NCBI RefSeq assembly: GCF_000266945.1
Contig: NC_018025.1
Location: forward strand, 3,290,001-3,354,000
Length of the DNA stretch: 64,000 nt
Reading direction: 5' to 3'
Source of the DNA: Desulfomonile tiedjei DSM 6799
GTDB lineage: Bacteria > Desulfobacterota > Desulfomonilia > Desulfomonilales > Desulfomonilaceae
A model generated the notes under the pieces. The model was not told the origin of the DNA. It did not search any database and saw nothing but the letters and a program-made list of their open reading frames with translations. Each line of letters begins with the position of its first letter. Within the stretch, counting starts at the first letter, position 1. Made by a program: the position numbers and the translations under genes. This document shows, in pieces, positions 1-64,000 of the stretch.

Positions 1-663
1 CGGCGGGTTTTTCTCCCGACCATGTTCGCCCTCGTGGCGAATCTCCGTAGACTATAGCGGATCGGGATTTGTGTCAAGCCTTAATTCAGACATGCCGACG
101 AAGCCCTCTCTTGGGGTTTTGTTCCGGATAATCGGGATGTTGTATCTCCATACCCGCTCTCTTCTTCCCAATACAGAGAAAAAGTCCACCGATTTATTCT
201 GCATTATTCTCGCAGCTCGCGCATGCTTTCGAGCGCGCCGAATTCGGCGAAACCGCTTCGAGGGGCGAGATACTATCCTGATATTTCAGCTATTAATCGT
301 TTAGATGCCTGGTCTCGAGATATAGGATTCCGGAATGCTTTCTTCTCCGATACGCGCCGCAGAGGTTCCATAAACGTCCTGTCCCTGGGACCGCGTTCCC
401 CTCGAAAAATCCAGGCGCAGCGAGTGCACAGCGTTCTCGTCAAGCCGTTTGTCGGAGCGCGTCGCGTCGGGTCGATTTGCTCCCGATGAATGATTCCGGA
501 CTATGTTGACCAAGAAAATTATATGAAACGATCTATTGGTCGGATGACGGGCATAGGCTTTAGAATAAGAGCATCCTGCCCATCTTGATGGGTCTCGCCC
601 CCAGGCCTGACCGAAGACGCGTTTACGAACTCACACGCATGAGCCATCAAAGAGACAGATAAT
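1..663. other. gene-free stretch
   Basis: No reading frame here has a convincing start, ribosome binding site or recognisable protein. Three short overlapping frames between 71 and 513 look like chance openings. I see no tRNA or structured RNA. Confidence 0.5.
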
Positions 664-764
664 TGTCATTGCGAGGAGCGCAGCGATCCCGCGGCTCGCG
701 GGACAATCGCCTGGTACTCAGGCGCTTAATTTCAGGCGATTGCTTCGCTTCGCTCGCAATGACA
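664..764. repeat. imperfect inverted repeat, 'ATTGCGAG' type
   Basis: The left arm starts TGTCATTGCGAG at 664. The right arm, ending at 764, is nearly its reverse complement, and both arms contain short GCGAAGCGA-like runs. The structure could fold into a long hairpin. Repeats of this general look are common between genes in many bacteria; nothing suggests a gene. Confidence 0.6.
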
Positions 765-906
765 GTCATTCAGACACTCTGGCAAAAACGATGAGGTTCG
801 CTTTGGTCATCACATCCTGAGCCGGATTCTTATTTTATCGCCTATGCGGATGACGGGACGGTGAGTTCCAAATAGAGTCAACTCTGCAGGGCAATCTGGA
901 GGTTCA

Positions 907-1118
907 GAGACTGTCTCAAAATTCTCGAATGCACAAAGATCGTGCCACGATTCATCGTCCTTGTAGAGGCAGATCTCGTGCCTGCCCTCCTGCAATGACC
1001 GGCACGGAGGACGGTCACTACCAGGCACCCACGAGGGGCGCCCCTACAATCAGGCCGTGAAGATCATGAGAACTTCGTGCCACGATCTGGGATAAATTTT
1101 GATTTTTGAGACACTTTC
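907..1118. mobile_element. 212-bp MITE with IS1182-like ends
   Basis: The ends are inverted repeats: GAGACTGTCTCAAAATTC at the left, and GAAAGTGTCTCAAAAATC when the right end is read in reverse. They match the ends of the complete IS1182-family element at 49185-50865 (GAAACTGTCTCAAAAC and GAAAGCGTCTCAAAAC). The element is flanked on both sides by TTCA (903-906 and 1119-1122), a 4-bp target duplication like the TGAC around the full element. It encodes nothing. Its core (963-1047) is a second repeat that recurs at 56430-56512. I infer a non-autonomous derivative mobilised by the same transposase. Confidence 0.7.
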
Positions 1119-1274
1119 TTCAGCACAGGGCTACCGGAAGTCTTGGTGTCCCGCTGGCAAGCAGAATTCCTCAGTCCGGCAAAAAGGAGAGCGATCCGCA
1201 ACTTGAGGAAAAACGAGGCCGCTCGAAGGCCGGCCTCATTCTTCCTCAGTATTGTCATGTCGAGAGAGCGGGTG

Positions 1275-1703
1275 TCAGGCTATTTGTTTTGCCGCTTCCG
1301 GCCAAACCAGTTGAATTGCGTGCACAGGACAGGCTTGCTCACAGAGACCGCAGCCGACACAGGCTTTTGGATCGTACAGACCGGCGATGCTCTCGCCGTC
1401 CAATTCGCCCATTCCGAGTGCCTGAAACGGACATACTGCCGCACATACTTCACAGCCGACACAATCTTCTTTCCAGACGTACGGTTTCGGCCATTCGTTC
1501 TTTTTGAGCCTGGGGGGCGTGTTTCCCTGGGGATCGCGAATAGCGCCGTACGGGCAACCTCTTGCGCATACTCCGCATTCGATGCATCGGGTCACGTCGA
1601 TGGCATGCGGCTGCTTCTTCTCACCAACAGAAGCATGAGTAGGACAATTTCGTGCACAGGTCTGGCAGCCTCGACACTCCTCGGTGACGATTCTGTAGGG
1701 CAT
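1275..1703 (-). CDS. polyferredoxin with four [4Fe-4S] motifs
   Basis: A 142-residue electron carrier. Four CxxCxxCxxxCP motifs are visible (CRGCQTC, CIECGVC, CVGCEVC and CVGCGLC, each followed by xxxCP), enough for four [4Fe-4S] clusters. No signal peptide is seen, so it is probably cytoplasmic or the subunit of a redox complex. The start ATG at 1703 has a clean AAGGAG ribosome site at 1711-1716; the longer open frame upstream is not needed. It stands alone, so its partner oxidoreductase cannot be told. Anaerobic sulfate reducers and syntrophs carry many such orphan ferredoxins. Family call is firm; the pathway is unknown. Confidence 0.9.
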   Translation of the reverse strand: MPYRIVTEECRGCQTCARNCPTHASVGEKKQPHAIDVTRCIECGVCARGCPYGAIRDPQGNTPPRLKKNEWPKPYVWKEDCVGCEVCAAVCPFQALGMGELDGESIAGLYDPKACVGCGLCEQACPVHAIQLVWPEAAKQIA

Positions 1704-1818
1704 TTGATAGCTCCTTCGCGTTGAATTATTGCAAGCACTGCGATGGTAAAGTACTTCAAAGAGAACCTTTAAGTTACCGCTATACCAGCCGACTGTCAAG
1801 AATGATAGTTGAAATTAT

Positions 1819-2820
1819 TCATTTATTGGTGAGCCTGGAGGCAAGTCTATCTACGATGCGATCTACCAATTCTTCCATAAGTTTTTCCGAGAGCTTGTCG
1901 ACGACTTTTGCAACTATTTCTTCAGCGAGAAGATCTGCCGATTCTTCGGCAAGGACGACGACCGTTTGCGAATCACTAGGATTCTCCAAAAGACCGAGCG
2001 ATTCAAGTTCCTCCGAATCCAGCGCGGCCCCTGCATCCTGGAAAGGTTCTTCAAAATTTTCTTCTTCGCGATTTTTCGTGGCAGGTTCACTGAATTTCGG
2101 TTCAACTCTCCGGGGCGAATGTTCCACAGCAGCCGCGGCTGCCAACCCCACTGAAGTACTCTCAATGAAAGAACCACTTTTTGCCGGAGATCCGGCCCCA
2201 CCGAGATTCAGTTTTTCGAATTCCTCGAGATCGTAGCGGAAATCAGTGTTGATATACTTGATTCTGCATTCAGCATCGTGCGGCGGCGTCTTGCAGTTGT
2301 GCGTCCCGGGCAATCGCAATACTGAGTCCACTTCTACCGGGCTGTTGCATTGAAAATATCGATTTATTTTGGCGAGAAGCTCTTCAAAAGCCGAAATATT
2401 ATCCAGTCTTGTGAGTTCTCTCAGCAGCCAGTACAAGTGCAGCCCGGTTCCGGACTGCACGATGATGGACGGAGGCAGAGGAAAACTTCTCACCGCCTTT
2501 GCTGCCTGTGCATGTCCGAAAAAATATACTTTTTTCCCGGAATATCCCTCAGGGCTGATGTCCAACCCGGACCAAAGTGCTGTCACATACTGAATGCAGT
2601 TCTTTTCGGGTTTCATCTTCTCGTGAGGACAGACTCCGAAAAAGACATGCTGGTCGGACTGGTATTGCTCTTTTGAGAGGATCTCGATATTCGGAAAATA
2701 TCGAGTGCTGACCCGCTTATCCATGTTGCGGACAGTTCTTACGAGGATGAATCCTTCTTTTCTCCTGAAATAATCATCGAAAAGCGCTTCCAGAAAGTCT
2801 TTCCGCGTAAACTTCTTCAT
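1819..2820 (-). CDS. orphan RepB-like primase-fold (AEP) protein
   Basis: A 333-residue protein. Residues 20-200 resemble the archaeo-eukaryotic primase domain of phage and plasmid RepB-like primases. SGTGLHLYW (123-131) fits motif II, and a D165 followed by RLPGTHNCK (169-177) fits motif III. Motif I, normally D-x-D after a hydrophobic strand, reads GLD (85-87), so the first metal-binding Asp seems lost. No helicase or zinc finger follows. Residues 210-290 are acidic and low in complexity; the last 45 form an amphipathic, probably coiled-coil helix. It has no replication neighbours or phage genes nearby. It may be a domesticated or inactive primase, or a CRISPR-independent prim-pol remnant. 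The ribosome site is weak. Confidence 0.6.
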   Translation of the reverse strand: MKKFTRKDFLEALFDDYFRRKEGFILVRTVRNMDKRVSTRYFPNIEILSKEQYQSDQHVFFGVCPHEKMKPEKNCIQYVTALWSGLDISPEGYSGKKVYFFGHAQAAKAVRSFPLPPSIIVQSGTGLHLYWLLRELTRLDNISAFEELLAKINRYFQCNSPVEVDSVLRLPGTHNCKTPPHDAECRIKYINTDFRYDLEEFEKLNLGGAGSPAKSGSFIESTSVGLAAAAAVEHSPRRVEPKFSEPATKNREEENFEEPFQDAGAALDSEELESLGLLENPSDSQTVVVLAEESADLLAEEIVAKVVDKLSEKLMEELVDRIVDRLASRLTNK

Positions 2821-2919
2821 TGCCGAATCCAGGTTGCGGTAATATTGGGAAACGCTCTATAGTTATCATATATATGAGGAAAGACGTACAGGAAATGTTT
2901 GCAACGACGTAAGAATTTA

Positions 2920-2998
2920 CAGGGAATATATCGGCGACTTTCGGGCAAGCGGACGTCGGTGGGCAAATAATTATGATTACCCGAAAGTCGCACTTTCC
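2920..2998. other. long stem-loop upstream of the primase-fold gene
   Basis: GCGACTTTCGGG at 2935-2946 is perfectly repeated in inverse at 2981-2992. Outside it, ACAGG near 2920 pairs with CCTGT near 2994. The central loop is about 34 nt. On the minus strand it lies about 115 nt upstream of the start codon at 2820, so it could be a leader structure, a small RNA or a transposon remnant. I cannot name a known RNA family. Confidence 0.4.
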
Positions 2999-3468
2999 TG
3001 TAGGAGATCGACTTCGTGTTCAAGAAAGCCCATCTCCAACTTTTTCTATGACGTGTACGAATGCCAAAGTGGAGCAACATACGTACCAAGCAACTGTTCG
3101 ACACTCTACTTCTTAATTTCCGCCCTGGAATTAAAGAGTTACAGAGTATCAACCAGCATCTGAGTCTGGATCGTTCGGTGTTTTTTTCCAAAAATGCGTC
3201 AAGAACACGCTCTCTTATTACCCAAACACGGAGAAACGAGGGTTTAGGAGCCTCTTAGTGCGTATTTTTCACGCATTTCATCTTCATCTGTGGGCAATAT
3301 TCGCGACCCCCATCTCGTTAGATGTTCGTCACTCACATAATAGAAGAGTATATCCATACTGGAGCACTACTCACGTTCTAGACAGGTTGCTCAGATTATG
3401 GTAGAGGAAAACTTATGGCTTTTCGTCCCCTTGAGAAGACCGCGTTAGTTCATAGAGGAGGCAAAAGG

Positions 3469-3747
3469 ATGAAGAAGGCTGCTCTTGTTATTGCTCTGTT
3501 TGCGGCAATAGGATTCGTAACACTAGTAAGCGCCGATACAGCTTCGGCGTTCTTTTTCGGTGGAAAAGGACTCTTCGGTGGCAAGGCCTCTTACGGCTGT
3601 GCGACGCCTGCTTATTACGGCTGTTATTACCCTACCTGTGGGTATGCCTGTCCTCCGGCAGGCTGCAAAGTATGGAAGAAGAAGAAAGGCAAAGCTGCAC
3701 CAGCTGCTGCAACAAAAGCCAAACCGGAAAAAGCAAAAAAGAAGTAG
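3469..3747 (+). CDS. small secreted Gly/Tyr/Cys-rich protein
   Basis: A 92-residue protein. MKKAALVIALFAAIGF begins a signal peptide, with likely cleavage after TASA. The mature part has a Gly-rich FFFGGKGLFGGK stretch, a Tyr/Cys-rich centre with six cysteines, and a Lys/Ala-rich tail ending in KKK. The start ATG at 3469 has a GAGGAGG ribosome site about 9 nt upstream. I do not recognise a family. Cys spacing could support disulfides or metal binding, and the basic tail could bind a polyanionic surface. A perfect 11-bp hairpin follows the stop. Confidence 0.7.
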   Translation: MKKAALVIALFAAIGFVTLVSADTASAFFFGGKGLFGGKASYGCATPAYYGCYYPTCGYACPPAGCKVWKKKKGKAAPAAATKAKPEKAKKK

Positions 3748-3794
3748 AATCGTATTCTATCTGGTTGGATAGTGCGGTTTGATCAGGGGGATGA

Positions 3795-3822
3795 ATATAG
3801 CCGCAATATTGTGCGGCTATAT
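3795..3822 (+). terminator. probable intrinsic terminator
   Basis: ATATAGCCGCA (3795-3805) and its exact inverse (3812-3822) form an 11-bp stem with a 6-nt loop, 48 nt after the small secreted gene. The T-run (GTTTTTG) lies about 12 nt past the stem, so termination may be weak. Confidence 0.5.
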
Positions 3823-3894
3823 GTGACCGAATCGTTTTTGACTATCTTTATCCGTCTACCCACCCGTCCTGTCGCGGGACGGAAATCTTGTCTG

Positions 3895-5604
3895 TCACTC
3901 CTGACGATCCCTCAAAGTGCCGAGAACCTCCTCCATTAGAGACACAGCAGAGTTCAGCATTTCAGTGTCAAAAGCAAACCGGGCACCTGCGGTTTCGAAA
4001 AGCATCGGCAATGAAGCGGTTCCTCCGAGCGCTAAAGCGGCGCGATATGCCTTGATGGCTGCGGTTTCATCCTTCATGGCGTTTCGCCACACCTGGACAG
4101 CCCCAAGTTGCGCGAATCCGTATTCGACGTAGTAGAAAGGCACAACATGGATGTGAAGCTTGCGATGCCATCCGGTCATTGCCTCCTGTTCCAGCCCGCT
4201 CCAGTCCAGCCACGGCATGAAACGCTTTGTCAGTGCCGCCCATTCTTTGTCACAGTTTGCCGCGTCCACGGATACATTCGGATTCTCGTACACCCAGTGC
4301 TGAAATGAATCCACCATAGCCATGTAAGGCCAGAAGAGAATGCTGTCTTCCAGGTGTTTGCTCAAAGCACGAGCGGATTCCGATTCGGAGTAGAATCCTC
4401 CTCGATCCTTGCGGAGGTAAGGCGATGCCAGCAACTCCATTCCCATGGACGCAACTTCGGAGAATTCCATGCCTACGGAACGCTGTTGATGAAATGGCAG
4501 GCCACTTCGCTCGAATGCATGGAACGCGTGTCCCGATTCGTGCAGGAGGGTCTGGATGTCTTCGTGTATGCCAACAGCATTCATGAAGATGAACGGTCTC
4601 TTGGACGCGGCAAATTCAGTGCAATATCCACCCGGAGCTTTATTTTTCCTGTTTTCGAGATCCAGTAATCCTTCACGTTCCATAATCTCGAAATATCCGC
4701 CAAGAACAGGATCCATCGACCGAAATACCGACGCGGTCTTGTCCCTGAGTTCGGATATGACCTGAAAAGGACGCAAGGGAGATCTGCCCAGAGGATCGAC
4801 GTCCATGTCCCAGGGCCGTACACTTGAAAGCTCAAGGAGTTTTCTTCTTCGATCCACGATACGCGCGGCAACAGGGACGACCGCCTCTTCGATTGCTTTA
4901 TCGAATTGGAGTGAATCTTCAGGGGTATAATCGAAGCGAAGCATCTGTTTCCACCGGTACGAACGATAGTCCCGGCAATCGGCATTGCTCGCCAGCTCCA
5001 AGCGGACTTTCATGAACTCTTTCCAGAGTTCCGATATTGCGGAGCGATCCTGGAGTTGTCGCTCAAGAGACGTTCGCCACGCCTTTTCTCTCAACTTGCG
5101 ATCCTGACTTTGGAACACCGGCCGGAGCTGGACAACGGTGACTTCTTTTCCTTCCCATTGCACAGTCTGCGCGCCGACGATCTTGTCGTATTCGGTTGTG
5201 AGTTTGTGTTCATGGACTTGCAGCTTAAGATTATCTTCTCGGAAGAGTTCAGCTTCAGCCTTCATTTTCTTCATCGGTACCGCAAAATCCGATGGAACGG
5301 TCCCCAGTTCCAGGAGCTTCTTCTTGAGTTCCTGTTCCGCTTCCTCAGATGGAGGGAAGACATTCTCGAGAAATGCGTGAAAGAGTTCTTCCGCAGCTTT
5401 GTCTGAAGTATCTACCGTCATGAGGACATGGAGCCGGCTGTAAGTCTCGTCTATAACTTCATTGATCCGCGTCCAGTCGGTCAGAAATTCGGCAACTCCG
5501 TCAGATGTCAGTCTCCGACCGATCAGATCTTGATAATAAGGTTGAAAATCGGACCATGACCAGGTTTTCAGAATTTCAGGGTCCGAAGGTATGGAATCGA
5601 ACAT
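3895..5604 (-). CDS. M3-family oligoendopeptidase (PepF-like)
   Basis: A 569-residue zinc metallopeptidase that would trim short peptides in the cytoplasm. The gluzincin motif HESGH lies in LLHESGHAFHAFE, with the third ligand in the following FSEVASMGMELL helix, as in family M3. No signal peptide is present. The start at 5604 (MFDSIPSDPEI) has a strong GAAGGGGGAAGA ribosome site; a 21-codon upstream extension is unlikely. The size matches PepF/oligoendopeptidase F members (560-600 aa). It is monocistronic here, in opposite orientation to the small secreted gene. Assignment to family M3 is firm; substrate length preference is not visible. Confidence 0.93.
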   Translation of the reverse strand: MFDSIPSDPEILKTWSWSDFQPYYQDLIGRRLTSDGVAEFLTDWTRINEVIDETYSRLHVLMTVDTSDKAAEELFHAFLENVFPPSEEAEQELKKKLLELGTVPSDFAVPMKKMKAEAELFREDNLKLQVHEHKLTTEYDKIVGAQTVQWEGKEVTVVQLRPVFQSQDRKLREKAWRTSLERQLQDRSAISELWKEFMKVRLELASNADCRDYRSYRWKQMLRFDYTPEDSLQFDKAIEEAVVPVAARIVDRRRKLLELSSVRPWDMDVDPLGRSPLRPFQVISELRDKTASVFRSMDPVLGGYFEIMEREGLLDLENRKNKAPGGYCTEFAASKRPFIFMNAVGIHEDIQTLLHESGHAFHAFERSGLPFHQQRSVGMEFSEVASMGMELLASPYLRKDRGGFYSESESARALSKHLEDSILFWPYMAMVDSFQHWVYENPNVSVDAANCDKEWAALTKRFMPWLDWSGLEQEAMTGWHRKLHIHVVPFYYVEYGFAQLGAVQVWRNAMKDETAAIKAYRAALALGGTASLPMLFETAGARFAFDTEMLNSAVSLMEEVLGTLRDRQE

Positions 5605-5738
5605 TTCTTCCCCCTTCGACAGAAGGTTTTCTGTAGAACATTGTTCCCAATGCAATCGACAATGCACCGGGCCATTGTGAGCGCGCTAAGAAGAGCAGTC
5701 TACACTATTAAGACAAGCGTCACACCTGACGTCAACAT

Positions 5739-7280
5739 TTACCAATATTTGCTTTCCATGGGCATTGATTCGGCAGAAACGCTCTCGTGAGGACTCCGTT
5801 GACTGACCACCGGGTTGAGCTTTGATTCCGTGGTTTCGAGGAGGCGACCAACCGCTGTGAGACGAGACGGTTCCTTCAGGTACATCAAAGCTTTGCGGAA
5901 ATCCTCGGCAGCCGAAGCAAGATCCCCTTTTTGTTTGAGGGCAACCCCCCGATTCGCCCAGGCCAACCCGTGTGAGGGCTCTAATTCAATTACTTTGCTG
6001 AATTGCGTAATAGCCTGATCCAATTGATTGTTCATGAGAAAATTCTTCGCGAGCCCGTACTGTGCCTCCACGCCGGCCTTTTCAGCATCCAAGCGAATCG
6101 CTTCCCGGTAATCGGCGATGGCTTCGTTGTAGTGCGATTCGGCTTCGTGAGCCTGTGCTCTGGCAAGAAGTGCTTCAACATCGGCTGGATCGATCTTCAG
6201 AATACTGTTCAGGTCTGCAATAGCTTCGTTGTATTTCTTAGCCATCAACCTCGCGCGCGCCCGATATTCCAGGATTTCCGGTCGATCTGGTTCATCCTGG
6301 AGAGCGCGGGTGAAATCTGTTTCGGCTTCGGCCGGTTTTTTCAATTCCAGAAGGAGCTTGCCACGCGCAAAGAGAATACCCGGATCCGCTCCCTTTATTG
6401 AGAGAAGCTGCGTGTAATCCGCTACGGCTGCATCAATCCGATTCGTTTGCGTATAGAGTTGGGCCCGGTTTGACAAAGCGAGAGCCAATTTAGGATTGAT
6501 TTTCAAGCTCTGAGTCAAATCCTCAATAGCACCCTGGTAATCGCCCAGTCCCCTTTTTGCCCAGCCGCGATTCGTGAGTGCATCCACATTCTTGGGATCG
6601 AGTTTAAGCACCCGATTGTAGGCATCCAGCGCTTGTTCGGTCTTGCCCTCGGAAAAAAGTATGTTCCCGAGTTTGAACAAAGCTTTTGTATTTTGAGGAT
6701 TCAACTCGATCGCTCGGTTGAAATCGCTCAAAGAGGCTGCCAACGATTTCAAATTCTGGTGAGCGACACCTCTGAGAAAATAGGCATCGGAATCATCGGC
6801 ATTGGACCTGAGGGCAATATCCAGGTCGGATATAGCTGCCTGGAATTGTCCCAGGCCGAGTTCGGCTTCGCCTTTGACTCGATGTACCCCGGGATAATCC
6901 TTGTTGATAGTCAGAGTACGAGAGAAATCCTGCACGGCTTTGTCGAACATGCTTCTCTGACGATAGTATTCCCCGCGTGCAAAGAAGGCTTCTGCGAGAC
7001 CGGGATCTTTTTGGACGGCCTGGTTGAAATCTGCAAATGCCTTTTCGTTTTGCCCCTTGGACCTGTACGCAGCCCCACGATTGAAATAGGCCCGTGCATT
7101 ATTGGGATCGGAGCCTAATACTTTCGAGTACAACTGAATGGCTTTATCGAGATTCCAAGCCCAGTGAGCTTCCAGGGCTTCGGAAAACGTGCTTGTCCCG
7201 TTTGCTGCAAATGCGGATAAGCCTGAGGCAAGCAGGAACACAGCCATTACAGTAAAGAAACGCAGGAATAAAGAGATCAT
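5739..7280 (-). CDS. secreted TPR-repeat protein (second of pair)
   Basis: A 513-residue protein with a signal peptide (MISLFLRFFTVMAVFLLASG..AFA) and about a dozen 34-residue tetratricopeptide repeats with the usual A-x-Y/F-x-x-RG and DP-x-x-P/A pattern. TPRs make right-handed superhelical scaffolds, here probably in the periplasm. It lies 13 bp downstream of another TPR gene of the same layout, so the two probably arose by duplication and are co-transcribed. The start at 7280 places the signal peptide first but has no obvious ribosome site, so translational coupling to the upstream gene is possible. Partner unknown. Confidence 0.85.
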   Translation of the reverse strand: MISLFLRFFTVMAVFLLASGLSAFAANGTSTFSEALEAHWAWNLDKAIQLYSKVLGSDPNNARAYFNRGAAYRSKGQNEKAFADFNQAVQKDPGLAEAFFARGEYYRQRSMFDKAVQDFSRTLTINKDYPGVHRVKGEAELGLGQFQAAISDLDIALRSNADDSDAYFLRGVAHQNLKSLAASLSDFNRAIELNPQNTKALFKLGNILFSEGKTEQALDAYNRVLKLDPKNVDALTNRGWAKRGLGDYQGAIEDLTQSLKINPKLALALSNRAQLYTQTNRIDAAVADYTQLLSIKGADPGILFARGKLLLELKKPAEAETDFTRALQDEPDRPEILEYRARARLMAKKYNEAIADLNSILKIDPADVEALLARAQAHEAESHYNEAIADYREAIRLDAEKAGVEAQYGLAKNFLMNNQLDQAITQFSKVIELEPSHGLAWANRGVALKQKGDLASAAEDFRKALMYLKEPSRLTAVGRLLETTESKLNPVVSQRSPHESVSAESMPMESKYW

Positions 7281-7293
7281 GTTCGTGCCCGTT

Positions 7294-8757
7294 TCAGCGA
7301 AGGTTTGTATATTCTCGCACAAGGGACGTGTTAATCGGCTGTCTCAGTCTTGGGGAAGTCTCTTCTTTCATTTGCAGGCCTGTGGTGAAATCGTTCCGGG
7401 AACCTTTTTTGTCTCCGAGAAGGTCGCGAGCTACTCCCCTTCTCAAGTAAGCTTCCCGATTTTGAGGATCCAGTTGTATGGCCCTGGTGAACTCTTCCAC
7501 CGCTCGCGCTAGAGAGCCGCTCTTGCCCAGCGCCATTCCAAGATCGACATGGGCAGCGGAATCATTCGGGCGGAGATCGACCAATTTCGTGAACATTTCC
7601 AGAGCTGCGCTGTAATCGCCTGCAATTTCCTTAAGAGAGCCCAGAGTCTCCAGGATTTCAGGATTTGTCGGATCCAGAGCATAAGCTTTATCCAGATCGC
7701 TTCGCGCTCTGTCGGTTTGATGCATGCTCAATAAACATTCTGCCCGGAAAACGTAAATGGCCGCAGCACTGGGGTCCAGTTCCAAAGCGCGATCGAAGTC
7801 CGGCAAAGCTTTGGGGCACTCACCAATACTCTTATGAATCCAGCCTCTGTTGGTGTAGGCCTTTGAGAGTTCCGGATTGAGGGAAACGGCCTTTGAGACG
7901 TCCCTTAGAGCCTGCGCTATGTTGCCTTTCTTGAAGAAGACCCATCCTCGATTATTGTACGGATCCGCAAGGATCGGGGAAATACGAACTGCTTTATTGT
8001 AATCGTTAAGAGCTTCGTCCAACAATCCCTTGCGAACGTATGCATTTCCCCTCTGAAGGTATGCCGTCGCAAATTCCGGGTTAAGCTCTATGGCTCGCGA
8101 CAGATCCTGTATTGCTCCTTCTACATTGCCTGATTTGAGTCGGGCATTGCCGCGATTTGCATACGCGAGGACATAATTCGGATCCAGTTGAATTGCCCGG
8201 TCGAAGTCTTCGATGGACTTGTCGATTTCGTTAACCTGCAGATAGGCCCAGCCTCGGTTGTTGTAGACGTCTTTGTCCCTGGGGTCTATTTGGATTGCAC
8301 GGGAGAAATCCTCAATCGATTTTTCAAATTGTCCTTTACCGTGGTACGCATTACCTCTGTTGTAATAAGCAAGGCCGTAACCGGGATTAAGCTCGATTGC
8401 CCGACCATAATCCTTTATTGCTCTGTCGTATTCGCCCAGACGATAATAAGCGCTTCCCCTGTTGTTCAGAGCAGTCTCCATACGAGGATCGATTTCGATG
8501 GCTTTGGAATAATCCTGAACTGCCTCGTTGAGCTTTCCCAAACGCTCATGAGAGACCCCTCTCCGAAAGAAAACGTCTGAATTCAGGACTCCATTGCGGA
8601 TGGCTTTTGAGAGCAGATCTACGGCCTTGGCGTGCTCGTTTAATTTTTGAGCCATTTTTGCGCTTTCAAATAATTCTTCACCCGATTCCTGAGCCGATGC
8701 AATTGAGATCGATAACAGGAAAATCACCGCTGTGAATATCTGCACACTGTGTTTCAT
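7294..8757 (-). CDS. secreted TPR-repeat protein (first of pair)
   Basis: A 487-residue protein with a signal peptide (MKHSVQIFTAVIFLLSISIASA) and about twelve TPR units, many carrying the G-x-x-x-x-A-I-x-D-Y/F/L-x-x-A-I-x-L/I-DP core. No catalytic domain is attached. It opens a two-gene operon with the similar gene downstream. The start has AAAGGGA about 8 nt upstream, and a sigma70-like promoter lies at 8798-8827. Expected role: periplasmic scaffold for protein-protein contacts. Nothing local identifies the client. Confidence 0.87.
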   Translation of the reverse strand: MKHSVQIFTAVIFLLSISIASAQESGEELFESAKMAQKLNEHAKAVDLLSKAIRNGVLNSDVFFRRGVSHERLGKLNEAVQDYSKAIEIDPRMETALNNRGSAYYRLGEYDRAIKDYGRAIELNPGYGLAYYNRGNAYHGKGQFEKSIEDFSRAIQIDPRDKDVYNNRGWAYLQVNEIDKSIEDFDRAIQLDPNYVLAYANRGNARLKSGNVEGAIQDLSRAIELNPEFATAYLQRGNAYVRKGLLDEALNDYNKAVRISPILADPYNNRGWVFFKKGNIAQALRDVSKAVSLNPELSKAYTNRGWIHKSIGECPKALPDFDRALELDPSAAAIYVFRAECLLSMHQTDRARSDLDKAYALDPTNPEILETLGSLKEIAGDYSAALEMFTKLVDLRPNDSAAHVDLGMALGKSGSLARAVEEFTRAIQLDPQNREAYLRRGVARDLLGDKKGSRNDFTTGLQMKEETSPRLRQPINTSLVREYTNLR

Positions 8758-8797
8758 GTAAGAAATGTCCCTTTAAGTTGCAGAACTGGGCACCTAA

Positions 8798-8827
8798 ATT
8801 TTAGCATAACATTAATATGAGTGTCTA
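8798..8827 (-). promoter_or_regulatory. sigma70-like promoter of the TPR operon
   Basis: Read on the minus strand: TAGACA (-35, one mismatch), an 18-bp spacer ending TTATGC, then TAAAAT (-10) with an extended -10 TGC. It lies about 40 nt upstream of the start at 8757. Confidence 0.55.
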
Positions 8828-9176
8828 GTTTTCTGTCACTTTGTGACATTTTACCAGCCCCCCCTACCTCTTTCCTGCGATTGTGTCCAGCTTCTTCGTC
8901 AATTGCTATTCTCTGATCCTCAGATAACGCGCAAAAACTGATGAGACACAGGTTGTCCTCCCCGAAGGTCCGTTGTTCAGATACATAGCGAATAAGCCGG
9001 TTTTTTTCCACACATGGAATTCCTGTCAATCTTGGCCAGAGTAAAAAACATTGCACACCAAAAAATATCTTGAGGCTTACCAGTCACGAGGCCTATATTG
9101 TATAGATCGAAAAAGGAATCCCCATGTTCGCGTCGTCCGCGTTTTCACTGCTCCTGGTGGTTGTGTGGAGGAGGCT
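8828..9176. other. intergenic region between divergent transcripts
   Basis: Apart from the TPR promoter next to it I see no gene or clear repeat. The plus-strand promoter of the Roadblock-MglA operon should lie here, but I could not pick one out with confidence. Confidence 0.4.
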
Positions 9177-9659
9177 ATGAAAAATATTGCCGAAATGATC
9201 AGGGACATGCTCGACAGTGTTCCGGGTCTGATCGCTGCGGTAGTAATAGATAGTGATGGTATTCCCATTGCGATGGAAGGAAAAATTGATATGGAACCCG
9301 AGGACCTCGGGGCTATGTTGGCTTCAGCATTTCAATGCTATCAGGCGCTGGGTGATGGCTTGGGCCAGTTCTATTGCGAGTTGGTTACCGCTGAATTCGA
9401 CGGCATCAATGTTGCCCAACAGATGATGCCACGCGGATCACTGATCCTGGTTGCCGAAAAATCATCTCCCATGGGCGTGGTGAGAATGGCAGCCAAAACA
9501 GGAAGACAAGCCTTGAACGAGGCAATGGAGACTACCGCCGAAGCGAGAAAACGGTTCATGGAGGAACACAAGCTCCGTCTCCCACGACTTCCCGGAGATC
9601 AGGGTAAAGCGAAACCCGTGAGTCTTCTAACGTTCCTGGAGAAGAAAAAGAAAGGATGA
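9177..9659 (+). CDS. Roadblock/LC7 domain protein (MglB-like)
   Basis: A 160-residue protein with a Roadblock/LC7 fold over residues 5-120 (MIRDMLDSVPGLIAAVVIDSDGIPIA start, typical of the family), then a Lys-rich tail. Proteins of this family dimerise and act as GTPase-activating partners of small Ras-like MglA GTPases that set cell polarity or motility. The start at 9177 has a perfect GGAGGAGG ribosome site. Six bases separate it from the MglA-like gene, and a second Roadblock-like gene follows, so the three form one operon. The MglB role is inferred from context. Confidence 0.85.
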   Translation: MKNIAEMIRDMLDSVPGLIAAVVIDSDGIPIAMEGKIDMEPEDLGAMLASAFQCYQALGDGLGQFYCELVTAEFDGINVAQQMMPRGSLILVAEKSSPMGVVRMAAKTGRQALNEAMETTAEARKRFMEEHKLRLPRLPGDQGKAKPVSLLTFLEKKKKG

Positions 9660-9665
9660 AGCACA

Positions 9666-10250
9666 TTGAAAGTCGTTGGTGACAGGATTTATCTAAAACT
9701 CATCTTTTTCGGGACCGCGCTTGCCGGCAAGACAACTGCGTTGGAATGGTTGTTCTATCATGCCATTCCTGACGAGATGAAACTGGTGAAAGAACTCAGG
9801 CAAGTGAAGACTTCTTTCGGTCAAACGCTGCTCTTCGATTTTGCACCGATTGAAATCTCACAAAACGTGATCACCCGAATGTTCTCCGCAACAGGGCAGG
9901 ATTATTACAAAGGAACAAGAACAAAAGTGCTTGCCGATTCTGACGGTATATTCATTGTGGTGGATTCCCAGAAGAATCAACTTGAGAACAACCGTCTGAT
10001 ACTTCAGGAACTGGAAAAATGTCGCCGCGAAATGGACGGCTTGTCTGAAGCGGAAATAGTTGTCCTGTACAATAAGAACGATCTTGAAGAAATCTATCCA
10101 ATGGATTTCCTTAGCGGGGATCTCGGGTTACAGGCTTGGGAAGGTTTTTCAACCTGCGCGCTTACCGGAGACAATCTGGAAGAAGCATTGATAGCGATGC
10201 TTCGCAAGCTTACTGAAAAACTCAGGGTCCAGGGTTTTGACGTGGAATGA
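9666..10250 (+). CDS. MglA-like small Ras-family GTPase
   Basis: A 194-residue GTPase. The P-loop is GTALAGKTT (residues 16-24). A switch-I-like stretch precedes LLFDFAPIEI. The G3/switch II region reads ATGQDYYKGTRT, keeping the Gln of MglA proteins but lacking the Ras DxxG form. NKND (in YNKNDLEE) is the base-specificity motif, and CALTGDNL takes the G5 place. The start appears to be TTG at 9666 with AAAGGA 9 nt before it. It sits between two Roadblock-type proteins and overlaps the second by 4 nt (ATGA). Likely role: a polarity or signalling switch at the inner membrane. Confidence 0.87.
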   Translation: MKVVGDRIYLKLIFFGTALAGKTTALEWLFYHAIPDEMKLVKELRQVKTSFGQTLLFDFAPIEISQNVITRMFSATGQDYYKGTRTKVLADSDGIFIVVDSQKNQLENNRLILQELEKCRREMDGLSEAEIVVLYNKNDLEEIYPMDFLSGDLGLQAWEGFSTCALTGDNLEEALIAMLRKLTEKLRVQGFDVE

Positions 10251-10633
10251 TAGTTTTCGACGAAAAAATTCAAGATGCTTTGGACACAGGTCTCGCTCTG
10301 CAGATAGTTCTCGCGGATTCCGACGGATTCGTACTGGATAATGGCGGGTATGTTTTCGATCCGGACCAGTTGGTCGCTCTCTTCATGTCGACTCAGCGCC
10401 AGATGCAGGAAGGCGCTGTGCGCTTTGATTTCGGGCAGATTTCGGAATTCAGCTTTTGTCTGACGGGAACCGAATTGACAGTGGCATGCCGCCGTATTTT
10501 CTGGCCCGACGGAGGCTGCGTCGTAATCGTTGTTCTTCCTGTAGGGGGGGCTCAAAATATCATCATAGCCGATGTCATAAGAGCTTTCGGCAAGTACGTC
10601 GAAGATCAGAGAGCGGCCTTACGAAACTCCTGA
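10247..10633 (+). CDS. second, divergent Roadblock-like protein
   Basis: A 128-residue protein that looks like a diverged Roadblock/LC7 domain: LALQIVLADSDGFVLDN matches the first strands and hairpin of the fold, and VIVVLPVGG with the last helix match its second half. No enzyme motif is seen. It overlaps the GTPase gene by ATGA, so it is translated with it. In Myxococcus-like systems one MglB dimer acts on MglA; here a separate second partner may act as a heterodimer mate, an exchange factor or an effector. Fold assignment is by sequence look only. Confidence 0.6.
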   Translation: MIVFDEKIQDALDTGLALQIVLADSDGFVLDNGGYVFDPDQLVALFMSTQRQMQEGAVRFDFGQISEFSFCLTGTELTVACRRIFWPDGGCVVIVVLPVGGAQNIIIADVIRAFGKYVEDQRAALRNS

Positions 10634-10672
10634 GTGCTATTCACATCCCCTGCTGAGCCGACCATTCCGGAA

Positions 10673-11185
10673 TCAGAGTTTTTCCAGAGCTTTTCGGTAA
10701 ATATCCAGGTCCGACTGGGAAAACAGAACGAAGACAACTTTTTCAATTTGAGGAAACCTCTTGAGCTGCTCGAGACTCGTTCTCAACGCTATTCCGGACG
10801 CTTCGGATATAGGATAGCCGTACGCCCCCGTGCTTATGGATGGGAAAGCGAGCGATTGCAGGTTGTTTTCCGCCGCCACTTCAAAGCATCTCCGGTAACA
10901 GCTAGCAAGTAATTCCGGTTCTTTCGATCGACCGCCTCTATAAATGGGTCCTACCGTGTGAATCACGTGTTTCGCCTTAAGCTTGTGACCTTTCGTAATC
11001 TTGGCATCTCCTGTTTCACATCCTCCCAACTGACGGCATTCAGCCAAGAGCTCCGGACCTGCTGCCCGATGAATCGCTCCGTCCACTCCACCACCTCCGA
11101 GGAGGGAGTTGTTTGCGGCGTTAACGATAGCATCCACATCTGCACTCGTAATATCACCTTGCAATAAATGGATTTTTGCTTTCAT
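10673..11185 (-). CDS. macrodomain protein (O-acetyl-ADP-ribose deacetylase type)
   Basis: A 170-residue single macrodomain that binds ADP-ribose and probably hydrolyses O-acetyl-ADP-ribose or ADP-ribosyl esters. The diagnostic stretches are all present: GDIT near the start, VDAIVNAANNSLLGGGGVDGAIHRAAG, HVIHTVGP, and SISTGAYGYP. The start at 11185 (MKAKIHLLQGDIT) has GAGGAG 8 nt upstream. It converges with the Roadblock-MglA operon and is not part of it. No DraT/DraG, toxin or NAD-consuming gene lies next to it, so the biological substrate is open. Confidence 0.93.
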   Translation of the reverse strand: MKAKIHLLQGDITSADVDAIVNAANNSLLGGGGVDGAIHRAAGPELLAECRQLGGCETGDAKITKGHKLKAKHVIHTVGPIYRGGRSKEPELLASCYRRCFEVAAENNLQSLAFPSISTGAYGYPISEASGIALRTSLEQLKRFPQIEKVVFVLFSQSDLDIYRKALEKL

Positions 11186-11498
11186 GCGGCATCTCCTCAC
11201 TGTGTCATATCGGATTAATAATCGTAATCTTGTCTTGACAGATACTTAACGCTAGTGCATACACTCAATTATTCTTGTTTATGACGTCGGGGTGCCCATT
11301 CCGCAGGTTACAGAGCGGGAGATCACCCTTTTTTGATTTGAGGCACGCACCTTTTCTTTCCCAGAGACTAATGCAATTGCATGATCTGATTCGGGTTGGG
11401 TCACCTTTTTTCTCATGATTAATGACTCAGTATACCCGATGCCTTCAGTTGGATTCAATTCTCACAAAACGGATTATCGATGTGAAAGGAGATATAGT

Positions 11499-12323
11499 GT
11501 GAAAAAGACCCTTCTTCACGCAAGCTTTGCAATTCTTTGTTTGGCGTTGTTGCTGGTCTCTTACTCCTGGGCTCAGGGAACAATGGCTCTGCGCGTCAAC
11601 GGAGCCGCCATGGCTTCCGACCAGGTTGCACTGTGGGCTAAGTCATTTCATGCAGAGAATCCGAACATGAATGTGCTTGTTGTAGGCTCCAGCGCAGGAA
11701 AAGGTTTTGAATCCCTATTCGAGAAACGTGCGGAAATTGGCCTTGCCAGCCGTCTGATTTCTCCGGAAGAGATGAAAACTGCAGAAAGCAAAAACATGAA
11801 ATTGGCAAACCGGCTGATCGGCTATGCCGGGATGGCGGTTTACACAAGTCCTGAGAATCCTGTGAATGAGCTCACTATGGAGCAGCTCAGGAAAATTTTT
11901 ACTGGAGATTTCACGAACTGGAAGGACGTGGGCGGACCCGATCAACCAATCCGGTGTTTCACCAGAAGGGTGCCCGAATCAGGCGGCGCCGTGTTCTTCC
12001 AAAACACCGTTCTCAAGAAAGCTCCATATGCTCCCTCTACCATAAAGGCTGAGAGCTGGGGTTCAATAATCAAAATATGCGCCAATGCCAAGGATTTGCC
12101 GATTGGTATCGGCCCTGTACCAATCAACGGGACGTCAGGGGGTGCGAAGGTCCTTGGGGTGAAAGCCGACGAAAACTCTCCAGCGGTGATTCCATCCGAA
12201 GAAACGCTGAAGAACAAAACCTATCCAATTCTACTTCCCTTCTACATGTACTGGGACGCGGATACCAAGGACAAGAGAGTGATGGATTTTGTCAATTATT
12301 GTGAACAAAGGGGAATACATTAG
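11499..12323 (+). CDS. PstS-like phosphate-binding-type periplasmic protein
   Basis: A 274-residue secreted protein starting at GTG 11499 (VKKTLLHASFAILCLALLLVS signal peptide) after AAAGGAG. The mature part is a PBP-like domain of the PstS family: SSAGKGFESLFEKRAEIGLASR near the N-terminus, YTSPENPVNELT, and a late SGGAVFF anion-binding loop. There are no pstCAB genes here, so it is an orphan. Such short PstS-like proteins may feed a distant transporter or bind another oxyanion. A terminator-like C6/G6 hairpin follows. Confidence 0.8.
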   Translation: MKKTLLHASFAILCLALLLVSYSWAQGTMALRVNGAAMASDQVALWAKSFHAENPNMNVLVVGSSAGKGFESLFEKRAEIGLASRLISPEEMKTAESKNMKLANRLIGYAGMAVYTSPENPVNELTMEQLRKIFTGDFTNWKDVGGPDQPIRCFTRRVPESGGAVFFQNTVLKKAPYAPSTIKAESWGSIIKICANAKDLPIGIGPVPINGTSGGAKVLGVKADENSPAVIPSEETLKNKTYPILLPFYMYWDADTKDKRVMDFVNYCEQRGIH

Positions 12324-12370
12324 CCCGATCGAGATGGCGAACCTTCTCTATTGAACAAGTTTGCATTCAA

Positions 12371-12409
12371 AATCCCCCCATTCCCCCCTTTAATAAAGGG
12401 GGGATTTTT
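12371..12409 (+). terminator. C-run/G-run hairpin with T-tract
   Basis: CCCCCCTTTA faces its inverse TAAAGGGGGG (12383-12403), and ATTTTT follows. It could stop transcription of the PstS-like gene. It also belongs to a dispersed C6/G6 palindrome family seen at about 16790-16880 and 39935-40020, so it may be a repeat used as a terminator. Confidence 0.55.
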
Positions 12410-12437
12410 GTCTAGCTTTGAAAGCAAATTGCTGTTT

Positions 12438-12597
12438 TAGCTAATATCAGAACTTTTGTCCGATTGCGAAAAGCGCTTTTCGAAAATCGGTGGTGTCGTG
12501 CCTTCGTGCCGGCACACTTTTCATAATGAATCGACCAGTTCGGTCCGGCAGAGACGCCGGGCCCTACCGTTTCTTATAAAAGGAACGGTGTTAACTA
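12438..12597. mobile_element. MITE copy A (TA-ended, ~160 bp)
   Basis: The ends read TAGCTAATATC and, reversed, TAGTTAACACC. Inside are the family's three palindromic blocks: GCGAAAAGCGCTTTTCG, GTGCCGGCAC, and CCGGCAGAGACGCCGG. It is non-coding. The same core is present at 12923, 16618, 47356 and (inverted) 56735. This copy lacks the GGTCAGAAATTAT segment near its right end. Confidence 0.65.
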
Positions 12598-12669
12598 CCA
12601 AAGACTTGATATTCCGTACGTAGCCGCTTTAGGGGCTGTAAAAAGAAGAGAATCGCAGAAAACGGTATA

Positions 12670-12855
12670 TTAAACGTCGTCTATCTTGATGGCATTTTGC
12701 GGACAAACGGCTGAACAGGATTCGCAACCAGTACATTTGGATGGATCGAAAACGCAGACCCGACAGTCTTCATCCTTCAGGACAAGCTTGGGACAAATCC
12801 GTGCACAAGCCAGACAATTCGTGCATTTATCATCATTGATGAACGGGATATACAT
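12670..12855 (-). CDS. small 2[4Fe-4S] ferredoxin
   Basis: A 61-residue bacterial-type ferredoxin. CTNCLACARICP and CTGCESCSAVCP supply the ligands of two [4Fe-4S] clusters, with a short Cys-containing insert (DEDCRVCVFD) between them. The start ATG at 12855 (MYIPFINDDKC) has GGAGAGG upstream; the frame is open further but the extra 21 residues are not ferredoxin-like. It is flanked by MITE copies A and B and has no operon partner. Role: soluble low-potential electron carrier. Confidence 0.88.
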   Translation of the reverse strand: MYIPFINDDKCTNCLACARICPKLVLKDEDCRVCVFDPSKCTGCESCSAVCPQNAIKIDDV

Positions 12856-12922
12856 CTTCGCCTCTCCGATCCATGAGGAGTTGAACATACAATAAACATG
12901 GGTATCCTTCTTGTCCACATTC

Positions 12923-13115
12923 TATAGCAAGTGTATAGAACAGTGTTGTCCAATTGCGAAAAGCACTTCTCGGCAATTGGCAGGTGCCGTGCCTCCATGC
13001 CGGCACATTTTTCAAATACAAATCAACCGGTTCGGGCCGGCAGAGACGCCGGCTCCTACTGATTTATTTAAAGCACAATGTGTTCAAAAGGTCAGAAATT
13101 GTGTCGTCTGCTATA
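12923..13115. mobile_element. MITE copy B (~193 bp)
   Basis: Ends are TATAGCA at 12923 and TGCTATA at 13109-13115, perfect inverses for 7 bp, consistent with TA target duplication. The interior carries the family palindromes and the AAAGCACAATGTGTTCAAAAGGTCAG-like tail (read here in pieces). This copy is uninterrupted and serves as the reference for the nested copy C. Confidence 0.7.
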
Positions 13116-13133
13116 AATGAGGACATGGTTCAA

Positions 13134-14840
13134 TTAAGCCGACACAGGTTTGGAAACGGATTTTGCCGTTCCGAGCGAACTTTGCACGAGGTGCATCCGC
13201 TTCAATTCTTTCCTCAGTACTTTCCCGACCTGGCTTCTGGGAAGCTCTTGCAGAAATTCCACAAGTTTCGGGACATTTTCGGGAGGCAAGCGTTTTTCGC
13301 AATGGCGAATAACATCTGCGGCTGTCAGTGTCTCGCCTTTCTTCACAACTACATAAGCTTTCACTATTTGACCGAGGTCCCTATCGGGAACTCCCAAAGC
13401 GCATGCTTCCATGATCTTCGGGTGAGCAAAGAGGACTTCATCGATATCCCGGGGAAAGATTTTCTCCCCACTGGAAACGATCATTTCCTTCTTCCTGTCC
13501 ACGATGCTGAAGTATCCATCTGTATCCATGACAGCAATATCGCCCGTAAGTAACCAGCCGTCCCTCAGCGTTGTGCGAGTCTCCTGCTCGAGGTTGACAT
13601 ACCCTTTCATTACCTGAGGACCTTTAATACAAAGTTCCCCGCGTTCCCCCGGGGTAGTTATCTCGGTTCCGAAATCATCCACATCCACCAGCTTTATGTC
13701 TGTGTCCGGCAACGGAAGTCCAATTGTTCCGATCTTAGTTTTGCCACCGAATGGATTGACGTGACTTACGGGAGAGCATTCCGTCAATCCGTAGCCCTCA
13801 CAGATCTGCCCACCGGTAAGCCTTTCGAACGTTTTCATTATCTCGAGCGCAAGAGGAGCACCACCGGAAAAGCACCCCTTGAGGGACGTAAGATTGTACC
13901 TTAACAGATGTGGATCGTTGATCATACCAGTATATAAAATCGGAAGAGCCGGGATGAAAGTGGCTTGATATTGGCTTACAGCTTCAAGGATGTTTTTTGG
14001 ATCCGGCAGTGGAATGAGAATGTCGGTAAAAGCGTAGAAAATGCCAATATTAAGCGAGCACGTCAGTCCGAAAACATGAAAAAACGGCAGGCACCCCACG
14101 ACGACTTCTTTTCCATCCCTGAAGACAGGAAACCAGGCACGGAGCTGCTGAACATTGCGGCTCATGTTGCTATGCGAGAGTTCGACCCCTTTGGATTTAC
14201 CGGTAGTTGCACTGGTGAAAAGTATGAAAGCAGTGTCATCCATAGACGGCATGTGCGATCCCGTCATGGGCTGTGCGGAATCCATGAAATGCGAAAACTC
14301 AAAGAGCCCTTCCTTTTCCCGTGTTCGAAGGTGGAGTTGCTTTCTTACGAAAGGAAAGAGCTGCTTCTTCAGGAAAGGTAGATAATCTCTGATGTGGCAT
14401 GAGATAATAGTCCGTACGGAGGTTCGTCTTTGTATTGTTTCCACCTTTGGTACCAGAACATCCAGACACACGACGATTTCCGAGCTCGCAACGTTCAGTT
14501 GATGCTCCATGAGCATGTCATCATTACGCGGGTTATGCATGACCGCAATTGCACCAGCTCTTAAGGTTCCGTAAATCGCAACCGCCGTCTGGATCAGATT
14601 TGGCAATATAATCGATACCTTTGCACCGGGTTGTATACCAAGACCTTTGAGTCCCCCGGCGAATCGCGATACCATTTCATCTAATTCGCGAAAAGTGACC
14701 CGGGTTCCTTCGAATATGAGCGCGACATTCTCCGGATACTTTTTTGCGGTTATGGATAGTGCCTGTTGAAGAGGTATGTCATTATAGGCGAGAGATGGAG
14801 GCACTCCCTTTGCGTACGACTTATTCCAGATCCTTTCCAT
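13134..14840 (-). CDS. AMP-forming acyl-CoA synthetase
   Basis: A 568-residue ANL-superfamily enzyme expected to activate a carboxylic acid with ATP and CoA. The phosphate-binding loop reads TSATTGKSKG, a variant of the usual TSGTTGxPKG. GYGLTECSP gives the A5 motif, TGDIAVMDTDGYFSIVDRKKEMI the A7-A8 hinge, and PRSQVGKVLRKEL the A10 catalytic lysine. No signal peptide. The start has AAGGAG 8 nt upstream. Length and the hinge sequence fit medium- or long-chain fatty acid ligases. It is monocistronic. The unusual first loop does not by itself mean loss of activity. Confidence 0.88.
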   Translation of the reverse strand: MERIWNKSYAKGVPPSLAYNDIPLQQALSITAKKYPENVALIFEGTRVTFRELDEMVSRFAGGLKGLGIQPGAKVSIILPNLIQTAVAIYGTLRAGAIAVMHNPRNDDMLMEHQLNVASSEIVVCLDVLVPKVETIQRRTSVRTIISCHIRDYLPFLKKQLFPFVRKQLHLRTREKEGLFEFSHFMDSAQPMTGSHMPSMDDTAFILFTSATTGKSKGVELSHSNMSRNVQQLRAWFPVFRDGKEVVVGCLPFFHVFGLTCSLNIGIFYAFTDILIPLPDPKNILEAVSQYQATFIPALPILYTGMINDPHLLRYNLTSLKGCFSGGAPLALEIMKTFERLTGGQICEGYGLTECSPVSHVNPFGGKTKIGTIGLPLPDTDIKLVDVDDFGTEITTPGERGELCIKGPQVMKGYVNLEQETRTTLRDGWLLTGDIAVMDTDGYFSIVDRKKEMIVSSGEKIFPRDIDEVLFAHPKIMEACALGVPDRDLGQIVKAYVVVKKGETLTAADVIRHCEKRLPPENVPKLVEFLQELPRSQVGKVLRKELKRMHLVQSSLGTAKSVSKPVSA

Positions 14841-15070
14841 ACGAAACTCCTTCTTACTGCAAGAGGATTGTCCGGAACAATCCGATGTTAGGACATAATG
14901 GAAAATACGGAAGAAAGCCGATTGTTAGGGCTGGTTTTATTGCTATTTGTTATAACACGATTGGAATGAAGAATATCTAAAAACCGTATGCTTCACATAG
15001 AAAATTTTCTTTATGTAAGGTGCGGGGTGATTAAGTCACTTGAGCAAGTATAGATAAATTGGTGAGATCG
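14841..15070. other. divergent promoter region
   Basis: It lies between the acyl-CoA synthetase (minus) and the astB-like gene (plus). The DNA is AT-richer than its surroundings, as expected for two divergent promoters, but I could not single out confident -35/-10 pairs. No repeat or gene is seen. Confidence 0.4.
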
Positions 15071-16438
15071 ATGACAAGAGAAATGAACTTTGACGGGCTT
15101 GTCGGACCGACCCACAATTATGCCGGGTTGTCATACGGCAATCCTGCATCTATGGAACATGCATTGACAGTATCGGATCCAAGATCGGCGGTGCTACAGG
15201 GTCTCGAGAAAATGAAACTGCTGGCAGATCTTGGAGTGCCTCAGGCTGTTATTCCGCCGCAAGATCGACCTGACATCCCTATGCTGAGAAAACTCGGGTT
15301 CAAAGGGAACGATTCGGATACGATCTCGGCAGTGGCACGCGATTCAAAGGCTCTCCTCGCGGCAGTTTACAGTTCGTCTTCCATGTGGGCCGCAAATGCT
15401 GCAACCGTTTCTCCATCCGCGGATACTGAGGATGGCAAAGTTCACTTTACACCGGCTAACCTCATCACTCAGTTTCATCGATCGCTCGAACCGCGCTTTA
15501 CTGCGCGGGTTCTCAGGAAGATTTTCCCTGATGAAACACAATTCGTTCACCACCCGCCCCTGCCCTGCGCTCTCCACTACTGCGACGAAGGAGCCGCGAA
15601 TCACGTCAGACTCTGTTCTTCAGTGGGAGAAAAGGGCCTGGAGTTGTTCGTGTTCGGCAAGAGGCCTTTCGACACCGGGGACATCGGTCCCTTACTCTTT
15701 CCGGCGCGCCAGAGTTTTGAAGCTTCCCGGGCGATCGCTCGCCTGCACGGTCTCGATCGAAACGCAACGATTTTCCTGAAACAGAGTTCGCTGGCAGTAG
15801 ATTCGGGAGTCTTCCACAACGACGTTATCTCTGTTGGCAATCAAAATCTGTTCTTTTTCCACGAGCTTGCCTTTGAACAGCAACTCAAGTCCATTGCCGC
15901 TGTGAGAGATACTTTTGTAAAAATGTACGATGCCGAGCCGATCTTCATTGAGGTCGCCAATCGACGGGTTCCCCTTGAATTGGCTGTGAAGACGTATCTC
16001 TTCAATATTCAGATTGTCACGCTGGCAAACAATGACATGACCGTCATTGCGCCTACGGAAATTGCCGAGACCCCGCAAACCGCCGATGTTATTGATAACA
16101 TTATTGAAGACTCGAACAATCCCATAAAAAGCGTGCACTATGTCAACATACGGGAGAGCATGAAAAACGGGGGCGGCCCCGCTTGTTTGCGCTTGAGAGT
16201 GGTTCTCAGCGAGACAGAGAGACAAGCGGTTCATCCAAACGTGGTCCTCACTTCCACGCTCTACCATGATCTGGTTCGTTGGGCCGGAGCTCACTATAGA
16301 GATCGCCTCGAACCGGAAGACCTTGCCGATCCGCAGTTGATACAGGAAACAAGAACTGCATTGGATGCGCTCACTCAAATTCTCGGGTTAGGTTCTCTGT
16401 ATGATTTTCAACGAACCGGCGGTGAACGGGGGTCCTGA
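15071..16438 (+). CDS. astB: N-succinylarginine dihydrolase
   Basis: A 455-residue enzyme closely resembling E. coli AstB, which converts N2-succinylarginine to N2-succinylornithine, ammonia and CO2 in the arginine succinyltransferase pathway. NFDGLVGPTHNYAGLS, MWAANAATVSPSADT, DEGAANH, GVFHNDV and GGGPACLRLRVVL are all conserved; the last holds the catalytic Cys, and the others the Glu and His of the triad. The start is ATG 15071 after a GGTGAG site. No astA, astC, astD or astE lies in the window, so the source and fate of its product are open. A dispersed repeat begins just after the stop. Confidence 0.93.
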   Translation: MTREMNFDGLVGPTHNYAGLSYGNPASMEHALTVSDPRSAVLQGLEKMKLLADLGVPQAVIPPQDRPDIPMLRKLGFKGNDSDTISAVARDSKALLAAVYSSSSMWAANAATVSPSADTEDGKVHFTPANLITQFHRSLEPRFTARVLRKIFPDETQFVHHPPLPCALHYCDEGAANHVRLCSSVGEKGLELFVFGKRPFDTGDIGPLLFPARQSFEASRAIARLHGLDRNATIFLKQSSLAVDSGVFHNDVISVGNQNLFFFHELAFEQQLKSIAAVRDTFVKMYDAEPIFIEVANRRVPLELAVKTYLFNIQIVTLANNDMTVIAPTEIAETPQTADVIDNIIEDSNNPIKSVHYVNIRESMKNGGGPACLRLRVVLSETERQAVHPNVVLTSTLYHDLVRWAGAHYRDRLEPEDLADPQLIQETRTALDALTQILGLGSLYDFQRTGGERGS

Positions 16439-16442
16439 CACC

Positions 16443-16571
16443 CATTCGCTTTTCTTCTCATAATCTGGGAGGCTGAAGGTATCCTTCGCTCCGGACGACG
16501 CAAAGCCGTCTAATCACTCCGCTCAGAACACCTCAGCCTGCGCCAGGCTTATATGCATTATTGCGAAATGG
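16443..16571 (+). repeat. ~130-bp dispersed repeat, copy 1
   Basis: It starts just after the astB stop and reads ATTCGCTTTTCTTCTC, then TCTGGGAGGCTGA, GTATCCTTCGCTCCGGACG, and ends TTGCGAAATGG. A second copy lies in inverse orientation at 22968-23097, downstream of the CDC48-like gene. It is GC-rich and partly palindromic, and it has no coding capacity. Confidence 0.75.
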
Positions 16572-16617
16572 CATGAACTCATTCGGAAGCTACTCGTCCG
16601 AATACAGGCTTGTTGCT

Positions 16618-16974
16618 TATAGCAAGTGTACAAAACAGTGTCCAATTGCGAAAAGCTCTTCTCGGCAATTGGTAGGTGCAGTGCCTCCGTGCCGGCACAT
16701 TTTTCAAATGTAATTCAACCAGTTCGGTCCGGTAGGGACGCCGGCCCCTAGGTTCACTTATAGCAGTTGTCAAAAATTCTGTCCGAATCAAAAATCCCCC
16801 CTTTCCCCCCTTTAGAAAAGGGGGGGATATAGATGCCGTCTTTACCCCCCTTTTCTAAAGGGGGGCTGGGGGGATTTTCATGGGATTAGCCGTAGCGAAT
16901 TGAGGTCATTATTCTTGACAATCGCTATAAAGCACAATGTGTTCAAAAGGTCAGGAATTATCTCAACTGCGATA
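16618..16974. mobile_element. MITE copy C, interrupted by another MITE
   Basis: The left end TATAGCAAGTG at 16618 and right end TGCGATA at 16968-16974 match copy B. The family interior is broken after CTTA (about 16760) and resumes at AAAGCACAATG (about 16930), the same sequence that is continuous in copy B. Without the insert this copy is about 186 bp. Confidence 0.75.
16759..16929. mobile_element. 171-bp MITE nested in copy C
   Basis: A 19-bp imperfect inverted repeat bounds it: TATAGCAGTTGTCAAAAAT at the left, TATAGCGATTGTCAAGAAT reversed at the right (16911-16929). TA is repeated at both borders. Inside is a C6/G6 palindrome (about 16790-16880) that can form a long hairpin, like the one at 39935-40020. 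Ends starting TATAGC with a TA target resemble Tc1/mariner-IS630-type MITEs. No coding capacity. Confidence 0.75.
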
Positions 16975-17033
16975 TGAAAGAAACGTGAGACGGACTGTAC
17001 TGAAACGGTGTGCTGCAGGATGACGTATGCTGA

Positions 17034-17255
17034 TTATTTCCGGAAATCGTCGGATGATTTTCTTCGTGTACCAAGAAATATAAGTAATGCAGCGATTACC
17101 AGGAGAACACTGCCCACAATCGCTTCCGTAACTTTCCCTCGTTCATGAAGCAGGTACAGACTCGCTCCGGCAATCACCAGTACGAAACCTGCGAACCAGC
17201 TATTTGTGAGTACCCTCATTATGGTGTTGAACATGACATTCCCGATGAGAGTCAC
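17034..17255 (-). CDS. small two-helix membrane protein
   Basis: A 73-residue protein with two hydrophobic segments (about residues 20-36 and 46-62), separated by the polar HERGKVTEA turn, and a basic tail RRKSSDDFRK. No family recognised. The proposed GTG start at 17255 overlaps the stop of the large TPR gene by one base (TAGTG), suggesting translational coupling; an ATG seven codons in is an alternative. It may anchor or assist the TPR protein at the inner membrane. Confidence 0.55.
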   Translation of the reverse strand: MTLIGNVMFNTIMRVLTNSWFAGFVLVIAGASLYLLHERGKVTEAIVGSVLLVIAALLIFLGTRRKSSDDFRK

Positions 17256-19738
17256 TATTGACGCGACAATGATTCAACCTTTTTCGGATTTTGCTTCATG
17301 TTGAGATATCGCGTGTAGTCCAATTTCCGGAATGCTTCCATCGCGTGCGAGTATGCCTGTTCGGCCAGTTCGCTCTTGCCTGATTTTTCATATACCCTCG
17401 CCTTGTCTGCGAGCACGGAAGCACTGGAACGATCGTAATAATCAAGGGCGTCCTGAAGACGCCGGGCTTTTTCATAGCCAGTGGCTATGGCATAGAGTGC
17501 CTGGGTTTCAGTCTGGTTATCGTTCGCCATTCGCGAGCGCCAGAGATTCTTCAGTGCCTCGATTAGGGTGTTTTCGAGCTTCATTTTTGTAGCAAGAGAG
17601 CGAGCAGCCCGAGCAGCGGAATCAGCTACTTTAGAACCGGGATCGATAACGGACGCGCGGGTCAAATCCTCGAGTGCAGCAGAAAGTTGTCCCATCTGCT
17701 CTTTCAGCGTCCCGCTTTTATAGAGGATCTCGTCCAATCCCTTGGTTCTTCCGAGCTTCTCTCGAAAAGCGAGCGAGGCAGAGAGTCCGTGCAATGCTTT
17801 TTCGTAATCCTTGTTCTTGGTGAACTTTTCAGCAATTCGCTCCAGCACGACTATCATCTGGGACTCATCTTGTTTCTGTCGAAGTTTTCTCAATTCCGAC
17901 AGGTCTTGCTGGATACTCTTCGCCATGTCTTTCGTTTCTGCATGACTTGGCCGCACTTCCGGTTTTACAGGGACTGCTGCAATGTTTGACTCCGACAATT
18001 TAGCAGCGAGTTTCTTCCGTCCTTCAGGTTGGAGAGCTCGATGGGCATCTTCAGATGCGAGCTTCTCTTTTGGCTGAAGCGGGTTCTTTATGGACAAGGT
18101 AATGCGTTTCGGCTGTCCGGAGTGGTCGTTCCCGGGTGCACCACCGGTTTCTGTTGCAGGTCCTTTACCTACTGATTCAATCTTGCTGAAATCCTGCTTC
18201 TGGGCCGGAATCTGGGGCTGGTTAGGTTTTACCGGTGGTTTCACTTCCGGGATTTGCTTTTTTTCATCCGGGGCAGTGATTTTGGCGATCACAATCGAAG
18301 GCTTGGTTTCGGTAGTCCGTTTTACCTCGGGTTCCTGAGGTGGTGTCTTTGCCTGGGCAACGGTCGTCTTCTCTTCCGGCTGGTGCTTCGGTTTCTCTGA
18401 AGCTGTTTTTTCCGGAGCTTTCTTGGGTGGTTTTCCGGCAGCGACATCCTCAAGTGCTGAAGCAAGTGTTGAGTAGCCTCGTGAATTAGCTTCATCTATG
18501 GCACGAGAGTAGAAAGATGAGGCTTTCTCCTTCTGACCGAGCGTCTTCTTACTCGCTGCTAGCTCTACAAGCGTAAGAATTACTTCATCACCGGCCTTTT
18601 GGGACAAGAAAGATCTTAGAGCGTCCTCGAAATATGCCGCAGCGCGAGCATGTTGGTTGAGTCTGGCATGTACTCTTCCCAGTTCCAGCGCATTCCATCC
18701 CACTGCGTATGAATTCTTGCTTCTTTTCTCCAGTTGCGAGCTATCCTCGAACCGAATAAGCGCTTTCTGCACATCGGATTGCTCTACGAACTGAACACCC
18801 TGTAAATAGATCTCCCGGGATGCAGGAGAGAATCGTTCCAAGGCTCTCGCGCGGCTCTTGCGCTCCAGTTCTTGAAGACTCTCGATGGGTGGTTCCGATG
18901 TCTTCTGAGAGGCAGAGGAGGTATTGGTCGGCGGTTTTTCTTTATAAACAGGCTTCGGCTCCGGCAGCGCCTCGGGCAACGGTCTGGCGAGCTGAATTCC
19001 CCTTTTGGGCTGGATCTTTGTCTGTTCGGCGGCCGTATTCCCAGAATCCGTCCTTGGTTCGCGGGTTGGAGAAAAGGAAATGTTGCCCGATCCCGGCAGT
19101 GCAGTTTTTTCCAGCAATGCAATCTTTCTCTCTATTTCTGCTGCTGCGGATGGATCGCTCGCCGCTGTGCGTGCCTTGCGATACAGTTTGAGAGATTGGG
19201 CCTTCTCTCCCAGAGCCTCCAAGGACTCAGCCATAAACAGAAATGCCCGCGGGTCTGTCGGTCGGTTCGCAATAGCTTTTTCGAATTCTTTGACGCTGTG
19301 TTGATAATCCGCTTTTTGAGCATATGCGAGACCCAGATTCGTATGTACGGTTGACTCCAGTCCGCCGTATTTCAGGGCTTCCATAAAATCCTGGATTGCT
19401 CTTTCAAAATCGTTTTTTTGAAGAAAGACTACCCCGCGATTGTTCAGGGCGTTTGTATAATCGGGGCGAATATCCAGAGCGCGCGTGTAGTCTGCCAGAG
19501 CTTTCTCCAGTTCTCCGCTCTTCTTGTAGGCGACTCCACGATCGTTATAATATCTGTAATTCCCCGGATCGAATTCAAGTGCCTTGGTGATGTTTCGTAT
19601 GGCAGCGTGATTATCACCGGCTTTAAGAGCTTGCAGCCCTTTTTGATAGCTATTCGGATCACCAAGTGCCGCCCCCCCGGATAAGAGGAATACGACACTC
19701 GTCAGCAATGATAACGGAAGGACAAGTGTCCTTTTCAT
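17255..19738 (-). CDS. large secreted TPR protein with proline-rich middle
   Basis: An 827-residue protein. Signal peptide MKRTLVLPLSLLTSVVFLLSG..AALG; about five TPRs (residues 25-200); then TPR-like helices to about 420; a long Pro/Lys/Glu-rich spacer (about 425-600) with many PEVK-like runs; and a second TPR block to the end. Layout suggests two binding scaffolds on a flexible tether, probably periplasmic. The start at 19738 has GGGGAT upstream; five extra codons are open before it. A small membrane protein is coupled downstream. Base usage is like its neighbours. Client unknown. Confidence 0.82.
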   Translation of the reverse strand: MKRTLVLPLSLLTSVVFLLSGGAALGDPNSYQKGLQALKAGDNHAAIRNITKALEFDPGNYRYYNDRGVAYKKSGELEKALADYTRALDIRPDYTNALNNRGVVFLQKNDFERAIQDFMEALKYGGLESTVHTNLGLAYAQKADYQHSVKEFEKAIANRPTDPRAFLFMAESLEALGEKAQSLKLYRKARTAASDPSAAAEIERKIALLEKTALPGSGNISFSPTREPRTDSGNTAAEQTKIQPKRGIQLARPLPEALPEPKPVYKEKPPTNTSSASQKTSEPPIESLQELERKSRARALERFSPASREIYLQGVQFVEQSDVQKALIRFEDSSQLEKRSKNSYAVGWNALELGRVHARLNQHARAAAYFEDALRSFLSQKAGDEVILTLVELAASKKTLGQKEKASSFYSRAIDEANSRGYSTLASALEDVAAGKPPKKAPEKTASEKPKHQPEEKTTVAQAKTPPQEPEVKRTTETKPSIVIAKITAPDEKKQIPEVKPPVKPNQPQIPAQKQDFSKIESVGKGPATETGGAPGNDHSGQPKRITLSIKNPLQPKEKLASEDAHRALQPEGRKKLAAKLSESNIAAVPVKPEVRPSHAETKDMAKSIQQDLSELRKLRQKQDESQMIVVLERIAEKFTKNKDYEKALHGLSASLAFREKLGRTKGLDEILYKSGTLKEQMGQLSAALEDLTRASVIDPGSKVADSAARAARSLATKMKLENTLIEALKNLWRSRMANDNQTETQALYAIATGYEKARRLQDALDYYDRSSASVLADKARVYEKSGKSELAEQAYSHAMEAFRKLDYTRYLNMKQNPKKVESLSRQ

Positions 19739-19813
19739 AATAATCCCCTGCAATAAAATGGGCTCATTACGTACACAGGACCGGATTCTTTCGAAAAAGG
19801 TCCACGTGCGTCA

Positions 19814-20059
19814 TCAGGGCGCTTTCTTATTGATGATGCCGAATTGGCTAAGCAAATCCGTTATCACTCCGGCAACTTCGTCCAACAATGCGGGACACTT
19901 TTCGGCAATCGATGCGGCAGGGCCATTGCTGGAAACAACATTTGTACGCGTTTTCGTTGCATCGACTTCAAGACGCTCATATCCGACAGCCCACGCGTGC
20001 ACGGTTACTCCTAAGCCGAGCAGCATGACCAAACCTAACATTTTGCATTTTCCACTCAT
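19814..20059 (-). CDS. small secreted protein of unknown function
   Basis: An 81-residue protein with a signal peptide (MSGKCKMLGLVMLLGLGVTVHAWA) and a short mature part containing one Cys and the hydrophobic helix LLDEVAGVITDLLSQFGII. The start has a strong GGAGG ribosome site. It lies 75 bp upstream of the large TPR gene in the same direction, so the two could share a transcript; an extended -10 lies before it. No family recognised. Confidence 0.65.
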   Translation of the reverse strand: MSGKCKMLGLVMLLGLGVTVHAWAVGYERLEVDATKTRTNVVSSNGPAASIAEKCPALLDEVAGVITDLLSQFGIINKKAP

Positions 20060-20112
20060 AAGAAAAGACCTCCATTATTCGGCCCACAATGATATCGAAG
20101 TATTGCATTAAA

Positions 20113-20121
20113 ATTGTAGCA
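20113..20121 (-). promoter_or_regulatory. extended -10 element
   Basis: TGCTACAAT on the minus strand, about 55 nt upstream of the small secreted gene. The context TGTTATGCTA-AATTT also occurs at the TPR operon promoter (8798-8810). No good -35 is seen, as often with an extended -10. Confidence 0.4.
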
Positions 20122-20310
20122 TAACACTTTGAAAATTACCAGTCTTAAGGTGTCATCTCCTCGAACTGGAGCAGCAGTTTGCGTTGAAGAAAGATTTAAT
20201 CGTAACACTGAGGCAAATTCTGCAACTTTCCGTGATCGTGTGCATCAATGTAAAATGAATCATGACACTCGATTCCTTTGAGCAATATCTGTAAGCACGA
20301 GGAGATTACG

Positions 20311-20670
20311 GTGAAAAGCATCGGAGAGTTGTTGAAAGATAAAGATGTGGCACGCCTTATCGATTGGGACCTGCATCCTTTTGACGCGGTGACAAGGTAC
20401 CTGGAGTGGGGAACAAACTGGTCCCGCGGTTTGAACCATGCAAAATCTTGTAATGAGGAAAGCGTCTACTTCAAGATCAATGCAATAAAGAAACCCGCTC
20501 GGCTAATGCTCGTCCGACAAAGCCACCATGATTACGAGATTATCTCCGAAGTGGAAGCGCCTCAGGAACTCATCGACGATTCCGTTCGTTTCTATGCCTG
20601 CAAGAATGCCGCATGCGGCCTTACTGAAGAACTAAAAGCTTGGCTGAAAAAGGATGCCGCTTCAAGCTAG
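20311..20670 (+). CDS. DVU0772-like conserved protein
   Basis: A 119-residue cytoplasmic protein. SIGELLKDKDVARLIDW, AVTRYLEWGTNW and the C-terminal LTEELKAWLKK resemble a small uncharacterised family I know from sulfate reducers (DVU0772 of Desulfovibrio); this is recalled, not searched. Two cysteines near the end (YACKNAACGL) are not part of the pattern I recall. The start is GTG 20311 with AGGAG 8 nt upstream. The CDC48-like gene follows in the same direction after 115 bp. Function unknown. Confidence 0.65.
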   Translation: MKSIGELLKDKDVARLIDWDLHPFDAVTRYLEWGTNWSRGLNHAKSCNEESVYFKINAIKKPARLMLVRQSHHDYEIISEVEAPQELIDDSVRFYACKNAACGLTEELKAWLKKDAASS

Positions 20671-20785
20671 TCTCTCTTGATTAGACACATTCCGAATTGG
20701 TGTGCCCATCGGTCGGGCTGCTTGCCGATGGGCCGGTTTTTGTGGCCGCTTGCCGGTTGTCCTATTCTTTTCAGGAGTATTCTCG

Positions 20786-22990
20786 ATGGATTGTCACTGC
20801 AAAGACCATCTTCCAGGTGAATGGCATTCTCATGAAGACTGCGACTGCAAGCACCATCACTCTCCCACCTATTCCTTTGTTATCACGAAAGTAATGGAAG
20901 AAGATCCCGGTGTAGGGACTGTCTATATTTCAAAAGCCTTTATGGAAAATCTCGAGGTCCAAGACGGAGACCCTGTGGAACTTCTGGGACCGACCACATG
21001 CGTGGTACAGGCCAAATCTCATCCCAATCCCTGGATTGATACCCGCATGATATCTATCGATAAGCACACGATGGAAAAAACGGGTGTCCAACTGTTCGGT
21101 CAGATAAGAATCAGAAAAACTGCCTGCGAAGAAGCCCAGTGCATCACTTTACAGGTTCCCCCGGGCAGCAATGTTACACGGCTCGGGCTTCGGGCCATGC
21201 TGGATCGGGCGGATGGAGCAGTGATAACGGGTAGAGACTATCTGACTCTCAAGGATCGGCGCGGACGGGAACTCCAATTTCGTATCGTAGAGAGCAACCC
21301 GGATCAGATGTCCAGGCTCAGTAAAAAGACGCTTATTCGTCTGGTGGACGAGAACGGGAACGAATACCTTGCTCGAAACGACACATCTTTTCAAGATGTT
21401 GGAGGATTAGACGAAGCAGTTAGCAAGGTGAAAGAAGTAGTTCAACTGCCGCTGAAACATCCGGAAATCTTCTATCGGCTGGGAATAGACCCTCCTCGAG
21501 GCGTGCTTCTCCACGGACCGTCAGGGACGGGAAAAACGTTGATAGCGAGGGCCGTTGCCGGAGAAACGGGATGCTACTTCAAGGCCATCAGCGGCACAGA
21601 GATCATGGACAAGTACTACGGCGAGAGTGAAGCCAAATTAAGGGCCGCGTTTGAAGAAGCGTATCAACATGCCCCTGCCATCATTTTCATCGATGAGATC
21701 GATGCCCTGGCACCGAGGCGTGACACTTCCGAAGGAGACGTGGAAAAGAGGGTCACGGCTCAGTTGCTGGCACTCATGGACGGGATGGAAGATCGCGGAC
21801 ATGTGATCGTGCTTGCGGCCACCAATCTGCCCAACGTGCTGGACAACGCACTTAGGCGACCCGGCAGATTCGACCGTGAGATACTGATCGGGGTTCCGGA
21901 TAAAGCAGGCCGTAAGAAGATACTCGAAATCCACACTCGAGACATGCCTCTAGGGACTGTGGACCTCGACGATATTGCACAGCGGAGCCACGGTTTCGTG
22001 GGAGCCGACATAAAGGCGCTCTGCCAGGAAGCCGGATTCAAAGCGCTTCGAAGAATACTTCCGGGCTTGGAACACACGGAACAGGAGCTTTCCGAAGATT
22101 TTCTCGAGGCCATTGCTGTTGAGACCAAAGACTTCGAAAGTGCGCTCAAGGAGATGCGTCCATCTGCAGGACGAAGCTTTGAGATCGATTTGAGAGACTG
22201 CGGCTGGGATCGAATCGCCGGATACGCGAAGGAAAAAGAGTTTCTCAAGGACATTGTTCTCTGGCCGCTCCGCAATAGCGAGACCCTTTTCGCCCTTGGA
22301 GTGAACCGCCCGGAAGGTCTCCTCATCACGGGTCCGTCCGGAATCGGAAAAACACTGATGGCCAGATCGCTTGGAAAAGAGAGCGGTTTCAACGTAATCG
22401 AGATTCGGGGACCTGAGCTGCTGTCCAAGTACATGGGCGAGAGTGAGCGAAATATCCGGGAACTGTTTCGGCAGGCTCGTCAAATGGCGCCGACGGTGCT
22501 CATATTGGATGGAATAGAAGCAATGGCCGTGTCGGGCTGGTCGGATTCCAAAGCGATCGACAGAATAGTGCATCAGCTCGTCACGGAGATGAACTCGGTT
22601 TCCGGTGAAAAACCTGTGCTCGTGGTGGGTGTGGCTACGTCTGCTAACGCATTGCCTCCGGCACTGAAAGCCACCGGGCGCTTCGGGTATGAACTCCCGC
22701 TCTCTCTGCCAACCGAAGAGGAACGGGCGGAAGTATTCAGACTTTATTTGCACTCCGGGAATGTGAGCTTCAAGGGGAATCTTCAGGAAATAGCAGCTAA
22801 CACCAACGGATTGACACCCGGTAATATAGAGGAAATATGCTGCAGAACTGTGCTTCAGGCCGCGCACTGCGCGATTGACTCGGATTCTGTTCCCCCCTGT
22901 TGTGTTGAAGTCACCGACACTGACGTGCTCAAAATGCTGGACCGATGGAAATTGATGACGGCTGATACCATTTCGCAATTATGCATATAA
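20786..22990 (+). CDS. CDC48/p97-type double AAA+ ATPase
   Basis: A 734-residue protein. An unusual His/Cys-rich leader (about residues 1-27, with HCKDH and CDCKHHH) precedes a double-psi barrel N-domain (30-200). D1 has Walker A GPSGTGKT (about 244), Walker B IFIDEID (about 303) and arginine-finger region LRRPGRFD. D2 has an intact Walker A GPSGIGKT (about 516), but Walker B is LILDGIEA, so the catalytic Glu is replaced by Gly, and the finger region reads LKATGRFGYE. So D1 probably hydrolyses ATP and D2 mainly binds it. Expected role: unfolding or complex disassembly. The start has AGGAG upstream. The last codons lie in a dispersed repeat. Confidence 0.88.
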   Translation: MDCHCKDHLPGEWHSHEDCDCKHHHSPTYSFVITKVMEEDPGVGTVYISKAFMENLEVQDGDPVELLGPTTCVVQAKSHPNPWIDTRMISIDKHTMEKTGVQLFGQIRIRKTACEEAQCITLQVPPGSNVTRLGLRAMLDRADGAVITGRDYLTLKDRRGRELQFRIVESNPDQMSRLSKKTLIRLVDENGNEYLARNDTSFQDVGGLDEAVSKVKEVVQLPLKHPEIFYRLGIDPPRGVLLHGPSGTGKTLIARAVAGETGCYFKAISGTEIMDKYYGESEAKLRAAFEEAYQHAPAIIFIDEIDALAPRRDTSEGDVEKRVTAQLLALMDGMEDRGHVIVLAATNLPNVLDNALRRPGRFDREILIGVPDKAGRKKILEIHTRDMPLGTVDLDDIAQRSHGFVGADIKALCQEAGFKALRRILPGLEHTEQELSEDFLEAIAVETKDFESALKEMRPSAGRSFEIDLRDCGWDRIAGYAKEKEFLKDIVLWPLRNSETLFALGVNRPEGLLITGPSGIGKTLMARSLGKESGFNVIEIRGPELLSKYMGESERNIRELFRQARQMAPTVLILDGIEAMAVSGWSDSKAIDRIVHQLVTEMNSVSGEKPVLVVGVATSANALPPALKATGRFGYELPLSLPTEEERAEVFRLYLHSGNVSFKGNLQEIAANTNGLTPGNIEEICCRTVLQAAHCAIDSDSVPPCCVEVTDTDVLKMLDRWKLMTADTISQLCI

Positions 22991-23097
22991 GATGGCGAAG
23001 TGCTGAGGTGTTCTGAGTGGAGTGATTAGACGGCCTTGCGTCGTCCGGAGCGAAGGATACCTCAGCCTCCCAGATTATAAAAACAAAAGCGAATCGG
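22968..23097 (-). repeat. ~130-bp dispersed repeat, copy 2
   Basis: Reverse complement of the repeat after astB (16443-16571), nearly base for base over GTATCCTTCGCTCCGGACG and its flanks. Its left edge CCATTTCGCAATTATGC lies inside the CDC48-like gene and supplies its last codons and its TAA stop. Confidence 0.75.
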
Positions 23098-23104
23098 TAT
23101 GAGA

Positions 23105-23190
23105 TGTGCCTGGCAGCGACGCCGAGCGCTACTGATGCGCTTTAGTATCTGTATATGATGACTTCAAAACTTTTGAGAAACGCCATAGAT
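23105..23190 (+). repeat. short dispersed repeat / MITE remnant
   Basis: GGCAGCGACGCCGAGCGCTACTG is followed by an AT-rich spacer and ACTTCAAAACTTTTGAGAAAC. The same order recurs at 39790-39865. The first block resembles the right-hand palindrome of the MITE family, so this may be a decayed relative. Confidence 0.5.
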
Positions 23191-23221
23191 CAAAAACCGG
23201 AGGGATTGCGTTCGGTTGTCC

Positions 23222-23250
23222 TTGACCTTTCCCGTGGATTCATTGATAAC
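23222..23250 (+). promoter_or_regulatory. probable promoter of the toxin-antitoxin operon
   Basis: TTGACC (-35, one mismatch), a 17-bp spacer, and GATAAC (-10, four of six), 20 nt before the toxin start. Just inside the toxin gene (23293-23309) ATTATCA-AAA-TGATAAT is a perfect palindrome that could be an autoregulatory operator, or only coding sequence. Confidence 0.45.
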
Positions 23251-23270
23251 AATTCACGGAGAAGGAACGA

Positions 23271-23645
23271 ATGCCATCCATAGAAGTCGTATATTATCAA
23301 AATGATAATAATGATGTTCCTATGAAAGACTGGTTGGAGTCCCTCAGTCGTCAACCGAAGCATAGGGCCAAGTGCATTGAATGGATTGGACTGCTGCGGG
23401 ATAACGGACGCGACTTGCGCCGACCCATAGCAGATTATCTGAGAGATGGCGTTTACGAATTACGGCCACGGATTCAGAAAATCCGGTATCGCATGTTATA
23501 TTTTTTTCATCTGAAAAAGAGGGCTGTAATTACTCATGGAATAACCAAACAGACTGACAAGGTTCCTCCGATAGCTGTAATGATGAAGAAGACGTACGAG
23601 AAAGCCCCTGATGAGCACAGTTACAGGGAGATAGATCATGAGTAG
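23271..23645 (+). CDS. HigB/Gp49-type RelE-superfamily toxin
   Basis: A 124-residue protein of the phage-derived Gp49-like/HigB group: MKDWLESLSRQPKHRAK, a central DNGRDLRRPIADYLRDGVYELRPR, then YRMLYFF and AVITHGITKQTDKVP, as in host-inhibition toxins. Family members cleave mRNA on the ribosome. A GAAGGAA ribosome site precedes ATG 23271. The stop overlaps the next gene by 8 nt, giving the toxin-first order typical of higBA. Its partner is unusual in carrying an HU domain. Confidence 0.88.
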   Translation: MPSIEVVYYQNDNNDVPMKDWLESLSRQPKHRAKCIEWIGLLRDNGRDLRRPIADYLRDGVYELRPRIQKIRYRMLYFFHLKKRAVITHGITKQTDKVPPIAVMMKKTYEKAPDEHSYREIDHE

Positions 23646-24258
23646 CAAAAAGATCGTCACTGATGCATACCAATGGTCGTACGATCGTTATTTAAGGGAT
23701 GAGCCTGAATTGGCGGAGATTGCTCGAGATATGAGGTCAAAGGCGGAGGAAGCCCGACAGATTTATGATGCTCGTGTTGAACTCCGACTGACCAGGGAAA
23801 AACTTGCAAGGCTCTCCGGTCTGACGCCGGCGATTATTGAAGATCTGGAGGAATCCGATTACGAGGGCGACTGGGCCCAAGCAATGGCTCAAGTGAAAAG
23901 AGCTCTCCATGGTCTCAAAAAAAGAGGTAATCTGGAATTCAAGAATAAGGGGGGACAGAAGGCTCGCGCCGGTAGATTCACAAAAGCTGAATTACTCTCT
24001 CAAATTGCTATCAGAACAAAGGTTTCACCAGAAGCAGTAAATGAGGTTCTGAAGTCGCTGATCGAAGCTATTTTGGAGGGCCTCAAAGAAAAGGGGGAGA
24101 TAACTATTCCCGCACTGGGGACATTCACAGTCGTCAAGAAACCGGCCCGCATTGACACTAAACCGCAGACAAAAACCGAAATCGAAACACCTGTCAGCAA
24201 AACGCCACATTTTAAGGCAGCAAAATCATTTCAAGAAGCAATAAAGAACGCCAAGTGA
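23638..24258 (+). CDS. HigA-like HTH antitoxin fused to an HU/IHF domain
   Basis: A 206-residue protein with two DNA-binding parts. Residues 45-75 (RVELRLTREKLARLSGLTPAIIEDLEES) are a Cro/C1-type helix-turn-helix as in HigA antitoxins. Residues 115-203 match HU/IHF: TKAELLSQIAIRTKVSPEAV, then GEITIPALGTFTVVKKPAR, an arm retaining KPQT, and FKAAKSFQEAI. A Gly/Lys linker joins them. HigA proteins usually end after the HTH (90-130 aa). The frame is continuous, and the gene overlaps the toxin by 8 nt. Expected role: neutralise the toxin and repress the operon; the HU part could bend operator DNA or bind the nucleoid. Domain calls are by motif, not search. Confidence 0.85.
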   Translation: MSSKKIVTDAYQWSYDRYLRDEPELAEIARDMRSKAEEARQIYDARVELRLTREKLARLSGLTPAIIEDLEESDYEGDWAQAMAQVKRALHGLKKRGNLEFKNKGGQKARAGRFTKAELLSQIAIRTKVSPEAVNEVLKSLIEAILEGLKEKGEITIPALGTFTVVKKPARIDTKPQTKTEIETPVSKTPHFKAAKSFQEAIKNAK

Positions 24259-24463
24259 ATCGCCCCGAAACAGGTTCTCGCGATGTCCCAGACATCCCAT
24301 CGTTCAAGAATCAGTCAAGCAGAACCGAGAATAGTGTTACCAAATTCTAACCGAACCAAATATTCGATCATTGTCTCAAAATGATATAGCTTAGAAGACA
24401 TTCAAGTTCGGTTAGCAGGAACTTGGGATGACAGTTGCCAAAATTCTTAATGGGGAGAACAAG

Positions 24464-24793
24464 ATGTCGTACTACGATGCAGGAGATCTTCCGAGATTTG
24501 GAGAAATTGGAGAAGAAGCACCCGAACTGTCTCGAAAATTCTTTGATTACTATCAGTCGGTGTTCGCCGAAGGTGAGCTTTCCGAAAGAGAAAAGGCTCT
24601 TATTGCACTTGCCGTGGCCCATGCTGTTCAGTGTCCGTACTGCATAGACGCGTACACGCAAGCATGTCTGGAAAAGGGTTCGCATATCGGCGAAATGACG
24701 GAAGCAGTACACGTTGCTGCGGCAATACGAGGCGGAGCTACTCTGATACACGGGCTACAGATGCGGAAGGTCGCATCGAAACTATCTCTGTAG
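24464..24793 (+). CDS. carboxymuconolactone decarboxylase-family protein
   Basis: A 109-residue AhpD/CMD-like protein. CPYCIDAYTQACLEKG holds the CxxC pair and downstream residues of the peroxidase-like branch, and ALIALAVAHAVQ leads into it. It resembles the 'arsenosugar biosynthesis-associated peroxidase-like' proteins found next to ArsS-type radical SAM enzymes, and exactly such a gene follows after 11 bp. The start at 24464 (MSYYDAGDLPRFGE) has GGGGAGA upstream. Likely role: thiol-based redox chemistry serving the radical SAM step. No arsM is present in the window. Confidence 0.85.
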   Translation: MSYYDAGDLPRFGEIGEEAPELSRKFFDYYQSVFAEGELSEREKALIALAVAHAVQCPYCIDAYTQACLEKGSHIGEMTEAVHVAAAIRGGATLIHGLQMRKVASKLSL

Positions 24794-24804
24794 GATGGTT
24801 CTCG

Positions 24805-25779
24805 ATGTCCGACTTACCTCATTTTTCTACTACGCTTGCGCATCACGATCTTGAGCTGAGGCGTGCCGAATTGAGTACGCTCCAGGTCAACATTGGATAT
24901 TTGTGCAATCAGGAATGTAGACATTGCCATCTCGACGCGGGTCCCACGAGAACTGAAATTATGAATTCGACGACCGTGGACGAGATCGTCGCGTTTGCAC
25001 AAAGGTATTCTTTTCAGGTAGCCGATATTACGGGAGGAGCTCCGGAATTAAATGCACACCTTCCTGAGTTCATCCTCAGACTTGCCCCCCTGGTGGACCG
25101 TCTCATGGTGCGCTGTAATCTCACTGCGCTGCATGATTGCAGCGAAAGATCGTCATTATTGATCGACTCGTTCAAACGTTGCGGAGTCGTCGTCGTAGCT
25201 TCGGTTCCATCCTCAAATCGAAGCCAATCTGAATCTCAGCGCGGTCCCGGCACTTTTGAAAGATCCATCCGGATGCTTCAGGGACTGAACAGAATCGGAT
25301 ATGGACAGCCGAGATCGGGCCTGGAACTCAACCTGGTGTGCAATCCTACCGGCGCTTTCTTGCCTCCTCCGGAAGCTCAACAGGAAAAGAAGATTCGAAG
25401 AGATCTGCTCCAGAAATGGGGAATTGTGTTCAACAACCTGTTTGTCTTTGCGAACGCCCCATTGGGAAGATTTCGGGAGTGGCTCGTGAGTTCCGGCAAT
25501 CTGGACAGTTATCTGCGTAAACTCGTGTCCGCTTTCAACCCATGCACCGTATCGGGGTTGATGTGTCGGAGCCTGATCTCGGTTGCATGGGACGGATACG
25601 TGTACGATTGTGATTTCAACCTGGCAAGAGGAATACCTGCAGGAAATAGCAGAATCCATGTTTCCGAACTTGCCGCCCCCCCTCCCCCGGGCTCATCCAT
25701 TGCCGTATCGGACCACTGTTATGCATGCACTGCGGGTGCGGGATTCACCTGAGGAGGATCGATTACCGCTCGAGTTTGA
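24805..25779 (+). CDS. arsS: ArsS-type radical SAM protein, probable selenoprotein
   Basis: Radical SAM enzyme with the cluster motif CNQECRHC (residues 34-41) followed by HLDAGPTRTE, as in the ArsS/'radical SAM-Cys-rich' family tied to arsenosugar synthesis. The first frame ends at TGA 25750 after HCYACTAGAGFT (315 aa). As I recall the family, members continue AGAGSSCGG; here TGA falls exactly on that last Cys and the next codons read GGSITARV before a second TGA at 25777. I therefore annotate 324 aa with Sec at 316. A SECIS-like hairpin follows. The start at 24805 has AGGAT. If no readthrough occurs, the CDS ends at 25752. Confidence 0.8.
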
Positions 25780-25792
25780 GCGGGCCTCTCCT
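25750..25792 (+). promoter_or_regulatory. UGA codon with SECIS-like hairpin
   Basis: TGA at 25750-25752 is followed by an inner perfect stem CCGCTC/GAGCGG (25766-25771 and 25778-25783) closing a 6-nt loop GAGTTT, and an outer stem AGGAG/CTCCT (25752-25756 and 25788-25792). The loop starts 20 nt after the UGA and opens with G, as in bacterial SECIS elements. SelB recognition is inferred. selA, selB and selC are not in the window. Confidence 0.6.
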
Positions 25793-25849
25793 ACTATGAA
25801 TGGACTGTCCCTCCAGGACTCAAGAATGTGGTATTAATTTCACATCACC

Positions 25850-25935
25850 GGTAGAAAATTGTCGGCCTTTCATTGGCTGTCAGCCGGTGGTGGCCGTGCC
25901 TCCGTGCCGGCCAAAATTGGCTTCATAAAAGCGAA
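25850..25935. repeat. MITE-like fragment
   Basis: GGCCGTGCCTCCGTGCCGGCC resembles the central palindrome of the MITE family, but the ends and flanking blocks are missing or too changed to align. It lies between the radical SAM gene and queC. Confidence 0.35.
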
Positions 25936-25946
25936 TAGGTATTTTA

Positions 25947-26648
25947 ATGCAAAAGCGACCGGAAGAAAAAGCAGTTGTATTGCTGTCCGGAGGACTCGAT
26001 TCCACAACATGTCTGGCGATTGCTCGGGCGCAGGGTTATCTCACATATGCGCTGAGTTTCTTCTACGACCAGAGGCACGAAATCGAAATGCGTGCGGCAA
26101 AGCGAGTGGCTGCAATCATGGGGATTACGCATCACCTGATTCTGCAAATCCCTTTAGGCAAAATAGGCGGATCTGCGCTGACCTCAGACCTGCAGGTTCC
26201 AAAAAGCGCGGATATCAGCCACATGCCCCAAGGCATTCCCCTGACCTATGTTCCCGCGCGGAACACCATATTTCTGTCGTTTGCCCTTGCCTGGGCCGAA
26301 GTGCTCGAAGCCGAAAACATTTTCATCGGAGTGAATGCTCTCGATTACAGTGGATATCCGGACTGCCGCCCAGAGTACATTGCTGCGTTCGAGACAATGG
26401 CCAATCTGGGGACCAAGATGGCAGTGGAAGGGTTTATGCGGTTCCGCATTCATACGCCGCTCATACGGCTTTCCAAAGGAGAAATTATCAAGAAAGGGAT
26501 AGAACTGGGTGTGGACTATTCGGCGACACACTCCTGTTACGATCCCGACCCGGAAGGCATGGCTTGCGGCCATTGCGATAGTTGTTTGTTGAGAAAGAAA
26601 GGGTTTGCGGAGGCAGGGGTACCGGACCCCACAGTGTACGTGGAGTGA
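25947..26648 (+). CDS. queC: 7-cyano-7-deazaguanine synthase
   Basis: A 233-residue enzyme that makes preQ0 from 7-carboxy-7-deazaguanine with ATP and ammonia, on the way to queuosine. The N-terminal SGGLDSTT is the PP-loop, and the four zinc cysteines appear in SCYDP...CGHCDSC near the end. Length is normal. The ribosome site is weak (ATAGGT). No other que genes are adjacent. Confidence 0.95.
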
Positions 26649-26673
26649 TCAGAACCATCATTTATCAGCGAGA

Positions 26674-27456
26674 TTAGATATTGATACCGGAAATCTTTAT
26701 GGATTTTGACAGGCGTTGCATTATTTTGTCCACAGAATTTCCTACGTACAGATTTATGGCAGGTGTCGGAGTATGGAGTGCGGCAAGAAAGGTATCATTC
26801 TTACAGTGGAGCAATGCCAGCCTGCCGGTACCGTGGCTGATTGACGTGCCCAGATTTGCAGCAAGCGCCCTTCGTTCGAGATACGCGGACCAGCCATGGT
26901 TGGCAATGAATTCAATTGCTTCTTCCCTTTTGGTCTTCTCCGCTCCTTGCTTCTGAGTCGGATCCGGCAGCATTTCCACAGATCCTCTGAACAGAAGTCT
27001 GTGGACCTCGAACGCATATTTCTTGCCGTGCAATGCCACCTTGAATTTGGCCCCCCTCATTTCTTCTCTTTTGATCGAGAATAGCTGCAGAGCCCATGAA
27101 TTATTCTTCTCCGGGTCTGTGATGACAAAGGTGGCAACATTTATCGGTTTGCCTACCGGCTGCACGAGCGGACGCGGTTCGGTCTGATGAATCTCCGGAC
27201 GCGGTAGTTCAGCAACTGCGGGTTTGTGAGATTTCCACTGCTTGAATTCTTCCTTGCTGAACATTCCTTTTCGGATGAGCATCTTCAGCAATTCCTCAAA
27301 CTGATGGAGCGTCAGCCCGTATTTGTACAGGAACCCCTTGGTACGCAGACCACCCCGCAGATCCTCGAGAACCTGATGCAAATCTATTGCTTCGTCCTGT
27401 TTTTCGATGGTTGCAGTAGTCTCGTCATTCATGTTTTCGTCGTCCGGAGGTTCCAT
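26674..27456 (-). CDS. unrecognised protein with a shared N-terminal module
   Basis: About 260 residues; the start is uncertain (27456 or 27432, neither with a good ribosome site, and the frame is open to 27540). I do not recognise the whole protein. Residues about 29-74 (LEDLRGGLRTKGFLYKYGLT...) align without gaps to residues 12-57 of the PilZ protein at 55675-56202, so this is a reusable module, perhaps helical. The remainder has a central strand-rich stretch (NVATFVITD, WALQLFSI, FKVALHGKKYAFEVHRLLFRG) and a C-terminal part ending in a basic helix. No membrane segment. It converges with queC. Possibly regulatory. Confidence 0.6.
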   Translation of the reverse strand: MEPPDDENMNDETTATIEKQDEAIDLHQVLEDLRGGLRTKGFLYKYGLTLHQFEELLKMLIRKGMFSKEEFKQWKSHKPAVAELPRPEIHQTEPRPLVQPVGKPINVATFVITDPEKNNSWALQLFSIKREEMRGAKFKVALHGKKYAFEVHRLLFRGSVEMLPDPTQKQGAEKTKREEAIEFIANHGWSAYLERRALAANLGTSISHGTGRLALLHCKNDTFLAALHTPTPAINLYVGNSVDKIMQRLSKSIKISGINI

Positions 27457-27576
27457 GTGACCGGAAGCCGTCGTTGTGCCAGTTCTCTCACAATTCAGAG
27501 TGGTTTTAGGCTGTCGTATGATAGCACAGATCGAATGCAACCGGAACAGCCAAAATGGAAGTCAAGCGTGGTTCCA

Positions 27577-29319
27577 TTAGCCTGCAATCTTCGACAGATC
27601 GGGTGGTTGATAATGCTCTCGAGTGAAAGAGCGTTCCAATGTATGTACCTGATCGGCAAAATGCACGACAGCTTCCTGATGCGAAATTGCAAATATCGTC
27701 ATTCTTTCTTTGAGTTGCTGAAGAGTGAGACAGATGTCTTTTTCAGTAACCGGATCCAATGCGGACGTTACTTCATCGAGAATGAGCAGCCTTGGATTTC
27801 TCACAATGGCTCGTGCAATGGCGATTCTCTGGCGCTGACCGCCGGAAAGCTTCATTCCTCGCTCACCTACCGGAGTTTTGGTCCCATCAGGCAATTCGCA
27901 AACAAAATCCCATGCGCCTGCAGACTTGAGAGCGGCTGTAACGCCGGACTCGGAAATCTCGGGATTTCCGAGAGTAACATTCATATGAATCGTATCATGA
28001 AAAAGAATCGATTCCTGGGGCACATATCCGATCAACGATCTCCAGGCTCGCATATCCACCTCGGAAAGAGACACTCCGTCTGTGAGAATTCTTCCGGAAG
28101 AAGGTGGCAACATTCCGGTAATCAGGTCTGCCACAGTGGTTTTTCCCGTTCCTGACGGCCCCATAAGAGCGACAAACGAGTATGCCGGAATACTCAGGGA
28201 AAGGTTCTGAATTACGGCTTTTTCCGCATAGGAAAAGCTCAGGTTTTCCAAACGGAGTTCCCGCTCCAGGGAGGGGGTCGTCTTACCAAGATTGGACTCG
28301 CTATATCGGTTTGCAGCGTCGATACCCGATCTCAGAGATTTCATGGCGCTTTCCACGCGTACGAGCTCCTGGATTTGTGCCTGAATCCCGTCTATTCTCC
28401 CGAGACCTCGCCAAAAAATGAGACCGAGGACCACCATTCCTTCGGCATCGGCATTCCAGTAGACGACCCCCACGTACACTGCCCCGGCCAGGAGCACCGC
28501 AATCAGCGGTTCATTGAGCGCAAAACGTCCTTCGGTGCTGAGGATTTCTTTCTCTCGGGCCTGTTTGAGTTGACCGATCTCAGATTCGAGCAAAGGCCTC
28601 AGGAGGTGTTCGCATGCCATTGCTTTCAAGGGCTTGAGACATTGCAGCCCCTCAACGAGCCTCGACGAAAGCGAACTGAGCAGACGCGTCTGTTTTCTCC
28701 CTGCATCCCGGGTCATGCCAAGGAAGAAACTGAACACAAAAGCTCCCAGTACGCCACATATGGCGACGGAGACACTCAACTGCCAGGAAATCATGAAGCA
28801 GATGATTACGTACACCAGAAGCTGAATGCTGTAACCTATAACGAACAACATACGACGATATCCGTATGCAGCCCTTTCCGCCTCAGTGATGATAGCATTC
28901 GTTACCGCTCCATCCCGAAGCGAGGAAAAATACTCCCAGCGTGCCTGCATTAATGCCCGAATAAGCGAGAGCCTCAAGTCCGCTTCCACATGTGCGACCG
29001 TATAGCCTACCTGTTTGAGCGCAATAAGAACGAGGATCGCTTTTGCAGTCATAGTGACGACCATTACGATCAACAGGCTCCCCAGAGTGGGCTGGAGGTT
29101 CACGTAAGAGAAAGCCTCCTGAACGTAGCGCCCTAAGTCTCCGGTCAACGACGGACCTTTTCCGACAGCGAGAGAGATCAACGGTAGAACGGATGCTATC
29201 CCCACACCTTCAGCCAGAGCCGCAAACGTGAGGCAAATCGTTGCGACTGCGCTTCGTCCCGGATACGCGATAAATAGGGATCTTAAGATGCCGGATCCAC
29301 TCTGATTGTCATCCATCAA
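27577..29319 (-). CDS. ABC exporter, fused membrane and ATPase domains
   Basis: A 580-residue half-transporter of the MsbA/LipA-exporter type. Residues 20-310 carry about six membrane helices; the ATPase has Walker A GPSGTGKTT, Q-loop PQES, signature LSGGQRQR, Walker B LLILDEV and the H-loop ISHQ. It overlaps the AsnB-type gene by ATGA and is the last gene of the long polysaccharide operon on this strand. I infer export of a lipid-linked oligosaccharide or glycolipid. Homodimer likely. No separate Wzm/Wzt pair is seen. Confidence 0.88.
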   Translation of the reverse strand: MMDDNQSGSGILRSLFIAYPGRSAVATICLTFAALAEGVGIASVLPLISLAVGKGPSLTGDLGRYVQEAFSYVNLQPTLGSLLIVMVVTMTAKAILVLIALKQVGYTVAHVEADLRLSLIRALMQARWEYFSSLRDGAVTNAIITEAERAAYGYRRMLFVIGYSIQLLVYVIICFMISWQLSVSVAICGVLGAFVFSFFLGMTRDAGRKQTRLLSSLSSRLVEGLQCLKPLKAMACEHLLRPLLESEIGQLKQAREKEILSTEGRFALNEPLIAVLLAGAVYVGVVYWNADAEGMVVLGLIFWRGLGRIDGIQAQIQELVRVESAMKSLRSGIDAANRYSESNLGKTTPSLERELRLENLSFSYAEKAVIQNLSLSIPAYSFVALMGPSGTGKTTVADLITGMLPPSSGRILTDGVSLSEVDMRAWRSLIGYVPQESILFHDTIHMNVTLGNPEISESGVTAALKSAGAWDFVCELPDGTKTPVGERGMKLSGGQRQRIAIARAIVRNPRLLILDEVTSALDPVTEKDICLTLQQLKERMTIFAISHQEAVVHFADQVHTLERSFTREHYQPPDLSKIAG

Positions 29320-31247
29320 ATTCCGCTCCGTCTGTTTCCTCTTTGCTCGTCGCCTCGGATTATACGATCATGCGGCCTATGCGGGAATCCCGCTGAAGAC
29401 CAATGTGATAACCACAGTTCCAGAACGAGTAAAGCATATAGTAGAACTGTCCCATTAATCCCGGACCGATCCGGATCTGCCAGAAGTGAGTCTATGAATG
29501 TATCGTCCACATACGATCGCACTATGGCGCTGGGGGTTCCGATAGTATCAACAAGGAGGGGTCGCAATTCATGCTTCAGCCATCCGGATAGGGGCGGCTC
29601 GAAACCTCGCTTGCTTCCGCGAATGACCTCCTCCGGTAGCAATCCTGCGTACGCATTTCTCAGGATCGCTTTGGTACGGCCGAATCTGATTTTGTAGGCA
29701 TCGGGAAGTGTGGCGGCGAACTCTGCCAATTCGTGGTCAAGAAGCGGTGAACGGGCCTCAAGAGAAGAGGCCATCGCAGCCATATCCATTTTCACGAGCA
29801 AGTCGCTTGCCAGTAAAACACGAACATCCATGGACATCACATCGTCAAGGGATGCGCAATTCTCACAGTTGACCTGGTTCAACAATTCTTCCGTCCATCG
29901 ATTTTTGGATTTCAACCACACGCTGTCCTTTTGCTCTCCTGCGAGCATATCCAGTGTCCAGACCAGATATCGGGAACCACCGGTGCAGGCCCAGCCTCGA
30001 ATCGTCCTGGCCGCAAAGCCGGCAAGAGATCGTCGATTTCCGGGGAACATCTGTGTTAATCGTCCAAACGTTCTCAGGAGAGATCCGGGCATCAGCGAAA
30101 ACGCTGCCCCATAGCGAAGTGCCAGGTATCGGCGATATCCGGCAAAAAGCTCATCGCCTCCATCACCGTTAAGAACTACTTTGACATGCTCGGAAGCGAG
30201 TTTTGAGATCCTCAATGATGGAATCGCACTGGGGTCCGCAAAGGGCTGATCGTACACGCGCACAACATCCTGAACATCTCGAAGAGGATCTACATCGAGA
30301 TCGAGCAGCGTATTCTGCACGCCAAGATACTCCGAAGTCCGACGCGCCACAGACGATTCATCGAGAGAGCTGCCGGGCATGCGAACCGTAAACGTTCGCA
30401 AAGATGCTCCAAGAGCACGGGCCGCTTCATAAGCCACGATTGACGAATCCATTCCACCGGACAGAAATACTCCAAGGGGCACATCGCTCCGAAGGCGCAA
30501 TTTCACGGCTTCGCTCATGAGATTCCGGCAGCGGTCCAAAAGGTAGTGATACGGTTCACGGGTCTTGGGCGAGTATGAAAGTGTCCAGTATTTCCGTCTC
30601 AGGCTTTCTCGCCCGTCAAATGTCATCCAGGAGCCCGGCTCAAGGGCATACACGTTGTCAAAAATCGTGGACGGCTGAGGAATGCACCCGAGAGACAAAT
30701 AATCGAAAATGCCTTGGTCCCGTACAGACCAGGTCGATCCAACCTGATGAGCGAGCACCCTTAAGGCCTTCAATTCTGATGCGAACAACAACCGATCTTT
30801 TGTGATGCTGTAGTATAAAGGTTTCTTTCCGAAGCGATCCCGGGCAACAAAGAGTTGTCGGTTTAGGGAATCCCACAGCGCAAAGGCGAACATGCCCCGC
30901 AGCTTTCTGCACATCTCCGTACCCTGTTGCTCATAAAGGTGGACCAGGACTTCCGTATCGGTTCGAGTTCGGAAGATGTGGCCGCCAGCCAGCAGAGATT
31001 CCGTTAGTTCGAGGTAGTTATAGATCTCTCCATTGAACACCACAACGATAGAGCCGTCTTCATTGAAGACCGGTTGCTTCCCGCTCTCCAGGTCGATGAT
31101 CGACAAACGGCGGTTCCCCAAAAACACGTTTTCCCCGACAAACGAGCCGCTCTCGTCCGGGCCGCGATGCCGTATCGTATCGAGAGACGCTTCGATACAC
31201 CGGGGATCGAGTCCTCCGGGAACCCACCCGCCTACAATTCCGCACAT
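29316..31247 (-). CDS. asparagine synthase-type glutamine amidotransferase
   Basis: A 643-residue enzyme. It starts MCGIVGG, so Cys2 is the nucleophile of the class II glutaminase domain; RLSIIDLESGKQPV and FNGEIYNY line that site. The synthetase half has the PP-loop LSGGMDSS. In polysaccharide loci such AsnB-like proteins often amidate sugar acids rather than make asparagine (for example those tied to exosortase A systems). The start at 31247 is chosen because the catalytic Cys must be second; its ribosome site is weak. It overlaps the ABC exporter gene. Confidence 0.87.
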   Translation of the reverse strand: MCGIVGGWVPGGLDPRCIEASLDTIRHRGPDESGSFVGENVFLGNRRLSIIDLESGKQPVFNEDGSIVVVFNGEIYNYLELTESLLAGGHIFRTRTDTEVLVHLYEQQGTEMCRKLRGMFAFALWDSLNRQLFVARDRFGKKPLYYSITKDRLLFASELKALRVLAHQVGSTWSVRDQGIFDYLSLGCIPQPSTIFDNVYALEPGSWMTFDGRESLRRKYWTLSYSPKTREPYHYLLDRCRNLMSEAVKLRLRSDVPLGVFLSGGMDSSIVAYEAARALGASLRTFTVRMPGSSLDESSVARRTSEYLGVQNTLLDLDVDPLRDVQDVVRVYDQPFADPSAIPSLRISKLASEHVKVVLNGDGGDELFAGYRRYLALRYGAAFSLMPGSLLRTFGRLTQMFPGNRRSLAGFAARTIRGWACTGGSRYLVWTLDMLAGEQKDSVWLKSKNRWTEELLNQVNCENCASLDDVMSMDVRVLLASDLLVKMDMAAMASSLEARSPLLDHELAEFAATLPDAYKIRFGRTKAILRNAYAGLLPEEVIRGSKRGFEPPLSGWLKHELRPLLVDTIGTPSAIVRSYVDDTFIDSLLADPDRSGINGTVLLYALLVLELWLSHWSSAGFPHRPHDRIIRGDEQRGNRRSGI

Positions 31248-31348
31248 GTTCTTTTTGTCCGAAAGTAACATCCGGAAACCTTTTCTGTAAAAAGGTTCCC
31301 AGATCTTATCTTTTTTAATGCAGATCCGTTTTAGGCAAACCGGCCGGA

Positions 31349-32005
31349 TCAACCGCGAATTTCGCGATTTTCGCCATGATACTCTGATAGTTGATGCGAG
31401 TCGCAGCATGTACCCATGAATTCCTCCATGGTTGCATGCCCTTCCTGCGTAAGCCCTTTTCCCGAGATTACCATCAGCAAAGTCCTTGCAAGAATCCGGA
31501 AATCGAGCCAAAGGGACCAGTGGTCCACGTACCAGACATCCAGCCGGAACTTCTCCTCCCATGAGAGTGCATTGCGGCCGTTTACCTGAGCCCATCCGGT
31601 GATGCCCGGTTTGACTTCATGCCGTCTCATCTGTTCGGGAGTGTATCTATCGAGATACTGCATGAGCAGCGGTCTCGGCCCCACAATGCTCAAATCGCCT
31701 TTCAGCACGTTCCACAGTTGAGGCAGTTCGTCGAGGCTGAATCGCCTGATTGTACTGCCTATCCCGGTAAGACGCTGGGAATCGGGAAGAAGACGCCCTC
31801 CCCGGTCTCGCGCGTCGGTCATGGTTCTGAACTTCAGGAGGGTAAAGGGTTTGGCGCGCAGCCCCGGTCTCTTCTGCCTGAAAAGCACGGGAGATCCCAA
31901 GCTGAATCTCACAACCAGCCCAGTCACAAGTATGATCGGAGAAGCGACGACAAGCCCGGCAGCCGATAAGAAGATATCGAGAAGTCGTTTTACGGCCGAA
32001 CGCAT
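31349..32005 (-). CDS. undecaprenyl-phosphate sugar-1-phosphate transferase
   Basis: A 218-residue membrane enzyme of the PglC/WcaJ-type bacterial sugar transferase family. It puts the first sugar phosphate onto undecaprenyl phosphate. One reentrant membrane helix (about 5-30), then KFRTM, SLDELPQLWNVLKGDLSIVGPRP, PGITGWAQVNGRN and WYVDHWSLWLD, all family signatures; the DE pair is in SLDE. Short length means only the catalytic core is present, like PglC. The frame is open upstream over the methyltransferase gene, but the family starts here. The C-terminal 25 residues are not conserved. Confidence 0.9.
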   Translation of the reverse strand: MRSAVKRLLDIFLSAAGLVVASPIILVTGLVVRFSLGSPVLFRQKRPGLRAKPFTLLKFRTMTDARDRGGRLLPDSQRLTGIGSTIRRFSLDELPQLWNVLKGDLSIVGPRPLLMQYLDRYTPEQMRRHEVKPGITGWAQVNGRNALSWEEKFRLDVWYVDHWSLWLDFRILARTLLMVISGKGLTQEGHATMEEFMGTCCDSHQLSEYHGENREIRG

Positions 32006-32019
32006 TGAAAGAAGCCCGG

Positions 32020-32670
32020 TCAATTCTTGTGAGCGGAAACGAATAACCCGCCGCTCATCGGGATTATATCCGCAGTATGGAAATATGGGCGAACCATTCG
32101 CTGAATCTGATGGGAGGTGTAATAGTAAATGGGGCATCTTCGGATCCAATTGTAACGGATCTTTCGATGAAACCCTCGAAATGCGCTGTACGTCGGAAAA
32201 GTGCAGATGAATACTCGAGAAGTCAGACGTGCTGCAATGTTGATAACCGACTCCGCATCCGCAATGTAATCGAATAATCCTATGGCAAGAACTATGTCGA
32301 ACGGTTCGTGAAAAGCTAATGTTCGCACATCCCCTTGCCTGAACGAACAAACATTCTCTACTCCCATATTTTTCGCCATGACCCGGGAAAACTCTATCAT
32401 CGAAGGAGCGAAATCAACTCCGACGACTCGAGCGGCGCCACGCTTGGCAAATTCGATACTGTACCGCCCGGTTCCGCAACCCATTTCCAGAACGGTCGAT
32501 CCGGGAATATGTCCGCATTTCTCGAAGGTGAGCTCGTACCTCTGGAATAGTCCCTTTCGCATAATCCGGTTGAATGCATAGCGGAGACGATTTTCGTGGG
32601 AATACAATGCATCCCATTGGTCAGGAACGGAGTCAAAATAGACTTTCGCTCCCTCAGACGGAGAGTTCAT
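32020..32670 (-). CDS. SAM-dependent methyltransferase
   Basis: A 216-residue class I methyltransferase. VLEMGCGTGRYSIEFA is motif I, VVGVDFAPSMIEFSR motif II with the acidic residue that binds ribose, and FDIVLAIGLFDYI motif IV. It lies in the polysaccharide operon between the sugar transferase and a deacetylase and overlaps the latter by 17 nt, so methylation of a glycan or its lipid carrier is likely. A GAGGTG ribosome site precedes the start. The exact acceptor is unknown. Confidence 0.83.
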   Translation of the reverse strand: MNSPSEGAKVYFDSVPDQWDALYSHENRLRYAFNRIMRKGLFQRYELTFEKCGHIPGSTVLEMGCGTGRYSIEFAKRGAARVVGVDFAPSMIEFSRVMAKNMGVENVCSFRQGDVRTLAFHEPFDIVLAIGLFDYIADAESVINIAARLTSRVFICTFPTYSAFRGFHRKIRYNWIRRCPIYYYTSHQIQRMVRPYFHTADIIPMSGGLFVSAHKN

Positions 32671-33556
32671 GCGCCAGCACCTCTTTGAAAGAAGCGAACT
32701 TGAATTCCGTGAGCAATGCCGTGAATTTCCGGGGAACTCGCCGAAGCAGCAGGTTGTATTTGCATTCAGTCTTGAAAACCTTCATCCCTGAGCCACCATT
32801 GTCGGGGACGCGAAGCGCTGAAGGGCTAAATTCGTACGGATGGCAATAGAATACGAAAGGAAAGCCTTTGTTGTTTATGGTTCTCAGCAGTCTTCGCATA
32901 AGCGGGTACGGCATGAGTCTGAAGTAGCTCCCACCCGTGAGAATTCTATGGGTGAGGAACGAGACCGTCGAAGGTGGGATTTCTATGATGGATTTGCCTG
33001 CACTGAGCTTCGGGATTGTTCTCTCGGAGGCTGGCGGATATGCGTTTCCAGTCGGAAGGATACTGCTGTCGTACCGAATGCCTTCGGCCGCAAGCGATTC
33101 AATCGCCCAGGACATTGACTGACTGAGGCTGAATTCCGGTGCTCTGAAGCCTATAACTTTTTCGCGGGTAATGGATTCCAGCAAACTAACCGATTTCCGG
33201 ATTTCCTCGCGAAATTGCGGAGGTGCCATACGGTCGAGCACAGTATGGCTGTACCCGTGAGTCGCTATTTCGTGACCGAGGCCGTGAATGCTCTTTACCA
33301 GCTCGGGAAACGCTTCTGCAATGTTTCCCAGTACGAAGAATGTCGCTTTGATGCCCTTGGCCTCGAAGATCTCCAGCAGACGATTCGTCGCTTCTATAAC
33401 ATTTTCGGAGCACTGAATGGTCCGGCCGGTCAGCCTCCTGTAAACGAGTTGCTCCCAGCATTCCAGGTCTACTGACATGACATTCAGGACCGGCCCCACA
33501 CGCGGGTGATTCAGAGCCTCACGGTTAAGGTTCGTTTGCGGTTGATGCCGGTTCAT
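32654..33556 (-). CDS. polysaccharide deacetylase (XrtA-type)
   Basis: A 300-residue NodB-fold protein. VDLECWEQ has the metal-binding Asp-x-Glu variant; KATFFVLG, HEIATHGYSHTVL (H-x-x-x-H ligands) and GFRAPEFS follow in order, and FVFYCHPYEF closes the site. It resembles deacetylases of exosortase-associated polysaccharide loci, though no exosortase is seen here. The start is 33556 with a distant GAGGAG; MSVDLE at 33478 is an alternative. It overlaps both neighbours. Probable role: removal of N-acetyl groups from a surface glycan. Confidence 0.87.
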   Translation of the reverse strand: MNRHQPQTNLNREALNHPRVGPVLNVMSVDLECWEQLVYRRLTGRTIQCSENVIEATNRLLEIFEAKGIKATFFVLGNIAEAFPELVKSIHGLGHEIATHGYSHTVLDRMAPPQFREEIRKSVSLLESITREKVIGFRAPEFSLSQSMSWAIESLAAEGIRYDSSILPTGNAYPPASERTIPKLSAGKSIIEIPPSTVSFLTHRILTGGSYFRLMPYPLMRRLLRTINNKGFPFVFYCHPYEFSPSALRVPDNGGSGMKVFKTECKYNLLLRRVPRKFTALLTEFKFASFKEVLAHELSV

Positions 33557-34751
33557 AGCCGGGCCGAAGCTCCTCTGTCAGAATACCGGACTGTTTTAAG
33601 AGATGAACGTATTCTTCAAATACAGCATTCCAGACGAATTGGGGTCGGAAATCTTTCAAGACCCGTTCCCTCGCACTGTGTCCGTGTCGGACACACAAAG
33701 CAGGATCTCGCAGATAGGTGATTACTGCTTCAGCCATTTCGTTGATATTTCCGGGTTCTACAAGAATGCCGGTCGATCCGTTCACCACCGCGTCTACACA
33801 CCCGGTGACTTTCGTCGCGACCACCGGAATCTCCATGGCTGCGGCTTCAAGGGGCACATTCGGGAATCCTTCAGATTCCGTGGGGAATATTACGACATCG
33901 ATCATGTCATAGTACAAAGGAAGATCTTCATTCTTGACGAAACCCGGCATCCGGACCCGTGGATCGTTTCTGAAGAGTTTCATTGTCTCGAAATCGACAG
34001 GAGCCTGTTTTTCCTCAGAACCGACGAGCAGGAGGACAGCTTCATTACACTGCTCTCTTATCGAAAGCCATGCGCTTGCCAGGTCGGCAATACCTTTTCC
34101 CGAGACAAGGCGTCCGATAAATCCGACCACTCGCACTTCGTCTGAAATGTGGAGTTTGTCTCTGATCTCACGTGCACGCGTGCGGTCCATCAGTGCGGGA
34201 TTGAAGCGGTGTTCGGCATCGACTCCGTTGCTGCTCCCGTTTGCAAGCACTTTTATTTTCCCCGGGCGGCAGAGTTTTTCGGCAATCATCACTTCTGAAA
34301 CGGATGGGCTGACCGAAATGACCTGCCCGGCACATCGGCATGCAAGCCATTCCAACAACTTCAGAATGTTCCGCATGAGCCCGGTCCTGCGATCGATCAT
34401 GACTCCACGGAGCGTGTAAATTCGGATGGGTACCCGTACCAGCCATGCGGCGATCATCGCAAGAGGTCCTGCTTTGCTGGTCGAAGAATGCACAATGTGA
34501 GGCTTCAAGCGCATAAAGAGACGCATTAGTAGAGCAAGGGATACGAGATCCTTCAGCGGAGACGGCTCACGCTGAAATGGAATGGGAAATACGTCTATCT
34601 CGTCTCTTTGGGCAACATCCTCCAGCTCAGCTCCCGGAGAAGCAGCAGCCATCACGGTGAATCCGCGCGATTTGACGTAATCGATCTGGCCTCTCATAAA
34701 GAGTTTTAGAGTGATGGGAACCGTGCACACATGAAGAAGTCGAGGTCTCAT
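33525..34751 (-). CDS. GT4-family glycosyltransferase
   Basis: A 408-residue GT-B protein. The N-terminal half opens PRLLHVCTVPITLKLFMRGQ, and SKAGPLAMIAAWLVRVP lines the acceptor cleft. The C-terminal half has VVGFIGRLVSGKGI and ESEGFPNVPLEAAAMEIPVVA, the E-x7-E retaining GT4 signature. It overlaps the deacetylase gene by 32 nt. Resembles PglA/WcfI-like transferases that act on lipid-linked oligosaccharides. Donor sugar cannot be read from the sequence. Confidence 0.88.
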   Translation of the reverse strand: MRPRLLHVCTVPITLKLFMRGQIDYVKSRGFTVMAAASPGAELEDVAQRDEIDVFPIPFQREPSPLKDLVSLALLMRLFMRLKPHIVHSSTSKAGPLAMIAAWLVRVPIRIYTLRGVMIDRRTGLMRNILKLLEWLACRCAGQVISVSPSVSEVMIAEKLCRPGKIKVLANGSSNGVDAEHRFNPALMDRTRAREIRDKLHISDEVRVVGFIGRLVSGKGIADLASAWLSIREQCNEAVLLLVGSEEKQAPVDFETMKLFRNDPRVRMPGFVKNEDLPLYYDMIDVVIFPTESEGFPNVPLEAAAMEIPVVATKVTGCVDAVVNGSTGILVEPGNINEMAEAVITYLRDPALCVRHGHSARERVLKDFRPQFVWNAVFEEYVHLLKQSGILTEELRPGYEPASTANEP

Positions 34752-34755
34752 GAGG

Positions 34756-35571
34756 TCAATTCGTCGGTATCTCTGTGCGATTCTTCAAATTTCTGCGAAA
34801 AGCCAGATACGCGGTGAATGTTGGAGAGGAGTAGAATCTGCTGTCAAGATCGGGTCTCTCAATGGGGTCCGGGACAGACGAGCCGATCCGTGAGAGCAAA
34901 TCGACTGCCATGTGGATTCCAACTGCATGCTGCTTCAAGGCAAGAGTCCGGGGAGTATCCGAAGATTCCGGTTCAATGGTCGACTGAGCGAGAATGGCCC
35001 CTGTATCCAGTCCCCTGTCAATGAGATGCACGGTTGTACCCACATTTTCCCAGTCATTATTTGCCACTGCCCAGAATGCGCCGTGATTGCCGCGATACCG
35101 AGGCGTGATTCCGCAATGAATATTCATCACGGGAATCCGGCCGAATGCCTCAAGGAGAGGCGAACCAATAACCGACACCCCGGACACCACTACTGCGTCC
35201 GATCTGGTTTGGCTTATAAAATCAAGCACTTCCGGAGAATTGACTGCGTTCGTTTTCAGTACTCGAGATTCCGGGAGCAAGTCATCGGGAAGTTTAATCT
35301 CCTGAGCGAGAATTTCCTCCGATCGGGCAATCGTACCCGGCCTGAACACAACAAAATCCAATACCTTAAAGAGAAGCTGATTCAGAATCGTCGAGAAGCC
35401 GAGCTTCTTCAGACGCTTGAGGAAGATTCCGGCAAGCACAGGGCCTCGACGCTCCAGGACAACTCCAGACACGGGAAATCTCTGTGCAATAGCATTGATC
35501 AATGCATATTGTGGGGCTCCACAACAAGCAAGGATCATGACCCGCGGACTCTCGGGATTCATGCAAGTCAT
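34756..35571 (-). CDS. formyltransferase-family protein
   Basis: A 271-residue protein with a Formyl_trans_N domain. The catalytic triad is visible: Asn and His in MNIHCGITPRYRG and Asp in DRGLDTGAIL. No methionyl-tRNA C-terminal domain is present. In sugar loci such proteins N-formylate amino sugars (for example 4-amino-4,6-dideoxyhexoses) with N10-formyl-THF. PseB/PseC upstream in the same locus make such a 4-amino sugar, so that is an attractive but unproven substrate. Start 35571, or 35562 with GGATGA. Confidence 0.8.
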   Translation of the reverse strand: MTCMNPESPRVMILACCGAPQYALINAIAQRFPVSGVVLERRGPVLAGIFLKRLKKLGFSTILNQLLFKVLDFVVFRPGTIARSEEILAQEIKLPDDLLPESRVLKTNAVNSPEVLDFISQTRSDAVVVSGVSVIGSPLLEAFGRIPVMNIHCGITPRYRGNHGAFWAVANNDWENVGTTVHLIDRGLDTGAILAQSTIEPESSDTPRTLALKQHAVGIHMAVDLLSRIGSSVPDPIERPDLDSRFYSSPTFTAYLAFRRNLKNRTEIPTN

Positions 35572-35580
35572 CCAATTCAG

Positions 35581-36690
35581 CTAGCGTGCATCTGAGGGCA
35601 CCCCGGAAAGAATTCGCGCGGCGATCTCTTCCATGGTCATGGAGTGCATATTGCCTGCTTCAACCATCTTGCTCACTTCAAACAGGATCTCTTCCAAAGC
35701 GTCCATCAGTTGGGACGACGAAGCAAGGTTTACAGGATGGAACCAGAGATGGAACAACGCCTTTTCTCGAATGGCCGATGCCAATCCTTTCTTGGCCTGC
35801 CGTATGCGATCCGATATGCTCACCAGCCGCCAAAGTCCTTTATACGGAGTGAAGAACATGGAAGCAGGAACATCCACTATTACAGATCGTTCGTTACCGC
35901 AGAGGAGACATTCAAGCTCCGGGTACACGGGCGGGCTCACAGCAAGCAGCTTGTCCGCGAAATGGAACAATTTGGAAGCATATTTCGGTGCTTCCGTCAT
36001 GTTGTACCAGCTTTTTTCGGGTCCCCGAAAACACGTAAAACCCAGTTGGCACAGGATGTCCAGATGACCTATGGAATTTCTCGGAAACACCACAGAGTGC
36101 AGACGGACTCCTTTTTCTTCCGCGAGTCTTCGGCACTCCGTAAGTTGAGATCGCGCCACATCTCCGGAACACTCCGGATCTCCGAGAATAGCATGGCTGA
36201 ATGTATGAGATGCTATTTCGTGCGCTTGGGAAGACCCCAAAATGGCATCCACAATGTCCGGAGCATAGAAAAAGGGATCTTTGTCAACGTCAGAAAACGG
36301 ATCGTGGCTCAACCAACCTTGAGGGTACCAGGAATATTGCGGCTGAAGCACGCGATTATGGCTGGTCGGCCCGTTCTTCGCGCATCGTTGGAGAAAGAGG
36401 TGGCCGACAATGGCCCAAGTTGCCTTAATGCGGTATCTCTCAAACAGAATAAGCAAATCCCGGATTATCTCACGTTCCAGGGCATACTCTTTGTCATATT
36501 TCCGCAGTCCGTCGCGATCGAAGGAACCCCAGGCCAACTCGGTATCGATCGAAATAGTGAAAGCCGCCTCTCCGAGAGGGATCTTCTTCTTTTCTTCGGT
36601 CCAGGGTGTCAGGGGTTGGCCGGCCAATGGAGTCCCGCTTCTGCAAGCATTTGATCGAGATACTGCCTTCCCTTGATCAGCCTCGCCCAC
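35581..36690 (-). CDS. second polysaccharide deacetylase-like protein
   Basis: Up to 369 residues with a NodB-like fold: FTISIDTELAWGSF (Asp-x-Glu metal site), KATWAIVGH, HEIASHTFSHAIL (H-x-x-x-H) and ALFHLWFHPVNL. Compared with the XrtA-type protein in the same locus it is longer, with inserts around 110-150. The start is uncertain: GTG 36690 overlaps the upstream gene by 82 nt without a clear ribosome site, and conserved sequence only begins near residue 40, so a later non-ATG start is possible. Likely acts on a glycan in the locus. Confidence 0.75.
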   Translation of the reverse strand: MGEADQGKAVSRSNACRSGTPLAGQPLTPWTEEKKKIPLGEAAFTISIDTELAWGSFDRDGLRKYDKEYALEREIIRDLLILFERYRIKATWAIVGHLFLQRCAKNGPTSHNRVLQPQYSWYPQGWLSHDPFSDVDKDPFFYAPDIVDAILGSSQAHEIASHTFSHAILGDPECSGDVARSQLTECRRLAEEKGVRLHSVVFPRNSIGHLDILCQLGFTCFRGPEKSWYNMTEAPKYASKLFHFADKLLAVSPPVYPELECLLCGNERSVIVDVPASMFFTPYKGLWRLVSISDRIRQAKKGLASAIREKALFHLWFHPVNLASSSQLMDALEEILFEVSKMVEAGNMHSMTMEEIAARILSGVPSDAR

Positions 36691-37445
36691 CGAACGAGCT
36701 TCTGATCGATTTCCTCAGGCAAAAGGCTTCGGATAAAGGGTTTCACGCCGTTAGGCTGGGTGTTCGCTAATTCCTTCGCAGAGAAACAATCTCGCACCGA
36801 CAAGTCCGGTTCTATTCCTGCTTCACGGCATACCTGCAGGCCTTCGGGCATCCATTTTCCTTGGACGAGACCGTTGCAGTATTCCATGGCAGGTTCGTAA
36901 AGCCCGAGGTACCTTTCCGGCATCATGTCGCTCACCAGACTGGCTATCTCTTCAAATTGCCAGGCGGTCATTCCCGGCCAGGCCAACGATCTGAGAAGCT
37001 CAGTGCTCCAGATTCCCGCTTGAGTAGACACTCTGAAATCATCTCCTTTTCTGATTTCGCCTACTCCGGGAATATCCGGAATCCTCTTGCTGGGTGGAGG
37101 CAGGGGAAAGAGTCTGAAACATCCGAGGTCGAGTTTTTCCGCCAATTCCACCATCTTGACAACAAGATCCGTATTCGTCTCCTTGGTCAGGAAAAAATCT
37201 TCCAAAAGGAGAATGATCCTGGACCTGTCCACAGCATCCAGCATCAGGTGGAGATTCTCTGTCCAACTCCGGTCTTCCCCGACAGGAATGCAGGTGACCC
37301 CTTCGAATCTGAAATCAACGAAATTCGATCCCAGGTACACAGGGTAAGGGCAATCAGGCCATCTCTTGTGAAAGAGCCGGAAATACGGTTCCCATACATC
37401 GGAATACTTGTCGCACGAAACCACGAGAACAGCTAGATCAGTCAT
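36609..37445 (-). CDS. glycosyltransferase-like protein of unknown specificity
   Basis: A 278-residue protein. LAVLVVSCDKYSDVWEPYF and YPVYLGSN look like the start of a GT-A-like domain, and ILLLEDFFLTKETN sits where a D-x-D-type site would be (here E-D). I know similar 'capsular biosynthesis' proteins from polysaccharide loci, but no characterised function. No membrane segment. It overlaps the downstream deacetylase frame and the upstream GT2 gene (8 nt). Confidence 0.6.
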   Translation of the reverse strand: MTDLAVLVVSCDKYSDVWEPYFRLFHKRWPDCPYPVYLGSNFVDFRFEGVTCIPVGEDRSWTENLHLMLDAVDRSRIILLLEDFFLTKETNTDLVVKMVELAEKLDLGCFRLFPLPPPSKRIPDIPGVGEIRKGDDFRVSTQAGIWSTELLRSLAWPGMTAWQFEEIASLVSDMMPERYLGLYEPAMEYCNGLVQGKWMPEGLQVCREAGIEPDLSVRDCFSAKELANTQPNGVKPFIRSLLPEEIDQKLVRWARLIKGRQYLDQMLAEAGLHWPANP

Positions 37446-38364
37446 TGCTATTGTGAAAACTCCACTGGCTTAATGTGAGATAATGAAGAAGCTTGAGACG
37501 ACTTCTTATTTTACCTAATTGGCTTCTTACAGCTATATGAATACGATTTTGCAGCCATCCCACCGGTGTTCTCAAGAAAAGGTTTTTTCTTTCCAGAGCA
37601 TTGAGAAATGGAACTGCTTTTTCCCGTGCAAAGGCCATGATTCCATCCATAGTGTCGTAAGCCCTGTGCAACGCGCACTGTGAAAGCCGATCCATGAACA
37701 TTGCTTCCATGTCTCCCTGAGATATGCCGGATGTAATGTATTCGTAATTTAATTTTGCGGAAATGAGCGGTCGTTCTTTTATTCTTGTATGGCTGACCAT
37801 ATGTTTGTGGACGCGATATTTGATGTACGGTCGTGAAATTCTCCCAACAGGTCCCCCGTAGTGTTTCAACCGCAGGAAAAAATCGATGTCCTCCAGGATA
37901 CGGGCTTCGCTCCTGTGGACCGGGATTGTTCTTGCTACGTCGGCCCGGTAGAGGAAGCACTGCCATGTGAACTCCTGGTATCCGATTCGTCTGCTTTTTT
38001 CATCGATGATAAGACCGTCGGTGCTGACGGCTGCAAATTCTTCGTGTTCCTGCATATAGTTCCACATGACTTCAAATGCGTCCGGCATGTAAACATTGTC
38101 ATCCGAGGACCAACTCCAGTATTTGCCGGATGCTTCACGAAAACCCCGATTCATGGCCTCGGCCTGCCCCCGGTTTTCCGTTTTTATAACCACGAGCCGA
38201 GGATCGTCGTACTGCTGCATGATATACTCGGACTTATCCGTGCTTCCGTCAATAACCACAATCAGCTCTAATTCTCGAAAAGTCTGATTCAAGCATGAAT
38301 CGACGGATTCCCGAAGAAATCGCTCCCCATTAAAGGTTGGCAGCACAATCGAAATTATCGCCAC
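37438..38364 (-). CDS. GT2-family glycosyltransferase
   Basis: A 308-residue GT-A enzyme. SIVLPTFNGERFLRESVDSCLNQ and LIVVIDGSTD are the nucleotide-binding start, WSWSSDDNVY carries the metal-binding acidic motif, and SEARILEDIDFFLRL the catalytic base region. No membrane anchors except a possible C-terminal amphipathic helix. It overlaps the genes on both sides, so it is co-translated. It probably adds one sugar in the cytoplasm to the lipid-linked repeat. Confidence 0.88.
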   Translation of the reverse strand: MAIISIVLPTFNGERFLRESVDSCLNQTFRELELIVVIDGSTDKSEYIMQQYDDPRLVVIKTENRGQAEAMNRGFREASGKYWSWSSDDNVYMPDAFEVMWNYMQEHEEFAAVSTDGLIIDEKSRRIGYQEFTWQCFLYRADVARTIPVHRSEARILEDIDFFLRLKHYGGPVGRISRPYIKYRVHKHMVSHTRIKERPLISAKLNYEYITSGISQGDMEAMFMDRLSQCALHRAYDTMDGIMAFAREKAVPFLNALERKNLFLRTPVGWLQNRIHIAVRSQLGKIRSRLKLLHYLTLSQWSFHNSND

Positions 38365-39629
38365 GAATAGTCTCCTCGAAGACTATATTCCTGCCGCGCA
38401 ATTCGGGCACGCCGCTGCCATTCGCGATAGCGCAGAAAAGTCCCGGTGATAAACGGAAGCAGCGCGAGCACAAGCAATCCGGGGACAACCTGTACGCGTT
38501 GTCGCACCAATAAGCCTTCATTTGGCAAGTATGTGAATATGACGGAAAACATCAAGATCGCCAGTATACTTACGCGGACAATGGGCATGCTCAGCAGCCA
38601 TCTTCTTTGTTCTCTTCGTGCCCGCAACCATCCGACAATAATGAGACATGTCAGGCTCCAGGTTTCCACCGAGCTCACAAATACTCTGGTGGATTTGATA
38701 TCCCATGGAAACGGTCTGAAGAACACGGCAGTGAAACCGGATATGAAAAACGTTGCACCTTCAGGCCCATAATCTATGTAGGACCCCTGAGTCGGATCTG
38801 CAACACCGGTTGCACGTTGTGATAGGCTCTTGACCATCATATCCGGAGAATCCACTTTTGTGCCTGTCACGCGTTCCAGTCCCTTGAGCGTTAGAGGGAT
38901 GGAGACAATCAGCAGAATTACCACCAGCCCCCTCTTCCCACGCTGGATGAGTTCCACTGCTGCGCAGGCCAGCAACCAGACTGCGCACACGTGAGGTCTC
39001 AGGATGCCTCCAATTGCTACACCGGCTATGGCAGAAAATCCTATTGTTGAGGCTTTGCCCTGGTTCATTGCGGGCATGATGGAGAGAATCTGGCAAACGC
39101 TCCAGTACATGAGTCCTTCTTTCATGTTACTGGTTGTCCAAAACACCGCGGATGGGAAGAAAATTACGAGATAACCCCATAATTCGACGTTCTTCACGGG
39201 TACAAAGCCGCGCATAAAGGTTCTGGCCAGAGTGAGTCCCCCCATGAACCCCAAGAAAGCGTTAATAGATACTGCGCTCAGTTCGGTGACTCCACCGAAA
39301 TAGTTAAGATAGGCAAGGTACGCCACATAGGCGTCATTGGATAGTGGGAACGAATCTCCGAAGGGCCATTCACCTCTTGCCAGATTTGCGGACATGGTCA
39401 ACGCGCGCGTCCAATGCACTCCTCCATCTGCACGAGAAATACCGAGAAGGTAATAGACGTAAGTCTCGCTCAGCCAGGAATACGCCAACCAAAGCAACCC
39501 CAGAATCATCACGTTGTGCCGGAACGAGTCGGTAAATGTCCCTTTTCGCAGGTAATGACCTGTCGCTACGGGAACAAGAATCATGAGGAGAATGAGGACC
39601 AAAAGATCCGAAATATTCCACTCGGACAT
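38355..39629 (-). CDS. polytopic membrane protein, possible Wzy-like polymerase
   Basis: A 424-residue inner-membrane protein with about ten hydrophobic helices and a large periplasmic loop (about 240-285, PTQGSYIDYGPEG). Its place among glycosyltransferases and its layout fit an O-antigen or exopolysaccharide polymerase, but no conserved residue proves this. It overlaps the GT2 gene by 10 nt. Upstream lies a 480-bp gene-free gap, so a new promoter may exist there. Confidence 0.65.
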   Translation of the reverse strand: MSEWNISDLLVLILLMILVPVATGHYLRKGTFTDSFRHNVMILGLLWLAYSWLSETYVYYLLGISRADGGVHWTRALTMSANLARGEWPFGDSFPLSNDAYVAYLAYLNYFGGVTELSAVSINAFLGFMGGLTLARTFMRGFVPVKNVELWGYLVIFFPSAVFWTTSNMKEGLMYWSVCQILSIMPAMNQGKASTIGFSAIAGVAIGGILRPHVCAVWLLACAAVELIQRGKRGLVVILLIVSIPLTLKGLERVTGTKVDSPDMMVKSLSQRATGVADPTQGSYIDYGPEGATFFISGFTAVFFRPFPWDIKSTRVFVSSVETWSLTCLIIVGWLRARREQRRWLLSMPIVRVSILAILMFSVIFTYLPNEGLLVRQRVQVVPGLLVLALLPFITGTFLRYREWQRRARIARQEYSLRGDYSWR

Positions 39630-39729
39630 CGTTCGTATTACCCGTTACGGCCTATTCTTCTCGTGCATTCACGTACTGAGAAGGATGAGATCAAAAGTAA
39701 TCGCGGTTTGTGCAGAGCGATTCATCGAG

Positions 39730-39865
39730 ATTGGCAGCCACCGGCCTCGGTGACGCTGGACTAGATTTAGATATATCAACCGATTGTGCCCGGCAGAGAC
39801 GCCGGGCGCTACTGATACTTTTCTTGTAGGTATCGGATTACTTCAAAACTTTCGAGAAACACTAA
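39730..39865. repeat. decayed MITE relative plus short repeat
   Basis: GGCAGAGACGCCGGGCGCTACTG followed by ACTTCAAAACTTTCGAGAAAC matches the pair at 23105-23190; the part before it resembles the left half of the MITE core only loosely. It fills part of the gap upstream of the polymerase-like gene. Confidence 0.5.
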
Positions 39866-39934
39866 GTAGGTAACCGTTCAGTCACGTGGAGCAGAGAAGA
39901 TCTTCTCACATGATTGTGAAACCACTGACTTTTT

Positions 39935-40020
39935 AAATCCCCCCTACCCCCTTTATTAAGGGGGGAATTGCACGTGCCTTCTTTACCCCCCTTTTATAAA
40001 GGGGGGTAGGGGGGATTTTT
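39935..40020. repeat. C6/G6 palindrome, long hairpin
   Basis: AAATCCCCCCTACCCCC at the left and its exact inverse at the right (about 40002-40018), with further C/G runs inside, can form an 86-nt hairpin. The same design lies within the nested MITE at 16790-16880 and, shorter, at 12371-12409. It lies downstream of the GT4 gene at 40109 and could end that transcript. Confidence 0.65.
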
Positions 40021-40108
40021 CCCACGAATAGCTGAAAGGATACATAAGTCGTCATGTTTCTCTGATGCGTAATTCATCAGCCCCGCAACCTGTTCGTGCA
40101 GAAACGCC

Positions 40109-41299
40109 TTACTCCGAGACGAATCGATTTGCTCTTTCTTCAGCAGAAGCAGTTTGAAATGCGAGCAATTCCGCGTACAACGCGAGGAGACGTCCGGCAG
40201 CCGCATGTAAAGAAAACTGCTGCTGTATCCGCTCACGCCCTGCCCTTGCCAACTCTTCAGCCGATCCGGGATTCCTGAGAAGCTTCAGAACCGAATCGGC
40301 CATGCCGTCGGTATCGTGTACGTCGTGCAACAATGCCGTAGTTCCTTCTTCAACAGCTTCCGAAAGTCCCGGAATTCTGGATCCTACAACAGGCAGCCCT
40401 GCAGCTTGAGCTTCCAGAGCGACCACCGGCAGGCCTTCATGGAGAGAAGGAAGGAGAAACATATCACTTTTCGTCATGAGATCGAGAACATCATCCCGCA
40501 ATCCCAGGAATCGAACAAACTCGTCCAGTCCAGCGGATTCGACCATTTCCCGTATTACTGTCTTCAGAGGGCCTTCTCCTATCAAGATAAGGCGGGCATC
40601 CGGGAAATTGTTCACTAGTCTCCGAAATACCTCAAGCAAACCTCTGTGGTTCTTCTGTTCGATAAATCTCCCCACATGGAGAATGAGTTTGCTGTGCGGG
40701 CCGAATCCAAGGGATTCACGGAACGATCTCTTCCCGGCTTCACAAGAGACAGGAGGTACGCGGACTCCCAAATAAAGGACTCTCGATTTTCGCGACAGAT
40801 CGGTTCGCCCGGAGATCATTGCATTCAGGACCCCCTGAGAGACTCCTGATAATATGTCAGTATGTTCCAGCGCATACCGAATGCTCAAGCGAGCGTACAG
40901 GTTCCTGAGCTGACTGAGAATTGGCAAGCGCAGCCACCACATGGATGCCTGCGTGAAATCGGTATTATGAAACGTAGTGATAACCGGGACACCTTCGTTC
41001 CGGGCTATCCATACAGGGAACCCGCTGTATACCCCCAGATGATTGTGGATAAGATCGTAGTTTTCCTGCTTCAGCACCCTACGTAGGCCGGTGTAAAAGC
41101 CCAGATGATCCGGACGTAGAGGAATGTGAAATACACATGCGCCAAGTCCTTCAGCCTGTTCCGCCCAAGGACCGGTATCAGGCCCCATGCAGCACACATC
41201 CATTCGGCAGGATTCCGGCGAGACTTCTCCAAGCATGCTGATGAGCCAGCTTTCCAAACCTCCCCTGTAAAAGGAATAGATCAAATGCAACACACGCAT
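40109..41299 (-). CDS. GT4-family glycosyltransferase
   Basis: A 396-residue GT-B enzyme. RVLHLIYSFYRGGLESWL is the acceptor-side start; LILHVGRFIEQKNHRGLLEVF and LPSLHEGLPVVALEAQAAGLPVV give the donor site with the E-x7-E motif. Resembles EpsF/TIGR03088-like transferases. It lies 11 bp after the next GT4 gene, in the same operon. The start is supported by AGAAG. Sugar specificity is unknown. Confidence 0.88.
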   Translation of the reverse strand: MRVLHLIYSFYRGGLESWLISMLGEVSPESCRMDVCCMGPDTGPWAEQAEGLGACVFHIPLRPDHLGFYTGLRRVLKQENYDLIHNHLGVYSGFPVWIARNEGVPVITTFHNTDFTQASMWWLRLPILSQLRNLYARLSIRYALEHTDILSGVSQGVLNAMISGRTDLSRKSRVLYLGVRVPPVSCEAGKRSFRESLGFGPHSKLILHVGRFIEQKNHRGLLEVFRRLVNNFPDARLILIGEGPLKTVIREMVESAGLDEFVRFLGLRDDVLDLMTKSDMFLLPSLHEGLPVVALEAQAAGLPVVGSRIPGLSEAVEEGTTALLHDVHDTDGMADSVLKLLRNPGSAEELARAGRERIQQQFSLHAAAGRLLALYAELLAFQTASAEERANRFVSE

Positions 41300-41310
41300 G
41301 AATGTGCTTC

Positions 41311-42465
41311 TTAGCCGAGGTTCCGATCGGTTCCAAGGTAAATGAGTTCGAGTTCCCCTAAGGAATGTCGTATGTTGAACTGGCTTTCCTCTGCTGTTCG
41401 AAGAGCCTCGTCTGCTGTAACAGGACGATCTGCATGAAGCAAAGAAATAACATTCTCAGCCCATCGATCCGCAGTCAACGACAAAGGCAGCCGGGTGATC
41501 AACTCGAGTACAATGTCCGCTTCGTGAGGAATGTTCTCGGAGATGAGACAGGGCAATCCTGATGCTTGTGCTTCGATAACAGCCAATCCCATCCCTTCGT
41601 AAAGCGACGGAAACAGGAAAAGATCGACTGCGGACAGGATGCGGGGAACGTCCGGACGAGATCCGAGGAACCTGACATGACCCTGCAAACCGAGCGCTGA
41701 GACCTTTTCTTGAATCTCGCCTTGCAACGGGCCGTTTCCGATGAACACCAGACGCAGGTTTGAATCCCTGTTCAGCGCGTGCGAAAAGACCTCGAGGACA
41801 AAGGGACAATTTTTCGGCTGGGTGAATCTACCCACATGGGCAACAATCTTGTCCGTGGGGTTCAGCCCCATTTCAGCCCTGATGGTATGGCGTTCGTGGG
41901 TTTCATGAAACGGAGAAAAATCGATGCCGCAGAAAAGGATGCGACGCTTCGGATGAGTTTCCCATTTCGGTCCGAACAGATCTTCAGCCGCAAGTCTCCC
42001 GGCAGCTAATCCGAGCGTTGCGTATCTTTCCAGCGCCTTGTCCATAAACGCCAAATAGGCACGTCTGGAGATTCCCCACTCGTTTGCCACACTTCTCAGA
42101 TCGCTATGGCTATGGGCAATGCGGACAGGGATACGTGCTCTCTTTGCCAGCCACAAATTCACGCCGGAAAACCGATGACAGTGGCCGTGCAGCACGTCGT
42201 ACGGTCCGTATTCTTTGAGGATACGCGAAAAGGTCCGGCAGTAGGTGACTATATTTCGATATTCAGGGCAGGGAATGACCCGAGCCCCTAATGAACGTGC
42301 TTCTTCGTCGTACGCACACGGTTCGTCCGTATGGACCAGAAAATCCAGATGGAATGTGTCACGCTCGATATGGCGCAAAACGGTCATGAGCCAGGTTGCA
42401 ATCCCTCCTCTTTCCATCGAATCCAGCACGTGCAGGATCCGTCGGGGACGCCGGTACGAGTTCAT
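41311..42465 (-). CDS. GT4-family glycosyltransferase (EpsF-like)
   Basis: A 384-residue GT-B enzyme. RILHVLDSMERGGIATWLM, YDVLHGHCHRFSGVNLWLAK, KIVAHVGRFTQPKNCPFVLEV and FPSLYEGMGLAVIEAQASGLP are typical of EpsF/CapM-like transferases. It overlaps pseG by ATGA and precedes a similar GT4, from which it differs enough not to be a recent duplicate. Likely uses a nucleotide sugar made by the Pse-type genes just upstream. Confidence 0.88.
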   Translation of the reverse strand: MNSYRRPRRILHVLDSMERGGIATWLMTVLRHIERDTFHLDFLVHTDEPCAYDEEARSLGARVIPCPEYRNIVTYCRTFSRILKEYGPYDVLHGHCHRFSGVNLWLAKRARIPVRIAHSHSDLRSVANEWGISRRAYLAFMDKALERYATLGLAAGRLAAEDLFGPKWETHPKRRILFCGIDFSPFHETHERHTIRAEMGLNPTDKIVAHVGRFTQPKNCPFVLEVFSHALNRDSNLRLVFIGNGPLQGEIQEKVSALGLQGHVRFLGSRPDVPRILSAVDLFLFPSLYEGMGLAVIEAQASGLPCLISENIPHEADIVLELITRLPLSLTADRWAENVISLLHADRPVTADEALRTAEESQFNIRHSLGELELIYLGTDRNLG

Positions 42466-43490
42466 GTCTTTTCCGACCGCTCCATGGCTTCGATCACACG
42501 TCTGGCTCCGTAGCCGTCCACTAACGAGCCAGAAACCCGAGCGAACTCTCTGAGTCTGTCGGTGTTGCGGAGAAAATCGCCCAATCGTGCGGAAAGCTCT
42601 GGATCCTGAGCTTTTCCCAGAACGTAAAGAGCCCCGTCATCAGCCAAAGCCTTTGTGCCGGGTTCCTGGTTGTCAGCCAGAATTACCACCGCGGCGGGAA
42701 TTCTCATGAATGCCAGTTCCCACAATGTGCTTCCTCCGGCAGTTATGGCGACGTCCGCCCAGGCCATGAGATCGGACACGTTGAAAGGATTTCGTACAGT
42801 TTTAAATGCTCCCGGATCGTTTCTGGACATTAGGGAAAGTTCTTCAAAATGCGAGAATGCAGGTCCGGCAAGTACCTTTACCTGCGTATCAGGCAAATCG
42901 AGACTTTTCAATGCTCTTAGCACGCAGCACGTGGCGTTGTCGGGATCTGCAGCCCCCATGGTGACAAGAATATTGCGGACCCTGGAGGGAAATTCGCGTT
43001 CCCGACCATGCCATTGTTTGAATTCAGGTCTCAGCAGCGTATAGCGAGTCCCAAGGAGCAATCTCGTATTGGTTTCGCATTTGTACACGAGAGATTCAGC
43101 GCCGAAATTCTGATTCAGGATGATATCTGCAATGTAACCCGTCTGGTGCGCGGTATCGTCGATGACGAGCAGACGAAATCCAATATCTTTCAGAGCCCGT
43201 TGAAAAGATATGTCAAAATGATATCCATCCAGAATCACCCACGTATCAGCCGGTGCGAGATCCCGCGCTAGTCTTTGCATGAGAGCGAGATCCGAGGCAT
43301 CCGGATACGAAGCTGACGGACTGATGAGTTCGATCCCTGCATCCTGAATTCGAGCTTTCAACGCATCACTGTCACAATGGCTGACGAAGACCGCTTTTCC
43401 ACCTGTCGTCTGCCATTCCAAAGCCAAGGCGAGACATCTCATGATGTGCCCGGCCCCGATGCGGGTCCCGCCATCAGCCCTGACAATCAT
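42462..43490 (-). CDS. pseG: UDP-2,4-diacetamido-trideoxy-altropyranose hydrolase-like
   Basis: A 342-residue GT-B-fold hydrolase of the PseG family, which removes UDP from the diacetamido sugar during pseudaminic acid synthesis. IVRADGGTRIGAGHIMRCLALA is the hallmark start; ILVTMGAADPDNAT and ITAGGSTLWELAF line the UDP site. I place the start at 43490, where the family begins; the frame is open 40 codons further through a palindromic repeat, with no family resemblance there. Next to it are an SpsF-type cytidylyltransferase and PseB/PseC. Confidence 0.87.
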   Translation of the reverse strand: MIVRADGGTRIGAGHIMRCLALALEWQTTGGKAVFVSHCDSDALKARIQDAGIELISPSASYPDASDLALMQRLARDLAPADTWVILDGYHFDISFQRALKDIGFRLLVIDDTAHQTGYIADIILNQNFGAESLVYKCETNTRLLLGTRYTLLRPEFKQWHGREREFPSRVRNILVTMGAADPDNATCCVLRALKSLDLPDTQVKVLAGPAFSHFEELSLMSRNDPGAFKTVRNPFNVSDLMAWADVAITAGGSTLWELAFMRIPAAVVILADNQEPGTKALADDGALYVLGKAQDPELSARLGDFLRNTDRLREFARVSGSLVDGYGARRVIEAMERSEKT

Positions 43491-43504
43491 GGAATCAGCC
43501 CGAA

Positions 43505-43586
43505 TTGAGAGATTTTTTGGAACGAGTTGCGGGGAGGGACTTTTTGCAAAAAGTCCCTCCCCGCGCCCCTCCCCAAAAACTCTCAA
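43505..43586. repeat. perfect 36-bp palindrome with outer inverted repeat
   Basis: GCGGGGAGGGACTTTTTG and its exact inverse meet at 43546/43547 (43529-43564). Outside, TTGAGAG at 43505 mirrors CTCTCAA at 43580-43586, with T-runs and GG between. It sits between the cytidylyltransferase and pseG genes and would form a very stable RNA hairpin, which may set the ratio of the two proteins. Confidence 0.75.
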
Positions 43587-43624
43587 TATATCTGTCGATA
43601 CTTGCGACATTTACGGTCTCATAT

Positions 43625-44359
43625 TCAGAGAGTCTTCTGCTCAACGTGTCGGTTGATTTCCAGCAACTCCGGCTTCTGTTTCAGCAACTGCACTGCATCC
43701 CTGTACGAGAACCGCGGATTTCCGAGATGATTGAATACGCTCCGGGCGAATTCCAGGTCTTCGGGAGTATCGACAGTCCAGCGCATGTATGCGAGGTCTT
43801 CTTCGGATATCATGCGTTTTACGGAAAACAGATCAGGATGAGAGTAGATGAATGGCGTCACGTGCTCTCGCCATGCAGGGTTTTTGTCCTCTCGCCATGC
43901 CCGTTCCAATGACGAAAAGGAAAAGACCTCCGCAGAAAGCCCAAGCGGAAATCCTCCTTCTTCTGACGTCACATAGTCCGGCTGTGGCTGAGAATCGAGA
44001 AAACAATGTACTGCTTCGTCAACGAATCTTCCGTCTACAAAGGGATTATCCCCGGTTAGCCTGACAACGACGTCTGCACGGAAGAAGACAGCAGCTTCAT
44101 AATAACGATCGAGCACATCGTTTTCCGATCCTCTGTAATAAGGAATACGAAGGACCTCTGCCAATCGCGCCAGTTCATCGTCAGTTTCGAGCAGAGTTGT
44201 TGCCAAGACCAGAGTATCGAGCGTCTTCGAGTCAGACAGTCTGTCGAGAATGATGGAAACCATAGGTTTGCCGCAAATCGCAGCCAGAACCTTTGCCGGG
44301 AGACGCGTCGATCCTGTACGCGCCTGGAGAATACCGACGATTCTGGGATTGCGCTTCAT
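43625..44359 (-). CDS. SpsF-type cytidylyltransferase
   Basis: A 244-residue nucleotidyltransferase. GILQARTGSTRLPAKVLAAICGKPM is the CTP-binding signature in the form seen in SpsF and related sugar-acid activators rather than classical PseF/NeuA (PARGGSKRIP). VVRLTGDNPFVD is the metal site. Expected role: make a CMP-sugar from a nonulosonic-type acid. It stands in the place of pseF in the locus. The start at 44359 (MKRNPRIVGILQ) is chosen by family; the ribosome site is weak. Confidence 0.83.
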   Translation of the reverse strand: MKRNPRIVGILQARTGSTRLPAKVLAAICGKPMVSIILDRLSDSKTLDTLVLATTLLETDDELARLAEVLRIPYYRGSENDVLDRYYEAAVFFRADVVVRLTGDNPFVDGRFVDEAVHCFLDSQPQPDYVTSEEGGFPLGLSAEVFSFSSLERAWREDKNPAWREHVTPFIYSHPDLFSVKRMISEEDLAYMRWTVDTPEDLEFARSVFNHLGNPRFSYRDAVQLLKQKPELLEINRHVEQKTL

Positions 44360-44453
44360 GCCATGCAAACGAGTGGAAAGCTGATAAGATCTGGGAAACC
44401 CTTCTTGTAAGAAGTGTTTCCCAGCCCCTTCTGCTTTGAAAGCAAATTGGTAA

Positions 44454-45200
44454 TCAAAGATATTGGCCGGCATCGACCTTGATTATCTGTCCGGTGACGT
44501 GCCGTGCTGCATCGCTGCAGAGGAAGCTCACTACCGGTGCAATGTCTTCAGGGGTTCCGAGCCGTTTGATGCTGCACTCTTTGAGGACCAGATCGCGAAT
44601 CAGCTCGGGCGTGTTCGTCTGTGAAGGAGTCTCTATGTAACCAGGGGCAACGAGGTTCACATTTACGTTAAATTGGCCCAATTCCGCTGCCGCAGTTTTC
44701 ACCAGGCCCGTGAGACCGGCCTTTGCCGCATTGTAACTTGCAGTGCCAATGCGCCCGCGGAGACCGTTAATGGAGCCGATGCAGACAATTTTGCCGCGCT
44801 TCTGTTTTACGAAAACGGTGCATGCAGCCCGTATGTAGTTGAAAGCGCCTTTCAGGCACACGTTGACCGGTTCGTCCCAATCCTGTTCAGTCATGCGCCA
44901 TATACCCGCAGCTCGGGCGATACCCGCATTGCATATAAGAATGTCCAGGCCGCCTAGCTTTTCGGCAATTTCTTCCACTATTTCGTGGGCTCTTGAGAAA
45001 TCCGCGGCATTCGCCTGGAACGCTTCGGTTCTCCTGCCGATTTTCTGGAGTTCATTCTTGGTAGCTTCGGCTGAAGCAGCATCCTCCAGGAAGGTGAATG
45101 CAACATCAGCCCCTGCACAGGCCAAATGCAGAGCGATTTCCCTGCCGAGCCCGCGAGATCCTCCGGTCACCAGCGCTATTCGTCCCTTGAGCTCTGTCAT
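44454..45200 (-). CDS. short-chain dehydrogenase/reductase
   Basis: A 248-residue classical SDR, FabG-like. TGGSRGLG binds NAD(P), ICNAGIA is the NAG motif, and GSINGLRG, with YNAAK, gives the Ser-Tyr-Lys catalytic set. FabG-like in sequence, but its overlap (ATGA) with a Gfo/Idh gene, between pseC and the cytidylyltransferase, points to sugar oxidation or reduction. Its substrate may be a keto sugar of the Pse-type route. Confidence 0.85.
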   Translation of the reverse strand: MTELKGRIALVTGGSRGLGREIALHLACAGADVAFTFLEDAASAEATKNELQKIGRRTEAFQANAADFSRAHEIVEEIAEKLGGLDILICNAGIARAAGIWRMTEQDWDEPVNVCLKGAFNYIRAACTVFVKQKRGKIVCIGSINGLRGRIGTASYNAAKAGLTGLVKTAAAELGQFNVNVNLVAPGYIETPSQTNTPELIRDLVLKECSIKRLGTPEDIAPVVSFLCSDAARHVTGQIIKVDAGQYL

Positions 45201-46219
45201 TGCAGTTTTTCCATAATACCTTTTTCCGCTGCTGATTTGGCCGCCAGTGCTGTTTTCAACACCAGAGCGGCCTGTTCGAGTCCCACAAGGGGATTCCTTC
45301 CTTGCAAAATACAGGCGAGAAAGTCACGCACCTCTTCCACATACATGTCATTCGGATCGCAGGACACCTCGATAGTCTGCCACTGCTCCGAGTCGGAACG
45401 GAACAATCGCACCTGTGCGGCTCCGTAGTCCCATATGATGGTTCCTTTTTCTCCGACGAGCCTGCAGGAACGCGCATAGTCCCGTTGCAGGAAATCCATG
45501 TGAATATCAGCTTGAGCACCGCTCGAGAAGCGCAAGAGAATTGTCGCGCAATCTTCCACATCCACCTGGAGATCTCCTACTGTCCCGGCCATACATGCCA
45601 CTGCAACAGGTTTCTTCAGGAGATCTATGATGTAGTCTATTTCGTGAGACGCATCGAGAATGATCCCGCCTCCGAGTTCCTTCCTGGCAGTGTAGCTCAG
45701 ACGATAGTCCTGCCAGGGTCGCCAGTCAGGCAGATACTGCGCTACATGTGCCGAAGCGTACAATACTCTGCCAATGTGCCCTTCCGAAAGGAGTCGAGCA
45801 GTCTCACGGAACCCTGGATGAAAACGCAAATTGTACCCGACCTGCACAATGTGGTGAGAATTTTTTGCTTCCAAAATGAGATCGTCAACATGCTTGAAAT
45901 CGTGGGAAAGGGGTTTTTCCACAAACACGTGAGCACCCGCCTGGAGCGCTTCCCTTGTCTGTTGAACGTGGTATACGGGAGGCGAACATACGAATACGAC
46001 ATCAGGACGAACTTTTTCCAGGGCGTCTGAATAGTCGGAGAAATCTATTACGCCCAATTCCTCTTTCACGGGAACAAGTCGTTCAGGATCGGGATCTACT
46101 GCAAACAGTCGTTCCGCACCGAGTCCGTGCAGATTTCGCATATGTCTGCGGCCGATGGAGCCCGATCCTGCTACCAGGATCTTTGCATGCCGAATTGCAG
46201 GGCTGTGGTCTTCGTTCAT
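45197..46219 (-). CDS. Gfo/Idh/MocA-family oxidoreductase
   Basis: A 340-residue NAD(P)-dependent sugar dehydrogenase. VAGSGSIGRRHMRNL is the Rossmann loop, and VFVEKPLSHDF the EKP motif with the catalytic Lys. The second domain starts near HVAQYLPDWRPWQDYR. It overlaps pseC (ATGA) and the SDR (ATGA), so the three are translated together. The start at 46219 has AAGGTG upstream. Likely oxidises or epimerises a nucleotide sugar made by PseB/PseC. Confidence 0.87.
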   Translation of the reverse strand: MNEDHSPAIRHAKILVAGSGSIGRRHMRNLHGLGAERLFAVDPDPERLVPVKEELGVIDFSDYSDALEKVRPDVVFVCSPPVYHVQQTREALQAGAHVFVEKPLSHDFKHVDDLILEAKNSHHIVQVGYNLRFHPGFRETARLLSEGHIGRVLYASAHVAQYLPDWRPWQDYRLSYTARKELGGGIILDASHEIDYIIDLLKKPVAVACMAGTVGDLQVDVEDCATILLRFSSGAQADIHMDFLQRDYARSCRLVGEKGTIIWDYGAAQVRLFRSDSEQWQTIEVSCDPNDMYVEEVRDFLACILQGRNPLVGLEQAALVLKTALAAKSAAEKGIMEKLQ

Positions 46220-47352
46220 CTCTTTAACACCTTGGAGAGCGCTACAATGACTTCCTGCACGTCCTGGTCCGTCATGCGTGGAAACATCGGGAGAGAGAGA
46301 ATTTCGTCGTATGCTTTCTCCGCTACGGGACACAATCCCGGTCCGGTGCCGAATCTTTTTCGATAAAAGGGATGCAGGTGAACGGGAATATAATGCACGT
46401 TCACTCCTATGCCCTGTTCCCGCAGTTGCCGAAAAACGTAATCCCTGCCAAACCCTAGCTTCTCCGCTTTGATCCTGACCACGTACAGGTGATATGAATG
46501 CACGCCATCAGGAGACGTGCCGAGTGGTTCCACGCCCACAATTCCTGCCAAAGCTGCAGTGTACATGTCCGCAATCTGTCTTCTCCGTGCGATCCAGCTA
46601 TCAAGTTTCTTCAATTGGCTCAATCCCAGAGCACATTGAAAGTCGGTCAGGCGGTAATTGTACCCGAGATCGGTCATTTCGTAGTACCACGAGCCGGCAT
46701 CCATACGCTGTTTGTGATCGGTCGTTATTCCGTGATTTCGGAATGCATTCATGCGCGCGTACATGACGGGATCGTTCGTGCACACCGCACCGCCTTCACC
46801 AGTGGTCACATGCTTGACCGGATGAAAGCTGAAAGCAGTGGCATCAGCGAGGTAGCCGACGGAAACGCCCTTGTATTTCGCACCGAGAGCATGGCAGGCA
46901 TCCGCAACCAGAAAGAGGCTGCCGTTGAGAGCGACTTGCCTGAGTGCGTCATAATCCGCTGGTTGACCTGCATAGTCTACCGCAACGATCGCTTTGGTCC
47001 GCGGATTTATCTTGGCTACCACTTCTGAAGCATCCAGGAGAAGGTCTTCTTGCTTCACGTCCGCAAAAACTGGGATTCCTCCCTGGTACACCACCACATT
47101 GGCAGTTGCAGCGAACGTCATGGCTGGAACTATGACTTCATCTCCGAGACCGATCCCGAGACCGTACATGATCGCGTGCAAAGCGGCGGTTCCACTGCTG
47201 ACGACTACTGCATGCCGTGTTCCTGTCTTCGCTGCAATCGCGCGCTCGAATTCCTTGACAACAGGGCCGGTGGTAAGCCAGTCCGAACGAAGCACGTCCA
47301 CGACTGCTTGAATATCTTCTTCATCGATCCACTGCCGCCCGTAGGGAATCAT
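46216..47352 (-). CDS. pseC: UDP-4-amino-4,6-dideoxy-AltNAc transaminase
   Basis: A 378-residue DegT/DnrJ-type PLP enzyme. MIPYGRQWIDEEDI is the PseC-type start; VVVSSGTAALHAIMYGLG, ADACHALGA and FSFHPVKHVTTGEGG (with the PLP lysine) define the family. It transfers an amino group from glutamate to the 4-keto sugar made by PseB. A MITE begins three bases upstream of the start codon, so the native ribosome site is gone or supplied by the element; I see no good site. Overlaps the Gfo/Idh gene. Confidence 0.9.
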   Translation of the reverse strand: MIPYGRQWIDEEDIQAVVDVLRSDWLTTGPVVKEFERAIAAKTGTRHAVVVSSGTAALHAIMYGLGIGLGDEVIVPAMTFAATANVVVYQGGIPVFADVKQEDLLLDASEVVAKINPRTKAIVAVDYAGQPADYDALRQVALNGSLFLVADACHALGAKYKGVSVGYLADATAFSFHPVKHVTTGEGGAVCTNDPVMYARMNAFRNHGITTDHKQRMDAGSWYYEMTDLGYNYRLTDFQCALGLSQLKKLDSWIARRRQIADMYTAALAGIVGVEPLGTSPDGVHSYHLYVVRIKAEKLGFGRDYVFRQLREQGIGVNVHYIPVHLHPFYRKRFGTGPGLCPVAEKAYDEILSLPMFPRMTDQDVQEVIVALSKVLKR

Positions 47353-47355
47353 TTG

Positions 47356-47540
47356 TAGCCAATGTTAAAATTTTTGTTCGATTCCGAAAAGAGCTTCTCG
47401 AAAATCGGTGGGTGCCGTGCCTCCGTGCCGGCACATTTTTCATAATAAATCGATCAGTTCGGTCCGGCAGAGACGCCGGACCCTACCGTTTCTTTCTAAA
47501 AGAAGAGTGTTCAAAAAGGTCAGAAATTATGTGAACTGTA
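47356..47540. mobile_element. MITE copy F filling the pseB-pseC gap
   Basis: A 185-bp copy: TAGCCAATGTTAAAA near pseC, then the core palindromes GTGCCGGCAC and CCGGCAGAGACGCCGG, and GGTCAGAAATTATGTG near pseB. It occupies almost the whole 190-bp gap between the two genes. Confidence 0.7.
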
Positions 47541-47542
47541 CC

Positions 47543-48538
47543 TTAGTCCTGGGAACCGTCGTTTTGGAGCAATTCTCTCATTTGCTCTACAGAGAGCCAA
47601 TCCGTATTGCTGTCACTCGAATATCTGAATCCTTCAGGACACGGCGAGCCGCCGTTTTTCGATGCGTACGTCTCAGCGATCTGCGGTCTGAAAGCAGGCA
47701 GAATCACAAATTTGTCTTTAAATGCCAGAGTATTACGGGCATCATCTTCCGGAATGAGCACTTCATGAATTTTCTCGCCCGGCCTGATCCCGATGATTTT
47801 CACTTCACAATCCGGACCGATCGCCTGTACAAGATTCATGATGCTCATACTGGGGATTTTCGGAACGAATATCTCTCCGCCCTCCATGAAATCCAGGCAA
47901 TCGAGAACAAAATGCACTCCCTGGTCCAAACTGAGCCAAAAGCGTGTCATATTCGGATCTGTGACCGGGAGCGTTCCTGTGGCGCTGAGTTTCACGAACA
48001 GTGGGACTACGCTTCCCCTGCTGCCGATAACATTTCCGTATCTGACTACGCTGAATCTGGTTTTGTGGACTCCGGAATAGCTGTTGCCTGCCACAAAGAG
48101 CTTGTCCGAGCACAGCTTGGTTGCACCATAAAGATTCACGGGTGCGGCTGCTTTATCGGTGCTCAACGCCAAAACCTTTTCGACGCCACGATCTATTGAC
48201 GCCTCAATAAGATTCGCTGCGCCGATGACATTGGTTCTGACTGCCTCGATGGGATTGTATTCACATGCAGGAACATGTTTGAGAGCTGCTGCATGAATGA
48301 CAATATCGACGCCGTCCAGTGCCCTTCTGAGCCGGTCACTGTCCCTGACGTCGCCGAGGAAGTAGCGCAGCCTTTCGTCATCAAAGCCGCTCGTACGCAT
48401 TTCATGCTGTTTGTATTCATCGCGGCTGAAGATTATGATTTTCTTCGGAGCATAATCTTTCAGTGCGATTCGGGTGAACTTTTTACCGAAAGAACCGGTT
48501 CCTCCGGTAACGAGGACGACTTTGTCATTGAGTGCCAT
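47543..48538 (-). CDS. pseB: UDP-GlcNAc 4,6-dehydratase (inverting)
   Basis: A 331-residue SDR-fold enzyme that starts pseudaminic-type synthesis by converting UDP-GlcNAc to UDP-4-keto-6-deoxy-L-AltNAc. VLVTGGTGSFGKKF binds NADP; FSRDEYKQHEMR, STDKAAAPVNLYGATK (catalytic TDK and YxxxK) and VIGSRGSVVPLF are typical of PseB/FlaA1. The C-terminus is 15-20 residues longer than minimal PseB. Start 48538 with AGAAGA. First gene of the minus-strand polysaccharide run. Confidence 0.92.
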   Translation of the reverse strand: MALNDKVVLVTGGTGSFGKKFTRIALKDYAPKKIIIFSRDEYKQHEMRTSGFDDERLRYFLGDVRDSDRLRRALDGVDIVIHAAALKHVPACEYNPIEAVRTNVIGAANLIEASIDRGVEKVLALSTDKAAAPVNLYGATKLCSDKLFVAGNSYSGVHKTRFSVVRYGNVIGSRGSVVPLFVKLSATGTLPVTDPNMTRFWLSLDQGVHFVLDCLDFMEGGEIFVPKIPSMSIMNLVQAIGPDCEVKIIGIRPGEKIHEVLIPEDDARNTLAFKDKFVILPAFRPQIAETYASKNGGSPCPEGFRYSSDSNTDWLSVEQMRELLQNDGSQD

Positions 48539-48968
48539 ATCGCATCTTCTTTTTGAGAGACTTCTTCTCAAGCCGAGCACGCTTCGCGCCCGTTGTTCTT
48601 ATGTAAGCTGTTTACAATATTAACTTTTTATTCTGAAAGCAGGAGAATCGATCTTCTCCCTGCTGGAGTCATAACGTTTGGTGGCATCGTGCAGGAATGT
48701 GTGTTACTGTCAAATCCTTTATGATTGGGCATGGCAAAGAAGCAGATAGAACTCTCTCGATTCCTATTTTCTCTTTACTCAAGCAGTAACAAACGCTATT
48801 CACAGTGAGAAAATGTCCGATTGGCACGGGATTGTCAAGATTTTTGGCTCGTACGGCTCACAGTTTCCTCGGATTCCTTTGTTGAACTTAAGGATTTGCT
48901 CCCACCGTATTTTTCTCTCGCATAAAATAGCAGAAAATCACCGGTCTAGGGTGAAATTTGTGATAAAG
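48539..48968. other. gene-free region upstream of pseB
   Basis: No gene or dispersed repeat recognised. It should hold the promoter of the long polysaccharide transcript, but I could not identify one with confidence. Confidence 0.4.
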
Positions 48969-49184
48969 AACCATTCAGTTACGCATGAGAGAAGTTTCTT
49001 CAGCCCCGAAGGGGCTACCCAACAGTAGCCGTGGGTGCAAACCCACGGAAGCGATACGGCAAATCCTTTATCTTCAGGACCCTGAAAGGGTCCACCAAGG
49101 ACATTTGGGAATCATTGCCTGTTGGTCGACCCTTTCAGGGTCGTTGAACCATGCTTATGGACATCGCGCTGTCCACGGGTTGAC

Positions 49185-50865
49185 GAAACTGTCTCAAAAC
49201 TCCATTTTGGGCTCGCGATTTGCCAAGAGATGTACTAGAAAGGAGAGGAATTCAACAACCACGAGGCTGTCATGGGCAAACAGATCCGGGCCGATTACGA
49301 ACAGATCTTGATGTTTCCGCCGTCAGTGGAAGACTGGGTGGCTAAGGATCACCCGGCGCGCTTTATCCGAGATTTCGTGGATTCCTTGGATCTGTCCGAG
49401 TTGGGAATCGAGGTTCCCGACAGCGATACAGGACGTCCTCCGTATGCGCCAGATCTTCTGTTGAAGGTGTGGCTTTTCGGATACTTCAATCGGATCAGGA
49501 GTACCCGTAAGCTTGAGAAGGGTTGCCTTGAGAATATGGGGCTGATTTGGCTGACGGGGATGAATGCTCCGGATCATAATTCCTTATGGCGATTCTTCAA
49601 GGCGAACAAGAAATCATTGAGGCATCTGTTCAGACAGTCGATTCGTGTTGCTCTGAAGGCCGATCTGATCGGTCTAGCTCTTCATGCCGTGGACGGGACC
49701 AAGATCCAAGCCGTCTCATCCAACGACAAGGCTCGGGGTCGTGAGCACCTGGAGAGGTTTCTGGAAAGTGTTTCGGAGAGATTGGACCGCACGATTGCCG
49801 ATGCGATGACTGAGATAGAGAGAGCCGAGCGGGAAGAGACCGGTGAGTATCGCCTTCCGCAGTCCATGCAAGACGGATTGAAACGGAAACAGCGGATACA
49901 AGAGGCTCTGAAGGAGTTGGATGAATCGGACAAGAAGTCAGTTCACCCTTCGGAACCGGAAGCTCGCTTTATGAAGAATCGCCGGACCAAAGACTTGTCG
50001 TACAACGCTCAGGCGGTTGCCGACCAAAAGAGCGGCCTTATCGTGGCCGCAGATGTGGTCACGGATGGGGCCGACAACGGGCAATTGGTCCCCATGCTCG
50101 ACAAGGTGAAAGAGAATCTGGGCGCTGTGGCAGAGGAAAATGTGGCGGACGGGGGATATTTTTCCTCAGGGCAGATAGGTCTGGCCCATGAGCGAGAATA
50201 CGGCATTCTTATCGGGAAATCGTCAGGGGAAATTGTTTCCGAGAGAGGTGCGGATGAGGATCTCTATCACCGATCCCGGTTCGTCTTTGATCAGGAGCGT
50301 GATTGCTTCATATGCCCTGAAGGGCGCTTGTTGCCTTTTCATCAGCGGAAAATTAACGGCAAGAACCACAATGAGGTTCGCAGGTATCACTGCAAGGATT
50401 TTCTAACGTGTCCCAATCGCTGGAAATGCTCCAAGAGCAAGAACGGACGCCTCATAGACCTCAGCGTTTACGAGGCGGCCCTAGAACGACACCGCAGCAA
50501 GAGGGAAAAACCAGAGAACAAAGAGCGCCTGAAGACTCGAAAGAAGATTATCGAGCCACCGTTTGCCTGGATCAAGAGCGCATTAAGCTTTCGGCGATGG
50601 ACCGTGGCCGGAATCGACAACGTAAAGGCCCAGTGGGACCTTATTTGCACGACCATAAATCTCAGGAAGCTCTACCACCATTGGGTATCCGGCGAGGTGG
50701 CATTCACGTAAGCAGCCGGAGGGAGACCATGACCTTATAACGGACAGTACACTCGGATCGAACCTCGCCTGATCTTCACTTGACGGGACTGCTTTTTTCC
50801 CAGAAGCAGGTCCTCCCGTCCGGCTTGCGTGATTCGCCGCAGTGCGCAGGTTTTGAGACGCTTTC
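49185..50865 (+). mobile_element. complete IS1182-family insertion sequence
   Basis: About 1.68 kb. The ends are GAAACTGTCTCAAAAC (49185-49200) and its imperfect inverse (50850-50865). TGAC is present on both sides (49181-49184, 50866-50869), a 4-bp target duplication. It holds one intact transposase gene, so it may be active. Confidence 0.8.
49272..50711 (+). CDS. IS1182-family DDE transposase
   Basis: A 479-residue transposase, uninterrupted. The N-terminal DUF772-like part (GRPPYAPDLLLKVWLFGY) is followed by the DDE catalytic core: Asp in ALHAVDGTKI, Asp in NVADGGYF, Glu in IIEPPFAWIK. A Cys cluster (CPEG...CPNRWKC) lies between the last two, as in the family. ATG 49272 follows a modest ribosome site. 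Flanked by the element's inverted repeats; probably functional. Confidence 0.93.
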   Translation: MGKQIRADYEQILMFPPSVEDWVAKDHPARFIRDFVDSLDLSELGIEVPDSDTGRPPYAPDLLLKVWLFGYFNRIRSTRKLEKGCLENMGLIWLTGMNAPDHNSLWRFFKANKKSLRHLFRQSIRVALKADLIGLALHAVDGTKIQAVSSNDKARGREHLERFLESVSERLDRTIADAMTEIERAEREETGEYRLPQSMQDGLKRKQRIQEALKELDESDKKSVHPSEPEARFMKNRRTKDLSYNAQAVADQKSGLIVAADVVTDGADNGQLVPMLDKVKENLGAVAEENVADGGYFSSGQIGLAHEREYGILIGKSSGEIVSERGADEDLYHRSRFVFDQERDCFICPEGRLLPFHQRKINGKNHNEVRRYHCKDFLTCPNRWKCSKSKNGRLIDLSVYEAALERHRSKREKPENKERLKTRKKIIEPPFAWIKSALSFRRWTVAGIDNVKAQWDLICTTINLRKLYHHWVSGEVAFT

Positions 50866-51000
50866 TGACACCCGTGGCTACTATTGGGCCGCCCTTCCAG
50901 GGCGCAGAATCCCTAGTGCCCGCTGGTAACTGAACGATTACGTGATGAAGAATTCTTCCGGTGCGCCCGGGTTACTATGGAAAGGGAGTTCCCAGTCTTA

Positions 51001-51642
51001 ATGGCACAAGAAATCTTCTTATTCGGGGCAGGCGGACACGCCAAAGTTGTCCTGGACATCATCGAAAAGCAGGGCCTGTACCAGGTCGTTTCCATATTTG
51101 ACGACAACGATTCCCTGGAGAATAAAGGATTCTGCGGATATCGCATTGCCGGCGGGAGAAGCAGGCTTCTCTCGGCCCGCGATTCTTTTGGGATCACAAC
51201 GGGTATCGTTGCAGTAGGAGACAATGTAAACCGTATGGAACTGGCTTCCTGGATGAATAGGAGTGGTTTCGATCTCATCAGCGCTGTTCACCCTTCATGT
51301 CAGATCGGACACGGCGTGCACATTGGAAGCAACACGGTCGTAATGGCAGGAACCGTCATTAATTCGGACAGCTACATCGGCAACAGCGTTGTCGTCAATA
51401 CAGCGGCAAGCATCGATCATGATTGCTCAATCGGGGACGGAGTCCATATCGGGCCGGGATGTCGTTTGTGCGGAAATGTTTCTGTCGGATCAGGTACTCT
51501 TCTGGGAGTAGGAACGGTCGTCATACCAGGGATTCGCATCGGGGAACGTTCGATCGTCGGCGCAGGTTCGGTGGTAGTGAAGGATATTCCGGACGGAGTG
51601 ACTGCAACAGGAACACCGTGTACGATCACCACCTCGCGATAA
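51001..51642 (+). CDS. PglD/NeuD-type sugar O/N-acetyltransferase
   Basis: A 213-residue protein. FLFGAGGHAKVVLDII is the N-terminal sugar-nucleotide domain start; a left-handed beta-helix with hexapeptide repeats (IGHGVHIG, IGNSVVVN, IGPGCRLCGNVSVGSGT...) follows. NTAASIDHDCSIGDGVH holds the catalytic His. Acetylates 4-amino sugars or sialic-type acids. It is the only polysaccharide gene here on the plus strand and lies 135 bp after the IS. The start at 51001 follows GGGAG at 12 nt; 50977 is an alternative. It might substitute for the missing PseH. Confidence 0.87.
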   Translation: MAQEIFLFGAGGHAKVVLDIIEKQGLYQVVSIFDDNDSLENKGFCGYRIAGGRSRLLSARDSFGITTGIVAVGDNVNRMELASWMNRSGFDLISAVHPSCQIGHGVHIGSNTVVMAGTVINSDSYIGNSVVVNTAASIDHDCSIGDGVHIGPGCRLCGNVSVGSGTLLGVGTVVIPGIRIGERSIVGAGSVVVKDIPDGVTATGTPCTITTSR

Positions 51643-51650
51643 CGACGGGT

Positions 51651-51690
51651 TGGTTTCTCGACTGATGCGGTTCATTTCATTCACCGCATC
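51651..51690 (+). repeat. direct repeat, left copy, with small hairpin
   Basis: TTTCTCGACTGATGCGGTTCATTT is imperfectly repeated at 52401-52438 (TTCTCGA-TGATGCGATTCATTT). GATGCGGT (51664-51671) and ACCGCATC (51683-51690) form an 8-bp stem that may end the acetyltransferase transcript. Confidence 0.5.
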
Positions 51691-51734
51691 CTACGCGACT
51701 TTTTAGTCAGAATGTGGTATTTCGTTTTCTGACA

Positions 51735-52289
51735 TTACACGTCCTCCACAACAATCAATTTTCGAAACATCGCCGTCTGTTCAAAATCTTCAATTTTTCT
51801 ACCTGAGATCTCGGCCAAGAGACTGTTTAGTTTTTTCACATCTTTGGGGTCTGCCAGATGTTCGAGATAGGAAACTCCTGAAAGGAGAAACACATTGAGA
51901 ATCCATCCCCAATGCTCATTCAAATTTTGGTTGGAGATACTTTTTCCGCACACTCCCAAAGTAGGATTCCAGTAGCTTCTTAGCCTGGCATTTGCCAACA
52001 TTATCTCTCGTGTTCCCGTCAACTTCCATACTTTCGCTATTCTGTCCTTGTAGAGACGTATTTCTCTAAAGAGAAGCAGGTCAATGAGCCTAAGCAAAAA
52101 AAGCAAAAAAATAAAAAGGCCAATAATCCTGCTAGAGAGCTTTACCCCTGGGGCGAAAAAGGTGCATATACCGACAAAAAGAACGCAAAGAACTAAACCA
52201 CTGATTGGTATAGATTTTCTAAGCCAGCGGTATTTCAGGATAAACAATGGCTGATCGTCAGATTTTTCTTGTATGGCTTTATTGTTCAT
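51735..52289 (-). CDS. orphan membrane protein of unknown function
   Basis: A 184-residue protein with two adjacent membrane helices (about 28-48 and 54-73), then a cytoplasmic part with WKLTGTREIMLANARLRSYW and a C-terminal helical stretch. This resembles in layout small 'PH-domain-like' membrane proteins, but I cannot claim it. No obvious relatives. The DNA is more AT-rich than neighbours and lies between two imperfect direct repeats (51651, 52401), hinting at recent arrival. Confidence 0.6.
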   Translation of the reverse strand: MNNKAIQEKSDDQPLFILKYRWLRKSIPISGLVLCVLFVGICTFFAPGVKLSSRIIGLFIFLLFLLRLIDLLLFREIRLYKDRIAKVWKLTGTREIMLANARLRSYWNPTLGVCGKSISNQNLNEHWGWILNVFLLSGVSYLEHLADPKDVKKLNSLLAEISGRKIEDFEQTAMFRKLIVVEDV

Positions 52290-52400
52290 TCCTTTTTACT
52301 TCCCATTGTGGTGTCCGCCCTCTCGAGACTGTTAAGCCGGCATCCCAGCCTCTCAAAGTAACGAAATACGGCTGCACTTTGCGTTAGCCCACTTTAAGGA

Positions 52401-52438
52401 TCGGCTTCTCGATGATGCGATTCATTTTCATACGCCGC
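52401..52438 (+). repeat. direct repeat, right copy
   Basis: Partner of the copy at 51651-51690; about 30 of 38 positions agree by eye. It touches the end of the DegT-family gene. Confidence 0.45.
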
Positions 52439-53553
52439 TATCCGAGAACCGAAACGAGACAATCACAAACTCGCTGTTGCTGCTCTTCCGTCATGTGAGA
52501 AAAGAGCGGCAATGCAAGAGATTCCTGTGATGCAGCTATTGTGTTGCGCAGATCCCCCACAATCCGATGAGGAACTCGCTTCAAGGCCGGCTGCTCGTGA
52601 ACGGGCGGGAAAAAGTAGCGTTTGCTCTCGATATTGGCCGCTCGGAGTTCCGCACGGACCGCATCCCTGTCCTTCTTTGCCTTCGGCCCTATGAGCAGGG
52701 TGAAATAGTTGCCGCTGGAAGTGCGATCTCCAGGAAATTCCTGAACTCTACAGCCCCTAAGGTTTTTGGTCCGGTGTCTGTATGTCTCTATCAATCGGAG
52801 CCGAGCGTCCACGAGATTCCGCGCATTTTCCAGACTGAGCAATCCCACAGAGGCATGCAGCTCGCTCATCCGAGCAGAAAGCCCATTCAGGACCATCTCT
52901 TCCCCGCCCGGACCCTTGCCGTAGTCTCGCATCATCCTGAGTTTGTCTGCAAATTCACTGTCGTCCGTAGTGATCAGTCCGCCTTCGATTGCAGTGATCA
53001 CTTTTGTGGGGCTGAGGGAAAAGACTTCACACGTACCGAATCCCCCCGAAGGTTTTCCTTTGTACGTGGAACCGAGCCCCTGCGCGGAGTCACAAATCAT
53101 GGGTAACCCATGCTGTGAGGATATTTGCTGCAACTCGTTAAAATCCGGAGGCAATCCGTAGATAGTAACAGGGCAGATTGCTGCAGTACGCGGACTCAAC
53201 GCTCTTCTCACCTGATCCGGATCGATAGCGAACGTGCCCGGCAGGCAATCGACATATACAGGGGTGAGCCGATTCCAGACAATAGCCTGGACCGTGGCAG
53301 CAAAGGTGAAAGAGGGGACGATTACCTCCGAAGCTTCGGGAAACTCCATAGCTGCGAAAGCAAGCATGAGACCCGATGTGCAGCTTGAAACTGCAAGGGC
53401 ATGGGCCGTTTGCGTGAATTCTGCCGTGCGCTCTTCAAGAGCGGCCGTGACTTTCCCGAGCGTAACTGCCCCGAAATCGTACGATTGTTGGAATGTCTCG
53501 ACAATCCTTTCCATGGGGGGTAACGTGGGGCGAATTATAGGAATATTTTCCAC
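52438..53553 (-). CDS. DegT/DnrJ/EryC1-family aminotransferase
   Basis: A 371-residue PLP-dependent sugar aminotransferase. NIPIIRPTLPPMERI starts the domain; VSSCTSGLMLAFAAM, ICDSAQGLGS and FSLSPTKVITAIEGG (PLP lysine) are the family motifs. The start is GTG 53553 after AAGGCAG; the longer frame overlaps the upstream gene. Distinct from PseC and so likely acts on a second keto sugar, perhaps a 3- or 4-amino hexose. Possibly an operon with the GT-C membrane protein. Confidence 0.87.
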   Translation of the reverse strand: MENIPIIRPTLPPMERIVETFQQSYDFGAVTLGKVTAALEERTAEFTQTAHALAVSSCTSGLMLAFAAMEFPEASEVIVPSFTFAATVQAIVWNRLTPVYVDCLPGTFAIDPDQVRRALSPRTAAICPVTIYGLPPDFNELQQISSQHGLPMICDSAQGLGSTYKGKPSGGFGTCEVFSLSPTKVITAIEGGLITTDDSEFADKLRMMRDYGKGPGGEEMVLNGLSARMSELHASVGLLSLENARNLVDARLRLIETYRHRTKNLRGCRVQEFPGDRTSSGNYFTLLIGPKAKKDRDAVRAELRAANIESKRYFFPPVHEQPALKRVPHRIVGDLRNTIAASQESLALPLFSHMTEEQQQRVCDCLVSVLG

Positions 53554-53573
53554 TGATCTGCCTTGAATTTTTA

Positions 53574-55553
53574 TCAATCTGCTTTCGACGCTGTAATCTC
53601 GGCCACAATGCATCCCGGCATCGAAAGCAGCGGGTTAATGGAAAACTGCGAAAGCGGCCCGCGTGTAAGCTCATTCCAGAAGCCCTCCGGAAAGGCTGCA
53701 AAAACCCGCTTGTGGGACTTCAGGTAGAATTCCACAATTTTGGGAAAATCTGCAAACCTATCGCGACCCGGAAAGCCAATTCTGAGCCGAGGCTTTTCCA
53801 CCAGTTTCAAGAATGGGTCTATAAACGGAGCAGTGAAGAAAACAGAGTCGTCCGGAATCAATGGAAGCACTTTTTCTCCCATCTCATAATTCACTGCTCG
53901 TTGTCTCGAATGCAAGGGATAATCGTAGAAGAACGCTGTCAGCGAAGCCCATGTCAAACTTATGGCAAGAATAACAAAAGCCGTATGCCGCACAAAAGAG
54001 CCGAGCGTTCCTTTTAGCAAGTCTCCACCGATGACCAGTATCAATAACGTAGTTGCCAGGATCAAAGGAAGATTCAACAGAGGCAGTTCCAGCGCTTCCA
54101 CATCCATAACATTGCGTCCCACGAACAGAAAAAACACTGCTGCACCAAGGCCGATTGCCGAGATCCAGACCATAGGACCGTCAGGAACGCTCCATTCGGT
54201 GCTGATTGTGCGAAGAGCAAATGCGGTCAGTATGGACGTAAAGGGTAATGCGGCAAGAAAGAAACGCAGATTGAGACACAAGCCTCCATGATCCCTGGTG
54301 AACCCAAAGAAAGCACCGAGCAAAATGGGAACGACGAAGAGAATCAGGAGGGAGCGTGTTTCGGAACTACCCCGTAAAATGCGAAAAACCGGAATCCAGA
54401 GCGCTGCCGTCAAATAAGGGAGACTCTGTATCAGAGATTTCTTCAGCCCCAGTATGTATACGATGGCTCCGCTGGAGGTGGTTCGCAGCGCCTGCTCGAT
54501 AATCGCGGGATCACGAAAACGAAGATCCACGACCATCATGAGCATACCGACGGAAACCTGCAGCACCATTGTCCTCGTGTGAGGGATGACGAGCACCAGG
54601 AGTGCGGCCAGGCAGATTCCTCCTAGAGCATATCCCCAGTGCTGTTTCAAGAACCGAGTGACCGGCGACCGAGTCAAGATCCAGAGAAGAACAAGCCCCG
54701 ACAATCCTGCACCTGCCAGTACCCATGGCACGGTGGGAACATAGCCATCTAAGGGAGTACCATACGACAGAGGGTTGAATGTGCCGAATTTTATGGAGTT
54801 GGTCCAGGATAGGACAGCTAGCCCGGGAAGGCTGCCAGCGGCAACCGCAATGGTTTCCAGCGGACGCCATGGGCGGCTCAAGAGAAAAATCATGAGAATT
54901 GCGCCGAGAACTAGAATTGTATCCAGTCGAATTCCGGGCGCAAACCCCGCCACTAATCCTGCTGTGAGAGCCAACAACAGCCGATGAGACGTATTTTCGG
55001 AATTATAAGACTTCACAGCTAGATAAAAAGCCGTTGTGGTGAAAAGGAGAGCGGTCATGTGGGGCCAAGCCGCTTGCGAGTATTCCCAGGCGTAGGTTCC
55101 CAAAACGAAAACGAGGCATGAATTTGCTGCCAGATCGTTGTCGCTGAACAGGTCTCGGGCTAGAAGATATACGAGGAGAACAACTCCTGCAAATGCGAAG
55201 GAATTGATGAGGAACAGACCGTAAAAGCCGAAGACAAAGTACCATGGTGTTGTGAGCACGGGGTAGAGATAAGGATACTGACTGAAGGTTCTCCCGGAAT
55301 AAACTCGCATAAACTGATGCAGCATTTCCCGGGAGGAATATTCCGGATAACCCGTGAATACTTCCAGGCCTCTCGCGGGAAAATCGCGAGCCATCATGTG
55401 ATAGATGGCCTCATCTATGCTGAGATGAGCGGGTAGAATCGTTAACGTAAGAATAACGTGGAAGAATCCCAAGGCAAGGAGGAAGACGATCTTCCAGTGT
55501 CGAGAAACAGCATCCAAGAAAGGCTGTTCTTTCCCCGGAATATAATTCACCAA
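53574..55553 (-). CDS. GT-C-type membrane glycosyltransferase
   Basis: A 659-residue integral membrane protein with about twelve helices. The first periplasmic loop has LSIDEAIYHMMARDF, an Asp-Glu motif as in the PMT/ArnT/GT39-like GT-C superfamily, followed by YSGRTFSQYPYLYPV. The last 120 residues form a soluble domain (KVLPLIPDDSVFFTAPF). Such enzymes use lipid-linked sugars outside the inner membrane to modify lipid A, proteins or glycans. It lies 20 bp upstream of the aminotransferase. Target unknown. Confidence 0.75.
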   Translation of the reverse strand: MVNYIPGKEQPFLDAVSRHWKIVFLLALGFFHVILTLTILPAHLSIDEAIYHMMARDFPARGLEVFTGYPEYSSREMLHQFMRVYSGRTFSQYPYLYPVLTTPWYFVFGFYGLFLINSFAFAGVVLLVYLLARDLFSDNDLAANSCLVFVLGTYAWEYSQAAWPHMTALLFTTTAFYLAVKSYNSENTSHRLLLALTAGLVAGFAPGIRLDTILVLGAILMIFLLSRPWRPLETIAVAAGSLPGLAVLSWTNSIKFGTFNPLSYGTPLDGYVPTVPWVLAGAGLSGLVLLWILTRSPVTRFLKQHWGYALGGICLAALLVLVIPHTRTMVLQVSVGMLMMVVDLRFRDPAIIEQALRTTSSGAIVYILGLKKSLIQSLPYLTAALWIPVFRILRGSSETRSLLILFVVPILLGAFFGFTRDHGGLCLNLRFFLAALPFTSILTAFALRTISTEWSVPDGPMVWISAIGLGAAVFFLFVGRNVMDVEALELPLLNLPLILATTLLILVIGGDLLKGTLGSFVRHTAFVILAISLTWASLTAFFYDYPLHSRQRAVNYEMGEKVLPLIPDDSVFFTAPFIDPFLKLVEKPRLRIGFPGRDRFADFPKIVEFYLKSHKRVFAAFPEGFWNELTRGPLSQFSINPLLSMPGCIVAEITASKAD

Positions 55554-55674
55554 AGGAAACGGCCTCCAGATTAAGACGGCAAACAGTCTGATTGAAATCT
55601 CTTGTTTTGCAGCTTCATTGCATTATAGCAACCGCAAAGTCAACACTCTTTCGATTCCGCAAACTCACAACACA

Positions 55675-56202
55675 TTATTTCGATTCCAGGAGTCGGATTA
55701 TCTTTTTCAGATCCTGAAACCCTTCTCTCGAAATTCTGATTATCTCGAAACCGGCAACGTACTCTCCGGACGATTTCTTTTTCACCCATCTGCATTGGGC
55801 ATAGAATGAGATCAAATCAATGGAAGCTAATTCTGTAGGGTCTAGAACCAGATGCTTGGTCTCCCCCACTTTCGATGCCAGCCCTCTTATGCCTACACCC
55901 TGCTCGGAAATGTTTCTGACTTGCCCTTTGCCATCGGGATCGTTCGATTCATATACCGGCAAAGGCATTGCCAGGGGCCCTTTCACAAGCTCCTTCATGT
56001 CTTCGGCTGTTATCACTTCATATAGAGGAAACCGCTCGTACAACTCTTCCGGGCTGATGGCCTGAACGTTCAGCAACTTCTTCAGAGCGCTGCGTAACCC
56101 TTTGTAGGTCAGGCGGTATTTCTCCATGAGTTGTGCATCGGTCATTCCGGTGCGAATATCAAAAATCAGATCCTTAGCCTCAATCTCTCTTTTAAGATCC
56201 AT
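55675..56202 (-). CDS. PilZ-domain protein with shared N-terminal module
   Basis: A 175-residue protein. Residues 12-57 (LIFDIRTGMTDAQLMEKYRLT...) align with a stretch of the unknown protein at 26674-27456. Residues 95-170 look like PilZ: VRNISEQGVGI is the N/D-x-S-x-x-G motif, then DLISFYAQCRWV and YVAGFEII. The RxxxR of classical c-di-GMP binders is not obvious before it, so ligand binding is doubtful. The start has GAGGGA upstream. Likely a regulator. Confidence 0.75.
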   Translation of the reverse strand: MDLKREIEAKDLIFDIRTGMTDAQLMEKYRLTYKGLRSALKKLLNVQAISPEELYERFPLYEVITAEDMKELVKGPLAMPLPVYESNDPDGKGQVRNISEQGVGIRGLASKVGETKHLVLDPTELASIDLISFYAQCRWVKKKSSGEYVAGFEIIRISREGFQDLKKIIRLLESK

Positions 56203-56734
56203 GGAAGTCCCTCAGGGAATGCGGGGCATGACAGTGCGCTTACGTAGGCAAAAGAGAAGCAAAACCTCTCTGTAATGTCGAAATCTTAGTGAGACCGATG
56301 TGCGTTCAAAGTTGTAATATCAGGGAACCTTTTTGTAAAAGGATTATGCCGTTAGCTCAGTTCCGAATTGAAAGCATCGGTTTTATCAACAGTAATTACA
56401 TGATCTTGGCATTGCGGGCGAAGCCGTTGTAGGGGCAGGTCTCGTGCCTGGCCTTCCGGATGACCGGCACGGAGGCCGGTCGCTATCGGGCACCCACAAG
56501 GGATGCCCCTACCCGATCCGCATTGGCCCTGATCCGCCCGACCAGGAATAGCCATTACCAGAGTTTCTGACTGTCTCTCAACTAAACTAAGGACATAATC
56601 CATTTGTAAGAAGTGTTTCCCAGATTTTCTCTTTGAATGCAAATCAGTATGAACCGAATTCTGGAGCCGATAGAAATATAGCACACGGATTTGCCCGCCT
56701 ACAAGAGCATTTACTATTGCAGTTCGCTACTATT
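56203..56734. other. gene-free region with a dispersed repeat
   Basis: At 56430-56512 lies a GTAGGGGCA...TGCCCCTAC inverted-repeat block, nearly identical to the core of the element at 963-1047. The rest shows no gene. The copy here does not have clear IS1182-like ends. Confidence 0.6.
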
Positions 56735-56921
56735 ATAGTAGGTGGCATAATTTCTGACCTTCTGAACAACCTGCCCTATATAAGGAACGGTAGTGCCCGG
56801 CGTCGCTGCCGGGCAGAACTGTTTGATTTGTTTTAATAAATGTGCCGGCACGGAGGCCGGCACCCACCAATTTTCGAGAAGCGCTTTTCGCAATCGGACA
56901 TAAATTCTGACCTTTGCTATA
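56735..56921. mobile_element. MITE copy G, inverted
   Basis: A 187-bp copy in the opposite orientation: TATAGTAGGTGGCATAATTT at the left and TGCTATA at the right (56915-56921). The core reads CCGGCGTCGCTGCCGG, GTGCCGGCAC and CGAGAAGCGCTTTTCG. Ends agree with TA insertion. Confidence 0.7.
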
Positions 56922-56994
56922 AGTTGAGGATGGTTGATTGCAGCGACAGCATGGGCTCCGGTGGAGCGGAATTCAGCGACGCCGGACCGATGCA

Positions 56995-57252
56995 TTATTT
57001 CTTCTTGCCGGCAGGTTCCTGACGTGAGAGGGGGGCAAGTCTTTTCTCGAGTTCCTGCTTTAGATTTGGCACCTGCTCCTGCTTGGCAGCTTCTGCTTTG
57101 GACCGTTCTTCTATCTTTTTTCGAACGTTCTTCCACAATTCGTCAGGGACTTCCACCGGTTCAGATGCAGCCAGGTTACCCTTATTCTTGGAGAACGCGG
57201 AACACCCGCAGAGGAGTAAACCCACGAGGACCAGGAGCGCTATTCGTTTCAT
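56995..57252 (-). CDS. small lipoprotein
   Basis: An 85-residue protein. MKRIALLVLVGLLLCGC is a lipoprotein signal with lipobox L-C-G-C, Cys17 being lipidated. The mature part is charged and helical (LWKNVRKKIEERSKAEAAKQEQ), rich in Lys and Glu. Ribosome site GAGG. No family recognised. Possibly linked to envelope function like the nearby L,D-transpeptidase. Confidence 0.75.
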   Translation of the reverse strand: MKRIALLVLVGLLLCGCSAFSKNKGNLAASEPVEVPDELWKNVRKKIEERSKAEAAKQEQVPNLKQELEKRLAPLSRQEPAGKKK

Positions 57253-57325
57253 GTGAGCCTCAAACCCGCGGCACCAGATTCGGCATGAACAACGGGCTGC
57301 CGCATCGCGTCGGAATGTATGCTCG

Positions 57326-58327
57326 TTAGTTACCGAACAGTTTTTCCGGCACGTAGTCTTTCGGCCGAACCTCCACCATTGAAATCGCCGATGCGGGACA
57401 GGTCACTTGACACAGTCCACATCCCATACATTTATCCTTATTTATCTGAGCCGTATTATCTTCCTCTTGAACGACGGCTCCAAAATAGCATCGTTCCACG
57501 CACATACCGCACGACGTGCATAGAGATGGATCGACGTCCGCAGAAAACCGGCTCGGTTCGATGACACTGATATTATGTTGAATGAGAACCGGCATGGTTT
57601 GACAGCAACACGGGCAACAACTGCAGATGAAATGGTCCACATTCTGTTTATTCATCACGACATGAATGAGGCCGTCTTCTTCTGCCTCACGCATGAGATC
57701 CAGCGCCTCTTCTTTAGTGAGTTGACGTCCAGTGCCTCTCGCAAGGTTGTAGTCCGCTGCCCGGTTTATCTGAAGGCAGGCGTCCAATTTGCGATCGCAT
57801 TTTTGAGCGGTCAAACGGCACGTACACTTTGTTACGGAAATTGTTCGCGCATTTTCAATGATGTCTTTGATATCTTCGAATGCGAGTACGTGAGTCTTGG
57901 CAGGTACGGTGATGCCTACGGGAATAACTCTCGTGAACGGTCGGGGCATGATCTGGCTCATCATCTTGGCCACGGAGGGCCATTCCACTTCCATGAAGTC
58001 CTGCCAGAGATCGAGAAAATCCCGCGGAGCATCGGGCCAGAGAATCGATGCATCGTGAAACTGCACGAGATCGCGGCACATTCGGTACATGACGGGACTG
58101 CCCTTGCCCGACGGAAATACCAAGCCTTTCACGAAAAGCGTGTGGAGCATTGCCGAGACAGTTTCTTCCGATTTACCCAAATCGGCCGCTATCTTGGAGG
58201 CATCGCCGGGTAAAGCGAGCAAGAGCGCCGCTTCTTCCGGATCTGCAATAAGAGCAAAGATTTTCGGTATTCTCTCCGATTGACCGAGACCTATTCTATT
58301 CGCCAGTTCCACATATTGATTCTGCAT
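57326..58327 (-). CDS. winged-helix plus 4Fe-4S ferredoxin protein
   Basis: A 333-residue protein. Residues 45-80 (DASKIAADLGKSEETVSAMLHTLFVKGLV) look like a winged helix. A Cys-rich middle follows (VTKCTCRLTAQKCDRKLDAC, then CSCCPCCCQTM), and the C-terminus has two 4Fe-4S motifs: CTSCGMCVERC and CMGCGLCQVTCP. I know similar 'ATP-binding/4Fe-4S' proteins from sulfate reducers without known role. The start at 58327 has GGAGAAA upstream. Redox sensing or delivery of electrons to a small-molecule reductase are both possible. No operon partner. Confidence 0.8.
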   Translation of the reverse strand: MQNQYVELANRIGLGQSERIPKIFALIADPEEAALLLALPGDASKIAADLGKSEETVSAMLHTLFVKGLVFPSGKGSPVMYRMCRDLVQFHDASILWPDAPRDFLDLWQDFMEVEWPSVAKMMSQIMPRPFTRVIPVGITVPAKTHVLAFEDIKDIIENARTISVTKCTCRLTAQKCDRKLDACLQINRAADYNLARGTGRQLTKEEALDLMREAEEDGLIHVVMNKQNVDHFICSCCPCCCQTMPVLIQHNISVIEPSRFSADVDPSLCTSCGMCVERCYFGAVVQEEDNTAQINKDKCMGCGLCQVTCPASAISMVEVRPKDYVPEKLFGN

Positions 58328-58444
58328 GCTTTCTCCGCCGCGCGCGTATAATGCACAATTGCTAGTGCCCAGCATATGAGCACACTGGAGCCTCTTCGTC
58401 AAGGATGCATTCGTATTCAGGTTAGATGATAATAGGCGGTTAGT

Positions 58445-59386
58445 TTAGAAGGGTATGCCTACTTGTCCGCCGAAGATCCAATTCTGGGCTTCGAAATTCA
58501 GACGGTAATCGACTGCCGGATAGGGAACACGTGCCATGAGATTCGTGGTTAACTGACCGCTGACAATATTGAATTTGAAAAATGCTCCCAAATTGAAATA
58601 TCCATAGCGAACGGAACAGTCTGCAAATGTCTCCAGGAAGTATCCACCCGATCTGAATTCATCACTGGCGGGAATTCCGGGAACAGAGTTCGCGCCCACT
58701 CGGATGCCGGAAGGAATGCTCTCAATATATGAGATCGCCCCCCAAAGCATAGGCCAACCGACCACTCCTCCGGTTATGACGGCTCCGCCATTCATAGCGA
58801 AAATCCTGGTCATCGCTCCTATAGTGGGAATATATGCGGCAAACGTCAAATTTGCCTGATTCCCTTGATTCCCAAGCTGGTTAATCTCGCTTACCGGTGT
58901 TCTCAAATTTGCCATGAACGATTCATAGCGAAATCCGGTAATGAGAGTGATCGACGGGTGAGCATCATAGGTAAGAGCAATGCGGGCATTCCACCATTGA
59001 TTGGTGCTGTCCCAGGTTCTGGCAACGACGTATGGCAAATCGTAGGAAGTGGTAGCATCACCGGGGATGGAAAACAAGTACCCCGTTGCAATGACCAGTC
59101 CGAAAGGACCTGTGCCTTTCATTGGAAATCCGATTTCGGTCCACACACCTTTCACCGGAACGTGTGCTCGAAATCCTGACAATCCGCCGCTCACATTGGT
59201 GTCCATCTTTAATGTAGGGACATTGCCTTGGAAAAAGTATCCCGTATATATGGTGGGTTCCATCCAAGAATAGGAATAACACATGCCAGGGCCGCCGTAG
59301 AGTCCCTCCGCACGAACATCAGTCGAAAAGGTTGCCAGCAACATAAAAATGAGGGCAATCGAGCCCCCAATAAACTTAGATTTCAT
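58445..59386 (-). CDS. outer-membrane beta-barrel protein, phenol-MetA-like
   Basis: A 313-residue secreted protein with signal peptide MKSKFIGGSIALIFMLLATFSTDVRA. The mature part alternates hydrophobic and polar residues, is rich in Gly, Tyr and Trp, and ends in Phe (GGQVGIPF), as outer-membrane barrels do. It resembles the 'MetA-pathway of phenol degradation' transporter-like family (recalled; not searched). AGAGAAAG precedes the start. Probably a porin-like channel. Confidence 0.7.
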   Translation of the reverse strand: MKSKFIGGSIALIFMLLATFSTDVRAEGLYGGPGMCYSYSWMEPTIYTGYFFQGNVPTLKMDTNVSGGLSGFRAHVPVKGVWTEIGFPMKGTGPFGLVIATGYLFSIPGDATTSYDLPYVVARTWDSTNQWWNARIALTYDAHPSITLITGFRYESFMANLRTPVSEINQLGNQGNQANLTFAAYIPTIGAMTRIFAMNGGAVITGGVVGWPMLWGAISYIESIPSGIRVGANSVPGIPASDEFRSGGYFLETFADCSVRYGYFNLGAFFKFNIVSGQLTTNLMARVPYPAVDYRLNFEAQNWIFGGQVGIPF

Positions 59387-59519
59387 ATTCTTTCTCTGGT
59401 TGCTTTGTCCGGGATGACTTGATGGGCGTATGATATGTTAATTGACACGCTTCTGTCAACATTTATTGCTTCAGAAGCGCTTATGCGTTCATCAAGTTGA
59501 ATCGCACACAAAGAAGAAA

Positions 59520-60482
59520 TCAGTACAGCACCAGCTTAACCGGTCGTGCCAGATTGATGTAAACACCGTTAGGGCTTTTTGATCTAGTCGTGGTCCCCAC
59601 ATACATTTTCAGAGTATCCGCCAGTCGCTTGACCGAGATGTTCAGCAGGCGAACGCATCCATGAGACTGCCCTTGCCCTATACTCCACGGTGAATCCGTC
59701 CCGTGAATTCTGTACATCCCTCCGTCAATCATCTTCATCTGCACTGCTATGAGATCGGCATCCTCCTCATGAACAGTTTTCTCTCCCTCAACTGCGGGGA
59801 CTTTCTTGAAAAACGGGAGCATATGACCGCCATATACAGAATTACTCGGAGACTGACCGTACGCCCAATCGCTGGGAGGCGGAATCCAAAGAGGTTTGTC
59901 ATCGTAAATTCGACAAATGTAGAATGTACCTTTGGGTGTTGGGTATTCCGGGGAACCGAGTCCGGCTTTACAATCGTACAGAAGGACCTTTTCATCGCCA
60001 TTCGATCCGAAAAGTCGTACAGTGTATTCTTTTCGATCGACGAGAATCTCAAAGCTGGAGAAAAGATCGACAGGATCTCCCACGAGACTTCCTGAGTTCT
60101 CAAGACTGGGCCCGGAATCCAGGAGTTCAGCGGCCTCACTTGTTGCAGCCGACATAGGGAGGAGAGAAGCAACTCTCGTTCGCTTCCCTGAAGTGATATC
60201 CAACGAATTCGCTCCGGGAAAGAGCCCTAACTCGCGAGACGCGGATTCTTCAGGAGCAATAGCGAATACCGCCGAACCAAAGCGGCTACGGTGCTCGACT
60301 CTCGAGAACGAATCAGATAACACTCTCTCAATGACCGTATCGAATGTTTCATCGTGGTTCAAATCGCTCGAAACGTGAGCTGAACTCAGCAGCAATTCCT
60401 TGGTATATACTTCTTTGGCGTTCGTTTCGGATACGCAAACCAACCAACACAACCCCAATGCCATCCACACGAAAAACCGCAT
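59520..60482 (-). CDS. L,D-transpeptidase (YkuD domain)
   Basis: A 320-residue periplasmic enzyme. MRFFVWMALGLCWLVCVSETNA is the signal peptide; residues about 150-320 form the YkuD domain with the active-site sequence HGT...SHGCVRL (Cys nucleophile). A low-complexity stretch (60-145) links the two. It makes or remodels peptidoglycan cross-links or attaches lipoproteins. The start at 60482 has AGGAGT upstream; the longer frame is not signal-like. Confidence 0.9.
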   Translation of the reverse strand: MRFFVWMALGLCWLVCVSETNAKEVYTKELLLSSAHVSSDLNHDETFDTVIERVLSDSFSRVEHRSRFGSAVFAIAPEESASRELGLFPGANSLDITSGKRTRVASLLPMSAATSEAAELLDSGPSLENSGSLVGDPVDLFSSFEILVDRKEYTVRLFGSNGDEKVLLYDCKAGLGSPEYPTPKGTFYICRIYDDKPLWIPPPSDWAYGQSPSNSVYGGHMLPFFKKVPAVEGEKTVHEEDADLIAVQMKMIDGGMYRIHGTDSPWSIGQGQSHGCVRLLNISVKRLADTLKMYVGTTTRSKSPNGVYINLARPVKLVLY

Positions 60483-60775
60483 ACTCTTTCGACTCCTGAT
60501 TAAGACAAAAAACAGAGTGCATCGCACAACTGCACCGAAAATGTCCGTACGATACAGTGTCCGCAAACGGCAACCAGCACGCATTATTACGCATTTAAAT
60601 TATTACACAACGGATTGGGGGGAGGTGTCAAGCCAAATCGGCAGTCAGCCGTACAGGGATTGTAAGGAGAGAGGCGCTTATCTTCAGAAAGAAAGCGCGA
60701 GGGGTATTCGGGTGAATGCCCCTCGTTATCAGAACACTTGCATCTTCATTCAGCTACATTCAGAAATGGAGGGAA
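60483..60775. other. gene-free region
   Basis: No protein with a plausible start, and no repeat of the families above. AT-rich parts near 60590-60610 may hold the promoter of the L,D-transpeptidase, but no confident motif. Confidence 0.35.
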
Positions 60776-61066
60776 TCAATAGCTAAACAAGGGATACGGA
60801 TTACAGCCGTAATCTACGCCGTGACAGGGGAGCCGCACGGATGGGCATGCAGTGTCAAAAGCACATGGCACTGCTTGCTTCTGAATTCCCGGGATTCGAC
60901 AATCAACGGCACACGGATTCATGACCGGGGGGAAAATACAGGGCGCCTGGCGGCATTGAGTCAAGCAGTCGGAATCCCTCTGAAGGCCAAACGAAAACCC
61001 TGCATGTGAAATCGGGGCAAAAGCGACAACCATCACCATAATGAGTAGACCTGAAATGATCTTCAT
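60776..61066 (-). CDS. small secreted Cys-rich protein
   Basis: A 96-residue protein with signal peptide MKIISGLLIMVMVVAFAPISHA. The mature part has eleven or so residues between cysteines, nine Cys in all (for example CLTQCRQAPC, PCAVDC, PCAFDTACP), and many prolines, suggesting several disulfides. No family recognised. GGAG ribosome site and a near-consensus promoter upstream. Possibly an envelope structural protein. Confidence 0.65.
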   Translation of the reverse strand: MKIISGLLIMVMVVAFAPISHAGFSFGLQRDSDCLTQCRQAPCIFPPVMNPCAVDCRIPGIQKQAVPCAFDTACPSVRLPCHGVDYGCNPYPLFSY

Positions 61067-61130
61067 TTCATTCTCCAAATTCGTGCTGAGGCATGTGGCA
61101 CTCAATATCAAATCGGTTATTTCTGTGCGT

Positions 61131-61160
61131 ATAATAGCAAAGGAACTGCCTATATGTCAA
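61131..61160 (-). promoter_or_regulatory. near-consensus sigma70 promoter
   Basis: On the minus strand: TTGACA (61155-61160), an 18-bp spacer and TATTAT (61131-61136), 65 nt before the small Cys-rich gene. Confidence 0.65.
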
Positions 61161-61311
61161 CCATTGCATGAGTATTTCATAGAATTTACTTCATCAATTA
61201 AGTAAAAGCGCCCTTTTATCTATGAATTTTTCCTAAGGATTTGACCTTATTTGACCAGATTGATACATTATGGAGCGGCAGGTCTAGCTGTTTTCGGAGG
61301 TAAAGACTACG

Positions 61312-61569
61312 ATGCAGAAACGCGGTAACCGTCAATTCTCGGTTCAGCAACGGCGGCCCGGACAGAAGCAGAAGCAGAAGCAGCAGTTCAGTAATTTCAA
61401 TGCAACTGAACTGTATTGTCCGAAGTGTGGGAGAGCCATGCCGGTGAGAGAAAGACTTCTTCTTGTCCTTCCTGAAGGAGACAAGTACGAATACTTATGT
61501 GCTTACTGCGGAACTGCCGTTGGCGACAAGATCGTAAAGGGAGAATCCTCGCCCCTTATCCTAATTTAG
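61312..61569 (+). CDS. small zinc-ribbon protein
   Basis: An 85-residue cytoplasmic protein. A basic, Gln-rich leader (residues 1-28) precedes CPKCG...CAYCG, a four-Cys zinc ribbon. GGAGG ribosome site 10 nt upstream of ATG. I recall similar short proteins in syntrophic deltaproteobacteria, with no known role. RNA or ribosome binding would suit the basic leader, but that is a guess. Confidence 0.75.
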   Translation: MQKRGNRQFSVQQRRPGQKQKQKQQFSNFNATELYCPKCGRAMPVRERLLLVLPEGDKYEYLCAYCGTAVGDKIVKGESSPLILI

Positions 61570-61622
61570 TTCGATCTCTTGAACCGGGTGTGTTCGTCAG
61601 CTACGGCAAACGTACCGTGCAA

Positions 61623-62489
61623 TCACAATCTCGGTTCAGGGTTGTTCGCCTGCCAGCATGTCCGTTCTCGAACGTCGCCCTGAAATCCCACGTAAAGAAT
61701 ATCTCTGTTTCCGACCATTTTCAGGACTTTCTTGGCCAGTTTTCTGCGGTCCTTCCCGCCAATGCCACAGTGGAATGTGTATTCTCCGAGAAGTCGGGAT
61801 CTCTGCGCGGGCCCCAGGCTCAATGGAGAAGAAAGAAAGATTTGCGTGAGATTCTTGGCTCGTTGCTTCCATGAGACGCTCCGTTGGAATCGCACATCGT
61901 CATAGTCCAGGAGAAAAAAGCGGATCCGATCCGCATCCTCCTTCACTAAAATGTTACAGGTCTTGAGATCTGCATGAGCTATTCCGGCAGAGTGCAACCG
62001 AGCCAGATACCTTCCGAAAAGCCGTACCATACTACGCTGTTCTTCCGGTTCCCAATTTTCGGAGATTCTTTTGAGAATATAACGATCCAACTCCAGACCG
62101 TGGGGGATGAACTCCATGATAACCCATTCCGATTTCACCAAACCGAATGTGGTGTCACGCATGAGAGCCATTGGCCGAGCAGCGAGGAATCCCGCGCGGA
62201 TGAGGAGTTCTCCGTTTCGGAAAGTACGTAATCCCTGGGTCGCTCGGAAGAGTCCTTTGGCCGCATGGAGCGCCCCTCGCCATCGGAACTCTTTGACACA
62301 CACAGGCGGACGGTCAGGAAGTTCAACCACCGTTACGGCAGTCTCGAGGGAGTTCTTCTTGACGGCATCTCCGCCTGCCGAGAGAATTCGGCGGTGCTCG
62401 TCGAACACATCTCGAGCAAACTGTCTCAATTCTTCTTCAGATCCAATCAAGCGAACAGCTTCCGGATTCAGAGATATGGAAAGGTTCAC
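61623..62489 (-). CDS. LPS kinase (Kdo/WaaP-like)
   Basis: A 288-residue protein-kinase-fold enzyme. VCVKEFRWRG holds the ATP-binding Lys, LARLHSAGIAHADLKTCNILV is the catalytic loop, and FFLLDYDDVRF the metal-binding motif in place of DFG. WaaP-family kinases phosphorylate a core heptose or Kdo, usually in the cytoplasm. It overlaps the GT2 gene by ATGA in an LPS-core-like run with a GT9. Confidence 0.83.
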   Translation of the reverse strand: MNLSISLNPEAVRLIGSEEELRQFARDVFDEHRRILSAGGDAVKKNSLETAVTVVELPDRPPVCVKEFRWRGALHAAKGLFRATQGLRTFRNGELLIRAGFLAARPMALMRDTTFGLVKSEWVIMEFIPHGLELDRYILKRISENWEPEEQRSMVRLFGRYLARLHSAGIAHADLKTCNILVKEDADRIRFFLLDYDDVRFQRSVSWKQRAKNLTQIFLSSPLSLGPAQRSRLLGEYTFHCGIGGKDRRKLAKKVLKMVGNRDILYVGFQGDVRERTCWQANNPEPRL

Positions 62490-63427
62490 TTCTTCACATC
62501 CGGTAGATTTTTATTTCCACGTCTCCTCAATACCCTCATCACAAGAAATTTAAGAAAATATCGCCAACTCCTCAATCTCCACGGAGTTCTCTCTACGGAA
62601 GATCTAAACCAATAAAGAGCGTTTTCAAAGTCACCGTTGTTCAGATACGCTCGTCCGAAAGATATATCATGATCTGAAAGAGTTCTCAGAAAAACTTGCA
62701 CTGGGATTCTCTCCGGATCGTAGTTTTGCAGGAGGATATCGTACGTATCCGACCGCACCCCTACCCTGTTGTGGCTCGTATTCGCCTCATAGAACCTGAT
62801 GAAGACGAGAGGTTGGTTACAATAGGCTATGGGATAGCGTGCAGCGATTTTCAGCCAGACATCAAATTCGTCAGCGAATCGATACCGAGAAGGAAAGCCT
62901 CCGACGTCGGCAAGAACATCCCGCCGAATCATGACGGAAGAGGTGTGAATGAAACTCTCCCCATATTCCTTTTCCAGCAGATCGCCGTATATCCAGAGCG
63001 ATTTTCGCGGGGTACGATACGAACTTCCCAATCGAACATGTTTGATGGCAATCAAGCCTATTTCGGGATGCTCTCGGGCAAACCGGACCTGAACTTCCAG
63101 CTTCTCGGGCGCCCACAGATCGTCATGATCCAGAAAAGCAAACCACGCACCGCGAGCCTTCGCAGCACCGTTATTTCTGGATCTGGCTATTCCCTGGTTT
63201 TTCTGGTGGACTGTTCGGATGTCCGACTGAGAATCGAGCCATTCCTTTGTTCCATCTGACGATCCGTCATTCACCACAATAATTTCAAAATCTTTGAATG
63301 TCTGATTTCGCACAGATTGGACGGTCTCTTTCAACAGCTCCACTCTGTTAAAAGTGGGAACGATCACACTGACGAAAGGGTCCGGTGTTCTTGTCTTCCA
63401 CAGCGGTGCATCAGGAGTAGCGATCAT
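62486..63427 (-). CDS. GT2-family glycosyltransferase
   Basis: A 313-residue GT-A enzyme. FVSVIVPTFNRVELLKETVQSVRNQ, IIVVNDGSSDGT, FLDHDDLWAPEKL (D-x-D region) and FADEFDVWLKIA are family hallmarks. The ATG at 63427 overlaps the GT9 stop (ATGA). The tail has basic helices that may touch the membrane. Likely adds a core sugar to LPS. Confidence 0.88.
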   Translation of the reverse strand: MIATPDAPLWKTRTPDPFVSVIVPTFNRVELLKETVQSVRNQTFKDFEIIVVNDGSSDGTKEWLDSQSDIRTVHQKNQGIARSRNNGAAKARGAWFAFLDHDDLWAPEKLEVQVRFAREHPEIGLIAIKHVRLGSSYRTPRKSLWIYGDLLEKEYGESFIHTSSVMIRRDVLADVGGFPSRYRFADEFDVWLKIAARYPIAYCNQPLVFIRFYEANTSHNRVGVRSDTYDILLQNYDPERIPVQVFLRTLSDHDISFGRAYLNNGDFENALYWFRSSVERTPWRLRSWRYFLKFLVMRVLRRRGNKNLPDVKK

Positions 63428-64000
63428 CCGATGAGGCGTTCCAGTTCCCGGAGAACATTTTCCGGTGTAATGCTGTTCATACAAGGATGGTTCTGGTGAG
63501 GACAAGTGAAATGCCGGCACGGTGCACACTGAGCGGAGCCCTGCACAATGTGAGCCTTTTCGCCGTAAGGAGCGGTAGCGCCCGGAATAGTAGGCCCGAA
63601 AATGGTCAATACACGTGCAGACGATGCCACGGCAAGATGTGCGCTCCCCGTATCATTGGAGATCACGAAACGGGATAAGTTCATGATTGCCATGGAATGC
63701 AGAATATCCGATCTTCCCGCAAGATTGACAGCAGGAGAGTGCATTTCCCTGATAATGTCGTCGACGATGTCTCGCTCGCCGGGAGCCCCCAGAAAAACCA
63801 CCTGCCCTCGTGCTTGAAGCCGATCCGCCAGATTTGCGAAATTCTGTCGCGGCCATCTCTTCGCCTCCGAGTTAACCGAACCGGGACACAGACAGAAGAA
63901 ATCCGCTGACTGAGAGATTCCGTGAGATGATAGCAATGCCATAGCCTCTTCGGTGGCTTGGGCAGGGATGCGGACCGAGCAATCGGGATTCCGCGGGGCG
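63424..64000 (-). CDS. GT9-family (heptosyltransferase-like), partial
   Basis: The C-terminal 191 residues of a heptosyltransferase of the WaaF/WaaC family; the frame is still open at the window edge. CPGSVNSEAKRWPRQNFANL is the UDP/ADP-heptose site, and SNDTGSAHLAVASSARVLTIFGPT the D-x-G-x-x-H loop. It transfers heptose to the inner core of LPS. Probably the first gene seen of an LPS-core operon. Confidence 0.87.
   Translation of the reverse strand, partial: APRNPDCSVRIPAQATEEAMALLSSHGISQSADFFCLCPGSVNSEAKRWPRQNFANLADRLQARGQVVFLGAPGERDIVDDIIREMHSPAVNLAGRSDILHSMAIMNLSRFVISNDTGSAHLAVASSARVLTIFGPTIPGATAPYGEKAHIVQGSAQCAPCRHFTCPHQNHPCMNSITPENVLRELERLIG

Follow-up and report, generated by a model that had tools for sequence, protein, structure and literature searches.

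The arsS locus

The window, by which we denote the whole analysed stretch of 64,000 nucleotides from Desulfomonile tiedjei DSM 6799 (contig NC_018025.1, positions 3,290,001 to 3,354,000), contains a gene for a radical SAM protein of the ArsS type whose frame carries an in-frame UGA close to its end (Table 1). The frame opens with an ATG at 24805 and runs through ...HCYACTAGAGFT up to the TGA at 25750–25752, where the translated reading ends with DHCYACTAGAGFT. A conventional table-11 reading accordingly terminates at 25752 after 315 residues. Beyond this TGA, eight codons (GGSITARV) precede a second TGA at 25777–25779. The letters and coordinates thus agree with the original prediction, which placed the first TGA directly after CTAGAGFT and read GGSITARV before a second one.

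Table 1. Features of the arsS locus in window coordinates
Feature	Position	Strand	Assignment or evidence
AhpD-like 'arsenosugar biosynthesis-associated peroxidase-like protein' (perox_w_seleSAM), upstream partner	24428–24793	+	TIGR04169
arsS, radical SAM (seleno)protein, 324 residues, predicted Sec at 316	24805–25779	+	TIGR04167, PF04055, PF12345 (DUF3641)
In-frame UGA, residue 316, very probably read as selenocysteine	25750–25752	+	aligned Cys/Sec column
Possible SECIS lower stem, 6 bp (25752–25757 with 25787–25792)	25752–25792	+	single-sequence fold only
SECIS apical hairpin, CCGCUC(GAGUUU)GAGCGG, loop in parentheses	25766–25783	+	fold; arm co-variation; apical MFE
True stop UGA, within the 3' side of the apical hairpin	25777–25779	+	translation; hairpin comparison

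The read-through product matches the NCBIfam profile TIGR04167 with 368.7 bits (cut-off 300; profile positions 2–303 of 303). The entry is named 'arsenosugar biosynthesis radical SAM (seleno)protein ArsS' (rSAM_SeCys), which bears out the family assignment that had been made from the letters alone. Pfam recognizes the Radical_SAM domain (PF04055) and DUF3641 (PF12345). The radical SAM motif CX3CX2C is present, and its cysteines (C34, C38, and C41) are invariant among 61 sequences. In total, the alignment features eight invariant Cys/Sec positions: C34, C38, C41, C254, C269, C305, C308, and C/U316.

The upstream partner lies on the same strand, only 11 bases ahead of arsS, and scores 187.8 bits against TIGR04169 (cut-off 120). 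A homologue of this gene adjoins arsS in 35 of 39 UGA loci and in 13 of 41 Cys loci. Further upstream, a toxin–antitoxin-like pair with an 8-base overlap occupies 23271–24258. Its first member is a Gp49/HigB-like protein, and the second combines an HTH-like N terminus with a complete bacterial HU domain (Bac_DNA_binding) at the C terminus, a fusion that seems uncommon for an antitoxin. The region 20702–22990 encodes a CDC48-like double AAA+ ATPase whose N-terminal part includes a stretch rich in Cys and His (MDCHCKDHLPGEWHSHEDCDCKHHH) that is possibly metal-binding.

Elsewhere in the same genome (G000), an arsM gene that scores over its cut-off is free of in-frame TGA codons (G000:C1:1803398–1804186). 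A gene for an ArsM-like methyltransferase at G000:C1:319411–320085 contains one in-frame TGA and may encode another selenoprotein.

The UGA occupies a Cys/Sec column

We compared the codon for residue 316 across 81 genes, comprising the window arsS and 80 relatives that a single scan of GTDB genomes had yielded. The column holds 40 UGA, 23 TGT, and 18 TGC codons and nothing else, and the motif CTAGxGxx(C/U)GG at the ArsS C terminus accordingly carries either predicted Sec (40 UGA genes) or Cys (41 genes). The UGA genes read GF(T/S)U, mostly followed by GG, and the Cys genes read GSSCGG or GF(T/S)C. The residues GGxI behind the position are mostly conserved in both classes alike. The alignment therefore confirms the proposed Cys column. 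It also provides the Cys homologues, 41 in number, by which a bacterial selenoprotein gene is recognized.

Taken at face value, the table-11 reading would make the UGA a real stop and end the enzyme at residue 315, at the cost of only a short tail. However, none of the 41 Cys homologues stops here; each reads across the position with CGG or similar residues, contrary to an alignment in which most homologues would end before it. Moreover, neither TAA nor TAG occurs at the position in any of the 81 genes, the codons past the UGA are conserved, and the arms of the hairpin that follows co-vary (see below). We therefore consider termination at residue 315 very improbable.

A TGA is also just one base away from TGT and TGC, so that the same letters could arise from an error in sequencing or from a Cys codon that had recently mutated to a stop. 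The 39 other UGA-bearing relatives, which stand at about 52–61% identity and share both the UGA and the co-varying hairpin, refute this explanation, to which we assign a negligible probability. Indeed, every ArsS copy of the taxonomic family (nine of nine, in eight genomes) contains the same single in-frame TGA, and the eight copies besides that of the window show a U in this motif when read.

In a tree calculated from the protein ahead of residue 316, the UGA genes form one strongly supported clade, within which five Cys genes are found in three places. The distribution would follow from a single gain of Sec and three later reversions to Cys, if the order of events is read correctly from the tree. 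Changes from Sec to Cys are called rare in a review (PMC13188914).

A co-varying SECIS-like hairpin follows the UGA

The published bacterial SECIS model (PMC13188914) describes a loop of 3–9 nt on an upper stem of 4–16 bp, with a G in the first two loop positions, a distance of 16–37 nt from the UGA, and an MFE of at most −7.5 kcal/mol. The apical hairpin of the window falls within all four published limits. It forms 6 bp with the loop GAGUUU or, in an alternative pairing, 7 bp with the loop AGUU, so that stem and loop measure 6–7 bp and 4–6 nt, respectively. The loop starts 19–20 nt past the UGA with a G in its first two positions, and hairpin and lower stem together reach −16.6 kcal/mol over 45 nt. 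Of the two-part hairpin originally proposed, the apical part with its G-first loop stands at this distance, whereas the lower stem derives from a single-sequence fold and is only a possible element.

By itself, the window hairpin beats chance only modestly (z = −1.71, with 14 of 200 shuffles folding as well). It is far above chance when compared across the 40 UGA-bearing genes. For this comparison, six pairs were counted with the loop left free at 3–9 nt, and the 3' arms were exchanged between genes as a control. In the 40 UGA genes, the arms of the same gene form on average 5.47 of 6 pairs, compared with 4.40 ± 0.12 with swapped arms (z = 9.2). This signal appears at loop offset 22 only and in UGA genes only. 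The six other offsets in UGA genes and all seven in Cys genes gave z values between −1.8 and 2.3, with the Cys genes at offset 22 showing a z of 1.2.

The arm exchange preserves relatedness only in part. Relatedness alone, however, does not give rise to such co-variation, since Cys genes and shifted offsets show none. When the UGA genes were thinned to 31 that are less than 70% identical in the stretch, 5.42 pairs still contrasted with 4.34 ± 0.14. In line with this, the MFE of the apical segment is −9.7 kcal/mol in UGA genes versus −1.9 kcal/mol in Cys genes (p = 4.5e-14). The hairpin thus both fits the published model and co-varies exclusively in the UGA genes.

Pair counts at fixed length in an ungapped alignment (A1) had been weak, given that the apical loop ranges from 3 to 7 nt, and were replaced by the variable-loop test. 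No Rfam family matched the SECIS region even at an E-value of 10, an absence that says little.

Of the 40 UGA genes, 33 have their true stop codon (UGA, UAG, or UAA) at offset 21 from the start of the UGA, inside the hairpin. The true stop of the window arsS, at offset 27, likewise lies within the apical hairpin. Therefore, the same letters end the protein and form the Sec signal.

Selenocysteine machinery and a possible second decoder in the genome

The D. tiedjei genome (two contigs, the larger of 6,500,104 bases) encodes selA (599 bits), selB (404.5 bits), selD (367.6 bits, with an in-frame TGA of its own), and a tRNA-Sec (selC) with UCA anticodon (69.5 bits). A lack of this machinery, which would have spoken against Sec, is thus not what the genome displays. 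Within a phylum sample of 247 genomes, selA is found in all 19 genomes that carry a UGA-containing arsS and are at least 90% complete. This co-occurrence is consistent but discriminates little, because selA occurs in nearly all genomes of the phylum sample anyway (224 of 247).

Family membership, the Cys/Sec column, the co-variation of the hairpin, and the presence of the machinery are established directly, and all of them support Sec at the apparent stop of ArsS. From these we infer that the UGA at codon 316 is almost certainly decoded as selenocysteine.

The same genome possesses a second potential decoder outside of the window. Directly downstream of a 92-base tRNA-Cys with GCA anticodon (G000:C1:3562734–3562825) lies another selB, which scores 291 bits and shares 31% identity with the first; the whole locus spans G000:C1:3562734–3564838. 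Inspection of the tRNA sequence by eye shows U73, an acceptor stem of 8 bp, and a bulged A in the T stem. The pairing corresponds to selC*/selB*, an arrangement known from Syntrophobacterales and Desulfobacterales (PMC7609411), and tRNAs of this kind translate Sec UGA codons with Cys (PMC11415595). A DNA search revealed similar tRNAs, with GCA or UCA anticodon, in 27 of the 247 phylum genomes. In many of these relatives, a selB lies adjacent to the selC*-type tRNA.

Accordingly, UGA 316 might be read as Cys by the selC* tRNA-Cys together with SelB*, either wholly or at scarce selenium. Besides the tRNA–selB pair and its described activity, the column itself would permit such decoding, as Cys is tolerated there in 41 homologues and in three islands within the UGA clade. 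On the other hand, by the same DNA search the GCA-type tRNA occurs in only 2 of the 24 phylum-sample genomes with a UGA-containing arsS (G000 and G212), the UCA type being found in G103 and G078, which argues that the arsS UGA is independent of the GCA tRNA. Furthermore, the dedicated selA, selC, and selD genes are intact in D. tiedjei. On balance, we consider Cys decoding unlikely. The same low expectation applies to a dual codon that would be translated as Sec in the presence of selenium and as Cys, via the selC* tRNA-Cys and SelB*, in its absence. If true, one SECIS would serve two elongation factors, and the arsenic enzyme would be active in both states.

Predicted structure and proposed mechanism

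The predicted fold of ArsS has a pLDDT of 92.4, and its nearest solved counterparts are radical SAM enzymes, mostly of the SPASM/twitch type, and include SkfB, BlsE, SuiB, and EpeE. C254-x14-C269 and C305-x2-C308 resemble the established four-ligand pattern of twitch-type auxiliary clusters, and these invariant cysteines fit an auxiliary Fe–S cluster. With these four positions as probable cluster ligands, residue 316 is most likely an extra selenol, located on a mobile C-terminal tail. Residues 319–324 of this tail show a pLDDT under 50, and because of this low confidence the selenol of Sec316 has no assigned position in the model.

ArsS enzymes use SAM and a methylated arsenical to make 5'-deoxy-5'-dimethylarsinoyl-adenosine. 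The selenol may serve a redox or As(III)-binding role in As–C bond formation.

ArsS is a radical SAM enzyme whose C-terminal domain (DUF3641) is twitch/SPASM-like. In the proposed mechanism, SerRS would load serine onto the selC tRNA-Sec (UCA), and SelA would convert the tRNA-bound serine into Sec using selenophosphate from SelD. SelB would then bind the apical hairpin and deliver Sec-tRNA to UGA 316, allowing translation to run on for eight codons until the second UGA. In the resulting protein, Sec316 would take the place of an invariant Cys, and its selenol would participate in making the As–C bond of 5'-deoxy-5'-dimethylarsinoyl-adenosine.

Comparison with known systems

TIGR04167 is a predicted selenoprotein family, termed 'Radical SAM domain protein, GxxU' and credited to a 2005 survey of bacterial SECIS elements, with AAR34688.1 as the reference selenoprotein (PMC13188914, PMC9312934). 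The window arsS is a further member of this already predicted family, and the discovery at the family level is not new. Among the papers searched, none connects Desulfomonile tiedjei with selenoproteins. For annotation, selenocysteine at the UGA means that the correct product has 324 residues with Sec at 316. As foreseen, standard gene calling would instead yield the 315-residue protein and lose a position occupied by Cys or Sec in all homologues read. Sec in ArsS would also tie arsenic chemistry to selenium supply.

With its TIGR04167/GxxU relatives, the window gene shares the score over the cut-off, the CX3CX2C motif, DUF3641, the Sec/Cys column, and the AhpD-like neighbour. It differs in its apical stem, which is CCGCUC/GAGCGG rather than the usual NNNCCU/AGGNNN, and in its stop, which most relatives have two codons earlier. 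Nothing essential is different. The Cys form of ArsS, as in Gammaproteobacteria and Bacteroidota for example, shares the fold family and the conserved residues, but has Cys at the column, mostly SSC in place of FTU, and no co-varying SECIS hairpin.

Finally, D. tiedjei possesses a counterpart of the selC*/selB* tRNA-Cys recoding systems (PMC7609411) in its tRNA-Cys (GCA) with the adjacent second selB, a separate locus about 250 kb from arsS. Because both are found in the same genome, arsS is a clean gene for asking what the tRNA-Cys/SelB* pair reads.
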